Assembly (NCBI RefSeq): GCF_020880975.1
Contig: NZ_JAJIWP010000001.1
Location: 806,001 to 870,000, forward strand
Source: Mucilaginibacter sp. UR6-1
Lineage (GTDB): Bacteria; Bacteroidota; Bacteroidia; Sphingobacteriales; Sphingobacteriaceae
Reading direction: 5' to 3'
DNA length: 64,000 bases
The position numbers and the translations under genes were made by a program. The notes beneath the pieces are model-generated. The model was not told the DNA's origin. It ran no database searches and saw nothing but the letters and a program-made list of their open reading frames with translations. Below, piece after piece: positions 1-64,000 of this stretch. The stretch's first letter is position 1, and each line of letters begins with the position of its first letter.

Positions 1-44
1 AGATCACACAAAACTTGATGCCTTTGGGCGGCTACGGCTGTTAA
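1..44 (+). CDS. possible 3' end of an upstream gene (truncated by window edge)
   Basis: An open frame enters from the left edge and stops at 42-44, ending in NLMPLGGYGC. A second frame also stays open for a few codons longer (ending LRLLKG), so the frame is not certain. A hairpin-plus-U-tract terminator follows immediately, which supports a plus-strand gene ending here. Too little is present to name a product. Confidence 0.3.
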   Translation, partial: ITQNLMPLGGYGC

Positions 45-51
45 AAGGTTA

Positions 52-90
52 AAAACGGAAGCTGAATCGAACAGAGGAGGCTTCCGTTTT
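52..90 (+). terminator. intrinsic terminator
   Basis: An 11-bp perfect inverted repeat (AAAACGGAAGC at 52-62, GCTTCCGTTTT at 80-90) with a 17-nt loop; the 3' arm ends in TTTT and continues T-rich. It would end transcription from the gene left of the window. Confidence 0.7.
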
Positions 91-207
91 GCTTTTATAG
101 CTATTTTTGCTTGATCAAGTATTATCTTTAGGTTGATTTTATTGCCTCTAAAATAAAATTAACTGTTTGATGGTTATAATGTTATCTGTTTATCAAAAAC
201 ATTATTC

Positions 208-915
208 ATGAAGACCATCATCTTGTCTGTTTTAACAGCCATCACACTAACCACTGGTTTGCATCAGCAAAGCTATTCATCAACTAAAAAATATATCCAC
301 ACCGTGGCACCTGCTATTGAAGGTTGGTATTTCAGGGCTATAAGCGGCTATCCGGCTGCAATTAGTTTTGAATTGGTAGTGCTATTTAAAAATGGCGAAT
401 ACCTTGAGGTAGGTGATGAGCCCGTTGAAACCATCGATGTGGCCGCGTCAAAAAAATCACGGCCGAAAGCATGGGGAACATGGAAAAAAACTGGCGCTAC
501 ATTTTATCTCACCAACTCGAAAAACCAAACACATGATTACAAACTTGGGGCAGGCAACTGGTTCCCGGCATTTGCATACAGTGCATCATTACCGCTAAAA
601 AAGGGCTATGAAAAAGCCACCGGCGGAGATTATGGTAATGGTACAATAGCGTTAACCATCAACAAAATAAATTTTATTGATGCCACGCATTTTACAACAG
701 GCAGCAACAGCGGCATATCAACGCCAAATGCTAAAGCAGGCAAGGTAACCAGCGCTAAAGGCACCTACAAAATTTCGGCACATGCCATTACGTTTACTTA
801 TGATGATGGTAAAACAGTCACCAAATCATTCGCAATGGGTGCATCAGGCTCACCGGCAAAGGCTACCAATACCATGATATTTATTGGCGGCGATCCGTTT
901 ACTGATACCGAATAA
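208..915 (+). CDS. exported protein of unknown function
   Basis: A 235-residue protein that starts with a short basic end and a hydrophobic stretch (ILSVLTAITLTTGL), which reads as a secretion signal. The body is rich in Gly, Thr, Lys and aromatic residues. It contains two similar blocks of the type GTWKKTG..FYLTN (about residues 90-103) and GTYKIS..ITFTYDDGKT (about 186-204), suggesting a beta-sandwich or lipocalin-like fold built on a repeated unit. I recognise no catalytic motif and no named family. It stands alone, 60 bp before the PhoH gene on the same strand. Being a real gene is well supported; the function is unknown. Confidence 0.75.
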   Translation: MKTIILSVLTAITLTTGLHQQSYSSTKKYIHTVAPAIEGWYFRAISGYPAAISFELVVLFKNGEYLEVGDEPVETIDVAASKKSRPKAWGTWKKTGATFYLTNSKNQTHDYKLGAGNWFPAFAYSASLPLKKGYEKATGGDYGNGTIALTINKINFIDATHFTTGSNSGISTPNAKAGKVTSAKGTYKISAHAITFTYDDGKTVTKSFAMGASGSPAKATNTMIFIGGDPFTDTE

Positions 916-976
916 TGCCGTACATATCAAAGTGGCTCTTGCTTTTCTGCAACATTAATTCCTAATTTAGTAGGAT

Positions 977-2326
977 ATGGCAAAGGAAGGCAGGAGCAGG
1001 CAGGCTTCACAAAAAAAGATATTTGTACTTGATACTTCGGTTATTTTATATGATCATAACGCGTTTGAGAGCTTTCAGGAGCACGATGTAGCCATCCCGG
1101 TTGAGGTGCTTGAGGAGCTTGATAATAAAAAGAATGGTAACGATACCCGTAATTTTGAAGCCCGGAGTTTTTTAAGGCTGATAGATGATGTATCGCGCGA
1201 TAATCTGCTGAATGAGTGGACACCTCTAAAGAAAAAAGGGTTGGGCAGCTTTAAGGTGATCATGAATACCACGGCCACCAAAGATGCCGAGAAAATATTT
1301 GGTTCAGAAAAAACAGACCATCGTATACTTAATGCCGCGCTGAGCGTTCAGGAGGAATATCCTCAAAAAAAGGTGATACTGGTATCAAAGGATATTTGCC
1401 TGCGCCTGAAAGCCAAATCGCTTAACATTAATGCCGAGGATTACGAAACCGGCAAGGTTAAAAACGTTGGCGAGCTTTACACCGGCGTTACCGCGGTTGA
1501 TAAAACTACTGAAAAATTTATCGGTCAGCTTAACAAGCAGCTAACCCTGTCAAACGGAATGCTTGATCCTGATGTGTATAAGAGCAATCACTTTTACATA
1601 TTTAACAGTAAAAAAGCATCATCTGCTGCATTTTATAATGCCAATAACCAACAGCTTGAAAAAGTTACAGAGCAGCCCGTGCTCAATATCTTCCCCCGAA
1701 ATACCGAGCAGGCTTTGGCCATTCATGCCCTGCTGCATCCGGATATTAAATTGGTAACCATTCAGGGTAATGCCGGTACAGGTAAAACCTTATTGGCTTT
1801 GGCCAGCGCACTTGAGCAGCGTAAGTTTTACCGGCAAATTTATGTAACCAGGCCAATAGTGCCGCTAAGTAATAAGGATATTGGTTTTTTGCCTGGCGAT
1901 GTAAAATCAAAGATAGACCCTTATATGGCTCCGATATGGGATAACCTGAAATTCATCAAGGATCAATTCGCCGGTGACGAAAAAATGCAGGCCAAGATTG
2001 ATGAACTGGTGAGCAATGATAAAATAACCATTACCCCGCTGGCCTTTATCCGCGGGCGTACATTGAGTAAGATATTTTTTATTGTTGACGAAGCGCAGAA
2101 CCTTACCCCGCATGAAGTAAAAACCATTATATCAAGGGCCGGAGAGAACAGCAAATTTGTTTTTACCGGGGATATTTACCAGATAGACACACCTTATATG
2201 GATGCGGAGAGTAACGGCCTGTCGTATCTTATAGACAAGGCGAAGAATCATCCGCTGTACGCGCATATTACCCTGCAAAAAGGCGAGCGCAGTGAATTGG
2301 CTAATTTGGCTACGCAGTTATTGTAA
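977..2326 (+). CDS. PIN domain-PhoH family ATPase
   Basis: This 449-residue protein fuses an N-terminal PIN nuclease-like domain (FVLDTSVILYDHNAF at about 17-31, then EVLEEL near 43-48) to a C-terminal PhoH ATPase. The Walker A motif is GNAGTGKT near residue 264 and Walker B is FIVDEAQN near 367-374, followed by the PhoH-typical FTGDIYQID. The layout matches the YlaK/PhoH2 group, for which RNA-unwinding and RNase activity has been described in relatives; the cellular role here is inferred only. It is cytoplasmic. Its stop overlaps the end of the convergent FUSC gene by 9 bp, with no terminator between them. Confidence 0.93.
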   Translation: MAKEGRSRQASQKKIFVLDTSVILYDHNAFESFQEHDVAIPVEVLEELDNKKNGNDTRNFEARSFLRLIDDVSRDNLLNEWTPLKKKGLGSFKVIMNTTATKDAEKIFGSEKTDHRILNAALSVQEEYPQKKVILVSKDICLRLKAKSLNINAEDYETGKVKNVGELYTGVTAVDKTTEKFIGQLNKQLTLSNGMLDPDVYKSNHFYIFNSKKASSAAFYNANNQQLEKVTEQPVLNIFPRNTEQALAIHALLHPDIKLVTIQGNAGTGKTLLALASALEQRKFYRQIYVTRPIVPLSNKDIGFLPGDVKSKIDPYMAPIWDNLKFIKDQFAGDEKMQAKIDELVSNDKITITPLAFIRGRTLSKIFFIVDEAQNLTPHEVKTIISRAGENSKFVFTGDIYQIDTPYMDAESNGLSYLIDKAKNHPLYAHITLQKGERSELANLATQLL

Positions 2327-4495
2327 AATACTGTCGGTTATTTTAATAACGTCGTTACTTATCTTATTAATAAAATCGAGTTGTTCTTTAAGCAGATTAT
2401 CGTCGGCTGATGGCGGCGCGTGTTCGGCCAGGGGCTCTTCGGTAAGCTGTTTTGCTATCTTAAATTCGGCAACGGGGCCAAAAAGTTTTTTACTGGCATC
2501 ATTAAGTACAGCAATACTCTTTTTAACAGATCGTATGGCATCAGGCCTTGCGCGGCGTGCCGGTTTACCCATTATTGACGCGGCAATTGTAGCTATATAC
2601 GATGACAGGATATGGTTCAATACTACAAACTTATGTACATCCTTTATCTTTACCTGCTTGCTTTTCGGTTCAGACGTCATGCGTTGAAACGCTGCTGATA
2701 AATTGGCCGATTGTACAAACACATCCTTGCGGGCAAGCTTATATTCGGTTACATCAATATTATTGCCGGCTATGCTGTAACCTATCTTTGCCAGGTAATT
2801 GGCATTGGCGTTGATAACATCGCGCAGGTTCTCTTTGATTTGTTCAAACTCCCAGGATGGAAAAACAAAATAACTGGCAATAAACGCAACAGACGAACCT
2901 ATTATAGTATCCAGTATACGCTCCTGCACAATATTATAACCACCTATACCTATAAATTTTAGCATGATAAGCACAAAAGGCGTCATAAATATTACGCTTA
3001 CAATATAGTTGAGCCTTGTAAAGCTGTAAGTACCTATCATCAGCACAATCATGAGGCCGAACAATACGTTGTCATTACTTACTAATGCCAATATCAACAC
3101 ACCAATTATACCGCCCACTATGGTACCTATCAGCCTGTGGTAATTGCGCTCTTTTGATAAACTGAAACCCGGTTTCAGGATCACGATAATGGTAAGCAAT
3201 ATCCAGTAACTATGGTGGCTCGGCGCAAAAAATTTAGCGATAACAAACCCCACAAAGCATACTAACGATACACGCAAGGCATGTTTAAAGGCTGATGAGT
3301 TCATGCTCAGGTTATCAAAAAATATATGCAAGGCATAATCCTGATGCGTAACAAATTTTGAGTATTCTATTTTTCCTTGTTTCTCAAACAATAGTTTAGA
3401 TGAGCTTGAATTATAATAATCATATATATTATGGATCTTTTGGTTCAGATCGCGAATATTGATAAGTATCTTTTTTAAAACCAACGTACTGCCGCTGCCT
3501 GCTTTATTGCCGGCTTCATCAATCATCAGTTTAATTTTTTCCAGATCTTTACTTAGGTCAAGCACCCGTTTATTACGCAGGTTGGAGAGTACCATGAAGG
3601 CCACATTGTCCACCTCGTCGGCCATTTTGTATATTACTTTATGAATAGCAGGCAAAACTTCGCTATCCTTAAAACTTTCGCGAATGTGCCCGTAATCATA
3701 ATGCGTTGCCATCACCTGTTCAAACATATCAACCAGGTCAACAAATGTCAGTACTAATATCCGGCTGGCGTTGGTTGATTCTTTAACGGTTATACGGCTT
3801 TTAAATAATATTTCCCTCACCGCGTCCTGATGGGTACTTACATGTACCTGCTGGGCAACAAGCTTACGGTAGTTTTCGTCAATATCTGTATTAACATCGT
3901 AAAAATCAGCCTTAATACGTAAAAAACGGGCTATATCGCCAATACTTTCACCAAGCGTTTGCTGTGCGGCACGGTATGGCCTTATCCTAAAAAACAGCAA
4001 ACTGAACAGCGTATACCAAATGCCGCCAACCAGCAGGGTTAAGCTAACCTCCAGCACTTCGCCGGGTTGGGTATCCTTACCCATCATAAAAACCATGGCC
4101 AGCAGGGCGGCTGTACCTACTGATGCTGCACGGTTACCATATACAATAAGTAGTGAAAATATAAAGCTGAACAGCGTAATTTCAACCCCGAGGGCGATGA
4201 TATTTAAACGGGCAAAACCTGTTATAAGCGATACCAGGAACAGGCATATATTACCCAGCCCCATAGCATTACGTTTATGCACAACCGGGCCCGGACTATC
4301 AATTACCGACATGCACAGCGCGCCAAGCGAAAGCGTAAAGCCTATATCTAACAAACCAAACTGCAGCAGCAGCAGCGAGGGGAATAATATACCGGCCGTA
4401 TAGCGTAACCCATCCGAGAAATACTGGCTGTAAAAAAAGCTTTTAACCTCCCGTTGCTGCGAATTATTAATAGGATTGGATATACTGAGTGCCAC
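2318..4495 (-). CDS. FUSC family inner-membrane protein (YccS/YhfK-like)
   Basis: A 725-residue membrane protein with two hydrophobic blocks of several helices each (about residues 30-170 and 410-560), separated by a large hydrophilic, helical region and followed by a soluble C-terminal tail. This two-block layout is that of the FUSC superfamily, which includes aromatic-acid efflux proteins and YccS. The substrate cannot be read from the sequence. The start was placed at the ATG giving MALSISN; the gene is divergent from ppc across a 185-bp spacer and convergent with, and overlapping, phoH. Family confidence is high, transport function is inference. Confidence 0.85.
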   Translation of the reverse strand: MALSISNPINNSQQREVKSFFYSQYFSDGLRYTAGILFPSLLLLQFGLLDIGFTLSLGALCMSVIDSPGPVVHKRNAMGLGNICLFLVSLITGFARLNIIALGVEITLFSFIFSLLIVYGNRAASVGTAALLAMVFMMGKDTQPGEVLEVSLTLLVGGIWYTLFSLLFFRIRPYRAAQQTLGESIGDIARFLRIKADFYDVNTDIDENYRKLVAQQVHVSTHQDAVREILFKSRITVKESTNASRILVLTFVDLVDMFEQVMATHYDYGHIRESFKDSEVLPAIHKVIYKMADEVDNVAFMVLSNLRNKRVLDLSKDLEKIKLMIDEAGNKAGSGSTLVLKKILINIRDLNQKIHNIYDYYNSSSSKLLFEKQGKIEYSKFVTHQDYALHIFFDNLSMNSSAFKHALRVSLVCFVGFVIAKFFAPSHHSYWILLTIIVILKPGFSLSKERNYHRLIGTIVGGIIGVLILALVSNDNVLFGLMIVLMIGTYSFTRLNYIVSVIFMTPFVLIMLKFIGIGGYNIVQERILDTIIGSSVAFIASYFVFPSWEFEQIKENLRDVINANANYLAKIGYSIAGNNIDVTEYKLARKDVFVQSANLSAAFQRMTSEPKSKQVKIKDVHKFVVLNHILSSYIATIAASIMGKPARRARPDAIRSVKKSIAVLNDASKKLFGPVAEFKIAKQLTEEPLAEHAPPSADDNLLKEQLDFINKISNDVIKITDSILQ

Positions 4496-4680
4496 TGCGC
4501 AAATTTAAGTATTTTATTCGTTGATATTATTTATACCATTATTATGTCTTTTTGATTGATAAATGACTATAAAATTTAACAAACAAGCCGTTTTTTGCCG
4601 AATTTATTTAAATTCACGCCGATAATGGCCGCGTACGATACTGTACTGGTCTGTTTTGCCCCAAACATTCAACAATAACT

Positions 4681-7263
4681 ATGTCCGCATCGTTAAAATT
4701 AAGCCAAAGAGAAGCAACTTTTAACAACGAAGTTGTTGCCCGCTTTGAGTTATATAACAGTTTGTTTCAAACACTTCCGTTTTACCAGGTTAAAGAAATT
4801 GGCATTTTGCTGCCATTTTTTACAGCCCATTGCGAGCAGGGAGTTAACGCCGGTTTATCGCCGGAGGAGATCATCAATTCTTTCTTCAGTAAAAACGTAC
4901 CCGATATTGACCATGAAGAACAGATAAACCGGATGTTCCGCCTGTTGCAATACATAGAGCGCCAGGTTGTGCTTTTTGATGCCATTGAGGATTCATCATT
5001 CGGCAAGATAGGTCGCGCGGCGGATGCCGGTACATTACAGAGCTTATTACAGCAAGCCAACATCAGTGATCAGGCCCGTAAGGATATCAGTGAGAAATTA
5101 AAGGAAACATCGTTAAGGCTGGTGCTTACCGCGCATCCAACGCAGTTTTATCCCGGTACAGTGCTTGGCATCATGACGGACTTGATTGAGGCGCTGAAGC
5201 ATAATGATATTAACACTATCGATGAATTGCTGCAGCAATTAGGCAAAACGCCGTTCTTCAACAAAACATCGCCAACACCGGTTGACGAGGCTACCAGCCT
5301 TATCTGGTTCATGGAAAATATATTTTACCATGCGCTATCAGGTATACAAACTACGCTTGAAGAAGAGTTTGATATTGATATAGTCGCCAAAAACCAAATA
5401 CTTGAGCTGGGCTTTTGGCCGGGCGGCGACCGCGACGGCAATCCTAATGTTGTTACTGAAACTACCCGTTCGGTAGTTCGCATATTAAGGCAGGTATTAT
5501 TCAGATGCTATTACCGTGATTATAAGGTTTTAAAACGCCGCATCACTTTCCGTGGGTTTGATAAAAAGCTGGATAGCCTTGAAAAGCTGTTATATCAAAA
5601 TGCCTTTAACCCGCAGCGCGATCCGCATGATGTGCAGGACGAATTGCTTGAAATACTGAACTCGATACGTGATACCTTGATTAAAGATCACGACAGCTTG
5701 TTCCTGGACATTGTGGAAGGCATGATACGTAAGGTACGCCTGTTTGGTTGTTACTTTGCCACGCTTGACATAAGGCAGGATAGCCGCGTGCTGCGCAGCG
5801 TATTTAAATATGGCAGCGAGCAGATCAGCGAAACCGGCATTAAACCTGATTATTTTGAACTGGATGAAGCTAAAAAGTTAAAGAACATCAAATTCAACGA
5901 GGCTGATTTTATTTGCCCGGATGATGCTGACGAAATGACCAAGGATACGCTGAATACCATTCGTCTTGTCAAAAAGATCCAGCATAATAATGGTGAAAAA
6001 GCTTGTCAGCGTTTTATCATCAGTAACTGCCAGCAGGCATCAGATATTTTACAACTGATAGACCTGTTTTTGTGGAGCGGTTGGGAAAAAGACAATCTTA
6101 CCATTGATTTTGTACCGCTTTTTGAAACGGTGAACGATTTGAAACACGCCGCCGATGTGATGGAAAAATTATATACCCATCCATTTTATAAGGAGCATCT
6201 TAAACAGCGCGATAATTCACAAACCATTATGCTTGGTTTCTCTGACAGTACTAAGGATGGTGGTTACCTGATGGCCAACTGGTCTATCTACAAGGCCAAG
6301 GTTGAGCTTACATCAATGGCGCGTAAATATGGTATAGATCTGTCGTTTTTTGATGGCAGGGGCGGCCCACCGGCACGCGGTGGTGGTAAAACGCACCGCT
6401 TTTACTCGTCAATGGGGCAGGAGATAGCCAACAAGCACATACAGCTTACCATACAGGGGCAAACTGTTAGCTCACAATATGGCTCGGTTGAAACCGCAAG
6501 GTTCAATATGGAGCAGTTGATACATGCAGGTATTGTATCGGCTCTGCATCCAAACCAGCACGATTTGCTTGATGCCAAACACAAAGCGCTTATAAGTGAT
6601 ATGGCTGATGAAAGCTACAGTTTATTTATGGCGCTGCGTGAGCATCCGTTATTTACGGAGTATCTCGAAAAGTTCAGCCCGATAAAACTGTTATCGCTGG
6701 TAAATATCAGCAGCCGCCCAACAAAACGTAATTCTGATTCAAAACTACGCCTTGAGGATTTACGTGCTATAAGTTTTGTAACCGCCTGGAGCCAGTTAAA
6801 ACAAAGTATACCAGGTTTTTATGGTGTAGGTACTGCCCTTAAAAAAATGAAGGACGAAGGCAAATGGGAGCAGGTTAAAGAGTTGTATACAGGTTCGGGC
6901 TTTTTCCGCACCATGCTGGATAATTGCATGATGTCAATGTCGAAATCAGATTTCAGGGTAACCGCTCATTTGGAGAAAGACGAAAAATTCGGTGATTTTT
7001 GGAAAATGCTGAAGAACGAATTTGATCTTACTAAAAGTATGCTGCTTGACCTTACCGGCGCTGAAGTTTTAATGGCCGACTACCCGGTTGAGCGCCGCTC
7101 AATAGCTATCCGCGAAAAGATCGTGCTGCCGCTGGTGGTAATACAACACTATGCGCTTGGTTTACTTAACAAAAATGAAAACAGCGAATTAACTGAAGTT
7201 TATAATAAGCTGGCTATCAGAACAGTATATGGTATAGTTAATGCCGGCCGCAACCTGGCTTAA
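4681..7263 (+). CDS. ppc: phosphoenolpyruvate carboxylase
   Basis: An 860-residue cytoplasmic enzyme that carboxylates phosphoenolpyruvate with bicarbonate to oxaloacetate, refilling the citric acid cycle. Signatures seen: LVLTAHPTQ with the catalytic His at about residue 152, GFWPGGDRDGNPN near 243-255, GFSDSTKDGGYLMANW near 518-533, and the Gly-rich FFDGRGGPPARGGG. The length fits the bacterial family (about 860-930). The start ATG at 4681 gives MSASLKLSQRE. It is monocistronic by appearance, divergent from FUSC, with no clear terminator before the next gene 84 bp away. Confidence 0.97.
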   Translation: MSASLKLSQREATFNNEVVARFELYNSLFQTLPFYQVKEIGILLPFFTAHCEQGVNAGLSPEEIINSFFSKNVPDIDHEEQINRMFRLLQYIERQVVLFDAIEDSSFGKIGRAADAGTLQSLLQQANISDQARKDISEKLKETSLRLVLTAHPTQFYPGTVLGIMTDLIEALKHNDINTIDELLQQLGKTPFFNKTSPTPVDEATSLIWFMENIFYHALSGIQTTLEEEFDIDIVAKNQILELGFWPGGDRDGNPNVVTETTRSVVRILRQVLFRCYYRDYKVLKRRITFRGFDKKLDSLEKLLYQNAFNPQRDPHDVQDELLEILNSIRDTLIKDHDSLFLDIVEGMIRKVRLFGCYFATLDIRQDSRVLRSVFKYGSEQISETGIKPDYFELDEAKKLKNIKFNEADFICPDDADEMTKDTLNTIRLVKKIQHNNGEKACQRFIISNCQQASDILQLIDLFLWSGWEKDNLTIDFVPLFETVNDLKHAADVMEKLYTHPFYKEHLKQRDNSQTIMLGFSDSTKDGGYLMANWSIYKAKVELTSMARKYGIDLSFFDGRGGPPARGGGKTHRFYSSMGQEIANKHIQLTIQGQTVSSQYGSVETARFNMEQLIHAGIVSALHPNQHDLLDAKHKALISDMADESYSLFMALREHPLFTEYLEKFSPIKLLSLVNISSRPTKRNSDSKLRLEDLRAISFVTAWSQLKQSIPGFYGVGTALKKMKDEGKWEQVKELYTGSGFFRTMLDNCMMSMSKSDFRVTAHLEKDEKFGDFWKMLKNEFDLTKSMLLDLTGAEVLMADYPVERRSIAIREKIVLPLVVIQHYALGLLNKNENSELTEVYNKLAIRTVYGIVNAGRNLA

Positions 7264-7285
7264 TTAAGTATGCTTTTGTCATTCT

Positions 7286-7312
7286 TTTGTAAACCTAACC
7301 GGTATAAATTTG
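7286..7312 (+). promoter_or_regulatory. candidate Bacteroidota-type promoter for the DUF4142 gene
   Basis: TAAATTTG at 7305-7312 matches the -7 consensus TAnnTTTG. A TTTG at 7286-7289 is a possible -33 element, but the 15-bp spacer is slightly short. The start codon lies 35 bp downstream. Confidence 0.4.
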
Positions 7313-7346
7313 TTATGTACTAATTATACATATACAATTTTATACC

Positions 7347-7880
7347 ATGAGAAGAGCAGTGGCCATAGGTTTACTATTTTTGGCAGTTATTGGTTTAGGG
7401 GCCTGCAAGGATAAGCGTAAGGCGCAGAATTATAATTTGCATGTTTTGGTTGATGATGACGGACTTGCTTTTATACGTAAGGCGGCCGAATCAGGTATTG
7501 CGGAGGTCGAGGCATCTAACATAGCCAAAGCAACATCTAAAAATCAGCAGGTGGTTAAATTCGCTACCATGCTTGCAGATCAGCATGCTGCTATAAATGA
7601 AGAACTGAAAACGCTGCAAACCCGCAATATGGTATCAACTAATGATACCATTAGCCTTGAAAAGCAACAAGCCATTGCCGACCTTGCCAAAAATACCGGT
7701 GTAGAGTTTGACCGTAAGTACATCAACATGATGGTGAAAGACCATGAGGAGGCGGTAAAGATATTTAGCAGCGGCACAAGTATCCGTATATCATCAGTAA
7801 ATAAATTCGCTAACAAACATTTGGCCGAATTAAAAGCGCACCTTGATACAGCAAAGCAAATAAGCGCGAGCTTAAAATAA
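7347..7880 (+). CDS. DUF4142 family lipoprotein
   Basis: A 177-residue protein with a lipoprotein signal (hydrophobic stretch ending LGAC, lipidated Cys at residue 20), so it is probably anchored in the periplasm or outer membrane. The mature part is helical, with FIRKAAESGIAEVEASNIAKA, VVKFATMLADQH and the later MMVKDHEEAVKIF: the paired helical pattern of DUF4142, a ferritin-like four-helix family of unknown function. It overlaps the convergent DUF763 gene by 9 bp at its stop. Confidence 0.88.
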   Translation: MRRAVAIGLLFLAVIGLGACKDKRKAQNYNLHVLVDDDGLAFIRKAAESGIAEVEASNIAKATSKNQQVVKFATMLADQHAAINEELKTLQTRNMVSTNDTISLEKQQAIADLAKNTGVEFDRKYINMMVKDHEEAVKIFSSGTSIRISSVNKFANKHLAELKAHLDTAKQISASLK

Positions 7881-9074
7881 TTTAAGCTGTTGTTGCATGG
7901 GTGGCCGCTCCTTACCAAAAACGGTGCGGCCGCCATATTTCCATGAATTCTGCCTTTCCTGTTCTATTACCTTTTCAAAATTCGAGTTAGGTATAAAATT
8001 CTTTTCAGCTTGCTCGGTTATTTTCGAGAGGCGCTTTATGGCCTCATTTTTATCATTATTACCCAACTTTGAGCGGTGTACAGCTTTTTGTAACACACCA
8101 ATGGTTTCATCATACACCTTGATAGGTACCGGGAAGGGGTGGCCATCCTTGCCGCCATGCGCAAAGGAGAAACGGGCCGGATCTTTAAACCGCGAAGGTG
8201 TGCCATGTATTACCTCGCTAACCAGTGCTAATGATTGTAAAGTGCGTGGCCCAAGTCCTTGTAGTAACAGCAGGTCTTCAAAATCAGCAGGCTGTTTTTC
8301 ATGCGCCAGCCATAGTACAGTGCCCAACCTCTTCATGTCTACATTCTCTGCCCGTACCTCGTGATGATCAGGCATAACCAGGTGCTTTATTTCGTTAAGC
8401 ATTATTTCGGGCTTTTCGGCTGCTATCTGCATAATGCCCTTGCGTAACGGAGCTGCTGTTTTATCGGCCAGGTTTAATATATAACCAGTATTATGCCCGT
8501 AAACAAAAGTATGCGGATCATCAACGAAGGATTGCAGCTCCTCCGAATGCCAATGGTAACGCCTCGCGGTTTTAGTATCAGCCCGCATACCTTGCTGTAC
8601 TACACACCATTGCCCGGTATCAGTTAAAATAAAGTTATGTGTATAAAGCTGAAAGCCATCCTGAACCGCGGTATTGTCTATTTTGGCGCTTAACTTACTG
8701 CAACGTACCAGTTCGGTGCTGTTAAGCCCGGTACTTTCACATACCTTTAAAAGTTCGGCAGGCGTATTGGTGGAGTGTTTGCCCTTGCCGCCGCAAATAT
8801 AAATACCCAGCTCGCGGCTTAATGGGTTTACCGCCCTTTTTAAAGCACCCATTACTGATGTGGTGATACCGGATGAGTGCCAGTCCATGCCCATTACCGC
8901 CCCCAGGCTTTGAAACCAAAACGGGTCGCTTAACCTGCGAATAACTTCCTGCTTGCCATAATCGGTCACAATGTTTTCAACTATAGCCAGGCCAAGCTTA
9001 GCCATGCGTTCGGCAAGCCAAACAGGCACGTATCCATAGTGGAGCGGGAGATCGGCATTACCGGCGCGTTTCAT
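7872..9074 (-). CDS. DUF763 domain protein
   Basis: A 400-residue cytoplasmic protein beginning MKRAGNADLPLHYG, which I recognise as DUF763. A helix-hairpin-helix-like stretch (LLLLQGLGPRTLQSLALV, about residues 266-283) suggests nucleic-acid contact. A conserved-looking segment RRYHWHSEELQ lies near 169-179. The biochemical role of the family is unknown to me. It overlaps the preceding convergent gene by 9 bp and is divergent from the acetyltransferase gene. Confidence 0.85.
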   Translation of the reverse strand: MKRAGNADLPLHYGYVPVWLAERMAKLGLAIVENIVTDYGKQEVIRRLSDPFWFQSLGAVMGMDWHSSGITTSVMGALKRAVNPLSRELGIYICGGKGKHSTNTPAELLKVCESTGLNSTELVRCSKLSAKIDNTAVQDGFQLYTHNFILTDTGQWCVVQQGMRADTKTARRYHWHSEELQSFVDDPHTFVYGHNTGYILNLADKTAAPLRKGIMQIAAEKPEIMLNEIKHLVMPDHHEVRAENVDMKRLGTVLWLAHEKQPADFEDLLLLQGLGPRTLQSLALVSEVIHGTPSRFKDPARFSFAHGGKDGHPFPVPIKVYDETIGVLQKAVHRSKLGNNDKNEAIKRLSKITEQAEKNFIPNSNFEKVIEQERQNSWKYGGRTVFGKERPPMQQQLKLF

Positions 9075-9178
9075 ACTAACAAATTTAGCATTTATTTATA
9101 TAGATGTAGAGTATGTTCAATTATTGTTATTCGATTTATGGCTGCTAACAGCAAATACATATATTAGCATTGTATACC

Positions 9179-9730
9179 ATGAAAACCGAACGACAAAAAA
9201 TGCTTGATGGCGAGCTATACATAGCCGCCGATGCTGAACTAACCGAGATGCGAGAACGAGCCCGGCAACTGCTGCATCAGTACAACCAGATGATAGCATC
9301 GCCAACGGAAGAAAAGACCGGCGTATTGAAACAACTCCTGAGTAAATGTTCAACAATTGACATACAGCCACCGTTTTTTTGCGATTATGGCACCAATATT
9401 ATTGCCGGCGACAACCTGTTTATGAACTTTAACTGCGTGGTATTGGATTGCGCTTTGGTAACCATTGGCAACAATGTGCAGTTTGGCCCATATATTCAGG
9501 TGTATACAGCAACCCACCCGTTGGTAGCAGCCGAACGCATTAAAGGGCCGGAGCTGGCTAAACCCATAACCATTGGCGATAATGTTTGGATAGGCGGTGG
9601 GGCAATTATTTGTCCGGGTGTAACTATTGGCGAAAATACCACCATTGGCTCGGGCAGTGTGGTAACCCGGGATGTGCCGGCCAATGTTTTTGCCGCGGGA
9701 AATCCCTGCCGTGTAATCAAGAATCTTTAA
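9179..9730 (+). CDS. maltose/galactoside-type sugar O-acetyltransferase
   Basis: A left-handed beta-helix acyltransferase of 183 residues. The N-terminus MKTERQKMLDGELY and the hexapeptide-repeat region (DYGTNIIAGDNLFMNFNCV through VWIGGGAIICPGVTIG) match the maltose acetyltransferase family, which transfers acetyl from acetyl-CoA to a sugar hydroxyl. The catalytic His is expected in YTATHPL. I chose ATG 9179 over the in-frame TTG at 9170 because the family starts at MKTERQKML. It is followed 13 bp later by the SMP-30 gene and may be co-transcribed with it. Confidence 0.9.
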   Translation: MKTERQKMLDGELYIAADAELTEMRERARQLLHQYNQMIASPTEEKTGVLKQLLSKCSTIDIQPPFFCDYGTNIIAGDNLFMNFNCVVLDCALVTIGNNVQFGPYIQVYTATHPLVAAERIKGPELAKPITIGDNVWIGGGAIICPGVTIGENTTIGSGSVVTRDVPANVFAAGNPCRVIKNL

Positions 9731-9743
9731 CTAAAAACTTTAT

Positions 9744-10634
9744 ATGAAGAAATTAATATTATTGATAGTTGCAATGGCATTTGGCGGCCCGCTGATAACC
9801 AAGGCACAGCAAAAGCCGTTGTATGATACCACGCAGAAACCCACACTGGTATCGCGCCAGTTTGAATTTACCGAAGGGCCCGCTACCGACAAGAATGGTG
9901 ATGTGTACTTTACCGATCAGCCTAATGATAAAATATGGAAATACAGTGCCGATGGTAAATTGACTGTTTTTATGGATAAAACGGGCAGGAGCAACGGTTT
10001 ATTTTTTGACAACAAAGGCTGCTTATTAGCCTGTGCCGATGAAAAGAATGAGCTATGGGTTATTGATAAAAAGGGTGGGCATGAAGTGCTTTTATCAAAC
10101 TTTAACGGTAAACGTTTTAACGGGCCAAATGATGGTTGGGTACTGCCTAATGGCGATATGTATTTTACCGACCCATATTACCAGCGCGATTACTGGCAGC
10201 ATAAATCATCTGAACTGGATGGTGAAAAACTTTACTATTTAAAAAAAGGCAGTAAACAGGCAGTGGTGGCTAATGATCAGTTTAAGCAGCCTAACGGTAT
10301 TGTGGGTACTGCTGATGGCAAGTATTTGTATGTGGCAGACATCGGCGATAATAAAACCTACCGCTTTAACATCGGGAAAAATGGTTCGCTAACCAACCGC
10401 GTACTGATCATCAAACAGGGATCAGACGGGATGACGCTTGATGACAAGGGTAACATTTACCTGACAGGCAAGGGTGTTACAATTTATAACCCGCAGGGCG
10501 AAAAGCTGTTTAACATACCTGTACCCGAGCAATGGACAGGCAATGTAACCTTTGCCGGTAAAAACCGTGATGTGCTTTTCATCACTGCATCAAAGGGCAT
10601 TTATACCTTAAAGATGAACGTTAAAGGCAAATAA
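9744..10634 (+). CDS. secreted SMP-30/gluconolactonase family protein
   Basis: A 296-residue protein with a cleavable signal (MKKLILLIVAMAFGGPLITKAQ) and a six-bladed propeller of the SMP-30/LRE family: FTEGPATDKNGDVYFTD near residues 42-58, NGPNDG and YFTDPYY mid-way, QPNGIVGTADGKYLYVAD near 182-199. Relatives hydrolyse sugar lactones such as gluconolactone using a divalent metal. Export suggests action in the periplasm. It lies next to the xylose locus, so xylonolactone is one possible substrate, but this is only context. It ends 2 bp before the convergent LacI-type gene. Confidence 0.88.
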   Translation: MKKLILLIVAMAFGGPLITKAQQKPLYDTTQKPTLVSRQFEFTEGPATDKNGDVYFTDQPNDKIWKYSADGKLTVFMDKTGRSNGLFFDNKGCLLACADEKNELWVIDKKGGHEVLLSNFNGKRFNGPNDGWVLPNGDMYFTDPYYQRDYWQHKSSELDGEKLYYLKKGSKQAVVANDQFKQPNGIVGTADGKYLYVADIGDNKTYRFNIGKNGSLTNRVLIIKQGSDGMTLDDKGNIYLTGKGVTIYNPQGEKLFNIPVPEQWTGNVTFAGKNRDVLFITASKGIYTLKMNVKGK

Positions 10635-10636
10635 CG

Positions 10637-11674
10637 CTATTTATAGGATCGCCTTGAGGTTGATGCACGGATGATAAGCTTTGGCTTAACACTGATAGTG
10701 CGCGGCACAACAGGCGATTCTTTATTTTCCGACTCCTGGAAATAGAGGTTGGCGATGGTTTTGCCCATATAATGGCTAAATTGGTCAATAGTGGTTATTG
10801 ACGGGCTGGTCAATTCGGTAAATGGTTCGTTGGAGTAACCTAATATCCCCAGCTCCGAAGGTACCTTAATACCCATGGAGGTTGCCACCTCCAAAACGCC
10901 TAAAGCCGAAAAATCTGACGTGGAAGCGAATATGGCATCCGGTGGTTCGGGCAGGTTGAGCAGTTTGCGGGTAGCCTCGGCACCTAATTCTTTTGTCCAG
11001 GCATTTTCAATAATCAGTTCATTAATAACAGGTAGGTTATGTAGTTTCAAAGCTTCCAGATAACCTTGTTTACGCTGCCTGAATATATCAAGGTTTTGAG
11101 GGCCCTCAAGCAGGGCTATACGCTTATAACCCTGTTCTATGAGGTGTGTTATACCTTCTAACGATGCCTGGTGGTTATCATTCAATACCTTTAATGTTTC
11201 TACCTCATCGGCAACACGGTCAAACTGGATCAGCTTAATGCCATGATCTATAACGTTTTGCAGATGCGAATAATCGCTACCCTCGGCAGCAACCGATATT
11301 ACTATACAATCAACATGCTGATTGATTAGCGCATTAACAGATTTTACCTCTTTCTCGTGCGATTCATTCGACTGGCAGATGATCAGGTTATAATCCTTAC
11401 TGTACGTTGTTTCCTCGATACCGGCAATCACGTTTGAAAATATATTTTGATTGATACGCGGTACAACAATACCAATTGTTTTTGATTCGCCTTTACGCAG
11501 GTTTGATGCCAGTATGTTTCGCTTATAATTAAGCTCAGCGGCGGTTTTTAAAACCAGCTTCTTGGTTTCCTCATTTACATGACTGCTATTGTTAAGCGCA
11601 CGCGATACCGAAGAAGCGGTTATGTTCAACTTTTCGGCAATATCGTATATAGTTGTTCTTTTTTTCGGTTTCAT
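10637..11674 (-). CDS. LacI family transcriptional regulator, probably of the xylose genes
   Basis: A 345-residue regulator. Residues about 8-33 form the LacI-type helix-turn-helix (TIYDIAEKLNITASSVSRAL) with the hinge region after it. The rest is a periplasmic-binding-protein-like sensor domain (TIGIVVPRINQNIFSNVIAG; AIFASTSDFSALGVL). It is divergently transcribed from xylB with a perfect palindromic operator between them, so it most likely represses xylBA and itself in the absence of a sugar ligand. The ligand (xylose or a derivative) is inferred from position only. Confidence 0.93.
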   Translation of the reverse strand: MKPKKRTTIYDIAEKLNITASSVSRALNNSSHVNEETKKLVLKTAAELNYKRNILASNLRKGESKTIGIVVPRINQNIFSNVIAGIEETTYSKDYNLIICQSNESHEKEVKSVNALINQHVDCIVISVAAEGSDYSHLQNVIDHGIKLIQFDRVADEVETLKVLNDNHQASLEGITHLIEQGYKRIALLEGPQNLDIFRQRKQGYLEALKLHNLPVINELIIENAWTKELGAEATRKLLNLPEPPDAIFASTSDFSALGVLEVATSMGIKVPSELGILGYSNEPFTELTSPSITTIDQFSHYMGKTIANLYFQESENKESPVVPRTISVKPKLIIRASTSRRSYK

Positions 11675-11704
11675 GGTCGGTTAAAAGTAATCAATAAAAT
11701 TATG

Positions 11705-11718
11705 TGCAATCGATTGCA
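11705..11718. promoter_or_regulatory. LacI-type operator (perfect palindrome)
   Basis: TGCAATCGATTGCA is a perfect 14-bp palindrome with the central CG typical of LacI/PurR-family operators. It lies 31 bp from the regulator start and 74 bp from the xylB start. Its TTG (11714-11716) coincides with the predicted -33 element of xylB, so binding would block the promoter. Confidence 0.8.
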
Positions 11719-11743
11719 TTTATAAAAATTTAATTTAAATTCG
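11714..11743 (+). promoter_or_regulatory. candidate xylBA promoter
   Basis: TTG at 11714-11716, a 19-bp spacer and TAAATTCG at 11736-11743 (one mismatch to TAnnTTTG). The predicted start site near 11750 leaves a leader of about 42 nt. The -33 part lies inside the palindromic operator. Confidence 0.5.
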
Positions 11744-11791
11744 TTGCTAAATAATCCGAATAACCAAAACCAAGTAATAAACCGGTCTACC

Positions 11792-13279
11792 ATGTTGCTA
11801 TTAGGTATTGATATAGGCACATCATCTATTAAAGTTTGTATTGTAAATGCCGACACGCAGGCGGTAGTTACTGCTGCGCAGTATCCGGATGAGGAGTCGC
11901 CCATAAAATCATTAAAACCAGGCTGGGCCGAGCAGGAACCGGCTATGTGGTGGAATCATGTTAAACTGGCTTTAGCTAAATGCCATGCCACCGGTAAGTA
12001 CAATCCGCAGCAAATAGCAGCCATTGGCATTGCCTATCAAATGCATGGTTTGGTTTTAGTAGATAAACAGCAAAATGTATTGCGCGATAGTATAATATGG
12101 TGTGATAGCCGTGCGGTAAAAATAGGAGATGATGCCTTTGAAGGTATCGGGAACGATGTTTGCCTGGGTAATATGCTTAATTCGCCGGGTAACTTCACGG
12201 CATCAAAATTAGCCTGGGTTAAACAAAACGAACCGGATGTTTACAGCAGGATAGACAAGATCATGCTTCCCGGAGATTTTATTGCCATGAAGCTGACGGG
12301 TGAAGTTACCACATCCATATCCGCCTTATCCGAAGGCATATTCTGGGATTTTAAGAACGACTGCTTATCAAAAGAGGTAAAAGAATATTTTGGCTTTGAT
12401 GATAGCCTGTTTCCGCCGGTACATCCGGTATTTTCATCACACGGAAACGTTATTGCACAGATGGCTGAGGAATTAAATATCCCGGCTGGCATCCCGGTAG
12501 CTTATAAATCAGGCGATCAGCCCAATAACGCGCTTTCGCTCAATGTACTTAACCCCGGCGAAGTGGCCGCAACGGCCGGCACATCGGGGGTAATATATGG
12601 CGTTACAGATAGCCTGGAGTACGATCAGCTCTCGCGCGTAAATGCCTTTGCGCATGTTAATTACAGCGATAATTTAAAGCGCTTAGGGATATTGCTTTGC
12701 ATCAACGGAACGGGGAGTATGTATAGCTGGGCCAAAAAAATGTTTGGCCAAACTTTGAGCTACCCGCAAATGAATGCCGAAGCAGAACAAATAGCTGAAG
12801 GTAGTGATGGCTTGAGGATATTGCCTTTTGGTAATGGCGCTGAGCGTATGCTTACCAATAAATTGATAGGGGCACACTTTGAAAATATCGACTTGAACCT
12901 CCATACCCGTGGTCATATTTTCCGTGCGGTACAGGAGGGCATAGCCTGCTCTTTCCGTTACGGGTTAGACATAATGCATGAGAACGGCATGAATCCAACG
13001 GTGATACGGGCCGGTAAAAGCAATTTGTTTTTGAGCGATCTGTTCACACAAATATTTGTAAACGTAACCGGTGTGGCTGTTGAATTGTACAGTAACGATG
13101 GCAGCGCCGGTGCCGCTTTAGGTGCCGGAATAGGCGCGGGTATATTTACAACAGCAGCCGAGGCATTTACCAATATGCAGGTTATAAAACGTGTGGAACC
13201 ACAAGCCGGTAATAAAATGGAGCAATTATATAAGGAATGGAAAGCGTTGTTAGACAAACAACTTGCTTCGGTCAATTAA
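11792..13279 (+). CDS. xylB: xylulokinase
   Basis: A 495-residue FGGY-family sugar kinase that phosphorylates D-xylulose with ATP to feed the pentose phosphate pathway. N-terminal phosphate-binding signature [17 protein letters not shown], substrate-region [13 protein letters not shown] near 84-96, and the C-terminal ATP site with [11 protein letters not shown]-like residues ([15 protein letters not shown]). I took ATG 11792 because it puts [10 protein letters not shown] at the family's usual position; an upstream in-frame TTG at 11744 would add 16 non-conserved residues. It is followed 32 bp later by xylA. The pairing with xylose isomerase settles the substrate. Confidence 0.95.
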
Positions 13280-13311
13280 ACAATTATTTAATATTAAAAT
13301 ACAATAAATCT

Positions 13312-14640
13312 ATGGGCATAGTAACAGGAAACAAAGAGTTTTTTAAAGGTATTGACCAGATAAAATTTGAAGGACTTGAATCAGATAATCCTTTAGCATT
13401 CCGTTGGTATGATGCTGACCGTATTGTTGCAGGTAAAAGCATGAAAGACCACCTACGTTTCGCTTGCGCTTACTGGCATTCATTTGTAGGTAATGGCGGC
13501 GATCCGTTTGGTGGTGCTACACACGTTTTTCCATGGGATGAAAAAGCTGACGCTGTTGAACGCGCTAAAGATAAAATGGATGCCGCTTTTGAGTTCATCA
13601 CAAAAATGAATTTGCCTTACTACTGTTTTCATGATGTTGACGTGGTTGATTATACCAACGATATTAACGAGAACGACCGCCGCCTGCAAGCCCTGGTTGA
13701 TTATGCCAAGCAAAAGCAAGCCGAAAGCGGTGTGAAACTCCTGTGGGGTACAGCAAACCTGTTTAGCCATAAACGTTATATGAACGGCGCTTCAACCAAT
13801 CCCGATTTCCATGTATTGGCACATGGTGCCGCTCAAGTAAAGGCAGCTTTAGATGCTATCATTGCTTTAGGCGGTGAGAACTATGTATTTTGGGGTGGAC
13901 GCGAAGGTTATATGACCTTGCTTAATACTGATATGAAACGCGAGCAGGAGCATTTTGCGCGCTTTTTGCATACCGCAAAAGATTATGCCCGTAAACAGGG
14001 CTTTAAAGGCACGTTCTTTATCGAACCGAAACCTTGTGAGCCAACCAAGCACCAATATGATTACGATGCTGCTACGGTATTAGGCTTTTTACAGAAGTAC
14101 GATCTTTTAAATGATTTCAAACTAAACCTTGAGGTTAACCACGCTACGCTGGCCGGGCATACCTTTCAGCATGAGTTGCAGGTAGCTGTTGATTCAGGCT
14201 TGTTAGGATCGATAGACGCTAACCGCGGCGATTACCAGAACGGTTGGGATACCGATCAATTTCCGAATGATATTAATGAATTGACCGAGGCCATGCTGAT
14301 CATTCTTGAAGGCGGCGGCTTTCAGGGTGGCGGTATTAACTTTGATGCCAAAATACGGCGTAATTCAACTGATCCGGCTGATCTGTTCTACGCGCACGTT
14401 GGCGGTATGGATCTGTTTGCACGTGCATTGATCACGGCTGACAATATTCTGCAAAAATCAGACTACAAAAAGATACGTGAAGAGCGCTATGCTTCATTTG
14501 ACAGCGGCAAAGGTAAGGAATATGAAGAAGGTAAATTATCGTTAGAAGAACTGAGAAACTACGCTGCCGAAAATGGCGAGCCACAAGTGATCAGCGGAAA
14601 ACAGGAATACCTGGAAAATCTGATCAACCGCTATATTTAA
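13312..14640 (+). CDS. xylA: xylose isomerase
   Basis: A 442-residue TIM-barrel enzyme converting D-xylose to D-xylulose with two divalent metal ions. Seen: [14 protein letters not shown] near 57-70, [11 protein letters not shown] with the catalytic His, [33 protein letters not shown] carrying metal and substrate ligands, and [17 protein letters not shown]. The length matches the class II xylose isomerases of this phylum. ATG 13312 ([11 protein letters not shown]) was chosen; an upstream in-frame ATG at 13237 would overlap xylB. An intrinsic terminator follows directly, closing the xylBA unit. No xylose transporter gene is nearby. Confidence 0.97.
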
Positions 14641-14662
14641 TAATTTTTAGTGTGTTATAATG

Positions 14663-14696
14663 GCCCTGCGCAGCGTTAGCTGTACAGGGCTTTTTT
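14663..14696 (+). terminator. intrinsic terminator of xylBA
   Basis: GCCCTG (14663-14668) pairs with CAGGGC (14685-14690), with an inner CAGC/GCTG stem, followed by TTTTTT at 14691-14696. It lies in the 61-bp gap to the convergent nuoD. Confidence 0.85.
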
Positions 14697-14701
14697 ATGC
14701 C

Positions 14702-15904
14702 TTAACGGTCAACCTCGCCCAATACAAAATCGATAGAACCAATAATGGCTATCAGGTCGGCTATCATTACACCTTTGGCAATCTCGGGTAATACTGAAAG
14801 GTTATTAAAACTTGGTCCGCGCGATTTAGCACGGAAGGGTATCTCTGATTTTCCATCTGCAATAAAATAAAAGCCCAGCTCGCCTTTGGCACCTTCTCCG
14901 CGAATGTAATAATCCTGGGCTTTAGGCGTGATTTTACGGGGTAGCTTTGCACGCGGGTCAAAATCAGCGGTACGTTTCAATTCCTTTTGTAAGCGATCAA
15001 GGCATTGCTCAACAATTTTCACAGATTCGGCTATTTCATCAACACGTACTTTATAACGATCCCAGCAATCGCCAAGTGTACCCATTTCACCCTTACCAAC
15101 CGGTATATCAAAATCAATTTCAGGGTATGCAGAGTAATTATCAATACGGCGCAGATCCCACTTTAAACCCGAGCCACGCAGCATGGGGCCCGAGCAGCCG
15201 TAGTTTATAGCTACATCCATTGGCAGTACACCTACATTGGCTGTTCGTTCAATAAACACCTGGTTTTCAGTAAGCAACTGGTTAAGCTCAGCCATTTTTG
15301 GCTTAAAATACGTTATAAATTCGCGGCAGCGTTCTTCAAAACCAACAGGCAGATCATAAAACAAACCGCCTATCCAGATATAATTGTACAGCATGCGCGA
15401 ACCGGATGCCCACTCCAACATGCCCATAATATGTTCACGATCACGAAAACACCACAGGAAAGGGGTAAAGGCACCTATATCAATGCCATAAGTGCCAATG
15501 GCTATCAGGTGCGAAGCTATACGGTTCAATTCGCAAACCAATACACGTATGTACTCTACACGTTTGGGTATTTCTTTATCAATACCCAGCATTCGCTCAA
15601 CACCCATTACCCACACATGGCTGTTATTCATAGATGCCAGGTAGTCCATACGGTCAGTAAACGGAATAGTTTGCTGATAGGTAAGACTTTCCGCGTGTTT
15701 TTCAAAGCAACGGTGCAGGTAACCCAAATGCGGAATTACATCTTTAACAATCTCGCCATCGGTTATAAGCTCCAACCGCAAAACACCGTGTGTTGACGGA
15801 TGCTGCGGCCCCATATTGAGCACCATATCTTCGGTAGCGGCATTGGCTATCTTTTCATGGTAACGCTGTAAAGCTTCTTCGTATTTCGAATTTCGAATGT
15901 TCAA
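14702..15904 (-). CDS. nuoD: NADH-quinone oxidoreductase subunit D
   Basis: The 49-kDa-type subunit of respiratory complex I (400 residues), part of the peripheral arm near the quinone site. Seen: [18 protein letters not shown] at about 27-44, [19 protein letters not shown], the ERVCG-equivalent [10 protein letters not shown] region, and the C-terminal GEVDR. The reading frame opens inside the inverted repeat of an inserted element. The first possible start is TTG at 15904; the first ATG (15826) would remove 26 residues, including a [13 protein letters not shown] stretch that looks like authentic family N-terminus. The true start is therefore uncertain. It is transcribed with nuoC and pdxH and ends next to the xylA terminator; nuoE and later genes do not follow. 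Confidence 0.93.
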
Positions 15905-15914
15905 TTTCGAATTT
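15883..15914. repeat. inverted repeat arm, nuoD side
   Basis: A 32-bp arm made of ATTTCGAA-type words, matching the arm at 16315-16346 in reverse complement at 31 of 32 positions (the mismatch is the ninth base). It contains the TTG that opens the nuoD frame. Confidence 0.9.
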
Positions 15915-15916
15915 AT

Positions 15917-16282
15917 TTATTGTTTATTACGCTGATTTTGTTTAGCTGTTTTACCTATGGCTGTAAAGATAGCGGTTAACTCTTTTGCCTCTTGTTTTAG
16001 TAAATAAACTGTTTCATTATGCACCAAACCACATTCCTCGATTAACTCTAACCAATAAATAGATTCATCGGCTTCTTCCTCAACGATAGTTATCTTATTG
16101 ATAAAATCGGCAGTTGATTTACCCTTACATGCTGAACGATAATTGGCACCAACTGATGATGAGCTACGCAATAATTGATTAACAAGTACATTTACAGCAC
16201 GTATATTTGGTAGTTCGCTACAAAACTTTATGATGTCGACAGCAAATTTCTTAGTGCGCTTCTGTAATTCTAACTTATCCAC
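15917..16282 (-). CDS. four-helix-bundle protein (S23/IVP, TIGR02436-like)
   Basis: A 121-residue all-helical protein. LQKRTKKFAVDIIKFCSELP, VNQLLRSSSSVGANYRSACK and ITIVEEEADESIYWLELIEE are the family's hallmarks (the helix-2 SSSVGANYREA-like block is the best marker). The family is found inside 23S rRNA intervening sequences and is related to the Avd accessory protein of diversity-generating retroelements; its molecular role is unresolved, probably nucleic-acid binding. Here it is the only gene in an inverted-repeat element between nuoC and nuoD, on the same strand, so it should be carried on the nuo transcript. It is more AT-rich than its neighbours. Confidence 0.92.
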   Translation of the reverse strand: MDKLELQKRTKKFAVDIIKFCSELPNIRAVNVLVNQLLRSSSSVGANYRSACKGKSTADFINKITIVEEEADESIYWLELIEECGLVHNETVYLLKQEAKELTAIFTAIGKTAKQNQRNKQ

Positions 16283-16314
16283 TTAATGGTATTTATCTTT
16301 TTTGTATCTACGTT

Positions 16315-16346
16315 AAATTCGAAATTGAACATTCGAATTTCGAAAT
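16315..16346. repeat. inverted repeat arm, nuoC side
   Basis: Partner of the arm at 15883-15914. It begins 33 bp upstream of the four-helix-bundle start codon and ends 2 bp from the nuoC stop. In RNA the two arms could form a long stem that loops out the inserted gene. Confidence 0.9.
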
Positions 16347-16348
16347 CA

Positions 16349-16846
16349 TCAATCTATCTTTATCCCCTTATAATATTCAGCGTTTTTATAATCTTTTCTT
16401 AGGGGATAACCTTCCCAGTCATCCGGCAACAATATTCTTCTCAGATCAGGATGGCCTTCAAAGTAAATGCCCAGCAGATCATAAGCTTCCCGCTCATGCC
16501 AGTCGGCCGTACGGTAAACTGTAGATACACTTTTAAAAGTAGGCAGTTTCTGGATGTTCCTGTCATGTTCAACACTTATTTTAAGCGTTAGCTGCAGGCG
16601 ATAAGGTATTGATGCCAAATGATATACCACACCAAAACGGCATGCATCCACACCATAGTCAACACCACTAAGGCTTGACATGAAATCGAAGTACGTTTTG
16701 GGGTTATCGCGCAGCTCGCGGCAAACATCAACTATGCTGTCAGGTGCGATCAGCAAGGCAGGCTGCATGCCGGCACGTTCTTCGCCAATAATAGCATCAG
16801 CGCCAAATTTGGCTACCAGTAATTCTTTTATATCATCAAAGGTCAT
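16349..16846 (-). CDS. nuoC: NADH-quinone oxidoreductase subunit C
   Basis: The 30-kDa subunit of complex I (165 residues). The diagnostic C-terminal block is present: TADWHEREAYDLLGIYFEGHPDLRRILLPDDWEGYPLRKDY. It overlaps the pdxH stop by 4 bp (ATGA type), so translation is probably coupled. It is separated from nuoD only by the four-helix-bundle element. nuoA and nuoB are not upstream; pdxH takes their place. Confidence 0.95.
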   Translation of the reverse strand: MTFDDIKELLVAKFGADAIIGEERAGMQPALLIAPDSIVDVCRELRDNPKTYFDFMSSLSGVDYGVDACRFGVVYHLASIPYRLQLTLKISVEHDRNIQKLPTFKSVSTVYRTADWHEREAYDLLGIYFEGHPDLRRILLPDDWEGYPLRKDYKNAEYYKGIKID

Positions 16847-17493
16847 GGTGCCAAACGTACTTTCTTCCAGCTTTTTTTATCTGTTTTTTTATAAACTATA
16901 CGATCATGTAAACGGCTGCGACGGCCCTGCCAAAACTCAATCAGCGTAGGCTTTAAAACATATCCGCCCCAATGCGATGGCTTAGGAACATCTTTATTTT
17001 CATACTCTGCCTCTAACTGCTGCATTTTGCTTTCAAGCACTTCACGGCTGGCTATTTCCTGGCTTTGCGGTGATGCAACGGCCCCAATCTGGCTTAGTTT
17101 GGGTCGAGAGTGAAAATACTCGTCTGATTCGTTTTTATTCAGCTTTTCAATGGTTCCCTCAATGCGTATCTGCCGCTCTAATGGTCCCCAAAAAAACACT
17201 AATGAGCCTAATGGATTTTTAGCCATCTCACGGCCTTTACGGCTTAAATAGTTGGTGTAAAATTTAAAACCATCATTACTGTAACCCTTTAGTAATACTA
17301 TACGTGCCGATGGTCGGCCATCTTGGGTTGCGGTAGCCAGTGTCATGGCGTTGGGTTCATGCATTTCAGCAGCGAGTGCCTCATTAAACCACTTGTCAAA
17401 CTGTTTTATGGGGTCGTCACTTGTACTGTCTTCGTTTAAAGTGGCAGCACTGTAGTCCTGACGTAAATTTTGTATCCTTTGGTTATCCATCAA
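16843..17493 (-). CDS. pdxH: pyridoxamine 5'-phosphate oxidase
   Basis: A 216-residue FMN enzyme that oxidises pyridoxine or pyridoxamine phosphate to pyridoxal phosphate. Seen: the N-terminal MDNQRIQNLRQDY, PNAMTLATATQDGRPSARIVLLKG, FYTNYLSRKGREMAKNP, WGPLERQIRIEGTIEKL, and the C-terminal EFWQGRRSRLHDR with RLAP at the very end. It is the first gene of the pdxH-nuoC-nuoD unit. The many PLP enzymes of the window (MetB-like proteins, MetY, CysM) need its product, though no regulatory link is visible. Confidence 0.96.
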   Translation of the reverse strand: MMDNQRIQNLRQDYSAATLNEDSTSDDPIKQFDKWFNEALAAEMHEPNAMTLATATQDGRPSARIVLLKGYSNDGFKFYTNYLSRKGREMAKNPLGSLVFFWGPLERQIRIEGTIEKLNKNESDEYFHSRPKLSQIGAVASPQSQEIASREVLESKMQQLEAEYENKDVPKPSHWGGYVLKPTLIEFWQGRRSRLHDRIVYKKTDKKSWKKVRLAP

Positions 17494-17554
17494 TGCAAAC
17501 TTACAAATTAATTATACCGTACATATTGTTATAATGTAATTTAGTGTACGAACA

Positions 17555-17562
17555 TAAATTTG
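17555..17562 (+). promoter_or_regulatory. candidate -7 element of the YqgE gene
   Basis: TAAATTTG fits TAnnTTTG; it lies 36 bp before the start codon. No clear TTTG at -33. Confidence 0.35.
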
Positions 17563-17598
17563 CAATTATTGTTAAATAGTTAAGTAAATGTAAACCTT

Positions 17599-18162
17599 AT
17601 GCTTAATTCAATATCAGCAGCGGCAGGGCGATTATTAATATCCGAACCCTTTATGATGGATCCGAACTTTAAAAGATCGGTTATATTGCTTACAGAATAT
17701 TCAGAGGATGGGGCTGTAGGGTTTGTGCTCAACCATCAATCAGATATGTTGCTTGGTGACATACTGCCCGAATTATCGTATTCTGATCTGCCGGTTTATG
17801 AGGGCGGCCCGGTAGCTAAAAACACCTTGCATTTTGTTCACCGTTGCCCGCACAAAATACCAGGCGGCATTGAAATATGGGACAATATATTTTGGGGAGG
17901 CGACTTTGAAGAGGTTAAACAACTGATAAACACCTATCAGTTAAATGAAAGCGAGATAAAATTCTTTGCCGGATATTCAGGCTGGACACAAGGACAATTG
18001 GATGCTGAACTTATAGAAGATACCTGGATAGTAGCTAACCGCTTTAATGCCGATCTGATTTTCGCCAACAGCGAGCATAACCTATGGCGCGAAGTTGTGA
18101 TCAGCCTTGGCAGCAGGTACGCGCACATTGCAAATTTTCCGGAAAATCCGTCGTTGAATTGA
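17599..18162 (+). CDS. YqgE/AlgH family protein
   Basis: A 187-residue cytoplasmic protein of the YqgE/AlgH family (UPF0301). Seen: GRLLISEPFMMDPNFKRSVILL near the N-terminus, GAVGFVLNHQ, VYEGGPVAKNTLHFVH and FAGYSGWTQGQLDAEL. The biochemical function of the family is unsettled. It stands alone, divergent from pdxH and convergent with purE across an imperfect palindrome. Confidence 0.92.
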   Translation: MLNSISAAAGRLLISEPFMMDPNFKRSVILLTEYSEDGAVGFVLNHQSDMLLGDILPELSYSDLPVYEGGPVAKNTLHFVHRCPHKIPGGIEIWDNIFWGGDFEEVKQLINTYQLNESEIKFFAGYSGWTQGQLDAELIEDTWIVANRFNADLIFANSEHNLWREVVISLGSRYAHIANFPENPSLN

Positions 18163-18169
18163 GATGAAG

Positions 18170-18258
18170 AGTCCGGAAGTAGGGAAGACCGTAAGTCCGA
18201 AAGCTATATTTTATACCAAAAAACTTTCGGACTTACTGACTTTACGGTCTTTCGGACT
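18170..18258. repeat. imperfect inverted repeat of AGTCCGAAAG words
   Basis: Left arm 18170-18203 and right arm 18224-18258 share AGTCCG(A/G)AAG outside and GTAAGTCCGAAAG inside, around a 20-nt AT-rich centre. Both arms are built from iterated GTCCGAAAG and ACCGTAA words. It fills the gap between the convergent YqgE and purE genes and overlaps the purE stop. It could act as a terminator, or be an empty relative of the element at 15883-16346. Confidence 0.6.
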
Positions 18259-18757
18259 ATAAACCCTCCATCTCCCTTGCTGATTCTTCTACTTTTTTGG
18301 CTAATTCCTGCTTGTAGGCTATCAGGTTATTGGTAACCGTTTCGTTTGCAATGCTGATAATTTGCGCGGCTAATATACCCGCGTTTTTTGCAGCGTTGAG
18401 TGCTACGGTAGCAACCGGTATACCGTTTGGCATTTGCAGGATTGACAGGATAGAATCCCAGCCATCAATAGAATTGCTTGATTTTACCGGGACACCAATT
18501 ACTGGCAAATGCGTTAATGAGGCTACCATACCCGGCAAATGCGCGGCACCGCCGGCACCGGCTATAATTACCTTTATACCACGACCGGCAGCTTCTTTAG
18601 CGTATTTGAACATACGGTCGGGCGTGCGGTGAGCTGATACAACGGTGATCTCGTACGCTACGCCTAATTCTTTAAGCACATCGACAGCATCCTGCATTAC
18701 GCCAAGATCTGATTTGCTGCCCATTATTATTCCGATTTGGGGGATATTTGGGTTCAT
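18257..18757 (-). CDS. purE: 5-(carboxyamino)imidazole ribonucleotide mutase
   Basis: A 166-residue class I PurE that moves the carboxylate of N5-CAIR to give CAIR in purine synthesis. Seen: GIIMGSKSDLGVMQDA at 8-23, VVSAHRTPDRMFKYA, VIIAGAGGAAHLPGMVAS and the PVIGVPVKS loop. It forms a unit with purK upstream, with a gene for an unknown exported protein between them. Confidence 0.97.
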   Translation of the reverse strand: MNPNIPQIGIIMGSKSDLGVMQDAVDVLKELGVAYEITVVSAHRTPDRMFKYAKEAAGRGIKVIIAGAGGAAHLPGMVASLTHLPVIGVPVKSSNSIDGWDSILSILQMPNGIPVATVALNAAKNAGILAAQIISIANETVTNNLIAYKQELAKKVEESAREMEGL

Positions 18758-18759
18758 AG

Positions 18760-19305
18760 TTAGTTAAATTGTGTTATTGTTCCTTGCTTTACTGTAAAAG
18801 ATTTTACAAAAGTATCTAATTGAGCTTTGTATTTATCTTTATCAGCAAAAGGTAACGACCCACTCACAATTAGTATTGTATTATTAAAATAAATCGCCCT
18901 TTGATATATATAGCGTATATTTTGCTCAACTGCAGAATCTTTGTAACAGAATTCTATGCCATGCAATCCCTGAATTACAATCTCTTTATTGTAAAGAAGT
19001 TCCTTCTTGTTTTTAGGATTGGCTGCTCCGGCAACAATACCGGTATATAAATCATGTAAACTAATTGAATCTTTAACTATAAGATCTTTCATTTTAAATG
19101 ATAATACCACAAATGCATTTGGCGCAACATCCGCCTTATACATTAAGCCCATTCCGTTTGGCAGGTTACTAACAACTGGTTGTTTAGGGAAGTCTATAGT
19201 GGCAATATCATCAAAATTTTGTTTGAAGGTGTTTTGGCTAAACGCCGTTGCAACGGTTAATGATAATAATAATAACGTTGCAATGATGGTTCTGATAAAC
19301 TTCAT
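18760..19305 (-). CDS. exported protein of unknown function inside the purK-purE unit
   Basis: A 181-residue protein with a clear signal peptide (FIRTIIATLLLLSLTVATAFS). The mature part has FDDIATIDFPKQPVVSNLPNG and NIRYIYQRAIYFNNTILIVSGSLPFADKDKY, a pattern that loosely resembles small exported stress-type domains (DUF1795/PsbP-like), but I cannot assign a family. It lies 4 bp after purK and 2 bp before purE on the same strand, so it is co-transcribed with them although a secreted protein has no obvious place in purine synthesis. Confidence 0.8.
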   Translation of the reverse strand: MKFIRTIIATLLLLSLTVATAFSQNTFKQNFDDIATIDFPKQPVVSNLPNGMGLMYKADVAPNAFVVLSFKMKDLIVKDSISLHDLYTGIVAGAANPKNKKELLYNKEIVIQGLHGIEFCYKDSAVEQNIRYIYQRAIYFNNTILIVSGSLPFADKDKYKAQLDTFVKSFTVKQGTITQFN

Positions 19306-19309
19306 ACAA

Positions 19310-20449
19310 TTATGAAATTACCTTCAAAGTCTTCTGCACATATCTTGCTTTTTCAATAGCCTGTTCTCTGTCTGCATCAACAATGGTTACGTGGCCCATT
19401 TTACGGAATGGTTTGGTTAAGGCTTTTCCATACAGGTGGATGTTTACTCCAGCGCATTTCAATACCTTTTCTATACCCTGGTAAACCGCCGGGCCTTCAT
19501 GGCCGGGTTCGCCCAGTACGTTTATCATTATCGCGTTATTAAGGCAGGCTGTATCGCCAAGTGGTTGGTTGAATATAGCACGCAGGTGCTGCTCAAATTG
19601 AGATACTGTATTACCTTCAATAGTTTGATGACCGCTGTTGTGCGGGCGCGGAGCCAGTTCATTAACCAGTATCTTTCCGCTCTTATCCAAAAACATCTCA
19701 ACGGCTAATAAACCAACTATCTTTAAATCATCTGCAATCTTTTTAGCTATCTGCTCTGCTTCCTGCTGTACCTCAAATGGCAGAGTAGAGGGGGCTATCA
19801 AAAATTCAACAAGGTTAGCTTGCGGGTTAAACTCCATCTCCACCATCGGGAAGGTTTTGATCTCACCGCTTTCATTCCGGGCAACTATTACAGCTATCTC
19901 TTTTTCAAAGTCAACCCAGCGCTCAACCAAGCTTGGCTCGGTAAAGGCACCTGTAAGGTCATCTTCACTAACCACTTTATACACACCTTTACCATCATAA
20001 CCATCCTTACGCAGTTTTTGAATGTATGGGAATGGTATAATGCTATTCTTTAATTGCTCAGGTGATGAAATGATCTGAAATTCAGCGGTTGGTATATCAT
20101 TCTCCTTAAAAAACTGCTTTTGCAGGCCTTTATCCTGTATCAGCCTGATCACGCGTGACTGTGGATAAACCAGCACACCTTCGCGCTCCAGTTGTTCCAA
20201 AGCGTCAACATTCACCTTTTCAATTTCGATGGTGAGCAGGTCAACCTTTTTACCAAAATTGTAAACAGTAGCGTAATCACTAAGCGAGCCTACTGTAAAT
20301 TCTTCACACAGTTTGCGGCATGGAGCTTCCCGGTCAGGGTCGAGCACCTTGACTGTAACATTGTAATTTATAGCCTGTTGTATCAGCATGCGCCCAAGCT
20401 GGCCGCCGCCCAGTATTCCTAATTTTAAATCGCCGTAAAATGCTTTCAT
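19310..20449 (-). CDS. purK: 5-(carboxyamino)imidazole ribonucleotide synthase
   Basis: A 379-residue ATP-grasp enzyme making N5-CAIR from AIR, bicarbonate and ATP. Seen: KLGILGGGQLGRMLIQQA near the N-terminus, IQKLRKDGYDGKGVYKV (ATP-grasp loop) and LVNELAPRPHNSGHQTIEG. I chose ATG 20449 (MKAFYGDLKLGILGGG) over an in-frame TTG four codons upstream. It begins the purK-X-purE unit and is divergent from the isocitrate dehydrogenase gene. Confidence 0.96.
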   Translation of the reverse strand: MKAFYGDLKLGILGGGQLGRMLIQQAINYNVTVKVLDPDREAPCRKLCEEFTVGSLSDYATVYNFGKKVDLLTIEIEKVNVDALEQLEREGVLVYPQSRVIRLIQDKGLQKQFFKENDIPTAEFQIISSPEQLKNSIIPFPYIQKLRKDGYDGKGVYKVVSEDDLTGAFTEPSLVERWVDFEKEIAVIVARNESGEIKTFPMVEMEFNPQANLVEFLIAPSTLPFEVQQEAEQIAKKIADDLKIVGLLAVEMFLDKSGKILVNELAPRPHNSGHQTIEGNTVSQFEQHLRAIFNQPLGDTACLNNAIMINVLGEPGHEGPAVYQGIEKVLKCAGVNIHLYGKALTKPFRKMGHVTIVDADREQAIEKARYVQKTLKVIS

Positions 20450-20655
20450 TGTTATCTGCAAATAAACGCATTTTAGTTAAGGTGTAAAAGCCCTTATTAA
20501 CGTTCAAAATATAACTGCGCCTATAAGTTTTTTGCCAAATAATTATTTAGCGAATATTAACTATTGGATGCAAAGTATGATACAATCTTAACATAAACAG
20601 CCCAAACCTTATACTAATTTGACTGTTCAGGGTTAAAACAAAGCTCTAAAAGCGC

Positions 20656-20663
20656 TATATTTG
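20656..20663 (+). promoter_or_regulatory. candidate -7 element of icd
   Basis: TATATTTG fits TAnnTTTG exactly and lies 44 bp before the start codon. No good -33 TTTG at the right spacing. Confidence 0.4.
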
Positions 20664-20707
20664 CAGCGTTTTTGAAATAAGTTGTTTGAACATTTAAATA
20701 GTACTCG

Positions 20708-22165
20708 ATGAATACAAAAATAGCAGTAGCCAATGGCGATGGTATAGGTCCGGAAATAATGGACGCCGTATTAAAAATTTTTAGCGCGGCAAACGTAAAT
20801 TTAGAATATGAGTTTGTTGAAATGGGCAAATCGTATTTTGATGCAGGACACTCAACCGGCATGACCGAGCAGGCGAAAGCTACAATTGAAAATTTGGGTA
20901 TATTATTTAAAGGCCCGATGGAAACCCCAAAAGGCAAGGGTGTTAAAAGTATAAATGTTACCGCCCGTAAGGTTTGGAACACTTACGCTAACCAACGCGA
21001 TTTCCGTACGCTTAACGGTGTTGATACTGTGTTCTCAAAAGCAGGGATGAATATAAATATCACTATCATCCGCGAAAATATTGAGGATACTTACGGCGGC
21101 ATTGAGCACATGCTTACCAATGATGTTGCCGTAGGCCGTCGTATTATAACACGCCCGGGTTCGGCACAGGTTATTCGTTACGCCTTTGAAATGGCTAAAC
21201 GTAAAGGCCTTAAAAAACTGGCATGCGGCCACAAAGCCAACATCATGAAGCTTACTGATGGTATCTTCCTTGAAACTTTTTATCAGATAGCGAAGGAATA
21301 TCCCGAGATAGAAGTGTCGGACATTATTGTTGATGACCTTTGTATGAAATTGGTATCTCGTCCGGAAATATTTGAATCAATTGTACTTACCAACCTGCAG
21401 GGCGATATCGTGTCTGACCTTTGTGCCGGTTTGGTAGGTGGTTTAGGTTTTGCCCCGTCAGCCAATATTGGTGATAATATCTCCATTTTTGAGGCTGTAC
21501 ACGGTACCGCGCCTGATATTGCCGGTCGTGGTATTGCTAACCCAACTGCGTTATTGCTTTCAGGCATATCAATGCTGCGTTTCCTGGGTTTAACTGAACA
21601 TGCCGCCACTATTGAAAATTCATTGCTTTACACGCTTGAGCAAGGTGTACATACCGGCGATTTTGGTGATCGCTCAACCCAATCAGTAAATACTCAAGGT
21701 TTTGCTGATGCTATTATAGCTAATTTAGGCCAGGTACCTGCAAATGGCAGCGTAGTTGCGCAACCAAACTTTGAAACCCGCAAACCGGTTACAAGGCCTG
21801 CACAAAACAAGATAACTGATACAGCACCAAACATTACCAAAGAGATACAAGGTGTAGATATATTTGTTGAAACCGCCTTACAGCCCGCTGAAATAGCCGA
21901 GATAGCAAAAACAAAACTGAATGATAAGTTTAAACTGGTGATGATATCAAACCGTGGTACACAGGTTTGGCCAACCGGTTCGATATTTACTGAGCTGGTT
22001 AACCAATCACGCATTCGTTACGAAAAAACTGATGGTACAACCTTAACGCCGCGCGATGTATTCGCCATAGCGGCTGAACTATCTGACAGCATTAAAGTTT
22101 GCTCAACCGAAATGCTAAGCGTTTTTGACGGCAAACCAGGTTACTCATTAGCACAAGGACAGTAA
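20708..22165 (+). CDS. isocitrate dehydrogenase (Thermus-type, with C-terminal extension)
   Basis: A 485-residue decarboxylating dehydrogenase of the citric acid cycle. Seen: IAVANGDGIGPEIM at the N-terminus, ITIIRENIEDTYGGIEH (substrate/phosphorylation-loop region), GHKANIMKLTDG, VDDLCMKLVSRPE and FEAVHGTAPDIAGRGIANPT. About 130 residues follow the catalytic core (from about residue 350), an extension known from Thermus-like and Bacteroidota enzymes; its role is unclear to me. NADP use is likely from the family but not read from residues. A strong terminator follows. Confidence 0.92.
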   Translation: MNTKIAVANGDGIGPEIMDAVLKIFSAANVNLEYEFVEMGKSYFDAGHSTGMTEQAKATIENLGILFKGPMETPKGKGVKSINVTARKVWNTYANQRDFRTLNGVDTVFSKAGMNINITIIRENIEDTYGGIEHMLTNDVAVGRRIITRPGSAQVIRYAFEMAKRKGLKKLACGHKANIMKLTDGIFLETFYQIAKEYPEIEVSDIIVDDLCMKLVSRPEIFESIVLTNLQGDIVSDLCAGLVGGLGFAPSANIGDNISIFEAVHGTAPDIAGRGIANPTALLLSGISMLRFLGLTEHAATIENSLLYTLEQGVHTGDFGDRSTQSVNTQGFADAIIANLGQVPANGSVVAQPNFETRKPVTRPAQNKITDTAPNITKEIQGVDIFVETALQPAEIAEIAKTKLNDKFKLVMISNRGTQVWPTGSIFTELVNQSRIRYEKTDGTTLTPRDVFAIAAELSDSIKVCSTEMLSVFDGKPGYSLAQGQ

Positions 22166-22183
22166 TTAAATATTTATATGTAT

Positions 22184-22212
22184 AAATGCCGGCTAACAAC
22201 CGGCATTTTTTG
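22184..22212 (+). terminator. intrinsic terminator of icd
   Basis: AAATGCCGG (22184-22192) pairs with CCGGCATTT (22200-22208), 7-nt loop, followed by T-rich sequence. Confidence 0.85.
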
Positions 22213-22315
22213 TTTAAGTACTAATTCAGTTTTATTACTTTTAAAAACTCGTATCAGCATTTACTATAAAATATAATTGCAGATGATACGTAAGCTATAT
22301 ACAGATAATATACAT

Positions 22316-23458
22316 ATGAAATTCGCAACCAAAGCAATACACGCAGGGCAGGAGCCCGACCCAACAACCGGCGCTATCATGACGCCTATATACCAAACGT
22401 CAACCTACTGGCAGGCATCTCCGGGTGATAATAAAGGTTTTGAATACTCACGTGGAACAAACCCCACACGCAAGGCGCTGGAAGATTGTTTAGCAGCTTT
22501 GGAAAATGCAAAATATGGCCTTGCCTTTTCAAGCGGTATGGGCGCGACAGATGCGGTAATGAAGTTGTTGCAACCTGGTGATGAGGTGATTACAGGTGAT
22601 GATTTATACGGTGGTTCATATCGCATCTTTACCAAGATATTTGCCAACTATGGTATTAAGTTTCATTTTATCAGTTTTGCTGACCCTGAAAACATCCGCA
22701 ATTATATCAATGATAATACCAAGCTGATATGGGTTGAAACACCAACCAACCCCACTATGCAGATTGTAGATATTGAAGCGGTTGGAAAAATAGCTAAAGA
22801 GAAAAAAGTGAAGCTGGTGGTTGATAACACCTTTGCTTCGCCATACCTGCAAAACCCGATTGACCTGGGGGCTGATATTGTAATGCATTCGGTAACCAAA
22901 TACATAGGCGGCCACTCGGATGTGGTGATGGGCGCGCTCATGCTGAATGATGACGAATTGTACAAAAAGCTTTGGTTTATATACAACGCCTGTGGTGCCA
23001 CACCCGGCCCAATGGATAGCTTTTTGGTATTGCGCGGTATAAAAACCTTACATCTGCGTATGAAAGCGCATTGCGAAAACGGCCGTAAAGTAGCTGAGTT
23101 TTTAAAGGATCACCCTAAAGTGGGTAAAATATACTGGCCGGGTTTTGAGGATGCGCCCGGGCATGAGGTTGCTAAAAAGCAGATGCGCGATTTTGGTGGC
23201 ATGATCTCTATCACCATTAAAGATGCTACGTTAGAAGATACCTTTAAAATAGCCTCATCATTTAAAGTGTTTTCTCTTGCCGAATCATTAGGTGGGGTTG
23301 AATCATTAATTAATCACCCGGCTACCATGACGCATGGCTCCATACCAAAAGAAGTACGTGAAAAGGTTGGTGTGGTTGATAGCCTGCTGCGCCTGAGCGT
23401 AGGGGTGGAGGATATTGATGATCTGCTTGAAGATTTGAAGCAGGCGTTGAACTCCTAA
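22316..23458 (+). CDS. cystathionine gamma-synthase-type PLP enzyme
   Basis: A 380-residue Cys/Met-metabolism PLP enzyme. Seen: TKAIHAGQEPDPTTGA at the N-terminus, YSRGTNPTRKALE, SSGMGATDAVMKLL, the PLP-lysine site HSVTKYIGGHSDVVMG, and SLGGVESLINHPATMTH near the C-terminus. The last block is shared by cystathionine gamma-synthase and gamma-lyase, so it may make cystathionine from an acylated homoserine and Cys, or break it down. ATG 22316 was chosen from the conserved KFATKAIHAGQ; 13 further codons upstream look non-conserved. It is one of three such paralogues in the window and has no visible riboswitch of its own. Confidence 0.88.
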   Translation: MKFATKAIHAGQEPDPTTGAIMTPIYQTSTYWQASPGDNKGFEYSRGTNPTRKALEDCLAALENAKYGLAFSSGMGATDAVMKLLQPGDEVITGDDLYGGSYRIFTKIFANYGIKFHFISFADPENIRNYINDNTKLIWVETPTNPTMQIVDIEAVGKIAKEKKVKLVVDNTFASPYLQNPIDLGADIVMHSVTKYIGGHSDVVMGALMLNDDELYKKLWFIYNACGATPGPMDSFLVLRGIKTLHLRMKAHCENGRKVAEFLKDHPKVGKIYWPGFEDAPGHEVAKKQMRDFGGMISITIKDATLEDTFKIASSFKVFSLAESLGGVESLINHPATMTHGSIPKEVREKVGVVDSLLRLSVGVEDIDDLLEDLKQALNS

Positions 23459-23483
23459 CTCCTAAACGGGAACTTAAAAATTT

Positions 23484-24287
23484 ATGATCAAAAGTAAATT
23501 TCAAGAACTGCCCCTTCAGGGCGAAGGGGGGCTAAAAATATTCCTCGATGCTAAGGTAGCTCAATACAATCGTCCTGAATTTATTACAGCCGACCCGGTG
23601 AGCATACCGCATATGTTCAGTAAAAATCAGGATATTGAGATCATGGGTTTTTGGGCGGCAACCCTGGCCTGGGGCCAGCGGGTAACCATCATCAAAAAGT
23701 GTAAGGAACTGATTAGCCTGATGGATGGCGCACCGTATGACTTTATTATCAACCATGAAGAGCCCGATCTTAAAAAGTTGCTTAGCTTTAAGCATCGTAC
23801 GTTTAATGATGTAGATACGCTGTACTTTATCGCTTTTTTCAGACAGCATTACGAGCGATTTGATTCATTAGAGGATGCTTTTGTTCCGGCCAATTCAACC
23901 GGTTGGGATGCCGAAAGGGCCTTGAATTATTTCAGATCATACTTTTTTTCACTGCCCGACTATCCACATCGTACTAAAAAGCATGTTTCATCACCTTCTC
24001 AAAAATCAACCTGTAAACGGCTGAACATGTTTTTACGCTGGATGGTACGCAAAGATGATTGTGGTGTTGATTTTGGTATATGGAACCGCGTTAAACCCGC
24101 CGACCTGGTATGCCCCTGCGATCTGCATGTTGATCGTGTTGCGCGCAAGCTGTTGCTTATTAGCAGAAAACAAACCGATTGGCAAACTACTGTTGAATTA
24201 ACAAAAAACCTTAAAGCACTTGACCCTGCCGATCCGGTAAAGTATGATTTTGCACTTTTTGGTTTAGGGATTGAAGAGAAATTTTAA
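23484..24287 (+). CDS. TIGR02757 family protein
   Basis: A 267-residue cytoplasmic protein of the Bacteroidota-typical TIGR02757 family. Seen: YNRPEFITADPVSIPHMFSK near the N-terminus, DIEIMGFWAATLAWGQR, FKHRTFNDVDTLYFIAF, LNMFLRWMVRKDD and the C-terminal PCDLHVDRVARKLLLISRK. It resembles helix-hairpin-helix DNA repair folds, but no activity is known to me. Oddity: between MIKSKFQE and LKIFLDAKV lies LPLQGEGG, encoded by a GC-rich palindrome. This looks like an 8-residue in-frame insertion. It follows the cystathionine gamma-synthase gene by 25 bp. Confidence 0.88.
   Translation: MIKSKFQELPLQGEGGLKIFLDAKVAQYNRPEFITADPVSIPHMFSKNQDIEIMGFWAATLAWGQRVTIIKKCKELISLMDGAPYDFIINHEEPDLKKLLSFKHRTFNDVDTLYFIAFFRQHYERFDSLEDAFVPANSTGWDAERALNYFRSYFFSLPDYPHRTKKHVSSPSQKSTCKRLNMFLRWMVRKDDCGVDFGIWNRVKPADLVCPCDLHVDRVARKLLLISRKQTDWQTTVELTKNLKALDPADPVKYDFALFGLGIEEKF
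23511..23529. repeat. GC-rich palindrome inside the TIGR02757 coding sequence
   Basis: CCCCTTC (23511-23517), loop AGGGC, GAAGGGG (23523-23529): a perfect 7-bp hairpin in an otherwise AT-rich 5' end. It encodes LPLQGEGG together with flanking bases. It looks like a small palindromic repeat inserted in frame. Confidence 0.6.
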
Positions 24288-24434
24288 TTAACCTTTATTA
24301 ACATTCTAACCCTTTGAGTAATTGGTTAATAGCGCCTTAAAACGCTGATGTTAATAATTTATTGTATTAACCTATTGTAAATATTATATCTAATAGGCAT
24401 ATTTACAGCGTAATCCAATCGCAAACCTAATAAT

Positions 24435-24463
24435 AAAGGCACATTTTCATGTGTCTTTTATTT
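24435..24463 (+). terminator. candidate terminator downstream of the TIGR02757 gene
   Basis: AAAGGCACAT (24435-24444) pairs with ATGTGTCTTT (24449-24458; one G-U pair), 4-nt loop, followed by TATTTT. It lies 148 bp after the stop; the AT-rich stretch between holds no recognisable gene. Confidence 0.6.
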
Positions 24464-24510
24464 TCAATATTAGCTAAATCGTTCTAAAGCATAAAAAGAG
24501 CATATAATAA

Positions 24511-24538
24511 AAATGCCCGTATGTTACGGGCATTTTTT
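24511..24538. terminator. bidirectional terminator
   Basis: AAATGCCCGT (24511-24520) and ACGGGCATTT (24526-24535), 5-nt loop, T-tract on the plus strand and an A-tract opposite. It ends the minus-strand 72-residue gene and can serve plus-strand transcripts. Confidence 0.85.
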
Positions 24539-24561
24539 AGGTGTATTACTGAAATAAATTT

Positions 24562-24780
24562 TTATTCCCAGCCTGTACCTTTTTTGGCTGCACCATTCTT
24601 AATGTGCTCTTCAGCCTTAGCCTTACCAAGTATAGCAGCAAGTTTGTTGCCGTCTTTATCTTTACCTGTCGCAATATAACGACCAGCTTTTACGTCGATT
24701 ACCGGATCAATGATAGGAACGTTTTTGGTTTTGGTTTTTACTGAATAGGCTGTGATTGCGCCTTCGCTTTTTGTTGCCAT
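24562..24780 (-). CDS. small conserved-looking protein of unknown function
   Basis: A 72-residue basic soluble protein (about 15 Lys) with no signal peptide. VPIIDPVIDVKAGRYIATGKD and KLAAILGKAKAEEHIKNGAA are its most structured-looking parts. It carries a good terminator downstream and a TATGTTTG promoter box upstream, which makes it a real, separately expressed gene. I do not recognise the family. The Lys/Ala/Gly-rich C-terminus ends KKGTGWE. Confidence 0.75.
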   Translation of the reverse strand: MATKSEGAITAYSVKTKTKNVPIIDPVIDVKAGRYIATGKDKDGNKLAAILGKAKAEEHIKNGAAKKGTGWE

Positions 24781-24839
24781 AACTAGATTTTAAATTGTTT
24801 TACTAAGTAAATGTCTATACTGACGTTATTTGTTAAAAG

Positions 24840-24847
24840 CAAACATA
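24840..24847 (-). promoter_or_regulatory. candidate -7 element of the 72-residue protein gene
   Basis: On the minus strand TATGTTTG fits TAnnTTTG; the start codon lies 59 bp downstream. TTTTG words upstream are at 11-15 bp, a little close for -33. Confidence 0.4.
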
Positions 24848-24981
24848 AACCTTTGTATCAAACAAAAGAATAGTTGAACACATTTTTGTCATGTTTTTTA
24901 TGCACAAAATGAGGTTTTTCACATTTTTTCACTACTCTAAAACTTATTTGACTGTATGGTTGTTATGTTCGATCTTACCAA

Positions 24982-25019
24982 AAAGCGATACCTGTTTTTA
25001 GCAAGTATCGCTTTTTTAT
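24982..25019. terminator. bidirectional terminator
   Basis: AAAAGCGATAC (24982-24992) pairs perfectly with GTATCGCTTTT (25006-25016) around a 13-nt loop, with T-runs on both strands. It lies downstream of the minus-strand Pro/Thr-rich gene. Confidence 0.8.
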
Positions 25020-25043
25020 TTTTATAACATTAGTGTGTGACTA

Positions 25044-25559
25044 TTATTTTTGAGGTGACGTACCTACACCTGTTGGACTGGTTGTTGGCGACATGCCACC
25101 TGTACCTGTTGGCGATGTGGTTGGCGATGTCGGGCTTGTTGTTGGAGGCGTAGTCGGACTTGTGGTCGGACTGGTAGTTGGTGCCGTTGGACTTGTTGAC
25201 GGTGGCGTAGTAGGGCTCGTCGGATTGTTTGGCACCGGTGTAGGGCTTGTTGATGGTATTGTATTTGGCGTAGTTGTTGGCGCCGTCGGGTTAGCCGGGT
25301 TCACAGGATTAGTTGATGGGCTTGTTGAACTTGGATTAGCCGGGTTTACAGGCGTGGTTCCTGGTGTGGTAGAATTAGGCTGAACCTGTTTGTCAGACCC
25401 TTTCTTTTTTGCCGGAACTGTATCCTGCTGCGCTCCATTTATCTGGTAAAATGCTACAGGTGTACGGTTGATATTGTTGTTCTGATCTGTCGTAACTTTT
25501 GCATAGCCAAACGCACATGTGGCGCTTACTGCTAATGCTATTAAACTTACTCTTTTCAT
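25044..25559 (-). CDS. exported Pro/Thr/Ser-rich repeat protein
   Basis: A 171-residue protein with a signal peptide (RVSLIALAVSATCAFGYA). From about residue 55 onward it is low complexity, dominated by SPTTSPTTPP-like triplets with NPANPSSTS variants. Such segments act as extended, surface-exposed stalks or glycosylation regions in other proteins; there is no catalytic domain. At DNA level the repeat unit is degenerate, so the run is not an exact microsatellite. Promoter and terminator context support expression. Function unknown. Confidence 0.75.
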   Translation of the reverse strand: MKRVSLIALAVSATCAFGYAKVTTDQNNNINRTPVAFYQINGAQQDTVPAKKKGSDKQVQPNSTTPGTTPVNPANPSSTSPSTNPVNPANPTAPTTTPNTIPSTSPTPVPNNPTSPTTPPSTSPTAPTTSPTTSPTTPPTTSPTSPTTSPTGTGGMSPTTSPTGVGTSPQK

Positions 25560-25703
25560 AATATTATTTCTTTTAAATTATTTGTATTAACCAAAGCTAT
25601 AATTGTGCCAAAATATTTCTTGTGTCAAAAGTTTAATTGTTGCTGATATGTGAACAATTTTAAATTTTGGCTGTATGAGTAGAATATTATAAGCACCATT
25701 AGC

Positions 25704-26186
25704 ATGAATATTAAAACATTAAACATTTTAGGTATAGCGGCTATATTTGCCGCCTGTAACTCAAACCCGAATACCAAGACAGCCGACAGCATTGCCGCCG
25801 ATAGTGCTGCAAGCGATACATCAGCACAAACCGCCGCTGCGCCGGGCCACGTATGTTTTTTACGTACTGAGGGTACTCAGAACCAGGATAGCACAAAAAT
25901 TCATCTGATGATAGCAGGCGATAAAGTTACCGGTGATATGCAATGGTTACCTAAAGAAAAGGATGCCCGTAAAGGTACATTAGAAGGCACACAGGATGGC
26001 AATACCATTAAAGCCATATGGACCTTTAACCAAGAAGGTACAAAAGACACCATGGCTGTTGAGTTTAATTTTCCGGGTGATAAGCTAACGCAAAAACCTT
26101 ATAAAGTGAACGCTAAGGATGGCCGCCAGCAAACGGATACCAAAGCGGGTTATACTGTAGTGTATGAAAAAGTAGATTGTGATTAA
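25704..26186 (+). CDS. lipoprotein of unknown function
   Basis: A 160-residue protein with a lipobox ending at Cys18 (IAAIFAACNS), followed by a Ser/Asp/Ala-rich linker (TADSIAADSAASDTSAQ) typical of lipoproteins. The rest reads as a small beta-rich domain: HLMIAGDKVTGDMQWLPKEKD, GTLEGTQDGNTIKAIWTF. One Cys pair (in HVCFL and VDCD) could form a disulphide. I know similar small lipoproteins in this phylum but no named function. Confidence 0.8.
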   Translation: MNIKTLNILGIAAIFAACNSNPNTKTADSIAADSAASDTSAQTAAAPGHVCFLRTEGTQNQDSTKIHLMIAGDKVTGDMQWLPKEKDARKGTLEGTQDGNTIKAIWTFNQEGTKDTMAVEFNFPGDKLTQKPYKVNAKDGRQQTDTKAGYTVVYEKVDCD

Positions 26187-26290
26187 TTTGCCATAGCACA
26201 GCAAACATGTTTTACATTAAGCTAACAGTGTTTTGGCCGTACTTGGTTTAATTTGCCTTGCCTGATAAAGGGCACTTAAACATTTACACC

Positions 26291-27085
26291 ATGGATTTGC
26301 AATTAACCGGAAAAACCGCTTTGGTAAGCGGTTCAACACAAGGCATAGGGTATGCTATAGCTAAACGCTTATTAATTGAAGGCGCAACGGTAATTATAAA
26401 CGGCCGTAACCAGCAACGTATTGATAATGCTGTTGCCAAACTAAAACAAGCTGTTAACGGGGCAGAGGTAAGAGGCATTGCGGCTGATTTTTCAAAAACT
26501 GCCGATGTTGACGCTTTGCTTGCCGCTATTGAAGATGTTGATATATTGATTAACAACGCGGGTATCTTTGAACCTAAGCCCTTTGCAGAAATCACCGATG
26601 ATGAGTGGTTTAAGTTTTTTGAAGTGAATGTACTTAGCGGTGTAAGGCTTTCAAGGCATTATTTCCCTAAGATGCTAAAAAAAGACTGGGGGCGTATTAT
26701 ATTTATTTCAAGCGAATCGGGCATTAATGTGGCCGAGGAGATGATACATTACAGTACTACCAAAACAGCGCAGCTTACCATAAGCCGTGGTTTGGCCGAA
26801 CTTACAAAAGGTACTAATGTTACCGTTAACGCTGTATTGCCGGGGCCAACAAAATCTGAAGGTGTTAGCGAGTTTGTAGGGCAGTTAGCCAAAGGCCAGG
26901 GTGTTACTTTTGAGGATGCCGAACGGGATTTCTTTAAAACAGCACGCCCATCTTCATTGATACAGCGCTTTGCTGATGTTGATGAGATAGCTAACCTGGT
27001 GGCTTATGTTGCAAGTCCGCTATCATCGGCTACCAATGGTAGTGCATTACGTGTCGACGGAGGAGTAGCAAAGCTTATTATTTAA
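26291..27085 (+). CDS. SDR family oxidoreductase
   Basis: A 264-residue Rossmann-fold dehydrogenase. The cofactor motif GSTQGIG spans residues 14-20, NNAG follows near 90, and the catalytic Ser (FISSESG) and YSTTK tetrad are present, so it should be active with NAD(P)H. VLPGPTKSEGVSEFV and the C-terminal GSALRVDGGVAKLI fit the classical FabG-like group. The substrate cannot be told. I chose ATG 26291 (MDLQLTGKTALVSG) over one 33 bp upstream. It ends at a terminator shared with ppnP. Confidence 0.92.
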   Translation: MDLQLTGKTALVSGSTQGIGYAIAKRLLIEGATVIINGRNQQRIDNAVAKLKQAVNGAEVRGIAADFSKTADVDALLAAIEDVDILINNAGIFEPKPFAEITDDEWFKFFEVNVLSGVRLSRHYFPKMLKKDWGRIIFISSESGINVAEEMIHYSTTKTAQLTISRGLAELTKGTNVTVNAVLPGPTKSEGVSEFVGQLAKGQGVTFEDAERDFFKTARPSSLIQRFADVDEIANLVAYVASPLSSATNGSALRVDGGVAKLII

Positions 27086-27100
27086 TCCGTTAAGTCAATA

Positions 27101-27136
27101 AAAAAACGCCGTTTCTGTTTAGAAACGGCGTTTTTT
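27101..27136. terminator. bidirectional terminator between SDR gene and ppnP
   Basis: AAAAACGCCGTTTC (27101-27114) and GAAACGGCGTTTTT (27121-27134), 6-nt loop, T/A tracts on both sides. It serves both convergent genes. Confidence 0.9.
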
Positions 27137-27420
27137 TATCGGTACTTACAAAGATACGACACCTGCTTATCGGCTTTTACCCTAAAACTTTTTCCGGCCG
27201 CTATCTCAAATGAATTACCATTAGTATAAATTTGCCATGTTTCATCATCACCAGGCAGCAAGGCATGTAATTCGCCTTCAATAATCTTCATAGTTTCATG
27301 CTGAGATGTGCCGAATTCATACTCGCCGGGTTCAATAACCCCGATAGTTGATTTACCCTCGGCTGATGTATAGGCCAGTGATTTGACCGAGCCTTCAAAA
27401 TATTCATTAACGTTTATCAT
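27136..27420 (-). CDS. ppnP: pyrimidine/purine nucleoside phosphorylase
   Basis: A 94-residue cupin of the former DUF1255 family, shown in E. coli to phosphorolyse many nucleosides to base and ribose 1-phosphate. Seen: NVNEYFEGSVKSLAY, TIGVIEPGEYEFGTSQHETM, IEGELHALLPGDDEW-like, and FEIAAGKSFRVKADKQVSYLCKY. The length matches the family exactly. It stands alone, with the shared terminator directly at its stop. Confidence 0.95.
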   Translation of the reverse strand: MINVNEYFEGSVKSLAYTSAEGKSTIGVIEPGEYEFGTSQHETMKIIEGELHALLPGDDETWQIYTNGNSFEIAAGKSFRVKADKQVSYLCKYR

Positions 27421-27503
27421 ATCATTACATATAAATGAATTTCAATATGTAAATTTAATATGATGTACAGCAAAATGTGTTGCAAAAAAGGGCAGTATGT
27501 TCC

Positions 27504-28121
27504 TTATTGCTTCAACTTGGCTTTAAATATCTTTTCCAGTTTGTCCATTTTAGGCTTTATAACTATGCGGCAATATGGTTTTGAGCCATTAAGCTTATAA
27601 TAGTTCTGATGATAATCTTCGGCCTTGTAAAAGTTTTTAAGTGGTGCTATTTGAGTAACTACCGGTTTGCCGAAAGCATTTTGATCATTCAGCTCCTTTT
27701 TGTACTTCTCGGCCAAAGCTTTCTGATCCGCATTGCTGTAAAAAATAACCGAGCGGTATTGCGTACCAACATCGGCACCCTGGCGATTAAGGGTAGTGGC
27801 ATCATGCATTTTCCAAAACACTTCAAGCAGATCCTTGTAGCTGATCACGGCGGGGTCATAAGTTACCTGTATCACTTCGGCATGGCCGGTTTCGCCGGTA
27901 CACACATCCTCATAACTTGGATTGGGCACTGTACCGCCTGAATAGCCCGACTCAACTTTCTTTACACCTTTCAGTTGCTGAAATATGGCTTCGGTACACC
28001 AAAAGCAGCCCATACCAAAGGTAGCCTTTTCGGTAGTTGGTTTGGGTTTGGCCTGGGTATTTATTGCGGTAATCATAACCATGATCACCATTAGTGTATT
28101 TACTATTAACTTCTTCATCAA
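27504..28121 (-). CDS. msrA: peptide-methionine (S)-S-oxide reductase, exported
   Basis: A 205-residue MsrA that repairs oxidised methionine in proteins. The active site GCFWCTEAIFQ has the catalytic Cys at residue 39, and GYSGGTVPNPSYEDVCTGETGHAE is the family signature. The first 24 residues form a signal peptide (LIVNTLMVIMVMITAINTQA), so it acts in the periplasm rather than the cytoplasm. The resolving Cys is expected in KPYCRIVI. Confidence 0.96.
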   Translation of the reverse strand: MMKKLIVNTLMVIMVMITAINTQAKPKPTTEKATFGMGCFWCTEAIFQQLKGVKKVESGYSGGTVPNPSYEDVCTGETGHAEVIQVTYDPAVISYKDLLEVFWKMHDATTLNRQGADVGTQYRSVIFYSNADQKALAEKYKKELNDQNAFGKPVVTQIAPLKNFYKAEDYHQNYYKLNGSKPYCRIVIKPKMDKLEKIFKAKLKQ

Positions 28122-28197
28122 AATAAATTGTTTAACTCATTTACGATATGTGCAGCACTTTAGTTTACCGGTTGCGGAGTATGACAAATTGCAGACA

Positions 28198-28956
28198 TTA
28201 ACGTATGTTCAACTGTGTTATCTGTTGCTTGTATTTTACAGGCAGCAACATATTTTTTATTATATCGGCTAAATTAATGTGCTTTAGTTTTTTATAAATA
28301 AATAATACAGGCTTTATCCATCCCCTGTTGTTTAACAACAATAACTGCTTAACAACCGGCGGTACCAGTACATATTGAACCCCAAGTACAAGCTGGTAGC
28401 GCAAAAGACCTAAGTGCATTTTGTATTGTTTATACAGATCAACAGTAAAATTGCTTTTTGTAAGGTTTTGTGCCAAATGCTGCTGCCTTGCAAGCAACCA
28501 CTCCGCATGGGTTACCGGTAATTGTTTTAGCCCCATTTGCTGCCCCATGCGATAGAAAACATCGAACACCTCCTGTTTTTCCCGCAGGGTTAATTCACGC
28601 TCCAGTACCTCAAAAGACCGTATAGAATAATCTATCAGCATAAAAAGCACGTCACGGTATGCCCAGTCGGGTATTTGCGCGCCACGGCTTTTTTCAACGC
28701 CCTGGTGTATAGCGGTTATCTTGCTGATGGCTTGCAGCGCCGCGTCCTCATCGGCGAAAATTATAGAGCGGGAGTAAGCCACGGTTGAAAATAACCGGTC
28801 TAACGGATCAGCAGGCAACTTGCCGGTATAATACAGCCAGTCTACCGCTTTATTAAGCGCGAATTCAGCGGCGGCGCCCGCAAAGATAAATAGAACCGTA
28901 TCAGCATTGCCCCATATCTGGCGAACTATGGAATTTTTAGCTACAAAGGTTTTCAT
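28198..28956 (-). CDS. MpaB-like oxygenase (DUF2236)
   Basis: A 252-residue helical protein of the DUF2236/MpaB family (haem-dependent latex-clearing-protein and mycophenolate oxygenase relatives). Seen: NADTVLFIFAGAAAEFALNKAVDW at the N-terminus, DPLDRLFSTVAYSRSIIFADED and IPDWAYRDVLFMLIDYSIRSFEVLE. The start overlaps the stop of the DUF2809 gene by 4 bp, so the two are translationally coupled. The substrate is unknown; oxygenase activity is by family only. Confidence 0.8.
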   Translation of the reverse strand: MKTFVAKNSIVRQIWGNADTVLFIFAGAAAEFALNKAVDWLYYTGKLPADPLDRLFSTVAYSRSIIFADEDAALQAISKITAIHQGVEKSRGAQIPDWAYRDVLFMLIDYSIRSFEVLERELTLREKQEVFDVFYRMGQQMGLKQLPVTHAEWLLARQQHLAQNLTKSNFTVDLYKQYKMHLGLLRYQLVLGVQYVLVPPVVKQLLLLNNRGWIKPVLFIYKKLKHINLADIIKNMLLPVKYKQQITQLNIR

Positions 28957-29339
28957 GCGTGTAAAACAGGTTTATTTTTTGAGCGCTGTTGTTCAATTAA
29001 AGTAATGGTAATGGCTCCAAGTGTATAGGCCAACATATCTATCCAGTTAAAGGAGGAGCCCATAACCGTCATAGCAAATTTTGATTGCCCAAGACCAAGC
29101 CGTACAGCAAGGTTCAGGTATTGACTAAGCTCAACCAGGTAAGCAAACATTAATGAAGCCAATGCCACCATAACAGGAGGCTTATTGATAAATGCCATAA
29201 CAAAGCAGTACACCAGCATTACCACCAGGTAATCACCGCCGTAAGGGCGAATGATAGCATCATTAACATACAAAGCTATCAGGCATTCTACTATAAACAG
29301 CAGCACAAATAGTAAGAAATACCATTTATAAAATTTCAT
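28953..29339 (-). CDS. DUF2809 membrane protein
   Basis: A 128-residue integral membrane protein with about four helices (WYFLLFVLLFIVECLIALYV; YLVVMLVYCFVMAFI; VALASLMFAYLVELSQ; WIDMLAYTLGAITITLIE). RPYGGDYLVV and NWIDMLAYTLG mark DUF2809, a VanZ-like small membrane family of unknown function. First gene of a two-gene unit with the MpaB-like protein. Confidence 0.85.
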   Translation of the reverse strand: MKFYKWYFLLFVLLFIVECLIALYVNDAIIRPYGGDYLVVMLVYCFVMAFINKPPVMVALASLMFAYLVELSQYLNLAVRLGLGQSKFAMTVMGSSFNWIDMLAYTLGAITITLIEQQRSKNKPVLHA

Positions 29340-29409
29340 AATTTAAAAGTACTTTCAAATACAAAGTAAATGAAAATATCTTTATTAATCAAATGATAAA
29401 TGCGATTGA

Positions 29410-30276
29410 CTATTTAAAATAAGCTGCGTATACTGCGGGAAGTGCTTTAATTGGTTTTATATAGATGTTTTTATAGTAAACCTCGGCTGCCTCGCTTTGT
29501 ATTTGCAGCTTTCCGCTGGTGAGTGGTTTGTATACGTTACCGTCTTTATATGATGAACCGCTCAACGCCATAACAACATGGCCATTCAATATGTGCAGGC
29601 TTTTGTCGCCAAAGCATATCAGTTCGAGGGTGTTCCAGCCATTACCGGGCTTTTCGTAATTATGGCTTTGCTGTACAAAATTATTGCCCGCACCCATAAA
29701 GGTTTTCGTACCTGCCGGATCATAAACCATGGTATCTTTTTTAGCAGGTGTTTTTTTGGTAGTAATATATCCGGCTGATGAGGCAATGCACCAGTAATCG
29801 CCGCAGCCGCCTTCCATCACCTGTAGTTCCTGGCCCAACATCCACGATCTCCAGTAGTCTGCCCCGGCAGGGCCGTCAGAGTGATAAATAATACCCGAAT
29901 CCTTGGGTTCATTTAAACGGGGAACCCACTTTTTATCGCCCCATTTTACCATCAGTTTAAGATGATAATTTTTAAAGGATTGTTTGGTATACAGGCAACC
30001 ATATATTTCGCCGCTTACATGAAGTACCGGTTCCCGGCTGTTTTTATCAATGGTAAATACACCTGTCTTGTCGTTGTTATATCCTACAGGTTTTTCAGGT
30101 CTGCCTTTACTGTCAACGGGCATATCACCTTTATAGCCATTTTTATGGCGAAAGCTCAGGTATGTATCCCATTTACTAAGCTTGCTATCCAGCAGGGGTA
30201 CCCAACCATCGTTAACAGTGAATGAGGTTGAGATGAATATTAGTATCGCGATAAAAAAGTAAAAAATACGCTTCAT
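29410..30276 (-). CDS. secreted DUF1080 (3-keto-disaccharide hydrolase) protein
   Basis: A 288-residue protein with a signal peptide (IFYFFIAILIFISTSFT) and one DUF1080 concanavalin-like domain: WVPLLDSKLSKWDTYL, KNYHLKLMVKWGDKKW, DSGIIYHSDG, LGQELQVMEGGCGDYW and the closing GKLQIQSEAAEVYYKNIYIKP. Members of the family are described as acting on 3-keto-glycosides or as glycan-binding domains; which applies here is open. It probably works in the periplasm or at the surface. Confidence 0.87.
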   Translation of the reverse strand: MKRIFYFFIAILIFISTSFTVNDGWVPLLDSKLSKWDTYLSFRHKNGYKGDMPVDSKGRPEKPVGYNNDKTGVFTIDKNSREPVLHVSGEIYGCLYTKQSFKNYHLKLMVKWGDKKWVPRLNEPKDSGIIYHSDGPAGADYWRSWMLGQELQVMEGGCGDYWCIASSAGYITTKKTPAKKDTMVYDPAGTKTFMGAGNNFVQQSHNYEKPGNGWNTLELICFGDKSLHILNGHVVMALSGSSYKDGNVYKPLTSGKLQIQSEAAEVYYKNIYIKPIKALPAVYAAYFK

Positions 30277-30691
30277 TTTAAGGTTTATTGATGCCCTTAA
30301 ATTACTGTGTTACGGCATTACTATTTTACCAAAACATGGTGTTATATTAACAAGGTGAGTGGGAGCGGAACTCTATGTATGCACCGCGATTCAAGCACAA
30401 ACCGCGGGCATAGCATAGTAGTTATAGGTAGATGTGAGAAAACTGCTATATGTGACGGGTATTAGGTATTACCACGATGTAAAAATACAACCACAAACAT
30501 TGCTGGCCGCGAGTTCAAAAACCCATTGTGCGTATACTTTAAACGGGAATAAAATGGGTGAAAACACCCATTGCACGTGTCAATAGCTAATTTGGGGGAG
30601 GCAGTTTGTTAATAAAAACCTTTTTTCAACAACCGCGGTAAAGTCGGGGCAAGAGGCTAACTTTATCGGGTTAAAAACTGAGGTAATAGAT
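30277..30691. other. 415-bp gap with hairpins; candidate structured RNA or regulatory region
   Basis: No convincing reading frame. Two stable hairpins: 30378-30388 with 30403-30412 (TATGC-A-CCGCG against CGCGGGCATA, 10 bp with one bulged A), and 30553-30560 with 30565-30572 (AATGGGTG, loop AAAA, CACCCATT). ACCCATTG plus T/C occurs twice (near 30519 and 30566) as part of an imperfect direct repeat. It is more GC-rich than other gaps. It does not match tmRNA, RNase P RNA or SRP RNA signatures that I know. It may contain the mutS promoter and an unassigned RNA. Confidence 0.4.
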
Positions 30692-33301
30692 TTGGCAAAA
30701 GCAACAACAAAAGAAACCCCTTTAATGCAGCAGTACAACGCCATAAAGGCAAAGTACCCGGGCGCGCTGCTGCTGTTTCGTGTGGGTGATTTTTACGAAA
30801 CATTTGGTGAGGATGCTATAAAGGCGGCAGGTATACTGGGCATTGTGCTTACCAGGCGTGCCAACGGCGCGGCCACACATATTGAGCTGGCCGGTTTTCC
30901 GCACCACTCGCTCGAAACGTATTTGCCAAAGCTGGTGCGTGCCGGCCAGCGTGTTGCCATTTGCGACCAGTTGGAAGACCCCAAGACTACCAAAACCATC
31001 GTTAAACGTGGCGTTACCGAACTGGTTACCCCAGGTGTTGCCATTAGCGATAACATCCTTCAGCAAAAAAGTAATAACTACTTAGCCTCACTTTATTTTG
31101 AAAAAAATTCCATTGGCATAGCACTGATCGATATATCAACCGGGGAGTTTTTGACCGCGCAGGGTAACAGCGGGTACATTGATAAACTGTTGCAAAGCTT
31201 TTCGCCAAGCGAGGTGATCTACCCCAAAAGCCGACAGCACGATTTTAAGGATATTTATGGCGATCGCTTTTATACCTATTCGCTCGACGAGTGGCCTTAT
31301 AGCGGTGATTATGCCTACGAAACATTGCTTAAACACTTTGGTGTGCAATCGCTTAAAGGGTTTGGTATTGATAAGCTGAATTTGGGCATTATTGCTGCGG
31401 GTGTGGCATTGCATTACCTTAATGAAACAGAGCACCGTAATCTACAGCATATATCGGCCATTAGTCGTATTGAGGAAGACCGTTACCTTTGGCTTGATCG
31501 CTTTAGCATCCGCAACCTGGAATTAGTAGGCTCAGCCAACGAGAACGCGCATACGCTGGTTGATGTGCTGGATAATACCTGCTCGCCTATGGGGGCACGT
31601 TTGCTGCGCCGCTGGATAGTAATGCCGCTAAAGGAGCTGAAGCCAATTACCGACAGGCTGAACGTAGTTGAACATTTGATAGAGCAGGAGGAACTGCGCG
31701 AAAACCTGCAACAACAATTGCGGCAAATAGGCGATCTTGAACGTTTAATATCAAAAATAGGCTTACAAAAGGCCAATCCGCGGGAGATATGCCAGCTTAA
31801 AAAAGCCCTGCAAGCCATTGGCGAAATAAAAAGAATAAGTGAGGCATCGGGCAGCCAGCCATTGCAAACCATTGGGGCACAGCTAAACCCCTGTGTTTAT
31901 ATATGTGAGAAGATAGAGAAAGAGCTTTACCCGGAACCACCGGTAGCCCTGGTAAAAGGGTCGGTAATTAATGAGGGCATCAACGAGGAGCTTGACCGCC
32001 TGCGTAAGATAGCTTTTGGCGGTAAAGGGTATTTGCTGGAGATACAAAAGCGTGAAGCTGAGTTAACTGGCATACCATCGCTTAAAGTATCGTTCAATAA
32101 CGTGTTCGGTTATTATCTTGAGGTAACCCATTCACACCGTGATAAGGTACCTACCGAGTGGATACGCAAACAAACGCTGGTAAATGCCGAGCGTTACATT
32201 ACGCCGGAATTAAAGGAGTATGAAGAACAAATATTAGGAGCTGAGGAAAAGATATTGGTACTTGAAACGCAGTTATATAACGATCTGCTTTATTCGCTTA
32301 CCGAATATATTAAACCCATTCAGCTTAATGCTCAGTTAATAGCAAGGTTAGATGTGCTATTGAACTTCGCGCACATCTCCATCAAAAACCATTACGCCAA
32401 GCCTATAATCAATGATGGCAGGCTTATAGATATTAAGGGCGGCCGGCACCCGGTGATTGAAAAAACCTTGCCTTTGGGCGAATCGTATATTACCAATGAT
32501 GTTTACCTCGATTCGGAAACGCAGCAGGTGATCATCATTACCGGTCCCAACATGGCGGGTAAGTCGGCATTGTTGAGGCAAACCGGTCTTATAGTACTGA
32601 TGGCACAAATGGGGTGCTTTGTACCGGCAAAGGACGCGGTGATAGGCTTGGTGGATAAGATATTCACCAGGGTAGGCGCATCGGACAATCTATCGTCCGG
32701 CGAATCAACCTTTATGGTGGAGATGAACGAAACGGCCAGCATCCTAAATAATATATCCGACCGCAGCCTTATACTGCTGGACGAGATCGGTCGTGGTACT
32801 TCAACCTATGATGGTATTTCGATAGCCTGGGCTATTGCCGAATACCTGCACAATCATCCATCAGCAAAGGCAAAAACCTTGTTTGCAACGCATTACCATG
32901 AACTGAATGAGTTGAGTAACTCCTTTAACCGGATCAAAAACTTTAATGTATCAGTAAAAGAGGTTGGGCAACAGATTATATTTCTGCGCAAGCTGGTACC
33001 CGGTGGCAGCGAACACAGTTTTGGTATACATGTAGCCAAGCTGGCAGGTATGCCTCAAAAGGTGCTAAACCGTGCTAATGATATATTGAAGAAACTGGAG
33101 GCCGAACGGACAGGAGGGGAGCATATAAAGGAAAGCATACGCAAGGTGCAGAAACAGGCCGTGCAGATGCAAATGTTCTCTATTGATGATCCTGTATTAG
33201 TTAAGATACGGGATACTTTGAACAATCTCGACGTTAATACCCTAACCCCGGTTGAGGCATTAATGAAACTGGATGAGATACAACGGCTGATAAAAAGCTG
33301 A
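30692..33301 (+). CDS. mutS: DNA mismatch repair protein MutS
   Basis: An 869-residue MutS1 that recognises mismatches and starts repair. The mismatch-reading motif [10 protein letters not shown] is at residues 32-41 (Phe34, Glu36). The ATPase has [13 protein letters not shown] near 616-628, [24 protein letters not shown] (Walker B) and ATHYHEL. The start is TTG at 30692: [24 protein letters not shown] is the conserved N-terminus, and the first ATG comes 11 codons later, within that block. A strong bidirectional terminator follows. MutL is not in the window. Confidence 0.96.
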
Positions 33302-33307
33302 TAAACA

Positions 33308-33338
33308 AAAAGAGCTCCGACTGATCGGAGCTCTTTTT
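33308..33338. terminator. bidirectional terminator between mutS and hom
   Basis: AAAAGAGCTCCGA (33308-33320), loop CTGA, TCGGAGCTCTTTT (33325-33337) and further T; A-tract on the other side. It ends both mutS and the minus-strand methionine operon. Confidence 0.9.
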
Positions 33339-33359
33339 GCTTTACAGACACCTACAGGT

Positions 33360-34595
33360 TTACACCAATTCGGCTGCTTGCGTTTTTGCCGTAGCTAAGC
33401 TGACCCCTGTTAGCTGATCGGCGAAAGCGATAAACGCTTTACTATCAGATATACGGGATTGATTCGAGATCAGATTTTGCAGATTTACTTTTCCGATAAC
33501 ATATTTAAAACCGTCGGATACGTAGCGTTCAAATATATGTTCAAAGCCAAGCTCTTCAACAAGGCTTTCATCTGTATAGCGCAGGTAAACCGTTAGTTTA
33601 ATATCGTTGGTAAATGTAAGGCTGCCTTTTTCTTTGGCTTTTTTGTACTCGTAATGGTAATCATAACGCAGTGCCGCAACATCCGAAAGTACGGCTGCAC
33701 CCGTAGGATGGCCACCCGCGCCTTTACCGAAAAAGAATTGCTGATCAGCAAAAGCAGCCTGTACTATTACGCCGTTGTACTCGTATTCTACATTATATAA
33801 AAACTCGCTTTCGTTAACCAATTTGGGCAGTACAAACAAAGCCACGTGGCGGTCGTCAAGCTCTTTGGCAACCGGTACCAACTTTATTTTCAGATTTTTT
33901 TCGCGGGTATATTGCAGGTCATTGGCCGATAGGTTTTGGATACCAATGTTTAATACTTCTTCGGGTTTTACAATTACCCCGTAAGCATGCGCGGCGGCTA
34001 TCACCAGTTTAAATTTGGCATCATAACCACCAACATCCATGGTTGGGTCGGTTTCGGCAAAGCCCAAATCCTGTGCCTGCTTTAAAGCGCTTGCGTAATC
34101 CAGATTTTCCAGATAGCCTTTTGATAGTATATAGTTTGATGAACCATTGAAGATACCGCATATTGAGTGCAGCAATTCATTATCGTAATATTCTTCAAGG
34201 TTACGGATGATAGGTATACTGCCGCAAACCGCGCCTTCATAAAGTAATGATGTGCCGTATTCGTGCTGTATAGCCAATAATTCATCAAGGTAAGTGGCGA
34301 TCATTTTTTTACTGGCTGATACCACATTCTTACCTGATTTCAGGGCTGTTGATACGATCTCAAAAGCGGCGTCGGTTTCATTGATCAGCTCGATCACTGT
34401 ATTTATTTCCGGATTATTCAGTATCTCATCCCTGTCGGTAGTAAAAAGCTCGGCAGGTAGTGTACGTTTTTTTTCAGGGTTTTTAATAGCGATCTTAACG
34501 ATCTCAAGGTTCAGGTTCTTTGTTTTTATGATGTCATATAAACCTTGTCCAACTACGCCAAAACCAAATAATCCTATAGTAAGTTTCTTGCTCAT
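33360..34595 (-). CDS. hom: homoserine dehydrogenase
   Basis: A 411-residue enzyme reducing aspartate semialdehyde to homoserine. Seen: IGLFGFGVVGQGLYDII (NAD(P)-binding), VVSASKKMIATYLDEL, LLYEGAVCGSIPIIRNLEEYYDN, GIFNGSSNYILSKG and GFAETDPTMDVGGYDAKFKL with the catalytic region. There is no fused aspartokinase. It is the last gene of metY-metX-hom, overlapping the metX stop by one base (TAATG), which couples translation. It supplies the substrate of MetX. Confidence 0.95.
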   Translation of the reverse strand: MSKKLTIGLFGFGVVGQGLYDIIKTKNLNLEIVKIAIKNPEKKRTLPAELFTTDRDEILNNPEINTVIELINETDAAFEIVSTALKSGKNVVSASKKMIATYLDELLAIQHEYGTSLLYEGAVCGSIPIIRNLEEYYDNELLHSICGIFNGSSNYILSKGYLENLDYASALKQAQDLGFAETDPTMDVGGYDAKFKLVIAAAHAYGVIVKPEEVLNIGIQNLSANDLQYTREKNLKIKLVPVAKELDDRHVALFVLPKLVNESEFLYNVEYEYNGVIVQAAFADQQFFFGKGAGGHPTGAAVLSDVAALRYDYHYEYKKAKEKGSLTFTNDIKLTVYLRYTDESLVEELGFEHIFERYVSDGFKYVIGKVNLQNLISNQSRISDSKAFIAFADQLTGVSLATAKTQAAELV

Positions 34596-35650
34596 TATGC
34601 TATACGTTGCAATTCAATAATTTTTCCCTTTACGTCAGTTTTCAGGAATGATGTAATAATATTAGTTAGTGCTTCTGTTTCAATTAAAAATCCGTCGTGC
34701 CCGTAAAAGGAATCAAATTCGGCAAATGCCGCTTTAGGAATGTGCTGAAATAAATAACGCTGCTCATCAATCGGGAATAACACATCGGATGTTATGCCGA
34801 TAACCAGCGTTTTAGCCTTGATAAGGCTCAACGCCTTATCTACACCGCCACGGTTACGGCCTACGTTGTGCGAATCCATTACCTTGCTTAAATACCAGTA
34901 ACTGTAGGCATTATAACGGTTAACCAGTTTTTGGCCCTGGTAATTTTGATAACTGGCTGATTTGTATCCGTCGGTAAGGCTATCACTATCTTCCTGCTGG
35001 GTTATGTTGTAGGTTTTATAACCACGGTATGATAGCAGGGCTATGCTGCGTGCAGCCTTCAGACCGGCAGATCCGCCCTGCGGCGTATTTTCATAGAATG
35101 TAGGGTCGGCGCTGATAGCCAGGCGTTGCGACTCATTAAAGGCAATACCCCATGCCGAATGTTTGGCATTGGTGGCAATCAGTATCAGGTTTTTTATCCT
35201 GTCAGGCTCAACAATAGCCCACTCCATAGCTTGCTGGCCGCCTAATGATCCGCCTATCAGTATATTTATCTTGTCTACGCCCAGGTGCCCGGCTAACAGG
35301 CGGTGTGCCTGTACCATATCACGAATAGTTATTTCAGGAAAATCAAGGTAATATGGCTCACCGTTCTCCGGATTTAAACTAAGCGGATGTGTGGTACCGT
35401 AAGGTGAACCTAAAATGTTGGCACATACTATAAAATGCTCATCCGGGTTAAAAAAATCTTCTGCACCAAACAGCCCCTTCCACCAGTCAAGCACATCTGA
35501 ATTAGCAGTTAGCGCATGGCATACCCAAACTACGTTGTCGCGGTTGGCGTTAAGCTTACCATAGGTATTAAAGCCAATTTCAAGTTCATGTAACTCCTTA
35601 CCACATTCAAGCGTAAATTTTTGTGTATACCTGTATATTTCAGTACTCAT
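34595..35650 (-). CDS. metX: homoserine O-acetyltransferase
   Basis: A 351-residue alpha/beta hydrolase-fold enzyme making O-acetylhomoserine from homoserine and acetyl-CoA. Seen: VWVCHALTANSDVLDWW, NILGSPYGTTHPLSLNP, the nucleophile elbow LIGGSLGGQQAMEWA with the catalytic Ser, an Asp in ITSDVLFPI and a His in FYGHDGFL. Its product goes to MetY, encoded just upstream. Acetyl rather than succinyl use follows from the MetX family, not from single residues. Confidence 0.95.
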   Translation of the reverse strand: MSTEIYRYTQKFTLECGKELHELEIGFNTYGKLNANRDNVVWVCHALTANSDVLDWWKGLFGAEDFFNPDEHFIVCANILGSPYGTTHPLSLNPENGEPYYLDFPEITIRDMVQAHRLLAGHLGVDKINILIGGSLGGQQAMEWAIVEPDRIKNLILIATNAKHSAWGIAFNESQRLAISADPTFYENTPQGGSAGLKAARSIALLSYRGYKTYNITQQEDSDSLTDGYKSASYQNYQGQKLVNRYNAYSYWYLSKVMDSHNVGRNRGGVDKALSLIKAKTLVIGITSDVLFPIDEQRYLFQHIPKAAFAEFDSFYGHDGFLIETEALTNIITSFLKTDVKGKIIELQRIA

Positions 35651-35663
35651 TTGTTGTTATTAA

Positions 35664-35684
35664 GCTCCCGGCCAGGCCGGGAGC
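35664..35684. repeat. perfect 21-bp palindrome between metY and metX
   Basis: GCTCCCGGCC (35664-35673), A, GGCCGGGAGC (35675-35684). In RNA it folds to a 9-bp GC-rich hairpin without a U-tract, 13 bp before the metX start codon. It may stabilise or attenuate the mRNA between the two cistrons. Confidence 0.75.
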
Positions 35685-35726
35685 ATCAGTATAAATCTAT
35701 ATCAGCAAGCCTATGCAAGGCTCGGT

Positions 35727-37049
<1,323 letters not shown>

Positions 37050-37158
37050 TTAATTTTTAAAAGGTTAATGTTTTGTTGTTTAGCACCAGGGTGTAGTGAT
37101 CCCTTATGGTTACACGCGTATTACAAAAAGTGAAGGTCAGCGTGCAAAATAGTGTGGC

Positions 37159-37251
37159 TTAGCAGCAACACATGCACATACAGCAACAACGGTTTAAACC
37201 ATATTGATTATACTGTAGTACGTTTTTGAGAATGCTAAATAAACTTTTCAT
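37159..37251 (-). CDS. Cys/Met-codon-rich leader peptide upstream of metY
   Basis: An unannotated 30-codon frame with ATG at 37251 and TAA at 37161-37159. It begins MKSLFSILKN and ends in CCCMCMCCC directly before the stop: seven Cys and two Met in the last nine codons. It starts 10 nt after the closing helix of the S-box aptamer and ends 121 nt before metY. The composition and position fit a leader peptide whose translation senses charged tRNA-Cys (and perhaps tRNA-Met). A metal-binding micropeptide is the alternative. I see no U-rich terminator between it and metY, so the output step is unclear. Confidence 0.65.
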   Translation of the reverse strand: MKSLFSILKNVLQYNQYGLNRCCCMCMCCC

Positions 37252-37261
37252 TTTGTTTGTT

Positions 37262-37374
37262 AATTTATATTTCCCGGGGTTATTCTTCCGGGGCAGGAAT
37301 TGGCACCTTCTTCAGTTGCTGAAGGGTTGCCAGCGGGTAATTGAGCCTGTTCTCTCGCCGCTTCTTTATAAACC
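37262..37374 (-). promoter_or_regulatory. S-box (SAM-I type) riboswitch for metY-metX-hom
   Basis: Read on the minus strand. P1 pairs 37367-37374 with 37262-37269. AGCGG pairs with CCGCT (P2), GAG with CTC (P2b, replacing the usual GGG/CCC). GCTGGCAACC is followed by the P3 hairpin TTCAG-CAA-CTGAA, and GGTGCCAATTCCTGC at 37307-37293 is the classical S-box core. P4 is CCCGG/CCGGG. The junction after P2b (AATTAC instead of ATGAAG) departs from the consensus. It should bind S-adenosylmethionine. No terminator follows; the leader ATG is 10 nt away, so control of leader translation is possible. Confidence 0.8.
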
Positions 37375-37401
37375 AAACCTTTTTGAGGGGTGTTGATCTT
37401 A

Positions 37402-37421
37402 AATATTTGCTGCCAAATATT
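37402..37421. promoter_or_regulatory. palindrome near the met transcript start
   Basis: AATATTTG (37402-37409), CTGC, CAAATATT (37414-37421): a perfect 8-4-8 inverted repeat at the predicted transcription start. A second perfect repeat, GCAAATGT (37425-37432) with ACATTTGC (37444-37451), overlaps the promoter. They look like operator sites; the binding protein is unknown. Confidence 0.5.
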
Positions 37422-37425
37422 GTTG

Positions 37426-37458
37426 CAAATGTATGTTAAAAAAACATTTGCTTCCAAA
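37426..37458 (-). promoter_or_regulatory. promoter of the metY-metX-hom operon
   Basis: On the minus strand TTTG (37458-37455), a 21-bp spacer and TACATTTG (37433-37426), an exact match to the Bacteroidota pattern TTTG-N17-23-TAnnTTTG. Transcription would start near 37420 and run through the S-box. Confidence 0.7.
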
Positions 37459-37476
37459 TTTAATTTGTTTTTATCA

Positions 37477-38598
37477 CTAAAAACTTTCTAAAGCCTGTTT
37501 TATATCTGCTATCAAGTCGTCAATATGCTCCAGCCCGACAGATACACGCAGCAGACTAAACGGCGTTTTGGTGTCAGGCCCCTCAACCAGCGCGCGATGC
37601 TCTATCAAGCTTTCAACGCCGCCTAAACTGGTAGCCTGGGTAAACAACTTGAGGGCATTAATAACTTTGCTTGCTTCATTTTGCCCACCTTTTACTAAAA
37701 AGGATAACATACCACCATATAAACCCATTTGTGCCGAAGCCAGTTCATGTTGCGGATGCGAAGCAAGGCCCGGATACATCACCCTTTCTACTTTTTCGTG
37801 ATTTTCTAAAAAATCCGCGAGCCGCTGTGCATTATATACATGCCCGCGAACGCGGTATGGCAATGTTTTAATACTCCGCACCAAATAATAACAATCAGCA
37901 GGCGAGGGTATAGCGCCGCCCATTTCCTGTACCTGGCGTATCTTTTGCCACCAATCATTATCCTCAGCCGTAATCAAAGCGCCACCCATAAGGTCGCTGT
38001 GGCCGCCAAAATATTTGGTGGTCGAGTGCATCACCAGGTCGGCACCTAAGGCGAGTGGCTGCTGGCATAATGGGGTGGCAAATGTATTATCGCTTACCAC
38101 TTTTATACCTTTAGCATGGGCTATAGCAACTACCTTTTTAATATCAGTAAGCTTTAATAAGGGGTTTGATGGCGTTTCTATCCAGATAACGCGGGTGTTA
38201 GGTTTGATGTGTTGTTGCAAAACGCTTTCATCGTTTACATCAATAAAATCAAACTCCAGTATACCAGCAAACAGGTTTTTAATTTGGTTGCGCAGGCCAT
38301 GATACATATCATCAGGTAAAATAATATGTGTGCCCGGTTGCAGAGATTGAAATACGGCCATACCCGCCGCATTACCTGATGAAAATGCAGCCGCATCCGC
38401 ACCGCCTTCAATTTGAGCCAAAACATTCTCTAACGATGTACGGTTAGGGTTTGACGAACGACTATAAATATGCCCTGATGGGTATTGGCCGTCAGCATTC
38501 CTGGTAAAGGTTGTTGATGTGGTGATGGGTTGTATCACTAAACCCGAAGCTTTATCCGGATGGTTGCCGGCATGTATGGCAATGGTTTCTATCTTCAT
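37477..38598 (-). CDS. cystathionine gamma-synthase/lyase-type PLP enzyme (second copy)
   Basis: A 373-residue trans-sulfuration enzyme. Seen: IETIAIHAGNHPDKASG, YSRSSNPNRTSLENVLAQIEGG, FSSGNAAGMAVFQSL, HSTTKYFGGHSDLMGG with the PLP lysine, and SLGGVESLIEHRALVEG. It differs clearly from the copy at 22316-23458, so one may synthesise and the other cleave cystathionine. I chose ATG 38598 (MKIETIAIHAG); the frame extends 71 codons further but that part crosses into the promoter region of the divergent gene. It lies just upstream of the met promoter on the same strand. Confidence 0.9.
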   Translation of the reverse strand: MKIETIAIHAGNHPDKASGLVIQPITTSTTFTRNADGQYPSGHIYSRSSNPNRTSLENVLAQIEGGADAAAFSSGNAAGMAVFQSLQPGTHIILPDDMYHGLRNQIKNLFAGILEFDFIDVNDESVLQQHIKPNTRVIWIETPSNPLLKLTDIKKVVAIAHAKGIKVVSDNTFATPLCQQPLALGADLVMHSTTKYFGGHSDLMGGALITAEDNDWWQKIRQVQEMGGAIPSPADCYYLVRSIKTLPYRVRGHVYNAQRLADFLENHEKVERVMYPGLASHPQHELASAQMGLYGGMLSFLVKGGQNEASKVINALKLFTQATSLGGVESLIEHRALVEGPDTKTPFSLLRVSVGLEHIDDLIADIKQALESF

Positions 38599-38653
38599 AG
38601 CAATATTTGTAGCGTTCGGCGGTAAATGTACGTATTGATAAAAAACCTGAATA

Positions 38654-39079
38654 ATGAAAAATGCAATATTTGCTGTTTTAATAGCGGTTTCCCTTTTTGC
38701 ATGTAAAGCAACGCAGATTAGTAACAATGAACAATCTGTTGATCCTGAAAACCTAACCGGCCAGTGGGACTGGAAGCGAACCACCGGAGGCTTTGCCGGA
38801 ATAAACACCACGCCCGAAACCGCACGCTATATATTACATATTGAGTTTAAGAACAATGAACTGCTGTTTTATAAGAATAATGTGGTAACCCAGCAATACC
38901 ATTACACCATAACCAAAAACAAAACCATCTACTCAACTGAGCCGCTGTACATCATCAATCCTGATACCACTGTTAATGCCATACCGCTTGTAATTACCAA
39001 AATGGTAAAGGATACCATCATACTGGCTGATAATGTGAACGATGGGTTTTCATCAACCTATGTTAAAAGAACAAACTAA
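38654..39079 (+). CDS. small lipoprotein of unknown function
   Basis: A 141-residue protein with a lipobox ending at Cys17 (AVSLFACKAT). The mature part reads as a small beta-barrel of the lipocalin-like kind: NLTGQWDWKRTTGGFAG, YILHIEFKNNELLFYKN, YHYTITKNKTIYST. These repeated strand patterns match many small lipoproteins of this phylum. Divergent from the trans-sulfuration gene; no functional clue. Confidence 0.78.
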   Translation: MKNAIFAVLIAVSLFACKATQISNNEQSVDPENLTGQWDWKRTTGGFAGINTTPETARYILHIEFKNNELLFYKNNVVTQQYHYTITKNKTIYSTEPLYIINPDTTVNAIPLVITKMVKDTIILADNVNDGFSSTYVKRTN

Positions 39080-39096
39080 GTGTTTGTTTAGTAATT

Positions 39097-39114
39097 ATAT
39101 GTGGCAACACATAT
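39097..39114. repeat. hairpin downstream of the lipoprotein gene
   Basis: ATATGTG, loop GCAA, CACATAT: a perfect 7-bp stem with a GNRA tetraloop, 18 bp after the stop. No U-tract, so it may protect the 3' end rather than terminate. Confidence 0.5.
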
Positions 39115-39213
39115 GTAAAAACAATGTCAATAACGGCCATGTTTATGGAATAAGGCTGCCATAATACCTGTAGTTTTTGTGCATTTTACTACCTTTGGTA
39201 AAACTTTTATTGA

Positions 39214-40407
39214 ATGCAAAACCCAGATAGTTTACAGGTATTACTTAATGATCCTAACTTATCTGCTGATTTAAAAGACATTGCACAAAAGGTACTCAAC
39301 CTGCAACGCATCAGCTTTGACGAGGGTGTGCTGTTATATGAAAAAGCTGAATTGGGCTATCTTGGCACTTTAGCGAATTATATACGCAACGCCAAACACG
39401 GCGATAAAACTTATTTCAACCGTAACTTCCACATCGAACCCACTAACCTGTGTGTGTACGATTGTAAATTCTGCTCCTATTCGCGCCTGATAAAACAACG
39501 TGGCGAAGGGTGGGAATACACGATGGAAGAGATGCTCGATATTGTAAAAAAATATGATAACGAGCCTGTTACCGAGGTGCATATTGTAGGTGGTGTATTG
39601 CCGCAATACGATGTGCCATTTTATGCTGAACTGTTTACCCGTATAAAACAGCACCGCCCTGATCTGCATGTTAAAGCCTTAACGCCGGTTGAATATCATT
39701 ACATATTTAAAAAGGCTAAAATTGATTACGCCACAGGTATGCAGTTGATGAAGGATGCCGGCCTTGAGTCAATGCCGGGTGGTGGTGCGGAGATATTTCA
39801 CCCGGAAGTGCGCGACCTGATCGCTAAAGACAAATGTACCGGCGACCAGTGGCTGCAGATACACGAGGAATGGCATAAACTGGGTATGCGCTCAAACGCT
39901 ACCATGCTATACGGGCATATTGAAAAGTACTGGCACCGGGTTGACCACATGGAACGCCTGCGTCAGTTACAAGATCGTACCGGTGGTTTTCAAACGTTCA
40001 TCCCGTTAAAATTTCGTAACCAGGATAACCAGATGTCTGATGTGCCGGAATCAACCGTATTGGAGGATCTGCGCAATTATGCCATCGCACGTATTTACCT
40101 GGATAATTTTGACCATATCAAGGCTTATTGGGCCATGATCAGCAGGAATACTGCACAACTTTCGCTAAATTTTGGTGTGGATGATATTGATGGTACGCTT
40201 GACGATACCACCAAGATCTACTCAATGGCAGGAGCGGAAGAACAGCATCCGGCCATGAGCACCAAAGAACTGGTTGAACTGATAAAGCAAGTTGGCCGTC
40301 ATCCCATCGAGCGCGATACTTTATACAACGTAGTTACCGATTTTAAAGACCATGTATTTGCCGAAGAAAGCAAACCTAAGTTTTATAAACTCCCGGTGGT
40401 TAATTAA
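39214..40407 (+). CDS. mqnE: aminofutalosine synthase
   Basis: A 397-residue radical SAM enzyme of the futalosine menaquinone route; it joins the chorismate-derived enolpyruvyl benzoate to adenosyl to form aminofutalosine. The iron-sulfur motif C-x3-C-x2-C is at Cys80, Cys84 and Cys87 (NLCVYDCKFCSYSR). VHIVGGVLPQYDVPFY, GLESMPGGGAEIFHPEVR and TFIPLKFRNQDNQ are typical of MqnE. A TACCTTTG box at 39190-39197 is a possible promoter. MqnA, the step before it, is encoded 0.8 kb downstream, consistent with a menaquinone gene set. Confidence 0.95.
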   Translation: MQNPDSLQVLLNDPNLSADLKDIAQKVLNLQRISFDEGVLLYEKAELGYLGTLANYIRNAKHGDKTYFNRNFHIEPTNLCVYDCKFCSYSRLIKQRGEGWEYTMEEMLDIVKKYDNEPVTEVHIVGGVLPQYDVPFYAELFTRIKQHRPDLHVKALTPVEYHYIFKKAKIDYATGMQLMKDAGLESMPGGGAEIFHPEVRDLIAKDKCTGDQWLQIHEEWHKLGMRSNATMLYGHIEKYWHRVDHMERLRQLQDRTGGFQTFIPLKFRNQDNQMSDVPESTVLEDLRNYAIARIYLDNFDHIKAYWAMISRNTAQLSLNFGVDDIDGTLDDTTKIYSMAGAEEQHPAMSTKELVELIKQVGRHPIERDTLYNVVTDFKDHVFAEESKPKFYKLPVVN

Positions 40408-40540
40408 GATGAAAGAAGAAAGGTAAAAGCAGAAAGGTGAAAGCGAAAAGGTAGATGCTCAAAGCCGATTCTACAAAAGAATAAAAGCTTTAAGCTTTGG
40501 ACTTTAAGCTTTAGGCTAAAATCGCTTTAAGCTCCAAAAA
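40408..40540. repeat. low-complexity stretch of AAAGC/AAAGG words
   Basis: The left half is almost pure purine (GAAAGAAGAAAGG type), the right half repeats AAAGCTTTAAGCTTT and CTTTAAGC. It contains short self-complementary words rather than one clean stem. It fills the whole gap between mqnE and the phosphatase gene. No gene is visible. Confidence 0.6.
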
Positions 40541-40544
40541 AAGA

Positions 40545-41165
40545 ATGATACAAAAAACACTATACATTGTCCGCCATGGGCAAACCGATCTGAATAAGCA
40601 GGGGATTGTGCAGGGACGGGGAATGAATACTGATTTGAACGAGGAAGGCCGGGCGCAGGCCGCCTTGTTTTATGAGGCATACAAGCAGGTTCCTTTTGAT
40701 AAGATCTATATATCTGAATTAAAGCGTACGCAGCAGAGCATACAACAATTTATTGATCAGGGCATACCTTACGAGAAACTTGCCGGGCTTGATGAATTGG
40801 CCTGGGGCAGGCTGGAAGGGCAGCCCAGCACGCCCGAAAATAAATCGGCTTTTTTAGACCTGATGCGTAACTGGCTTGACGGTAACCTGGATGCCAAGAT
40901 AGAAGGCGGTGAAAGCCCTAACGAGGTAAAGTTAAGGCAGGAGGAAGCCCTGAAAGTAATTTTATCACATCCGGAAGAAAAAAATGTATTGGTATGTATG
41001 CATGGCCGCGCCATGAGGCTGCTGATGTGCCTGCTTACCGAGCGGCCACTTACCGAAATGGATAACTTTCCGCACCAAAACCTTGTGCTGTACAAAGTTA
41101 CTTTTGACGGCCAAAAATTTGATATTGTTGACTTTAATAATGCCCTGCACTTAAAGCAGGCCTGA
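40545..41165 (+). CDS. histidine phosphatase family protein
   Basis: A 206-residue enzyme of the phosphoglycerate-mutase-like histidine phosphatase group. The phospho-acceptor motif YIVRHGQTDLNKQG is at residues 7-20, and ISELKRTQQSIQQF and VCMHGRAMRLLM (second His) complete the site. The substrate is unknown; relatives act on sugar phosphates or on cobalamin or folate intermediates. It lies 8 bp upstream of mqnA and may be co-transcribed with it. Confidence 0.9.
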   Translation: MIQKTLYIVRHGQTDLNKQGIVQGRGMNTDLNEEGRAQAALFYEAYKQVPFDKIYISELKRTQQSIQQFIDQGIPYEKLAGLDELAWGRLEGQPSTPENKSAFLDLMRNWLDGNLDAKIEGGESPNEVKLRQEEALKVILSHPEEKNVLVCMHGRAMRLLMCLLTERPLTEMDNFPHQNLVLYKVTFDGQKFDIVDFNNALHLKQA

Positions 41166-41173
41166 ACGTACTC

Positions 41174-41926
41174 GTGAAAAAGATCCGTATTTCTGCTGTT
41201 AGCTATACTAACACCACACCATTTATATATGGTATACAACATACCGACTTTATTAATAAAATTGATCTGAGTTTAGATATTCCGGCGGACTGCGCCCAAA
41301 AGCTGATAGACGATAAAGCAGACATAGGCCTTATACCAGTTGCCGCTACACTTAATATGCCCGAATGGCACATCGTATCCGATTATTGTATTGGTGCTAA
41401 TGGTCCGGTAGCCTCGGTATTCATATTCAGTAATTGCGATATTCATGATGTAAAATATCTTCAGCTTGACCCCCAATCGCGCAGCTCAAATAACCTGGCG
41501 AGGGTACTGCTCAAAAACTTTTGGAGGATTAACCCTGAACTAATTATTGATGCAAAGGATTACAGTTTATCAGCAAGCCCTGATACAGCCTTTGTACAGA
41601 TAGGCGACAGGACTTTTGGCAAGGCGGACAAGTATTCTTACGTATATGATTTGGCCGGGGAGTGGCAAAAATTTACCGGTTTGCCTTTCGTGTTTGCCGC
41701 ATGGATATCAAACAAACCCATACCTGCCGGTTTTATTGAAGAATTTAACACAATACTAAAATTTGGGTTAGATAACCGGCCTGAATTATTTAAGGAATTG
41801 CCTCACAGGGACGACTTTGATATTGAGGATTACCTGCTCAACAAAATAGATTATTTATTGACCGACGAAAAGCGGAAAGCACTGCATCTTTTTCTAATCT
41901 ATGTTAAAGATCTTAACAGTCAATAA
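41174..41926 (+). CDS. mqnA: chorismate dehydratase
   Basis: A 250-residue periplasmic-binding-protein-fold enzyme that dehydrates chorismate, the first step of the futalosine menaquinone route. Seen: RISAVSYTNTTPFIYGI at the N-terminus, IPADCAQKLIDDKADIGLIPVA, LDPQSRSSNNLARVLL and VYDLAGEWQKFTGLPFVFAAW. The start is GTG at 41174, 8 bp after the phosphatase stop; no ATG fits before the conserved SYTNTTPF. Confidence 0.93.
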   Translation: MKKIRISAVSYTNTTPFIYGIQHTDFINKIDLSLDIPADCAQKLIDDKADIGLIPVAATLNMPEWHIVSDYCIGANGPVASVFIFSNCDIHDVKYLQLDPQSRSSNNLARVLLKNFWRINPELIIDAKDYSLSASPDTAFVQIGDRTFGKADKYSYVYDLAGEWQKFTGLPFVFAAWISNKPIPAGFIEEFNTILKFGLDNRPELFKELPHRDDFDIEDYLLNKIDYLLTDEKRKALHLFLIYVKDLNSQ

Positions 41927-42217
41927 TTTATATTCATTATCAGCATCTTTAGGTTTGTTGCCAATATTGCTTGCTAAAACTGTTTATCTAACCTGTGTTT
42001 TACATTTTAATGACAGGCTTATTGTACTTTGTACACTATTAATTAGCTCAAAAATTTATGATATTGTAAATTATACACTATCTAATCATTTATTTTTTAA
42101 AATATTTAAAATAAAATACATATAATTATTAAATTTTTATAAAAGTTGTACATAATTTACATAATTGATATTTATAACCGATATTTGTTATGGATTTAAA
42201 ATTAACACAACAAGACA
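41927..42217. other. AT-rich gap without a supported gene
   Basis: 291 bp, very AT-rich. A 74-codon frame overlaps the end of mqnA and continues to 42125 but has no recognisable features. The right part should hold the promoter of the exported protein at 42218; I see GATATTTG near 42181, one mismatch from TAnnTTTG. Confidence 0.5.
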
Positions 42218-42682
42218 ATGAAAAAGTTATTAATTATACCAGCAATTATCGGTTTATTAGTTACAGGTGCTTTTGCAGCCGATAAAAAAGTATCAGCAGA
42301 TGACGACAAAAACGCAAACGTATCTTACGCTGTTATCAACCAATTCAAATCAGATTACAGTGGTGCTGAAAACGTTACCTGGACTGTAACTGAAAGCACT
42401 CAAAAAGCAGAGTTTACTTTAGACGGTGTTAAAATGACCGCTTTTTATAACCTGAATGGCGAGTATCTTGGTACAACCAGGCAAGTTAATTATAAAGCTA
42501 TCTCAGCACGTGCTCAAAAAGAGATCGCTTCACGTTACAAAGATTACACTGTAGGTCAGGTTATTGAACTGAACACCGGTGATGGCATCCAACACTTTGT
42601 TGATCTGAAAAACGACAAGAACGAGATCTTAGTTCGCGTTGCTCCAACTTCGGCAGTATACTACTTTCAACAAGTAAAATAA
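42218..42682 (+). CDS. exported PepSY-like/BLF-type small protein
   Basis: A 154-residue protein with a clean signal peptide (LLIIPAIIGLLVTGAFAA). The mature part has VINQFKSDYSGAENVTWTVT, KAEFTLDGVKMTAFYNLNGEYLGTT, and EIASRYKDYTVGQVIEL: the pattern of small periplasmic PepSY-like proteins common in this phylum. It has no catalytic residues. Codon choice (many TTA, AAA) and a strong terminator suggest good expression. Function unknown. Confidence 0.8.
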   Translation: MKKLLIIPAIIGLLVTGAFAADKKVSADDDKNANVSYAVINQFKSDYSGAENVTWTVTESTQKAEFTLDGVKMTAFYNLNGEYLGTTRQVNYKAISARAQKEIASRYKDYTVGQVIELNTGDGIQHFVDLKNDKNEILVRVAPTSAVYYFQQVK

Positions 42683-42706
42683 GCTACACCCTATAACATA
42701 TATAGC

Positions 42707-42740
42707 AAAAGGCTGCACCTTAACTGTTGCAGCCTTTTTT
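42707..42740 (+). terminator. intrinsic terminator
   Basis: AAAAGGCTGCA (42707-42717) pairs with TGCAGCCTTTT (42728-42738) around a 10-nt loop, with more T after it. It ends the exported protein gene. Confidence 0.9.
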
Positions 42741-42780
42741 ATTTATATATTGGCTTGATAATAACAGATTAATAAAGTAT

Positions 42781-42830
42781 AAAAAAAGCAGTGATCAAAA
42801 ATCAAATTAACTGATCTTTAATCACTGCTT
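42781..42830 (-). terminator. intrinsic terminator of the sulfate assimilation operon
   Basis: On the minus strand AAGCAGTGAT (42830-42821) pairs with ATCACTGCTT (42795-42786) around 25 nt and runs into seven T. It lies 26 bp after the cysN stop. Confidence 0.85.
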
Positions 42831-42855
42831 ATTGATTTATATTATTAGTGATATC

Positions 42856-44106
42856 TCAATCAACTGCTGAACGCAGCATCAAAGCACCTACGGTTACATT
42901 GGTACGGCTATCAATAATGATAGCGCCACCATTGGCTTTGTTTTTTTGGTAAGGATCAAATGCCAGTGCATCAGCCGTTTTAATTACGATGCGGCCTATG
43001 TCGTTGAGTTTAAATTCCTCATCGTACTGTTTTTCGAGCGTGTTAATGTTCACCTTGTATAATACCTCGCTTATACGGCATCGGGTTACTTTGCTGTTAT
43101 GCTGTACCAGGTAGGTATGGGTACTATCTAACGGGCGGGTATCCATCCAGCAAAGGTCGGCTTCAATTAATTGAGCTACCTGCGGCTGCTCGGCACTGTT
43201 TACCAGCAGGTCGCCGCGGCTTATATCAATATCATCAGCCAGGTGGATAGTTACAGACATGCCGGTACTTGCTTCAACAGGATCTGCATCCAGTTGCTCA
43301 ATTTTAGCGATGCTGCTGGTAAACCCTGAAGGTAAAACCGTAACCGGGTCATTCACCCTAAAGCTGCCACTGGCCACACGACCGGCATAGCCACGATAAT
43401 CATGCAATTCATCAGTTTGCGGGCGAATTACCCATTGTACCGGCAAGCGTGCGTGTGCGGCGGAATTGTCAACTTTTATGTCAACATTCTCCAAATAATC
43501 CAGTAGGCTTTCACCTTTGTACCATGGCATATTGATTGAGCTATGCACAATGTTATCGCCCTTTAACGCACTGACGGGTATGAACTTAACATTATTTAGC
43601 TCAACCTTTTCAGCAAGTGCTTTGTAGTTGTTAACTATTTGATTATATGCTTCCTCATTATAGTCGAGCATATCCATTTTATTAATACAAACCACTACCT
43701 GCGGGATGCCTAATAATGATACCAGAAATGAGTGTCGAATGGTTTGCTCAATAACACCTTTACGCGCATCGATCAGGATGATAGCCAAACCGGCATTACT
43801 GGCGCCTGTAACCATGTTGCGGGTGTATTGAATGTGTCCGGGCGCATCGGCAATAATAAATTTGCGCTTATCGGTATTAAAATACTTGTAGGCCACATCA
43901 ATGGTAATTCCTTGTTCACGTTCGGCTTTGAGGCCATCGGTTAATATGGCAAGGTCAATAGTGCCATCGTCGTTTTTACGGTTCGAGGCATGCAGCGCCT
44001 CTAACTGATCGGCTAAGATAGCTTCACTATCATATAACAGGCGGCCAATAAGGGTACTTTTACCATCATCAACACTACCCGCTGTTATAAACTTTAAAAT
44101 ATCCAT
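42856..44106 (-). CDS. cysN: sulfate adenylyltransferase GTPase subunit
   Basis: The regulatory GTPase of ATP sulfurylase (416 residues); GTP hydrolysis drives APS formation by CysD. Translation-factor motifs: GSVDDGKSTLIGRLLYDSE at residues 10-28, the DAPGH motif (IIADAPGHIQYTRNM), and NKMDMLDY. It is shorter than CysNC fusions, so APS kinase is absent. I chose ATG 44106 (MDILKFITAG), 1 bp after the cysD stop; the longer frame from 44178 overlaps cysD. Last gene of the operon. Confidence 0.95.
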   Translation of the reverse strand: MDILKFITAGSVDDGKSTLIGRLLYDSEAILADQLEALHASNRKNDDGTIDLAILTDGLKAEREQGITIDVAYKYFNTDKRKFIIADAPGHIQYTRNMVTGASNAGLAIILIDARKGVIEQTIRHSFLVSLLGIPQVVVCINKMDMLDYNEEAYNQIVNNYKALAEKVELNNVKFIPVSALKGDNIVHSSINMPWYKGESLLDYLENVDIKVDNSAAHARLPVQWVIRPQTDELHDYRGYAGRVASGSFRVNDPVTVLPSGFTSSIAKIEQLDADPVEASTGMSVTIHLADDIDISRGDLLVNSAEQPQVAQLIEADLCWMDTRPLDSTHTYLVQHNSKVTRCRISEVLYKVNINTLEKQYDEEFKLNDIGRIVIKTADALAFDPYQKNKANGGAIIIDSRTNVTVGALMLRSAVD

Positions 44107-44107
44107 A

Positions 44108-45016
44108 TTAAAAATAGCCCCCTTTCTTGCGGTCTTCCATGGCCGCTTCTGATACCTTGTCGTCCATACGCGCACCACGCTCGCTTATTTTTGATTCGCT
44201 GATCTCGTTAATAATATCATCAATTTGATAAGCGTATGATTCAACAGCCGCAGTACAAGTCATATCGCCCACGGTACGGAAACGCACATTTCGGCGCTCT
44301 ACAACATCTTCCTCATCCATATTAAGGAAAGGGGATGCTGCCATCAACTGGCCATTGCGGGTGATACAATCACGCTCGTGCGCGAAGTATATGGAAGGGA
44401 GTTCTATTTTCTCTCTGCGGATATAGTTCCAAACATCAAGTTCTGTCCAGTTACTGATAGGGAATACCCTAACGTTTTCGCCTTTGTGTATTTTACCATT
44501 ATAGAGGTTCCATAATTCGGGGCGCTGGCGTTTTGGGTCCCATTGGCCAAATTCATCACGTACTGAGAATATGCGCTCCTTGGCGCGTGCTTTCTCCTCA
44601 TCACGACGGGCACCGCCAATACAGGCATCAAACTGGTGTTTAGCTATAGTATCAAGCAGGGTAACAGTTTGTAAGGCGTTACGGCTGGCATTTTTACCTT
44701 TTTGTTCAACTACTTTACCTTCATTTATTGAATCCTGTACGTGGCCAATGATCAATTTCTCGCCAAGGCGTTCTATCATCCTGTCGCGATAATCAATTGT
44801 TTCAATAAAATTGTGGCCGGTATCAATATGTACCAGGGGAAAAGGGAACTTACCCGGGCGAAAAGCCTTTTCAGCTAATCGAACTAAAGTAATAGAATCC
44901 TTACCGCCAGAAAAAAGCAGCGCGGGTTTTTCAAATTGCCCCGCCACCTCGCGCAGAATGTATATCGCTTCTGCTTCAAGCTCATCTAAGTAATCCAGGT
45001 GGTTGTTAGTACTCAT
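44108..45016 (-). CDS. cysD: sulfate adenylyltransferase small subunit
   Basis: The catalytic PP-loop subunit of ATP sulfurylase (302 residues), making APS from sulfate and ATP. Seen: LLFSGGKDSITLVRLAEKAF (PP-loop), LVHIDTGHNFIETIDYRD, CIGGARRDEEKARAKERIFS and the C-terminal RMDDKVSEAAMEDRKKGGYF. ATG 45016 (MSTNNHLDYLDELEAEAI) was chosen; 38 more codons upstream overlap cysH and are basic and non-conserved. It works with CysN, encoded 1 bp downstream. Confidence 0.96.
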   Translation of the reverse strand: MSTNNHLDYLDELEAEAIYILREVAGQFEKPALLFSGGKDSITLVRLAEKAFRPGKFPFPLVHIDTGHNFIETIDYRDRMIERLGEKLIIGHVQDSINEGKVVEQKGKNASRNALQTVTLLDTIAKHQFDACIGGARRDEEKARAKERIFSVRDEFGQWDPKRQRPELWNLYNGKIHKGENVRVFPISNWTELDVWNYIRREKIELPSIYFAHERDCITRNGQLMAASPFLNMDEEDVVERRNVRFRTVGDMTCTAAVESYAYQIDDIINEISESKISERGARMDDKVSEAAMEDRKKGGYF

Positions 45017-45030
45017 TTGGTGGTTATATA

Positions 45031-45735
45031 TTATTTTACAGCATGAAGGCCGCATTCCTTTTTTGATTGATCTTCCCACCACCAGCGGCCCGCGCGAAAA
45101 TCCTCGCCTTCCTGTACGGCGCGGGTGCAAGGCTGGCAGCCAATGCTCGGGAAACCCCTGTCATGCAATGTATTGTACGGAACATTGTATTTTTTGATGT
45201 AAGCCTTTACATCATCTAAAGTCCAGCTATAAATAGGATGATATTTTAAAATGTTATTCACTTCGTCCCATTCCAGGTTATCCATATCCTGGCGATTGGC
45301 CGATTGATCGGCACGGATACCGGTTACCCAGCATTTGTTACCTGCAAGGGCGCGTTTTAAGGGCTCTATCTTACGTATGCCGCAGCATTCCTTTCGGTTC
45401 TCAACCGACTCATAAAAACTGCTCGGACCCTTTTGGTTCACCATAGCCTCAACCAGCGAGTGGTCAGGGTAGTAAGCAAATATCGGCTTGCGGTACATTT
45501 CCATGGTGCGGTTCCATACATAATAGGTTTCCGGGAAGATCCGTCCTGTTTCAAGCGTGAATACTTTTATAGGCAAGTTATTGGTGAATATCATGTGGGT
45601 GATCACCTGGTCTTCCCAGCCAAAACTGGTTGAAAAAACGATCTCGGCAGGGAAGTGCCCCGCTAAAAAGCGCAAGGCCTCAATCGGTTCTAACCCTGCT
45701 ATTTCTTGTTTAATATATTGAGTTAGCTCACTCAT
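45031..45735 (-). CDS. cysH: APS reductase (assimilatory, iron-sulfur type)
   Basis: A 234-residue PP-loop reductase. The iron-sulfur ligands are present as Cys117-Cys118 (KECCGIRK) and Cys200, Cys203 (GCQPC), and the catalytic Cys is near residue 228 (KKECGLH). The Cys pairs mark the APS-using type rather than the PAPS-using enzyme, in line with the absence of an APS kinase gene from this operon. It converts APS to sulfite and AMP. It starts 1 bp after the preceding stop. Confidence 0.94.
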   Translation of the reverse strand: MSELTQYIKQEIAGLEPIEALRFLAGHFPAEIVFSTSFGWEDQVITHMIFTNNLPIKVFTLETGRIFPETYYVWNRTMEMYRKPIFAYYPDHSLVEAMVNQKGPSSFYESVENRKECCGIRKIEPLKRALAGNKCWVTGIRADQSANRQDMDNLEWDEVNNILKYHPIYSWTLDDVKAYIKKYNVPYNTLHDRGFPSIGCQPCTRAVQEGEDFRAGRWWWEDQSKKECGLHAVK

Positions 45736-45736
45736 T

Positions 45737-47257
45737 TTAACTCAGTATTTTTTCAATAAAACCATAAATATTTTTAAAGCTGACAAGCACAACAATAATA
45801 CCTACGGCAACCATAATTACCTTTGCTGATATTTTATTGGATATTTTAGCCGCTATGGGAGATGCTACAGCGCTGCCAATAATTAAACCTGCTACAGCAT
45901 TCCATTGTATGCCGCTAAGCATAAAAATAAAAGTAGCTGAACTTAATATAGCTATAAAAAACCTTGATAATTTTACTGTACCTAAAGAAAAACGTGGGTG
46001 TCTGCCTCCTGCTATCAGTGAAGATAAAACAATAGAGCCCCAACCACCGCCACCTACAGCATCTATAAAACCACCACCCAAGCCTAATAAGCCAATCTTC
46101 TTTATCTTATCGGCCGATTTTTTGGTGGCACTTTTAAATGCTTTGGATAGTATTACCAAACCTAATATCAATGTGTATAAAGATACAAAAGGCTTTGTGT
46201 ATTGGCTGTAGTGTTCTAATGATGACAGCAAATAGGCGCCTGTAGTAGCACCGATAATGCCCGGGATAATCAGCAGCTTAAATAATTTCCAGTTTACGTT
46301 CCCCATTCGGTAATGCATCCAGCCTGCTATACCGCAACTTAATATTTCTGATAAATGCACCCCCATACTTGCCGAAGCCGGTGGTATGCCCATAGATATA
46401 GAAAAGGTTTGCGAGGTTACGCCGTATGACATTCCGATAGATCCATCAATCATAGCAAAAACAAACCCGGCACCAAGGAAATAATAGAACATCGGGTCGA
46501 TGTTTTGTACATAGTTTTGGAAGGCCGGTTCCTTGTTCCAAACCGAGATAAGGGCTATAATAATACAAACTATAGAGGTTAACCAAATAAGCCAGCGTAC
46601 AAAAAGCCTGTTACCCGGTTTGGGCTTTTTTGATTCAACCAATACAGCCGTAGCGGCATTTAACTGGCGCACTTTATACGCAAAATCACCTTTAAGCGAA
46701 TCGCGCAACTCATTCATTTGTTGCAAAGTATCATCTATCTCGTCAGGTATCTCACGGTTAAGGAACTCCTTGATGCGTTTGGCCACCGTAGGGGATTTGC
46801 CGTTAGTTGAGATAGCTATTTTAAGATTGCCCTTTTGTACAATAGAGCTCAGGTAGAAATCGCATAGATCAGGTTTATCGGCAACATTTACCAATAACTT
46901 ACGATCATGTGCTGCCTGGCAAATGTAGTTGTTCAGGTCGCTGTCATCGGTAGCTGCAATAACCAGATCAGCATTATCCAGATCATACTCTGCAAAGCTC
47001 TTGTTTACTACACTTACCCCTGAATATTCGGCAGCAAGCGCGTGTATTTCAGGTAATATTGCCCTGGCAATAACGGTAACCCTTGCATGCGGACTATTTT
47101 TTAGCACAGCCGTAAGTTTTTCTAAACCAACGTTACCGGCACCAATAACCACTGTATGCAATTTATTAAGCTTGATAAAAACCGGGAAAAGTTGATTCCC
47201 CTTGCTTTTATCATGCTCAACAGGTTTTACATTATTATCTTCAGGCAACTGTGTCAT
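45737..47257 (-). CDS. siroheme synthase (dehydrogenase/chelatase) fused to a TSUP sulfite/sulfate permease
   Basis: A 506-residue fusion. Residues about 25-210 are the precorrin-2 dehydrogenase/ferrochelatase of siroheme synthesis (HTVVIGAGNVGLEKLTAVL; LVIAATDDSDLNNYI; LVNVADKPDLCDFYLSSIV; ISTNGKSPTVAKRIKEFL). Residues about 220-506 hold 8 or so membrane helices of the TauE/SafE type (MIDGSIGMSYGVTSQTFSI; GLGGGFIDAVGGGGWGSI). One polypeptide thus combines making the cofactor of sulfite reductase and moving a sulfur anion across the membrane. It overlaps the upstream SUMT gene by 17 bp. The direction and substrate of transport are not visible. Confidence 0.92.
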   Translation of the reverse strand: MTQLPEDNNVKPVEHDKSKGNQLFPVFIKLNKLHTVVIGAGNVGLEKLTAVLKNSPHARVTVIARAILPEIHALAAEYSGVSVVNKSFAEYDLDNADLVIAATDDSDLNNYICQAAHDRKLLVNVADKPDLCDFYLSSIVQKGNLKIAISTNGKSPTVAKRIKEFLNREIPDEIDDTLQQMNELRDSLKGDFAYKVRQLNAATAVLVESKKPKPGNRLFVRWLIWLTSIVCIIIALISVWNKEPAFQNYVQNIDPMFYYFLGAGFVFAMIDGSIGMSYGVTSQTFSISMGIPPASASMGVHLSEILSCGIAGWMHYRMGNVNWKLFKLLIIPGIIGATTGAYLLSSLEHYSQYTKPFVSLYTLILGLVILSKAFKSATKKSADKIKKIGLLGLGGGFIDAVGGGGWGSIVLSSLIAGGRHPRFSLGTVKLSRFFIAILSSATFIFMLSGIQWNAVAGLIIGSAVASPIAAKISNKISAKVIMVAVGIIVVLVSFKNIYGFIEKILS

Positions 47258-48017
47258 AAAATGCTTTAATCTGTTTAAACTCAGGATGCAGTGATACTAC
47301 TTCGCCAAATACAATGAGCGCGGGCGAGCTGATGTTCTTTTCGGCAACGGCAGCAACTATGGTATCAACGGTGCCAACAGCTATTTTTTCATTAACAGTA
47401 GTACCGCTTTGAATTACCGCTGCGGGCAAGCTGTTTTTACCTTCAGCCTTAAATAATTGGGTAATTTCAGCCAGTTTATGTATCCCCATAAGCACAACTA
47501 CGGTAGCCTTACTTTTTGAGGCATCAATTAAATCAGATGATATTTTACCGCTTGCAGTTGTACCTGTAACCACCCAGAAGCTCTCGCTTAAACCACGGTG
47601 GGTAACTGGGATTTGCTGCAACTCGGGTACACCTATTGAGCTTGATATGCCAGGTACAACCTGCGCCTGTATATTATGCTGAGCCGCAAATTCAATCTCC
47701 TCGAAACCGCGGCCAAATACAAACGGATCGCCACCTTTAAGACGCACCACGTGGCCATAGTTAAAGGCATAGTCAACCATTAATTGATTGATGCTGGCCT
47801 GAGAATGGGTTTGATCGCCTGAACGTTTGCCCACATACACTTTGATTGAATGCGCGGGGGCAAGGTCAAGCAATTCATCGTTCACCAAAGCATCATACAA
47901 AACTACATCCGCAGTTTGTAAAGCTTTGATACCTTTAATAGTGATCAATTCGGCATCACCGGGACCTGCGCCCACTAAGGTGATACGTGGATTTATATTT
48001 TGTTTGTTGTTATTCAT
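47241..48017 (-). CDS. cobA: uroporphyrinogen-III C-methyltransferase
   Basis: A 258-residue SUMT that methylates uroporphyrinogen III twice to precorrin-2, the first step to siroheme. Seen: ITLVGAGPGDAELITIKGIKAL at the N-terminus, VVRLKGGDPFVFGRGFEE, VVPGISSSIGVPELQQIPVTHRG and VVLMGIHKLAEI. Precorrin-2 is passed to the dehydrogenase domain of the next gene. The start shares its A with the stop of the sulfite reductase gene (TAATG), so translation is coupled. There is no cobalamin gene nearby, so a siroheme role is likely. Confidence 0.95.
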   Translation of the reverse strand: MNNNKQNINPRITLVGAGPGDAELITIKGIKALQTADVVLYDALVNDELLDLAPAHSIKVYVGKRSGDQTHSQASINQLMVDYAFNYGHVVRLKGGDPFVFGRGFEEIEFAAQHNIQAQVVPGISSSIGVPELQQIPVTHRGLSESFWVVTGTTASGKISSDLIDASKSKATVVVLMGIHKLAEITQLFKAEGKNSLPAAVIQSGTTVNEKIAVGTVDTIVAAVAEKNISSPALIVFGEVVSLHPEFKQIKAFYDTVA

Positions 48018-50107
48018 TATTTTACCAAAGCCTCCCTTTTCGCTTTGCTGTCATTTAAAAATTGAGTTGCCTGTGCCAGGTAGGCTGTAGCGAACTCCTC
48101 AGATGGTTCGTTCTTGTTGATCTGCAAAACAAGATCAGTAAAAGTTGCATCAAGTACAAATTCACCCGTTTCAACATATTGCGCGTCAAACTCTTTGATA
48201 ACACCTGCCTGTGTACTACTGTTTATGCCTTTATCAAGCAACAACGCTTTAGCTGAACTAACGAATACGCTGTAAGCGTGATAAATAGCATCAGCCCAGC
48301 GGCTTTCAGCATAGGCTTCATTAGCCCAACCTAACTTTTCTTCAGATTCAAATAGCAGCGTAGCCACCAGATCGATCACCACACCGGCACATTCGCCAAC
48401 GCCTATAGCGGTTACAAATGTTTCCTCGTGGCCCCAGTCAACAAACTCTTCTTCTGTTAAGTTGGTCAGGTCAGCAAGGGGTTTTAATAAGCGGTAAAAA
48501 TAATCTTTACCCTGGCGGTCATAATAACCGTGGTAAGTTTCGTCTGTAATTGAATTTGCCTTATAATCATCCAATAACGAGCGTAAAACACTGGTAGCCC
48601 TTTTTGCAGGTACCTTTACTACGCGTTCGGCAACACGGCCAACGCCATTGCCAACGGTGCCGCCGCCAAGCATTACCTGTACTGATGGTAAAACCTTGGT
48701 TCCGGCTTTTAACGAGCTGCCATGCAGGCCGATATGTGCCAAACCATGTTGACCGCAGGAATTCATACAGCCGCTTATTTTGATCTTGATCTCACGATTG
48801 TAGATAAAATCCTCGTACTCGGTGTAAATCACATTCTCGAGTACACGAGCCATGGTCATGCTGTTTGATATGCCCAGGTTACAGGTATCAGTACCGGGGC
48901 AGGTAGTTACATCGGCCACGCTGTCAAAACCCGGTGCTGATAGTTCAAGTTCAGTTAACCCATTGTATAAAGCTGTTAAAGCTTCCTTACGTACGTATTT
49001 TAATAACAACCCCTGGTTTTGGGTGATGCGCAGCTCATCCGCAACCAATGGTTTTAACACATCAACCAGTTTGCGTGCTGTAGTTGTATCAATATCCCCA
49101 ACAGGTACTTTAATGTAAACACCATAAAATCCCTCCTGCTTTTGCTCAAATACATTGGTAGCCAGCCATTGTTCGTAACGCAACGGGTTTACCGGTTGTG
49201 CATCAGCATAAATTGTGGTATTGGGTAAAGCAGGCTGGGGGAGTGCTTCGCGGTTGATAGGATAAGTTTTTACCTTGTTGGCCACACGCTCTTCTTTTGC
49301 CAGGCCTAAAACCTCATCTAAACCAAGTTTTTGTACCAAATATTTTAAACGGGCCTTGTTGCGGTTGTTACGTTCGCCATAACGATCAAACACACGGATA
49401 ACCGATTCGATATAAGGAATTAGTTGATCCTCGGGCAAAAACTCTTCTACAGCGCTTGCCAAAAATGGCTGTGCGCCGAGTCCGCCTGCAAGTAACACTT
49501 TAAAACCTCGCTCACCATTGGCATTTACCTTAGGAATAAAACCCAGGTCATGGATATAGCTGAAAGCCTCATCACTATCAGTAGCTGAAAATGACATTTT
49601 GAACTTACGGCCCATTTCCTGACAGATAGGATTACGCAAAAAATACTCAAAAGTTGCGTGCGCGTATGGCGATACATCAAAAGGCTCCTTCGGGTCGATA
49701 CCCGCGGTAGGGGCAGCCGTTACATTACGCACGGTATTACCGCAGGCTTCGCGGAGGGTAATGTCATCCTGCTCAAGCCTTGCCCAAAGTTCGGGCGTAC
49801 GGTCAAGACTTACATAATGTATCTGTATATCCTGACGAGTGGTTAAATGCAGGTTGCCGCTGCCGTATTCATCAGATATATCGGCAATAGTAAGCAACTG
49901 TTTAAAGGTAACCTTACCGAAAGGTAGCTTAATACGTACCATTTGTACACCCGGTTGGCGCTGACCGTAAACGCCGCGCGCAAGGCGCAGGCTTCTGAAC
50001 TTTTCATCGTGTATCTTACCTTCTCTGAACAGGCGTATCTTCCGTTCAAGATCGATAATATCTTTTTCAACTACAGGGTTCTCCAGTTCTGTTCTGAAGC
50101 TTTGCAT
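48017..50107 (-). CDS. ferredoxin-type sulfite reductase with C-terminal HEPN-like domain
   Basis: A 696-residue siroheme/iron-sulfur reductase. Cluster ligands Cys403 and Cys409 (TCPGTDTCNLGISNS) and Cys447 and Cys451 (SGCMNSCGQHG) are all present; two half-repeats with HLTTRQDIQIHYV and ITQNQGLLLKYV surround them. Position after APS reductase genes points to sulfite rather than nitrite. Residues about 589-696 (EEKLGWANEAYAESRWADAIYHAYSVF...) form an extra helical domain of the HEPN type. No flavoprotein partner is encoded nearby, so ferredoxin is the likely electron donor. First gene of the operon, behind the Cys-codon attenuator. Confidence 0.92.
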   Translation of the reverse strand: MQSFRTELENPVVEKDIIDLERKIRLFREGKIHDEKFRSLRLARGVYGQRQPGVQMVRIKLPFGKVTFKQLLTIADISDEYGSGNLHLTTRQDIQIHYVSLDRTPELWARLEQDDITLREACGNTVRNVTAAPTAGIDPKEPFDVSPYAHATFEYFLRNPICQEMGRKFKMSFSATDSDEAFSYIHDLGFIPKVNANGERGFKVLLAGGLGAQPFLASAVEEFLPEDQLIPYIESVIRVFDRYGERNNRNKARLKYLVQKLGLDEVLGLAKEERVANKVKTYPINREALPQPALPNTTIYADAQPVNPLRYEQWLATNVFEQKQEGFYGVYIKVPVGDIDTTTARKLVDVLKPLVADELRITQNQGLLLKYVRKEALTALYNGLTELELSAPGFDSVADVTTCPGTDTCNLGISNSMTMARVLENVIYTEYEDFIYNREIKIKISGCMNSCGQHGLAHIGLHGSSLKAGTKVLPSVQVMLGGGTVGNGVGRVAERVVKVPAKRATSVLRSLLDDYKANSITDETYHGYYDRQGKDYFYRLLKPLADLTNLTEEEFVDWGHEETFVTAIGVGECAGVVIDLVATLLFESEEKLGWANEAYAESRWADAIYHAYSVFVSSAKALLLDKGINSSTQAGVIKEFDAQYVETGEFVLDATFTDLVLQINKNEPSEEFATAYLAQATQFLNDSKAKREALVK

Positions 50108-50130
50108 AATTAAGTTGGTGGTTATTTTAT

Positions 50131-50163
50131 AAAAAAGCCCCTTTTGCTTATGGCTAAAGAGGC
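50131..50163 (-). terminator. attenuator terminator upstream of the sulfite reductase gene
   Basis: On the minus strand GCCTCTTT (50163-50156) pairs with AAAGGGGC (50144-50137; one G-U pair) and runs into TTTTTT (50136-50131), 24 nt before the sulfite reductase start codon. A strong intrinsic terminator inside the leader of an operon is the hallmark of attenuation. Confidence 0.85.
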
Positions 50164-50193
50164 GTTAATATCGCTTGTTTTATACTTATAGCC
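50152..50193 (-). promoter_or_regulatory. candidate antiterminator helix
   Basis: On the minus strand GGCTATAAG (50193-50185) can pair with CTTTAGCC (50159-50152) with one bulged U. The first strand contains the leader stop codon; the second takes four bases of the terminator's 5' arm plus four of its loop, so the two structures exclude each other. Confidence 0.7.
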
Positions 50194-50233
50194 CATAATA
50201 TGTGTTCTGCCAGCAGCAGCACATCGTTTGCAT
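50186..50233 (-). CDS. cysteine leader peptide of the sulfate assimilation operon
   Basis: An unannotated 15-codon frame, MQTMCCCWQNTYYGL, ATG at 50233 and TAA at 50188-50186. It has three consecutive TGC codons followed by the rare-amino-acid codon TGG. It begins about 23 nt after the predicted transcription start and ends inside the 5' strand of an antiterminator. A ribosome stalled at the Cys codons would leave that strand free; one that reaches the stop would cover it and let the terminator form. The operon makes cysteine's sulfide, so the logic fits. No Shine-Dalgarno sequence is seen, which is normal here. Confidence 0.75.
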   Translation of the reverse strand: MQTMCCCWQNTYYGL

Positions 50234-50261
50234 ATAAATATAAGTAATTATCATAATGTCA

Positions 50262-50269
50262 CAAATATA
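50262..50269 (-). promoter_or_regulatory. -7 element of the sulfate assimilation operon promoter
   Basis: On the minus strand TATATTTG, an exact TAnnTTTG match, placing transcription start near 50256. The -33 TTTG is not evident, which would suit a promoter needing an activator. Confidence 0.6.
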
Positions 50270-50275
50270 TATATT

Positions 50276-50292
50276 CTATAGGGAAATTATAG
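50276..50292. promoter_or_regulatory. possible operator for the adjacent Rrf2 regulator
   Basis: CTATA, 7 nt, TATAG: a 5-7-5 inverted repeat just upstream of the -7 box, where the -33 element should be. It lies between the Rrf2 gene and the operon. Assignment to Rrf2 is inferred from position. Confidence 0.35.
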
Positions 50293-50335
50293 ACTTTATT
50301 ATCAAATTACATTAGTATGAATTTTAAGCCCTATG

Positions 50336-50773
50336 CTATATATTGGTTATCAGGGTGTTTTCTCGCGCAATAATATCGGCTATGCTGGTTTCTGAGAGTA
50401 TTTTGAGCGTAGCATCACGTACATCAACAAATACGCTGCGTATGCCGCAGGTGGTTTCCTGATGGCATTCATCGCATTTGTGATAAAAATTGAGGCTGGC
50501 GCAAGGCACCATAGCAATAGGGCCATCGGTTATACGCATGATGCTTACCAGGTAAATATCCTTCGGGTCCTTATTAAGGCTGTAACCGCCTCCTGCGCCT
50601 TTTTTACTGTATAAAAAACCGGCATTACGCAGGTCAAGCAGTATTTGTTCAAGGAATTTTTTTGGTATGCGTTCTTCCTCCGCGATCTTTGAGATCTGCA
50701 TAGGTGGTTTGTCTGTGTTTTTACCCAGAACAACCAAAGCTTTAATAGCGTACTTTGTTTTTTTCGACAGCAT
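50336..50773 (-). CDS. Rrf2 family transcriptional regulator
   Basis: A 145-residue regulator with the Rrf2 winged helix (MLSKKTKYAIKALVVLGKN; ISKIAEEERIPKKFLEQILLDLRNAGFLYSKKGAGGGY). Four Cys (91, 100, 103, 109) lie in the segment where IscR and NsrR bind an iron-sulfur cluster, but the spacing C-x8-C-x2-C-x5-C differs from IscR. It lies directly upstream of the sulfate assimilation operon in the same direction, like CymR-type regulators of cysteine metabolism, so a role in sulfur control is likely but not shown. Confidence 0.9.
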   Translation of the reverse strand: MLSKKTKYAIKALVVLGKNTDKPPMQISKIAEEERIPKKFLEQILLDLRNAGFLYSKKGAGGGYSLNKDPKDIYLVSIMRITDGPIAMVPCASLNFYHKCDECHQETTCGIRSVFVDVRDATLKILSETSIADIIARENTLITNI

Positions 50774-50861
50774 CGTTTAAAGATACAATTCGCAAAGATA
50801 TATGTTATATATAAAGAATACCTTTTTTATGGGGTAATAATTTACTTACAATATCTGCGCA

Positions 50862-51686
50862 TCATACCATGAAGCGCTCTTCATTGTGCAGGCTGATGTT
50901 TGTTAATTGATCACCAACGGAGATAATTCCCGTACCTCTATGAATAACATTTTGCCCGAACAGTATCTTTTTGTCCTTACGGCGATAACCCGACAGGGTT
51001 TTCAACGGTTCCTTATTTTTCACACCGGTTTCCTGATCAATAGTGGTCATTACACAACGGGCGCAAAGTTTTACACCCTGAAAGCCGATATGGTTTATGG
51101 TAAAATCATTGATGATATCCTCAGCGTAAGGTTCGCCGCCGCTAAATACAATATTCGGCCTGAAGCGGTTCATGGGCAATGGTTCTTTTAAACGACTGTT
51201 AAGATCAATCAGTGACTGCTCACCAATCAATAAAAAGGGGTAGTCATCAGCAAAGGTGGTAATCTCTCCATGATGAGCATATCGCGGGTCAACCTTACGG
51301 CGGGTATCTTCGGGCATGTATACCATTTTACAAGGCATTTTTAGCACACGGCTAAACCAGGCATCTGCTTCATCACTCACCCTTACAGCCAGACAAGTGC
51401 TTTCCCAAATGGTCACATCAAATTTATCATCGGTATGCGGCTCAAACGGTATCACTATTGTATCGGCATCAGGCGTATGTGTAATTAGTAAACCTTCGGG
51501 CATAAGGGCTACTTTTAACAAAGCCATAACGGCATAATCACGCTGGGTCATAAAACGGTTATCACTATCAACAAGCAGCCATCGGCGATCGTACTTCAGG
51601 CCACGGTCGGTAACTTCCGCCTGTTGTAGCTCAATGCCTCCTAATGATTTTATGGGATAGATGTACAGTGCCGATACTTTGAGCAT
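50862..51686 (-). CDS. MOSC domain protein (YcbX/mARC-like)
   Basis: A 274-residue protein with the MOSC N-terminal beta-barrel (VSALYIYPIKSLGGIELQQAEV) and a MOSC domain (MNRFRPNIVFSGGEPYAED; KLCARCVMTTIDQETG near residues 212-227). The Cys in LCARCVMTT corresponds to the molybdenum ligand of the mARC/YcbX group, which reduces N-hydroxylated compounds. There is no ferredoxin domain at the C-terminus, unlike YcbX. It is the gene upstream of the Rrf2 regulator; a functional link is not evident. Confidence 0.87.
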   Translation of the reverse strand: MLKVSALYIYPIKSLGGIELQQAEVTDRGLKYDRRWLLVDSDNRFMTQRDYAVMALLKVALMPEGLLITHTPDADTIVIPFEPHTDDKFDVTIWESTCLAVRVSDEADAWFSRVLKMPCKMVYMPEDTRRKVDPRYAHHGEITTFADDYPFLLIGEQSLIDLNSRLKEPLPMNRFRPNIVFSGGEPYAEDIINDFTINHIGFQGVKLCARCVMTTIDQETGVKNKEPLKTLSGYRRKDKKILFGQNVIHRGTGIISVGDQLTNISLHNEERFMV

Positions 51687-51770
51687 AGTGAAAACTTAAT
51701 ATGTAAAATTATTTAAAATCTTAACGTCGCCAAATCGTTTATATAAGTACACAACCTATAAAAAGTTTAC

Positions 51771-52442
51771 ATGAAAATAAAAGCCATAATTACAGGTGCA
51801 ACCGGCATGGTAGGCGAGGGCGTTATGCACGAGTGCCTTAACAACCACCACGTTGAAGCCGTTTTGCTTATAAATCGACACCCATCCGGTGTGGTGCATC
51901 CAAAACTTAAAGAGCTCATTCATGCTGATCTTTCAGATATATCGGCCATTGCCGGCCAGCTTGGCGATTATAATGCCTGCTATTTTTGCGCGGGAGTAAG
52001 CTCTGTGGGTAAAGGGGAGGAGGAATATACCAGGCTTACCTACCACTTAACCATGGGTTTTGCCAAAGCACTTTCAGCCATAAACCCGGACATGGTATTT
52101 TGCTATGTATCAGGCGCCGGTACCGACAGTAGCGAAACCGGTAGTGTAATGTGGGCCCGCGTTAAAGGCCGCACCGAAAATGAATTGGCGAAGCTTCCCT
52201 TTAAAAAGGTTTACAACTTTAGGCCGGGCTTTATGAAACCCACACCAGGATTAAAAAATACGCTTAAACTATATAAATATATTGGCTGGCTTTTCCCGGT
52301 GATCAAAACATTTTGGCCAAATGCAACAAGCACGCTTAAAGAAGTGGGTGATGCCATGATAAACGTGACCACATTGGGCTACAATAAAACCATTATTGAG
52401 GTACCTGATGTTAAGCGATTGGCCTATCCGCCTGCTTTATAA
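51771..52442 (+). CDS. NAD(P)-binding Rossmann-fold epimerase-like protein
   Basis: A 223-residue protein with the extended-SDR/NmrA-like nucleotide motif ITGATGMVGEGVMHECL at residues 7-23. YNACYFCAGVSSVGKGEEEYTRLTYHLT and VMWARVKGRTENELAKL (with a possible K in the active-site position) follow, and VYNFRPGFMKPTPG closes the core. Substrate unknown; relatives annotate as epimerases. Overlaps the convergent thioesterase gene by 6 bp. Confidence 0.88.
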   Translation: MKIKAIITGATGMVGEGVMHECLNNHHVEAVLLINRHPSGVVHPKLKELIHADLSDISAIAGQLGDYNACYFCAGVSSVGKGEEEYTRLTYHLTMGFAKALSAINPDMVFCYVSGAGTDSSETGSVMWARVKGRTENELAKLPFKKVYNFRPGFMKPTPGLKNTLKLYKYIGWLFPVIKTFWPNATSTLKEVGDAMINVTTLGYNKTIIEVPDVKRLAYPPAL

Positions 52443-52820
52443 AACCTTTACCGGGTTTTTATGCTCATCAATAGCCACAAAGGTAAATGTGCCGGTAATG
52501 GCTTTTTCGCGGTGCTCGTAATACATTTCTTCAATAAATATTTCAACCAATACTTTTAAGCTGGTATTACCTACATGAATAACCCTGGCAATAAGCTCAA
52601 CAATGGTACCGGCAGGAATGGGTTTGTTAAAATCGATACGATCTGACGATACCGTTACCATACGTTTACGGCTAAAGCGGGTGGCAGCCATAAAAGCTGC
52701 TTCATCCATCATAAACATGGCATTACCGCCATGCAACGTATCGTAATGGTTTGTAGCACCCGGAAATATGGGCCTGAACATACGTGTTTCTGACTGTTGT
52801 ATTCTATCTTCGATCTCCAT
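52437..52820 (-). CDS. acyl-CoA thioesterase (hotdog fold)
   Basis: A 127-residue hotdog protein of the cytosolic acyl-CoA hydrolase type. The helix motif HYDTLHGGNAMFMMDEAAFMAATRF is the active-site signature (Asp in MMDEA), and VTVSSDRIDFNKPIPAGTIVELIARV forms the sheet. It hydrolyses acyl-CoA to free acid; chain length cannot be told. Confidence 0.93.
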   Translation of the reverse strand: MEIEDRIQQSETRMFRPIFPGATNHYDTLHGGNAMFMMDEAAFMAATRFSRKRMVTVSSDRIDFNKPIPAGTIVELIARVIHVGNTSLKVLVEIFIEEMYYEHREKAITGTFTFVAIDEHKNPVKVL

Positions 52821-52828
52821 GCGGCAAA

Positions 52829-52862
52829 AATAGCAATACCACGCTTTTTGAGCGTGGTATTG
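52829..52862 (-). terminator. terminator of the histidine kinase gene
   Basis: CAATACCACGCT (52834-52845), loop TTTTG, AGCGTGGTATTG (52851-52862): a perfect 12-bp stem between the kinase stop and the thioesterase start. On the minus strand a T-rich stretch (CTATTTTTG) follows. Confidence 0.8.
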
Positions 52863-52885
52863 TACTTATTATTAATTAATGTGGC

Positions 52886-54925
52886 TTAATTGTTATTAAC
52901 GGACGGCAATTCAAAGTAAAATGCTGAACCTACGCCCGGCTCGCTCTCAACACCTATTTCTCCCTCATGCCTGCTAATAATCTCGGCACAAAGGTACAGG
53001 CCGATACCAAACCCACTGATGGTTTGTGTTTGTTTATTGGTAACGCGATAAAAACGGTCAAACAGTTTTTGCCTGTCCTGCGGCTGTATACCGATGCCCT
53101 GATCTTTCACAGTAACCCGCACACGGCCGTTAACCTCGGCACACTCCACAATTATTGACGTGCCTTTAGGCGAATATTTGATAGCATTAGTAAGGAAATT
53201 ATTTACTACCTGGCCAATTTTATCACGATCAGCTTCCACAAAAACCGGCGTACAACGGTTAAAAATTATAGGATGGCTACTGTTTATCAGTTTCATCTCA
53301 TCCTCAACTTCATCAACCAGTTGCTCAATATCAAATTTCTGTTTTTCAAGATATATTTTGCCCGATTCAAGCCGCGATACGTTCAGGAAACCATTTATCA
53401 GCGAGGTCATTTTTTTAACCTGTGTACCTGCTTTGCCCAATGCCTGGGCGGTAAAGGTATCTTCAGCTTTTTGGGCTTTGGCAGTAAGCATCTGCAAATA
53501 GGCATTCAATGAGGTAAGCGGCGTTTTCAGCTCATGGCTTACCATGCCTATAAAATCATTTTTACGTATATCGTCCTCTTTGGCTTCGGTAATATCCAGC
53601 AACGTGCCCGAAAAGTACTTATTACCGTCAACCTTATCTTCATAAAGCTTACCCGTAGCTTTAACCCAGCGTAGTTGCTGGCTCCCCGGCGTACAAAGGC
53701 TGAATTCCTCTTCAAAAGGGGCAGCCTTGTTTATGGCGTTACGCATGGCTATTTTAACACGATCGCGGCAATCATCGCTAATCATGGCAAGGGCATCATT
53801 GTAAGTCATGTGCTCATCCTCACCATAACCAAAAAAGCCTTTCATCCTTATGGATGGTAAAAACTCATAAGTTTTGGCATCAATGTGCCATGTACCCAGT
53901 TTTGATGATTCAATAGCCAGGCGCAATTGTTCTTCAGCCTTTTCAAGCGCTTTACGGGCTAAAGCACGTTCTGTATTATCAATTACTGTAGCCAGTACCC
54001 GGTTAACCTTACCCTCAAGATCCCGTAATGGCTGGTAATGAAAATCAGCCAAGAACCGTCTTTCGCCATCAACAGGATGTTTGTAATAAACTTCAATTTC
54101 TTCCTTAACAACAATTTCACCGGTTTCAAGTACATGATTCCAAAGGCTTGGAAAAACCTGATCCTTCATCTCCGGAAATACCTCCAGCATGGGTTTGCCC
54201 AAAACCTGATCGGTCGTTCTGTTCCAAAAGTTGAGTATCGCCTGGTTTACAGATGTAATAATATGTTCAGGCCCTTGTAGTACTACCACCGGCGCGGCAA
54301 GAGAATTAAGAATCTGATCTACCTTTGATTTGCTGTAACGCAGATCCATTTGCGATTGCGCAAGCTCCTCAATGGTTGCGGTAAGCTCCTCATTAGTAGC
54401 CGATAATTCTTCGTTTGTGGCTAAATATTCCTCATTGATAGCGGTAAGCTCTTCGTTAGAAGCGGCAAGCTCCTCAAAAAGCTCCTGCTCGTGATCCTCT
54501 TTGTCAACAATAACTTTTCCCCGCCTTACCTCTTCGGTAACATCAGTGGCTGTATGTAAAATGCTATATACATCGCCGGTGTCGCTTTTAATGGCCCTGT
54601 ATTCAAAATCAAAATAAAAGGTTTGCAGTTCACCATCAATCATCAGGGCGGCAGGCATACTTTCGGCCCTGTAGGTTGTACCTGTACGCCAAACCTGTTT
54701 AAGCAAATCAGTAAATGGCTGATCTTTTATTTCGGGCAGAGCCTCTTGAAACGTTTTACCTGTAACAGAACGATCCTTACCCCAAATTTGTAGCATGCCA
54801 TCATTCACAAAACCTATATGCAAATCTTCGCTTACATATATTGCAGTAGCATGCACAGATGAGGAGAGCACCTGGATTAACAGGCTGTCATTAATATTTT
54901 TTGAGGCTAACGCCGAATTGTCCAT
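52886..54925 (-). CDS. multi-PAS sensor histidine kinase
   Basis: A 679-residue soluble kinase without membrane helices. PAS domains span roughly residues 15-135, 205-320 and 330-450. Between the first two lies a coiled coil of iterated EELTATNEEL-type heptads (about 150-200). The kinase core has the phospho-acceptor His near residue 464 (DFIGMVSHELKTPLTSL), the N box QVVNNFLTNAIKYSPKG, G1 DQGIGIQPQD and G2 GFGIGLYLCAEII, so it should be active. No response regulator lies beside it, making it an orphan. The signal is unknown; cytoplasmic PAS domains often sense redox state or small ligands. Confidence 0.93.
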   Translation of the reverse strand: MDNSALASKNINDSLLIQVLSSSVHATAIYVSEDLHIGFVNDGMLQIWGKDRSVTGKTFQEALPEIKDQPFTDLLKQVWRTGTTYRAESMPAALMIDGELQTFYFDFEYRAIKSDTGDVYSILHTATDVTEEVRRGKVIVDKEDHEQELFEELAASNEELTAINEEYLATNEELSATNEELTATIEELAQSQMDLRYSKSKVDQILNSLAAPVVVLQGPEHIITSVNQAILNFWNRTTDQVLGKPMLEVFPEMKDQVFPSLWNHVLETGEIVVKEEIEVYYKHPVDGERRFLADFHYQPLRDLEGKVNRVLATVIDNTERALARKALEKAEEQLRLAIESSKLGTWHIDAKTYEFLPSIRMKGFFGYGEDEHMTYNDALAMISDDCRDRVKIAMRNAINKAAPFEEEFSLCTPGSQQLRWVKATGKLYEDKVDGNKYFSGTLLDITEAKEDDIRKNDFIGMVSHELKTPLTSLNAYLQMLTAKAQKAEDTFTAQALGKAGTQVKKMTSLINGFLNVSRLESGKIYLEKQKFDIEQLVDEVEDEMKLINSSHPIIFNRCTPVFVEADRDKIGQVVNNFLTNAIKYSPKGTSIIVECAEVNGRVRVTVKDQGIGIQPQDRQKLFDRFYRVTNKQTQTISGFGIGLYLCAEIISRHEGEIGVESEPGVGSAFYFELPSVNNN

Positions 54926-55092
54926 TCCTGATAAAACGCTAAAAGATTATATACTTGCAATGTACCTGTGCTAAAAGGCAAATCGGTAATATTGTTATCA
55001 CCAAAATTATATAAAACAAACATTAATCTATTCCTGATTATTGTAATAAAATTTATTTACAAGGATAATTATATAGTTATAACATAAACAGG

Positions 55093-55611
55093 ATGCAGAT
55101 GTTTGATACTATTGACTACCTTAGTACCGGAAATGAAAGACAAAAAAGCGCCTATGCTACATTGACCAAGTATGGTTTAATGAAGGCACTTTCAGGATAC
55201 GACCCTATACTTACCGGCACCATACCTATTAACATAGCTATTGATAGCAGCGACCTTGACATTATTTGCTGTTATAAGGATGCTGAAGATTTTGTACTGA
55301 TGTTAAAAAAATGCTTTGAACACCTGGAGGGTTTTGCCTGCCATTATAATAAAGCAGGGGAGCAGGTAACAGCCAACTTTATGTTAGATGGTTGGGAAAT
55401 TGAAATATTTGGACAGCCAATACCCACACAACTGCAATACGCTTACAGGCACATGATAGTTGAATACAACTTGCTGAAACTCTATGGCGAAAAATTCAGA
55501 CAGAGGATCATCGACCTTAAAAAAGACGGCCATAAAACTGAACCTGCCTTTGCCATCGCTTTGGGTTTGCAAGGCGACCCGTATCAGGCGTTATTAGCTT
55601 TAAATATTTAA
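55093..55611 (+). CDS. DUF4269 protein (nucleotidyltransferase-like)
   Basis: A 172-residue cytoplasmic protein of DUF4269. ILTGTIPINIAIDSSDLDIICCY near residues 40-62 resembles the G-S/T...DxD metal-binding hook of small nucleotidyltransferases, with DGWEIEIFGQP as the possible third acidic residue. Activity is not known. It stands alone, upstream of cysE. Confidence 0.83.
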   Translation: MQMFDTIDYLSTGNERQKSAYATLTKYGLMKALSGYDPILTGTIPINIAIDSSDLDIICCYKDAEDFVLMLKKCFEHLEGFACHYNKAGEQVTANFMLDGWEIEIFGQPIPTQLQYAYRHMIVEYNLLKLYGEKFRQRIIDLKKDGHKTEPAFAIALGLQGDPYQALLALNI

Positions 55612-55709
55612 CGTTTAGCACATCAATAGCCTATTTGTTTTTTACATGACATTGGGTAAGTAACTAAAAACGTATTTTTGCCTTTACCGTCAAACGGAAC
55701 CACCAATAT

Positions 55710-56519
55710 ATGAATGACGATTTTTACAAAATACTACTCAGTAAACCGAGGGCAAAACAGGTAATCCCTTCAAATGATATGATTGCAGGTTGGGCGCTAA
55801 AGGTTATTTATTTGCTGTACCCAGAGCACTCAACACTTGCGTTTGACTCCATTAGCGGGTTAAAAAAATATTCGGCCACATTGCGTGATGAGCTTACAAC
55901 TATTTTAAGTACAGGCGGCCATGCCGACGCGGATACCGGAAAAATAGTGGCCGAGGAATTTTTTAATAATCTGCCATCATTATATGATACCCTTAATACC
56001 GATATACAGGCCATTTACGATGGCGACCCTGCAGCCAAAAGCGAATTTGAAGTTATACGTACCTATCCGGGCTTTTATGCCATATGCTTTTACCGCATAG
56101 CACATATACTGTATAATTTTGATATACCCTTTATCCCAAGGATATTAACTGAGCATGCCCATTCAAAAACAGGTATTGATATACACCCCGCCGCTGTAAT
56201 AGGCGAGTACTTTCATATAGACCATGGTACAGGCATTGTTATTGGCGAAACCTGCGTTATAGGCAAGTATGTAAAACTTTACCAAGGCGTAACGCTCGGT
56301 GCATTAAGCGTTCGCAAGGGCTTGTCAGGCATAAAAAGACATCCTAATGTTGAGGATAGGGTGATCATCTATTCGGGTGCCACTATACTGGGCGGTAATA
56401 CCGTAATAGGGCACGATAGCATTATTGGCGGCAATGCATGGCTCACCAACAGTGTTGCGCCGTATTCAACGGTTTATCATATCCCCAAGATCACCATACA
56501 AAAGGTTACACAAGAATAA
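55710..56519 (+). CDS. cysE: serine O-acetyltransferase
   Basis: A 269-residue enzyme that acetylates L-serine for cysteine synthesis. The C-terminal left-handed beta-helix is typical: GIDIHPAAVIGEYFHIDHGTGIVIGETCVIG, then KRHPNVEDRVIIYSGATILGG and NAWLTNSVAPYSTVYHIP. The N-terminal helical part is like the EpsC group. Its product O-acetylserine is the substrate of CysM, encoded 8 bp downstream, forming a cysE-cysM unit. No Cys-rich leader is visible here, unlike at the sulfate operon. Confidence 0.94.
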   Translation: MNDDFYKILLSKPRAKQVIPSNDMIAGWALKVIYLLYPEHSTLAFDSISGLKKYSATLRDELTTILSTGGHADADTGKIVAEEFFNNLPSLYDTLNTDIQAIYDGDPAAKSEFEVIRTYPGFYAICFYRIAHILYNFDIPFIPRILTEHAHSKTGIDIHPAAVIGEYFHIDHGTGIVIGETCVIGKYVKLYQGVTLGALSVRKGLSGIKRHPNVEDRVIIYSGATILGGNTVIGHDSIIGGNAWLTNSVAPYSTVYHIPKITIQKVTQE

Positions 56520-56527
56520 TTATTGAA

Positions 56528-57412
56528 ATGGCATCAGTTACCGATTTTATAGGCAATACGCCACTGGTTAAACTGGCAAAGCTTAACCCTAACCCCAATG
56601 TTGAGGTATTTGCCAAATTAGAAGGCAATAACCCCGGCGGGAGTGTTAAGGACAGGGCGGCACTAAATATGATACGCAGCGCTATTGAGCGTGGTGATAT
56701 TAATGAACGCACCAAACTGGTTGAAGCCACCAGCGGTAATACCGGCATTGCGCTTGCCATGATAGCCCGTTTATTTGACCTTGATATAGAGCTGGTTATG
56801 CCAGCTAATTCAACCCGTGAGCGTACACTTACCATGGAAGCCTACGGTGCCAAAGTTACTTTGCTTGAAAGTATTGAGGTTTGCCGTGATTATGCCGAAG
56901 AAAAAGGAGTAACCCCAGGCTATTTTCTGCTTAACCAGTTCGCCAATACCGATAACTATATGGCCCACTACAAAACTACCGGCCCTGAATTATGGCGTGA
57001 CACAGCGGGTAAAATAACCCATTTTGTAAGCGCTATGGGTACTACCGGCACTATAATGGGCTGCTCTAAATATTTAAAAGAAAAAAACACGGATATACAA
57101 ATTGTAGGTTGCCAGCCTACCGAAGGTTCATCCATACCCGGTATACGCCGCTGGCCCGAAGCTTATCTGCCTAAAATATTTAACCCTGCCAGTGTAGATC
57201 AAACTATAGATATTGACGAGGCCGAAGCCGTTGCCATGACCCGCCAATTAGCCAAAGTTGAAGGCATTTTTGCCGGCATGAGCAGCGGAGGCGCTTGTAC
57301 GGCGGCTATTAACCTGGCTAAGACACTGCAAAGCGGTACCATCGTATTCATAGCCTGCGACCGCGGCGATCGCTACCTGAGCAGCGGCCTGTTTGGCGAT
57401 GTGGCAAAATAA
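56528..57412 (+). CDS. cysM: cysteine synthase (O-acetylserine sulfhydrylase B type)
   Basis: A 294-residue PLP enzyme making cysteine from O-acetylserine and sulfide. Seen: FIGNTPLVKLAKL, the PLP lysine in NNPGGSVKDRAALNMI near residue 42, EATSGNTGIALAMIA, FVSAMGTTGTIMGCSKYL and MSSGGACTAAINLAK. I chose ATG 56528 (MASVTDFIGNTPL); a longer frame from 56438 overlaps cysE. It joins the sulfide made by the operon at 42.8-50.1 kb. It ends right next to the convergent uxaC stop. Confidence 0.94.
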   Translation: MASVTDFIGNTPLVKLAKLNPNPNVEVFAKLEGNNPGGSVKDRAALNMIRSAIERGDINERTKLVEATSGNTGIALAMIARLFDLDIELVMPANSTRERTLTMEAYGAKVTLLESIEVCRDYAEEKGVTPGYFLLNQFANTDNYMAHYKTTGPELWRDTAGKITHFVSAMGTTGTIMGCSKYLKEKNTDIQIVGCQPTEGSSIPGIRRWPEAYLPKIFNPASVDQTIDIDEAEAVAMTRQLAKVEGIFAGMSSGGACTAAINLAKTLQSGTIVFIACDRGDRYLSSGLFGDVAK

Positions 57413-58861
57413 TTAATAACCAAAATTAAAATAATTGCGGGCATTGTGATAGCATATATCACTGATGATCTTGCCCGTCCATTCTATATCAGCGGGCAAT
57501 TCGCCGCGCTCTATATCCTCACCAAAAAGGTTGCATAATACGCGCCTGAAATATTCGTGCCGCGGATAGGAGAGAAAGCTGCGCGAATCGGTAAGCATCC
57601 CTATCATACGGCTGATGAGGCCGATGTTTGAAAGGGAATTTAGCTGTTTTGTGATGCCATCCTTTTGATCAAGAAACCACCATGCCGAGCCGAACTGCAT
57701 TTTACCCGCTATTTCGCCATCATTAAAACAGCCTGTTACAGATGCTATAACCTCATTATCCGCCGGGTTAAGGTTATATACAATAGTTTTGGCAAGCGCG
57801 TTTTCGGCATTCAGCTTGTCTAAAAAACGGGCGAGCGCTGTTGCCTGGCTAAAATCTCCTATGCCATCCCAACCGGTATTAGCACCAAGATAGTGCATGC
57901 CTTTGCTGTTGATGTTACGCATGGCCCCCAGGTGTAGTTGCTGTGCCCAGCCTTTTTCATGGTTCCACCGGGCTATCTTAAATAATAAAGCCGATCTGAA
58001 CTGGCTTGCTTCAACCACGGTTATTGTGTTACCGGCTCGTATCTTACCAAAAACAATGTTAATGGCCGCTTCGGTATAATCATCAGCATACACATGATCA
58101 ATACCATGATCAGACAGTACACAGCCATGTGCAGCAAAATAATCATGACGTAATTTTAAAGCCGTAAGGTAATTATCATAAGTACTTATATCAATATCAG
58201 TAACAGCGGCAAGCTTATCTATGTAAGCGTTAAGTGCTTTAAGATTTGTGGTATTCATGGCCTCATCGGGCCTGAAGGTGGGGTAAACCTTTGTTTCAAA
58301 AGTTGAACTTTGGAGTTGTTGGTGATAGTGCAGATCATCAACAGGATCATCGGTAGTGCAAATAACCTCCACATTCATCCTGCTGATAAGCGCCCGTGTA
58401 CTAAAGTTGGGCTGTTGCAGCATGGCTGAACACTTATCGTAAATAGTTTTTGCTGTAGCAGGAGAGAGAATATCGCTCACTCCAAAATATTTTTGAAGCT
58501 CAAGGTGGCTCCAGTGATATAAGGGATTACGTAAGGTATACGGAATGGTGGCTGCCCATTTTTCAAATTTCTCATAATCGCTGCTGCGGCCGGTTATATA
58601 ATCTTCGTTAACACCATTGGTCCGCATGGCCCGCCATTTATAATGGTCGCCTTTGAGCCATATATCTGTCAGGTTAGTAAAGATTTTGTTCTCTGCTATT
58701 TCAACCGGGGGCAAATGGCAATGGTAATCAATTATCGGAAGATTAGCGGCATATTCAAAATACAGCCTGCGGGCAGTATTATTAGTGAGCAAAAAGTTAT
58801 CGTTTAAAAAGCTTTGCACGGCTACAGTTTTTTGATGCGATATTAACAAGTTTACAGCCAT
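57413..58861 (-). CDS. uxaC: glucuronate isomerase
   Basis: A 482-residue TIM-barrel enzyme converting glucuronate to fructuronate (and galacturonate to tagaturonate). Seen: LPIIDYHCHLPPVEIAEN near the N-terminus (metal-binding HxH), WAATIPYTLRNPLYHWSHLEL, ICTTDDPVDDLHYH, YPTFRPDEAMN, and TDSRSFLSYPRHEYFRR at the C-terminus. ATG 58861 (MAVNLLISHQ) was chosen over one 11 codons upstream. No other hexuronate gene is adjacent, apart from the nearby HAD hydrolase. Confidence 0.94.
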   Translation of the reverse strand: MAVNLLISHQKTVAVQSFLNDNFLLTNNTARRLYFEYAANLPIIDYHCHLPPVEIAENKIFTNLTDIWLKGDHYKWRAMRTNGVNEDYITGRSSDYEKFEKWAATIPYTLRNPLYHWSHLELQKYFGVSDILSPATAKTIYDKCSAMLQQPNFSTRALISRMNVEVICTTDDPVDDLHYHQQLQSSTFETKVYPTFRPDEAMNTTNLKALNAYIDKLAAVTDIDISTYDNYLTALKLRHDYFAAHGCVLSDHGIDHVYADDYTEAAINIVFGKIRAGNTITVVEASQFRSALLFKIARWNHEKGWAQQLHLGAMRNINSKGMHYLGANTGWDGIGDFSQATALARFLDKLNAENALAKTIVYNLNPADNEVIASVTGCFNDGEIAGKMQFGSAWWFLDQKDGITKQLNSLSNIGLISRMIGMLTDSRSFLSYPRHEYFRRVLCNLFGEDIERGELPADIEWTGKIISDICYHNARNYFNFGY

Positions 58862-59001
58862 AACGTTGCACTGCACCACATGAAAACTACGCAAACGTTA
58901 CCGAAACCACCAATTGTCAGCATAAAATAAATGTTAAAACTTGTATTGGTTCATTCAACACCTTTGGTTTACCTTAGCGCGGTACTACAGCTAAATATGC
59001 A

Positions 59002-59655
59002 ATGAAAGCGATAATATTTGATTTGAACGGCACCATGATTAATGATATGTGGTACCATACCTTAGCCTGGGAAGAGATACTGAACACCGACCTGGGCGGT
59101 AACTTTACCCGCGAACAGGTTAAGCAAAACATGTATGGAAAAAACCACGAGTTGCTGGTGCGCATGTTTGGCGAAGGCCGTTTTACAACCGAGGAGATGG
59201 ACAAACTTTCCCTCGAAAAAGAAAAGCGCTATCAAAAAGCATTTTTACCTGAATTAAAACTGCTGCCCGGCTTGCAGGTATTTTTAGAAAAGGCGTATGC
59301 AAAAGGCGTAGTAATGGCTATAGGTTCGGCGGCTATACCTTTTAACATTGATTTTGTGCTTGATGGTTTAAACATACGTAAGTACATACCGGTGGTTGTT
59401 AGCGCTGACGATGTAAGCATCAGCAAACCTCACCCCGAAACATTTTTAAAGGCAGCGCAACTTTTGAACGTTGAACCGAAGGATTGCCTGGTATTTGAAG
59501 ATGTACCTAAAGGGGCGGAGGCCGCGGCAAATGCAGGCATGAAAACGGTTATACTAACCACTACACATCAAGTTGAAGAATTTAGCTACCTGGATAACAT
59601 ACTGCATTTTGCGCCTGATTTTACCGATCCGTATATTAACGGGTTGATTGAATAA
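59002..59655 (+). CDS. HAD superfamily hydrolase, beta-phosphoglucomutase-like, with altered catalytic motif
   Basis: A 217-residue HAD protein of the beta-phosphoglucomutase subgroup. Motif 1 reads IIFDLNGTMIND: the nucleophile Asp7 is present but the second Asp, the usual general acid/base two residues later, is Asn9. Later motifs are intact (IGSAAI with the Ser/Thr, SKPHPETFLKAAQ Lys, CLVFEDVPKGAEAAANAGM acidic pair). Either the reaction does not need that acid, or it is slow or altered. Substrate unknown. Confidence 0.88.
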   Translation: MKAIIFDLNGTMINDMWYHTLAWEEILNTDLGGNFTREQVKQNMYGKNHELLVRMFGEGRFTTEEMDKLSLEKEKRYQKAFLPELKLLPGLQVFLEKAYAKGVVMAIGSAAIPFNIDFVLDGLNIRKYIPVVVSADDVSISKPHPETFLKAAQLLNVEPKDCLVFEDVPKGAEAAANAGMKTVILTTTHQVEEFSYLDNILHFAPDFTDPYINGLIE

Positions 59656-59723
59656 TTAATCGTAACAAAAATCTAACGCTCCTGTTAAACATTCAGTAAC
59701 GTAATCTAAATAAACATTTTAAT

Positions 59724-60404
59724 ATGGAATTTACCTATTATGGCCACTCCTGCTTTTCCGTTAACATAGGCGGTAAGCATATTTTATTCGACCCGTTCAT
59801 TACACCCAATGAATTGGCAAAAGCAATTGATGTGAATACCGTACCGGCTGACTACATTTTTGTATCGCACGGACATTATGATCATATGAATGATACCGAA
59901 ACAATTGCTAACCGTACCGGTGCAAAGGTTATTGCCAGCTTTGAGGTGCACAGTTGGTTCAATAACAACGGCGTTGCCAACACACATCCGCTAAATCCGG
60001 GTGGGCAACTGGCGCTTGATTTTGGCAAGGTTAAATGCTTTACTGCCGTGCATTCAAGCAGTATGCCTGATGGCAGCTATGGTGGTGTGGCCACCGGGTT
60101 TGCTATAAAAAGCAACGAAGGCAACTTTTACTACAGCGGCGATACAGCCTTAACACTGGATATGCAACTGGTACCACGCTGGGCGGAGCTAAACTATGCT
60201 GTACTACCAATAGGCGACGACCTTACCATGGGTATTGACGACGCTATTGAAGCCGCTAAAATGGTAGGCGTAAAAACCGTTATTGGGGTACATTACAATA
60301 CATTCGGCTTTATCATGATTGATACCGAAGATGCCAAACAGCGTTTTGAGCAAGCGGGCATTACCCTGCTTTTACCGGCCATTGGCGAAACCATTACGGT
60401 TTAA
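59724..60404 (+). CDS. metal-dependent hydrolase (UPF0173, MBL fold)
   Basis: A 226-residue metallo-beta-lactamase-fold protein. The zinc motif HGHYDH at residues 49-54 is intact, and GDTALTLDMQLV with VIGVHYNTFG supply further ligands. The start MEFTYYGHSCFSVNIGGKHILFDPF is typical of UPF0173. Substrate unknown; it lacks a signal peptide and is cytoplasmic. Confidence 0.93.
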   Translation: MEFTYYGHSCFSVNIGGKHILFDPFITPNELAKAIDVNTVPADYIFVSHGHYDHMNDTETIANRTGAKVIASFEVHSWFNNNGVANTHPLNPGGQLALDFGKVKCFTAVHSSSMPDGSYGGVATGFAIKSNEGNFYYSGDTALTLDMQLVPRWAELNYAVLPIGDDLTMGIDDAIEAAKMVGVKTVIGVHYNTFGFIMIDTEDAKQRFEQAGITLLLPAIGETITV

Positions 60405-60429
60405 ACAGTAACTAATTTTTTCGGATATA

Positions 60430-60460
60430 AGAGCTGCCTGATAGGGCGGCTCTTTATTTT
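60430..60460 (+). terminator. intrinsic terminator
   Basis: AGAGCTGCC (60430-60438) pairs with GGCGGCTCT (60445-60453; one G-U pair), 6-nt loop, then TTATTTTT. Ends the MBL hydrolase gene. Confidence 0.8.
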
Positions 60461-60525
60461 TAACGCGTGTTTGACCGAACAAAATTTCCAGGTTAACCAT
60501 TGTTATAAATTAGTTAACATTGTAT

Positions 60526-62385
60526 ATGGCCAAATATTCACCTCTTTTGTTGCTGTTGTTTTTTACGATAACTCTTGCTGCCGCACAGCCAGCGGATACA
60601 GTTTTAATTAAAAATGATACCATACATAATGATAAGGTTAATAACCAACTCAACAGTGTAAAGCAATTATCTGCAGAAAGGGTGGCGGATTCTTTAAAAC
60701 GGAATGAGCTTGAATTAAAAGTAGCGCGACTTTCCGGTAATGATGATGAACGCCTTGGATTAGTAAAACAGCTTAATGCCTTAAAGCAAAAAGATTCCTT
60801 ACGCATAATCAGGCAAAAGCAACAGGTTGATTCGCTCAGAAGGTATGTAAAGGGCTTTGCGGTACAACCATTTCGTGATACCTTATTTTCTATATATTTA
60901 AAACAGGGGAGCTTTACCGCTAAAGACCGCGCCGAAGCCGTGCAACACAGGTTGATACTGCTTGCCGACAATTACCGATTTAGTGCTGATTCCTTAAAAA
61001 TTAGTGAAGCGGAGCAAACTACCGATATTGTTTATGGAGATGAACTGATCATGTCGGTTTCAGACATGGATGCCCTTTGGCAAAATACATCAAGATCAAA
61101 ACTTGCTCAAAAGCTGCGTGCTACAATCGGCCATGCTGTAGTTATTAATCGTGATGAAACAAGTATTCAAACTCTGGTGAAAGAGGGTTTACTGGCCTTA
61201 CTGGTTATTGCCGTGCTAAGTTTGCTCATCTATTTTATAAACCGGCTGTTCAGGTGGTTTACAGGTAAACTGGCATTGAATGAGCGGGTATCAAAAAAAG
61301 GTGTACACATACGCAACTATCAGTTACTTACACCGGCCAGGCAACTCGGGTTAATTAATACAGCAATCGGCCTTGTACGCTGGGTTGTTATATTGATAAC
61401 AGTATATTTTGCGCTTACTATATTGTTCAGCATCTTTCCGTTTACCCGCGACATATCAGCAGCCTTGCTTGGTTACATACTTAGTCCGTTACGCAAAATT
61501 GGAGAAGCTATATGGAATTACATACCTAACCTGATAACGATTATTATCCTTGTAGTAGTATTCAGATACGTTTTAAGATTTTTCAATTTTATAAAGCTTG
61601 AAATAGAGCGCGGTCAATTAACTATTCCGGGTTTTTATGCTGACTGGGCAAATCCAACTTATCAAATCATCCGTGTTTTGGTTTTGGCATTCATGATTGT
61701 GGTTATATTTCCATACCTGCCGGGTAACGAGTCGCCTATATTTAAAGGGGTATCGGTATTTGTGGGTGTACTCTTTACTTTCGGATCAGCAGGCGCGTTA
61801 GGTAATGTTGTTGCGGGTTTGGTACTTACCTATATGCGTGCCTTTAAAATTGGCGACAGGGTAAAAATAGGAGAGGTAACCGGTGATATTATTGAGAAAA
61901 ATTTACTGGTAACCCGCATTCGTACTATTCAAAATGAAATAATATCTATTCCTAATTCTACTGTAATGAGCAATCATACAGTAAACTACAGTAGCGACGC
62001 TACCCATAAGGGATTGATAGTGCATACTACTGTTACCTGCGGATATGATGTTGCATGGCGGGAGGTACACAAATTATTGATCGAAGCCGCGTCACGAACA
62101 CCGTTACTCGAAAAGGAGCCCTTGCCGTATGTATTTCAAACCAGCCTTGATGATTTTTATGTAAGCTACAGGATTAATGCCTTCACAAAATCTCCAAATA
62201 AACAAGCCTTGATCTATTCTGATCTGCATGCTAACATTCAGGATGTATTTAATGAAGCCGGAATAGAATTAATGTCGCCAAGATATAATGCTGTGCGCGA
62301 TGGCAATACAACCGCAATTCCTGCCGAATACTTGCCTAAAGATTATCAGCCGGGCGGTATCAGGATTAAAAAAGATGATTTATAA
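60526..62385 (+). CDS. MscS-type mechanosensitive channel with exported N-terminal domain
   Basis: A 619-residue membrane protein. It has a signal peptide (LLLLLFFTITLAAAQ), a helical periplasmic region (about 25-210, with coiled-coil-like QLNALKQKDSLRIIRQKQQ), about five membrane helices (from about 225) and a MscS core: FGSAGALGNVVAGLVLTYMRAFKIGDRVKIG and IPNSTVMSNHTVNYSS. Such channels release solutes on osmotic downshock; the long periplasmic part resembles larger MscS relatives. ATG 60526 was preferred to the TTG two codons upstream. Confidence 0.93.
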   Translation: MAKYSPLLLLLFFTITLAAAQPADTVLIKNDTIHNDKVNNQLNSVKQLSAERVADSLKRNELELKVARLSGNDDERLGLVKQLNALKQKDSLRIIRQKQQVDSLRRYVKGFAVQPFRDTLFSIYLKQGSFTAKDRAEAVQHRLILLADNYRFSADSLKISEAEQTTDIVYGDELIMSVSDMDALWQNTSRSKLAQKLRATIGHAVVINRDETSIQTLVKEGLLALLVIAVLSLLIYFINRLFRWFTGKLALNERVSKKGVHIRNYQLLTPARQLGLINTAIGLVRWVVILITVYFALTILFSIFPFTRDISAALLGYILSPLRKIGEAIWNYIPNLITIIILVVVFRYVLRFFNFIKLEIERGQLTIPGFYADWANPTYQIIRVLVLAFMIVVIFPYLPGNESPIFKGVSVFVGVLFTFGSAGALGNVVAGLVLTYMRAFKIGDRVKIGEVTGDIIEKNLLVTRIRTIQNEIISIPNSTVMSNHTVNYSSDATHKGLIVHTTVTCGYDVAWREVHKLLIEAASRTPLLEKEPLPYVFQTSLDDFYVSYRINAFTKSPNKQALIYSDLHANIQDVFNEAGIELMSPRYNAVRDGNTTAIPAEYLPKDYQPGGIRIKKDDL

Positions 62386-62457
62386 TTACATAGTATTATA
62401 TTTTTACAATACTTATTCTATAAAGTATAATTTTAGCATTTTGCATTTAACGGATAG

Positions 62458-63444
62458 ATGATAAAAAAAAGTCATACCAAAAAATTGCTGATTATCTGTG
62501 TATTAACAGCCATGTGCAGCTTATCGTTCGCGCAATCGCCTGTAAAGCTGTCAAACAAAAAAGCATCCCGTGAAGCCAGGGCACTTTACAGTTACCTGCT
62601 GGATATCAACGGCAAAAAAACATTGTCCGGCCAGATGGATGTAAAATGGGGCGAGGACGAGCTAAAATATTTGCAGGAGGTTACCGGCAAACAACCGGCC
62701 ATACGTGGTATGGATTTTATTGATAGTGCCGAAAACGAGAACGAAATAACCCATGCTATTGAATGGTGGCGGGAGGGCGGTATCCCGACTATTATGTGGC
62801 ATTGGGGTGCTCCAACAACGGGGCAGGGGTATGATAATTCAAAAAAGGAGATTGACATTGAAAAATGCTTTGAGGAAGGTACACCCGAAAATATAGCTAT
62901 GTGGGCAGAATTGAAAGAAAAGGCCCGCCTGCTAAAAAAACTCAAAAATGCTAAAGTGCCGGTACTGTGGCGACCTTTTCATGAAATGAATGGCACCTGG
63001 TTTTGGTGGGGCAAGCAGGGCCCGGAGCAATTTAAAAAGCTGTGGATAACCATGTACAATTATTTTGTTAAGGAAGAAAAACTTAACAATTTAATATGGG
63101 TATTAGGATATACCTCAAAACCTGATGCGGCATGGTACCCCGGTGATGAATATGTTGATATTACAGGTGCTGATGATTATGGCGATGATAGCCCGCATAA
63201 AACAATGTACGAGCAAACCAAACAGATCAGCAGCCGGAGTATACCAATCGCTTACCATGAATGCGGCATACCGCCCGATCCGGATAAATGCCTGGCTGAG
63301 GGTGTTGTTTGGTCGTGGTGGATGGAATGGCACACCGGGCATTTAACAGCACTTGACAAAGAGTATTTGAAACGGGTTTATAATCACGACCTTATTATAA
63401 CACTTGATGAAGTGCCCAACATCATGAAAAAGTATGGCAAATAA
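62458..63444 (+). CDS. secreted glycoside hydrolase family 26 enzyme (beta-mannanase type)
   Basis: A 328-residue protein with a signal peptide (LLIICVLTAMCSLSFAQ) and one GH26 catalytic domain. The acid/base Glu176 lies in RPFHEMNGTWFWWG and the nucleophile Glu268 in AYHECGIPP; GMDFIDSAENENEITHAIEWW and WHWGAPTTGQG fit the fold. It should cleave beta-1,4-mannan or related glycans in the periplasm or outside. An ECF sigma factor gene follows, as often in glycan-utilisation loci, but no SusC/SusD pair is in view. Confidence 0.93.
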   Translation: MIKKSHTKKLLIICVLTAMCSLSFAQSPVKLSNKKASREARALYSYLLDINGKKTLSGQMDVKWGEDELKYLQEVTGKQPAIRGMDFIDSAENENEITHAIEWWREGGIPTIMWHWGAPTTGQGYDNSKKEIDIEKCFEEGTPENIAMWAELKEKARLLKKLKNAKVPVLWRPFHEMNGTWFWWGKQGPEQFKKLWITMYNYFVKEEKLNNLIWVLGYTSKPDAAWYPGDEYVDITGADDYGDDSPHKTMYEQTKQISSRSIPIAYHECGIPPDPDKCLAEGVVWSWWMEWHTGHLTALDKEYLKRVYNHDLIITLDEVPNIMKKYGK

Positions 63445-63524
63445 CTGCCTTTTAAAGCAAGTGTAACTTATACACAATCAGTAAAACTTAACATTGCCTT
63501 TACCTTGCAAATGTACATTTGGAC

Positions 63525-64000
63525 ATGCGTACAGGTACCCATGTTTATAGTGAAACAGAGTTATTGCAACTGCTGAAACTTGGCAACACATCCGCCTTTG
63601 ACCGTATTTATGATCTGTATTGGAAAAGCCTCTATTTATCAGCCCTCAGCAGGATTAATGATGAGGACGCCGCCAAAGATATTGTACAAAATGTTTTTAT
63701 TGATATATGGCAAAAGCATAATGCCCTTGAAATTAACAGTACGCTAAAGCAATACCTTCACGGCGCTGTAAAAATGAAAGTGCTGCATCACTATCGTACC
63801 GAAAATATTAAACAACAGGTACTTGATAACGCTTTAGAGCGCATAACCCAGCTATTACATTCAAACCAGAATCTGTCGGCCTACTTTGATCTTGAACGCA
63901 TAGTTAGCGAGGAGGTTGAAGGGATGCCGGTAAACATGAAGAATAGCTTTTTACTCCGTAGCGACAGCTACTCAGTGAAAGAAATAGCAAGCAGCCTTAA
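63525..64000 (+). CDS. ECF sigma-70 factor (3' end beyond window)
   Basis: An open frame of 158 codons without stop, running off the right edge. Region 2 is clear: DRIYDLYWKSLYLSALSRINDEDAAKDIVQNVFIDIWQK at about 27-65; the start of region 4 is visible as MPVNMKNSFLLRSDSYSVKEIASSLK. The pattern is that of SusC/FecI-associated sigma factors, which are usually released by a FecR anti-sigma factor; that gene, if present, lies to the right. Starts with MRTGTHVYSETE. Confidence 0.88.
   Translation, partial: MRTGTHVYSETELLQLLKLGNTSAFDRIYDLYWKSLYLSALSRINDEDAAKDIVQNVFIDIWQKHNALEINSTLKQYLHGAVKMKVLHHYRTENIKQQVLDNALERITQLLHSNQNLSAYFDLERIVSEEVEGMPVNMKNSFLLRSDSYSVKEIASSL

Follow-up and report, generated by a model that had tools for sequence, protein, structure and literature searches.

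A SAM-I riboswitch stacked on a Cys-codon leader ORF upstream of metY-metX-hom in Mucilaginibacter: a proposed two-input leader RNA that recurs in Bacteroidota

The metY-metX-hom operon of Mucilaginibacter sp. UR6-1 is preceded by a complete S-box (SAM-I) riboswitch aptamer and, immediately behind it, by a short leader ORF that ends in a run of Cys codons. This S-box/Cys-leader stacking recurs over several orders, across much of Bacteroidota, with the leader start codon held by P1, the closing helix of the aptamer. The original prediction of two stacked sensors is thereby supported. We lean towards a two-input leader RNA in which SAM and Cys act in series to control metY-metX-hom. The operon would probably be ON only if both SAM and Cys are short (NOR logic), a joint working of the two elements that we infer.

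In the window (the whole stretch of DNA analysed, 64,000 nt), the operon is encoded by the minus strand. Its first gene, metY (35727..37037), codes for an O-acetylhomoserine aminocarboxypropyltransferase (TIGR01326, 674 bits, above cut-off), and is followed by a metX-like homoserine O-acetyltransferase gene (34595..35650; best model TIGR01392, E 1e-106) and a homoserine dehydrogenase gene (33360..34595; NF004976 above cut-off, PF00742). These profile matches agreed with the assignment of the S-box and leader to metY-metX-hom in the original prediction, although MetX scored below its curated cut-off. A gene for a cystathionine gamma-synthase/lyase-like (cystathionine-type) PLP enzyme (37477-38811) lies directly upstream of the S-box/leader region. 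The MetY product homocysteine can feed Met/SAM and, via reverse transsulfuration, Cys; a two-input mechanism thus fits the pathway.

The S-box aptamer (37262..37374, minus strand), previously proposed from the letters of the DNA, was recovered by cmscan as a full-length match to RF00162 (model positions 1-108) that, at 79.5 bits and E 4.4e-17, exceeded the gathering score of 44.4. It was the sole Rfam match within the 64 kb, and RF00162 passed its gathering score in 30/30 distinct stacked relatives tested. That the S-box at this position is genuine can be taken as practically certain; its SAM binding and effect on expression are predicted from aptamer homology. With one Rfam RNA and an ORF as the other element, the window contains no second ligand-binding RNA domain, and the arrangement is not a tandem riboswitch.

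The leader ORF (37159..37251, minus strand) starts with an ATG at 37251, 10 nt behind the aptamer end, and runs for 30 codons (MKSLFSILKNVLQYNQYGLNRCCCMCMCCC) up to a TAA ending at 37159; both the frame and its spacing had been predicted exactly so. The last nine codons, CCCMCMCCC (37162..37188, hereafter segment 1), comprise 7 Cys and 2 Met and are the proposed stall site. The frame was open in 28/28 distinct genus leaders, compared to 0/28 and 1/28 for the other two frames, and pN/pS was 0.32 in the last nine codons vs. 0.63 in the leader body (eight independent pairs within the genus, with few changes). Conservation of the leader frame in relatives had been set beforehand as the test able to refute the leader, and both the frame and its Cys end turned out to be conserved. 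A short ORF, ending in a run of pathway-related codons (Cys) that is conserved together with the frame, has the makings of an attenuator. We consider it very likely that the leader is selected and translated, and likely that it senses Cys. Of the 45 TGYTGYTGYTRA sites in the host genome, no more than a handful have a short ORF with an ATG start and a terminal Cys run.

The Cys-run end had been judged very unlikely by chance in the original prediction, with which 30/30 genus loci and the reverse-strand and shuffle controls (see below) agreed. A Cys run that arose by chance in an untranslated leader, for which nothing speaks beyond the low complexity of TGY repeats, is refuted by its conservation in relatives and by the same controls, its probability being negligible. 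A small peptide functional in itself, for example in metal or thiol binding through the Cys run, would be in line with the very Cys-rich end, but different lineages have unrelated peptide bodies under weak constraint, and the synonymous sites serve RNA pairing. We regard such a peptide as highly improbable. Met codons are enriched in these leaders as well. The AUG that precedes UGU takes part in the RNA pairing too, so that the Met codons were rejected as proof of Met sensing. Hence, from the initial proposal of Cys and Met sensing through translation, the Cys part was supported, whereas Met sensing in the window is ambiguous, because in AUGUGUU the AUG doubles as a pairing partner.

Across 149 genomes of the genus, we have looked for metY and inspected the sequence upstream of the best 30 matches. 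Each of these 30 loci presented an S-box core and, behind it, a short in-frame ORF with a Cys-rich end. In the same 30 loci, the leaders ended mostly in C-(I/M)-C-M-CCCC, with the Cys run at or beside the stop, and the distance from the leader end to the metY match was 102-142 nt. Twelve genus S-box loci located before a cysteine-desulfurase-like gene had no Cys-run leader; therefore, the leader goes with the gene.

Other genera were covered by a class sample of 85 metY loci picked by MetY similarity only, in which the families are non-independent, the counts being descriptive and the p-values optimistic. An S-box was detected by cmscan in 48/85 loci. Cys-rich leaders, defined as short ORFs with at least three Cys among the last 10 residues, were present in 32/48 metY loci with an S-box vs. 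9/37 without it (Fisher p 1.7e-4, kinship ignored). Among the first 36 class loci, a Cys-rich leader was found in 19, with the reverse strand giving 1/36 and shuffles 1.3%. Met was more frequent in the last 18 residues of leaders from metY loci without an S-box (mean 3.6 vs. 2.0, p 0.02; nine leaders only), as exemplified by QMHRMHHCMCMCCMCM. It is a suggestive reading that the S-box, where present, has replaced Met codons as the Met/SAM input. At six metY loci without an S-box (L191, L194, L209, L211, L290, L291), the leaders mix many Met and Cys codons, e.g., MNQYSRHTSTQMHMTMCSMHQMMCCCCMHGCMC. One further locus (L208, 375-477 minus / 648-772 plus) showed, on the opposite strand, a borderline SAM-II match (44.8 bits, cut-off 44) beside a clear SAM-I upstream of metY.

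The pattern used to scan 84,980 species genomes demanded a final CCC plus stop, and the scan consequently shows spread, not conservation; the conservation counts given here were drawn from the metY-based samples and not from the 87 stretches that the scan returned. We have read 80 of these stretches, of which 77 were in-frame Cys leaders, 76 of them in Bacteroidota-labelled records or unlabelled MAGs. The one exception was a Rickettsiales-labelled MAG (PBTY01000042.1) with a stacked S-box and a Cys leader ending in CCCCCCC, which is probably a mislabelled Bacteroidota bin. Three out-of-frame matches (a MAG labelled Anaerolineales, Phormidesmis, and Chryseobacterium) were discarded as chance; leaving the Rickettsiales-labelled MAG aside, both scan records labelled as other phyla than Bacteroidota were among them.

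The position of the leader start codon relative to the aptamer is shared by distant loci. The ATG was found 2-15 nt behind the aptamer end in 30/32 Cys leaders of the class sample (median 9), with two outlying gaps of 21 and 92 nt, the latter probably resulting from a mis-chosen start. The gap was 5-13 nt in 27 of another 30 loci from several orders, and in the three exceptions the script had chosen an in-frame ATG further upstream. The closing helix therefore sits beside the leader start codon in relatives, as had been pointed out for the window. Even where a Cys-rich leader was missing, 10/16 S-box loci had a short ORF whose start lay 6-10 nt past the aptamer.

Bacteroidota do without Shine-Dalgarno sequences: A at -3, -6, -12 and -13 aids initiation, structure near the start hinders it, and bS1 is thought to touch about -12 to -15 (PMC6847099). 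In the window, the P1 3' strand and the A-rich spacer behind it (37252..37270, minus strand) form the proposed SAM-gated ribosome-binding region of the leader, with the P1 3' strand lying ~8-18 nt before the leader AUG and overlapping the expected ribosome-binding footprint. Because P1 covers the stretch used in Bacteroidota initiation, the natural reading is that a SAM-closed P1 hinders the leader start. From the earlier idea that SAM may gate leader translation, the placement of the start codon by P1 was found to recur; gating of leader initiation by SAM through a closed P1 is read from this geometry and seems probable to us. The two elements could instead be mere neighbours, the S-box using its own platform and exerting no control over leader translation, and Cys leaders without an S-box as well as S-boxes without a Cys leader do exist. 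Such independence is nevertheless unlikely, given that 30/32 loci of many families have their start codon 2-15 nt from P1 and that there is no room for a separate S-box terminator ahead of the leader ATG.

Some of the ORFs behind S-boxes depart from the Cys-run form. Those at L204 and L259 are Met- and Cys-rich yet under the Cys threshold. At three S-box metY loci (L269, L271, L286), ORFs of 13-17 aa starting 10 nt behind the aptamer carry a C-M pair instead of a Cys run and read QQCMPPAKW, QQCMSSGAY and RRCMPPRAA, respectively; these are possibly another leader or arrest-peptide kind.

Behind the leader stop, we have delimited three elements on the minus strand. Segment 2 (37142..37158), the complement of the Cys codons (ACAC, UGCAC), lies just after the stop and is partly shared with hairpin H1 (segments 2:3, 37110..37147), and hairpin H2 (37084..37108) stands before metY; both hairpins belong to the MFE fold. 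In most of the genus, the last codons are AUG UGU UGC UGC/UGU, and an AACACGU located 5-8 nt behind the stop can pair with AUGUGUU. The same AACACGU is the 5' arm of H1 (AACACGU..UUUUC/GAAAA..ACGUGU), to which H2 follows. H1 was conserved in a 42-sequence genus alignment (RNAalifold z -3.4, 0/100 column shuffles), with mostly wobble-compatible changes; RNAalifold had revealed almost no structure in the first, loosely aligned set, and the stricter set yielded H1. The second hairpin recurs in relatives as judged by single-sequence folding. A search for a common downstream structure outside the genus found none (mean z -1.0).

When the TGT/TGC choice was randomised with the peptide kept, the tract paired less strongly with the post-stop segment (42 sequences, Wilcoxon p 2e-5), and a reversed-segment control had no effect (p 0.99). 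Thus, the Cys codons of the genus appear tuned to their RNA partner, as expected for an attenuator. The duplex of the Cys tract with the downstream region, tested against shuffled downstream sequence, was weak (median p 0.28). In the clade of the window, an inner Cys-codon hairpin (37171-37152) adjoins H1 (37147-37110) and the MFE fold contains both, only the extended stem GUGCA/UGCAC (37177-37173 with 37146-37142) competing with H1. Exclusive structures involving the Cys codons were hence supported in the genus and are just partly exclusive in the window. In constrained folds of relatives, H1 formed with a modelled ribosome on the Cys tract; a modelled ribosome at the stop codon led to loss of the H1 base in L051 and L118, but not in L054; the direction of these changes is that expected from the two-input scheme. 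In the free fold, the leader start (UUUAGCAU) can also pair with GUGCUAAA behind H2 (in the window, ~37231-37244 with ~37072-37085, minus strand), and this UUUAGCAU/GUGCUAAA pairing was not general among relatives.

According to the two-input scheme, high SAM would leave the aptamer bound and P1 closed, ribosome binding would be hindered and the leader would stay untranslated. The empty Cys-codon tract (segment 1) would then be free to pair with the post-stop segment into the 1:2 OFF hairpin, which is probably a terminator in those relatives having a U-rich stretch behind. With low SAM and sufficient Cys, the leader would be translated to its end and the ribosome would depart, giving again the OFF state. 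With low SAM and short Cys-tRNA (perhaps also Met-tRNA), the ribosome would stall on the terminal Cys codons and mask the tract, segment 2 would join H1, and transcription or translation would proceed into metY-metX-hom.

How this scheme would produce its output is the least firm part. Termination at the 1:2 hairpin is our tentative choice, held with somewhat less than even confidence. A consensus scan found no intrinsic terminator before metY in the window. In a custom search for a stop-spanning hairpin with a U-run, candidates appeared in 6/19 relatives tried and none in the window, and the U-runs behind segment 2 were frequently 4 nt off the stem in relatives. The lack of an intrinsic terminator in the window would also suit a translational output, in which the Cys leader would work without premature termination, through coupling, re-initiation or a refolding close to the metY start codon. 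For some stand-alone Cys leaders of the genus, the gap to the next gene is as short as 50-90 nt and holds complements of the tract, and a similar proposal exists for the mycobacterial polycysteine sORFs, the M. smegmatis case being termed translation attenuation in a 2026 paper (PMC13236596). However, the stretch just before metY is A/U-rich and mostly unpaired in folds, and H1 and H2 intervene between leader and metY, making a translational output possible but rather doubtful. The third route is Rho-dependent attenuation, where an untranslated (SAM-bound) or fully translated leader would expose the RNA to Rho and a stalled ribosome would shield it. It would be compatible with the missing intrinsic terminator and with the pyrimidine-rich stretches behind the leader stop, but would leave the conserved H1 and the tuned Cys codons unexplained, and we deem it quite unlikely.

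Cys leaders occur elsewhere in the genus. The exact motif ATGTGTTGYTGYTGYTRA was present 0-2 times per genome in 61 genus genomes, 29 of which carry it, with the reversed control occurring once. Apart from metY, the genes behind its sites code for TonB-dependent receptors, an AhpC/TSA-like protein, a PhyH-type dioxygenase and an S10 peptidase, most of these additional sites lacking an S-box. A second stacked type in the genus consists of an S-box, sometimes a thioredoxin/TlpA-like gene, and further on a Cys-run leader ahead of a SusC-like TonB-dependent receptor gene, with the leader ~100-800 nt behind the aptamer (L006, L009, L010, L013, L016, L019, L021, L023, L024, L028, L031). The host genome itself has two stand-alone Cys-run leaders without an S-box, MTTQNIIGSIMRMPLCQGVMCCCC before an S10 carboxypeptidase gene (G000:C6:701198-701215; L176, L251) and MKLFLHTSHPVKFPAASPKGYMCCC before a TonB receptor gene (G000:C10 near 5960; L224). 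In other species of the genus, Cys-run leaders stand before genes for PhyH-type dioxygenase, AhpC/TSA-like proteins and TonB receptors (L229, L233, L238, L240, L244, L234, L245, L246), and a complement of their Cys tract is often found just before the next gene.

The original statement that no case of such stacking had been described was too strong, since the SAM-I/T-box(Met) tandem RNAs that precede metX and metY (PMC9481103) and the Salmonella mgtA leader (PMC6460261) share its logic. The former, like the present RNA, place a SAM sensor and a tRNA-charging sensor in series before the same genes, ON when both products are short; their second sensor is a tRNA-binding RNA for Met, whereas the present RNA uses a presumably translated ORF with Cys codons, at whose start codon the aptamer sits. 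In a text search, leader peptides and uORFs were unmentioned in that tandem-riboswitch survey (PMC9481103). The mgtA leader, with a Mg2+ riboswitch and the Pro-codon ORF mgtL (PMC6460261, citing Park et al. 2010), likewise joins a riboswitch and a codon-reading leader ORF within one 5' UTR. It differs in ligand and codons, its ORF overlaps the Mg2+ sensing structure, it has no metabolite aptamer and it belongs to Enterobacteria. The SAM-I/AdoCbl tandem riboswitches that precede metE (PMC9481103) resemble our proposal in their NOR logic with SAM as one input, and differ in having two aptamers and two expression platforms and no leader peptide.

As for the reading of Cys codons, mycobacterial polycysteine leaderless sORFs are reported in citing papers to attenuate downstream sulfur genes in response to Cys (Canestrari et al. 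2020). They are short ORFs with Cys runs as here, but with a leaderless start, no riboswitch and in another phylum than the Bacteroidota system. The ORF described here is probably not leaderless, a full S-box being directly upstream of its ATG on the same strand. In Rhodobacterales, cysS is preceded by the uORFC-8-2 motif (PMC8632094), a uORF as well, with tandem Cys codons, exclusive stems and a proposed Cys-tRNA attenuation. That motif has just two Cys codons and a clear U-run terminator, lacks a riboswitch and belongs to a different gene than the present leader. Within Bacteroidota, suspected cases of attenuation by a leader peptide exist for Flavobacterium psychrophilum and B. thetaiotaomicron (PMC9723704, PMC7366714). 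In a limited literature search, we came across neither a SAM riboswitch combined with a Cys-codon leader nor an attenuator ORF with an aptamer fixed at its start codon.

We see about even chances for a Bacteroidota-wide class of SAM riboswitches whose direct output is initiation on a regulatory leader ORF 2-15 nt behind P1, making a SAM/Cys-tRNA gate, with S-box-less lineages using the same leader with Met and Cys codons. If true, the riboswitch would be an on/off gate for a ribosome-based attenuator, one short RNA reading first a cofactor and then tRNA charging, and SAM-I riboswitches would have a clear translational platform in a phylum without Shine-Dalgarno sequences. In Mucilaginibacter, a wider Cys-leader regulon is indicated, including TonB-dependent receptors and a peptidase. 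The arrangement would, if true, provide a model of how Bacteroidota weigh Cys vs. Met/SAM when spending sulfide.
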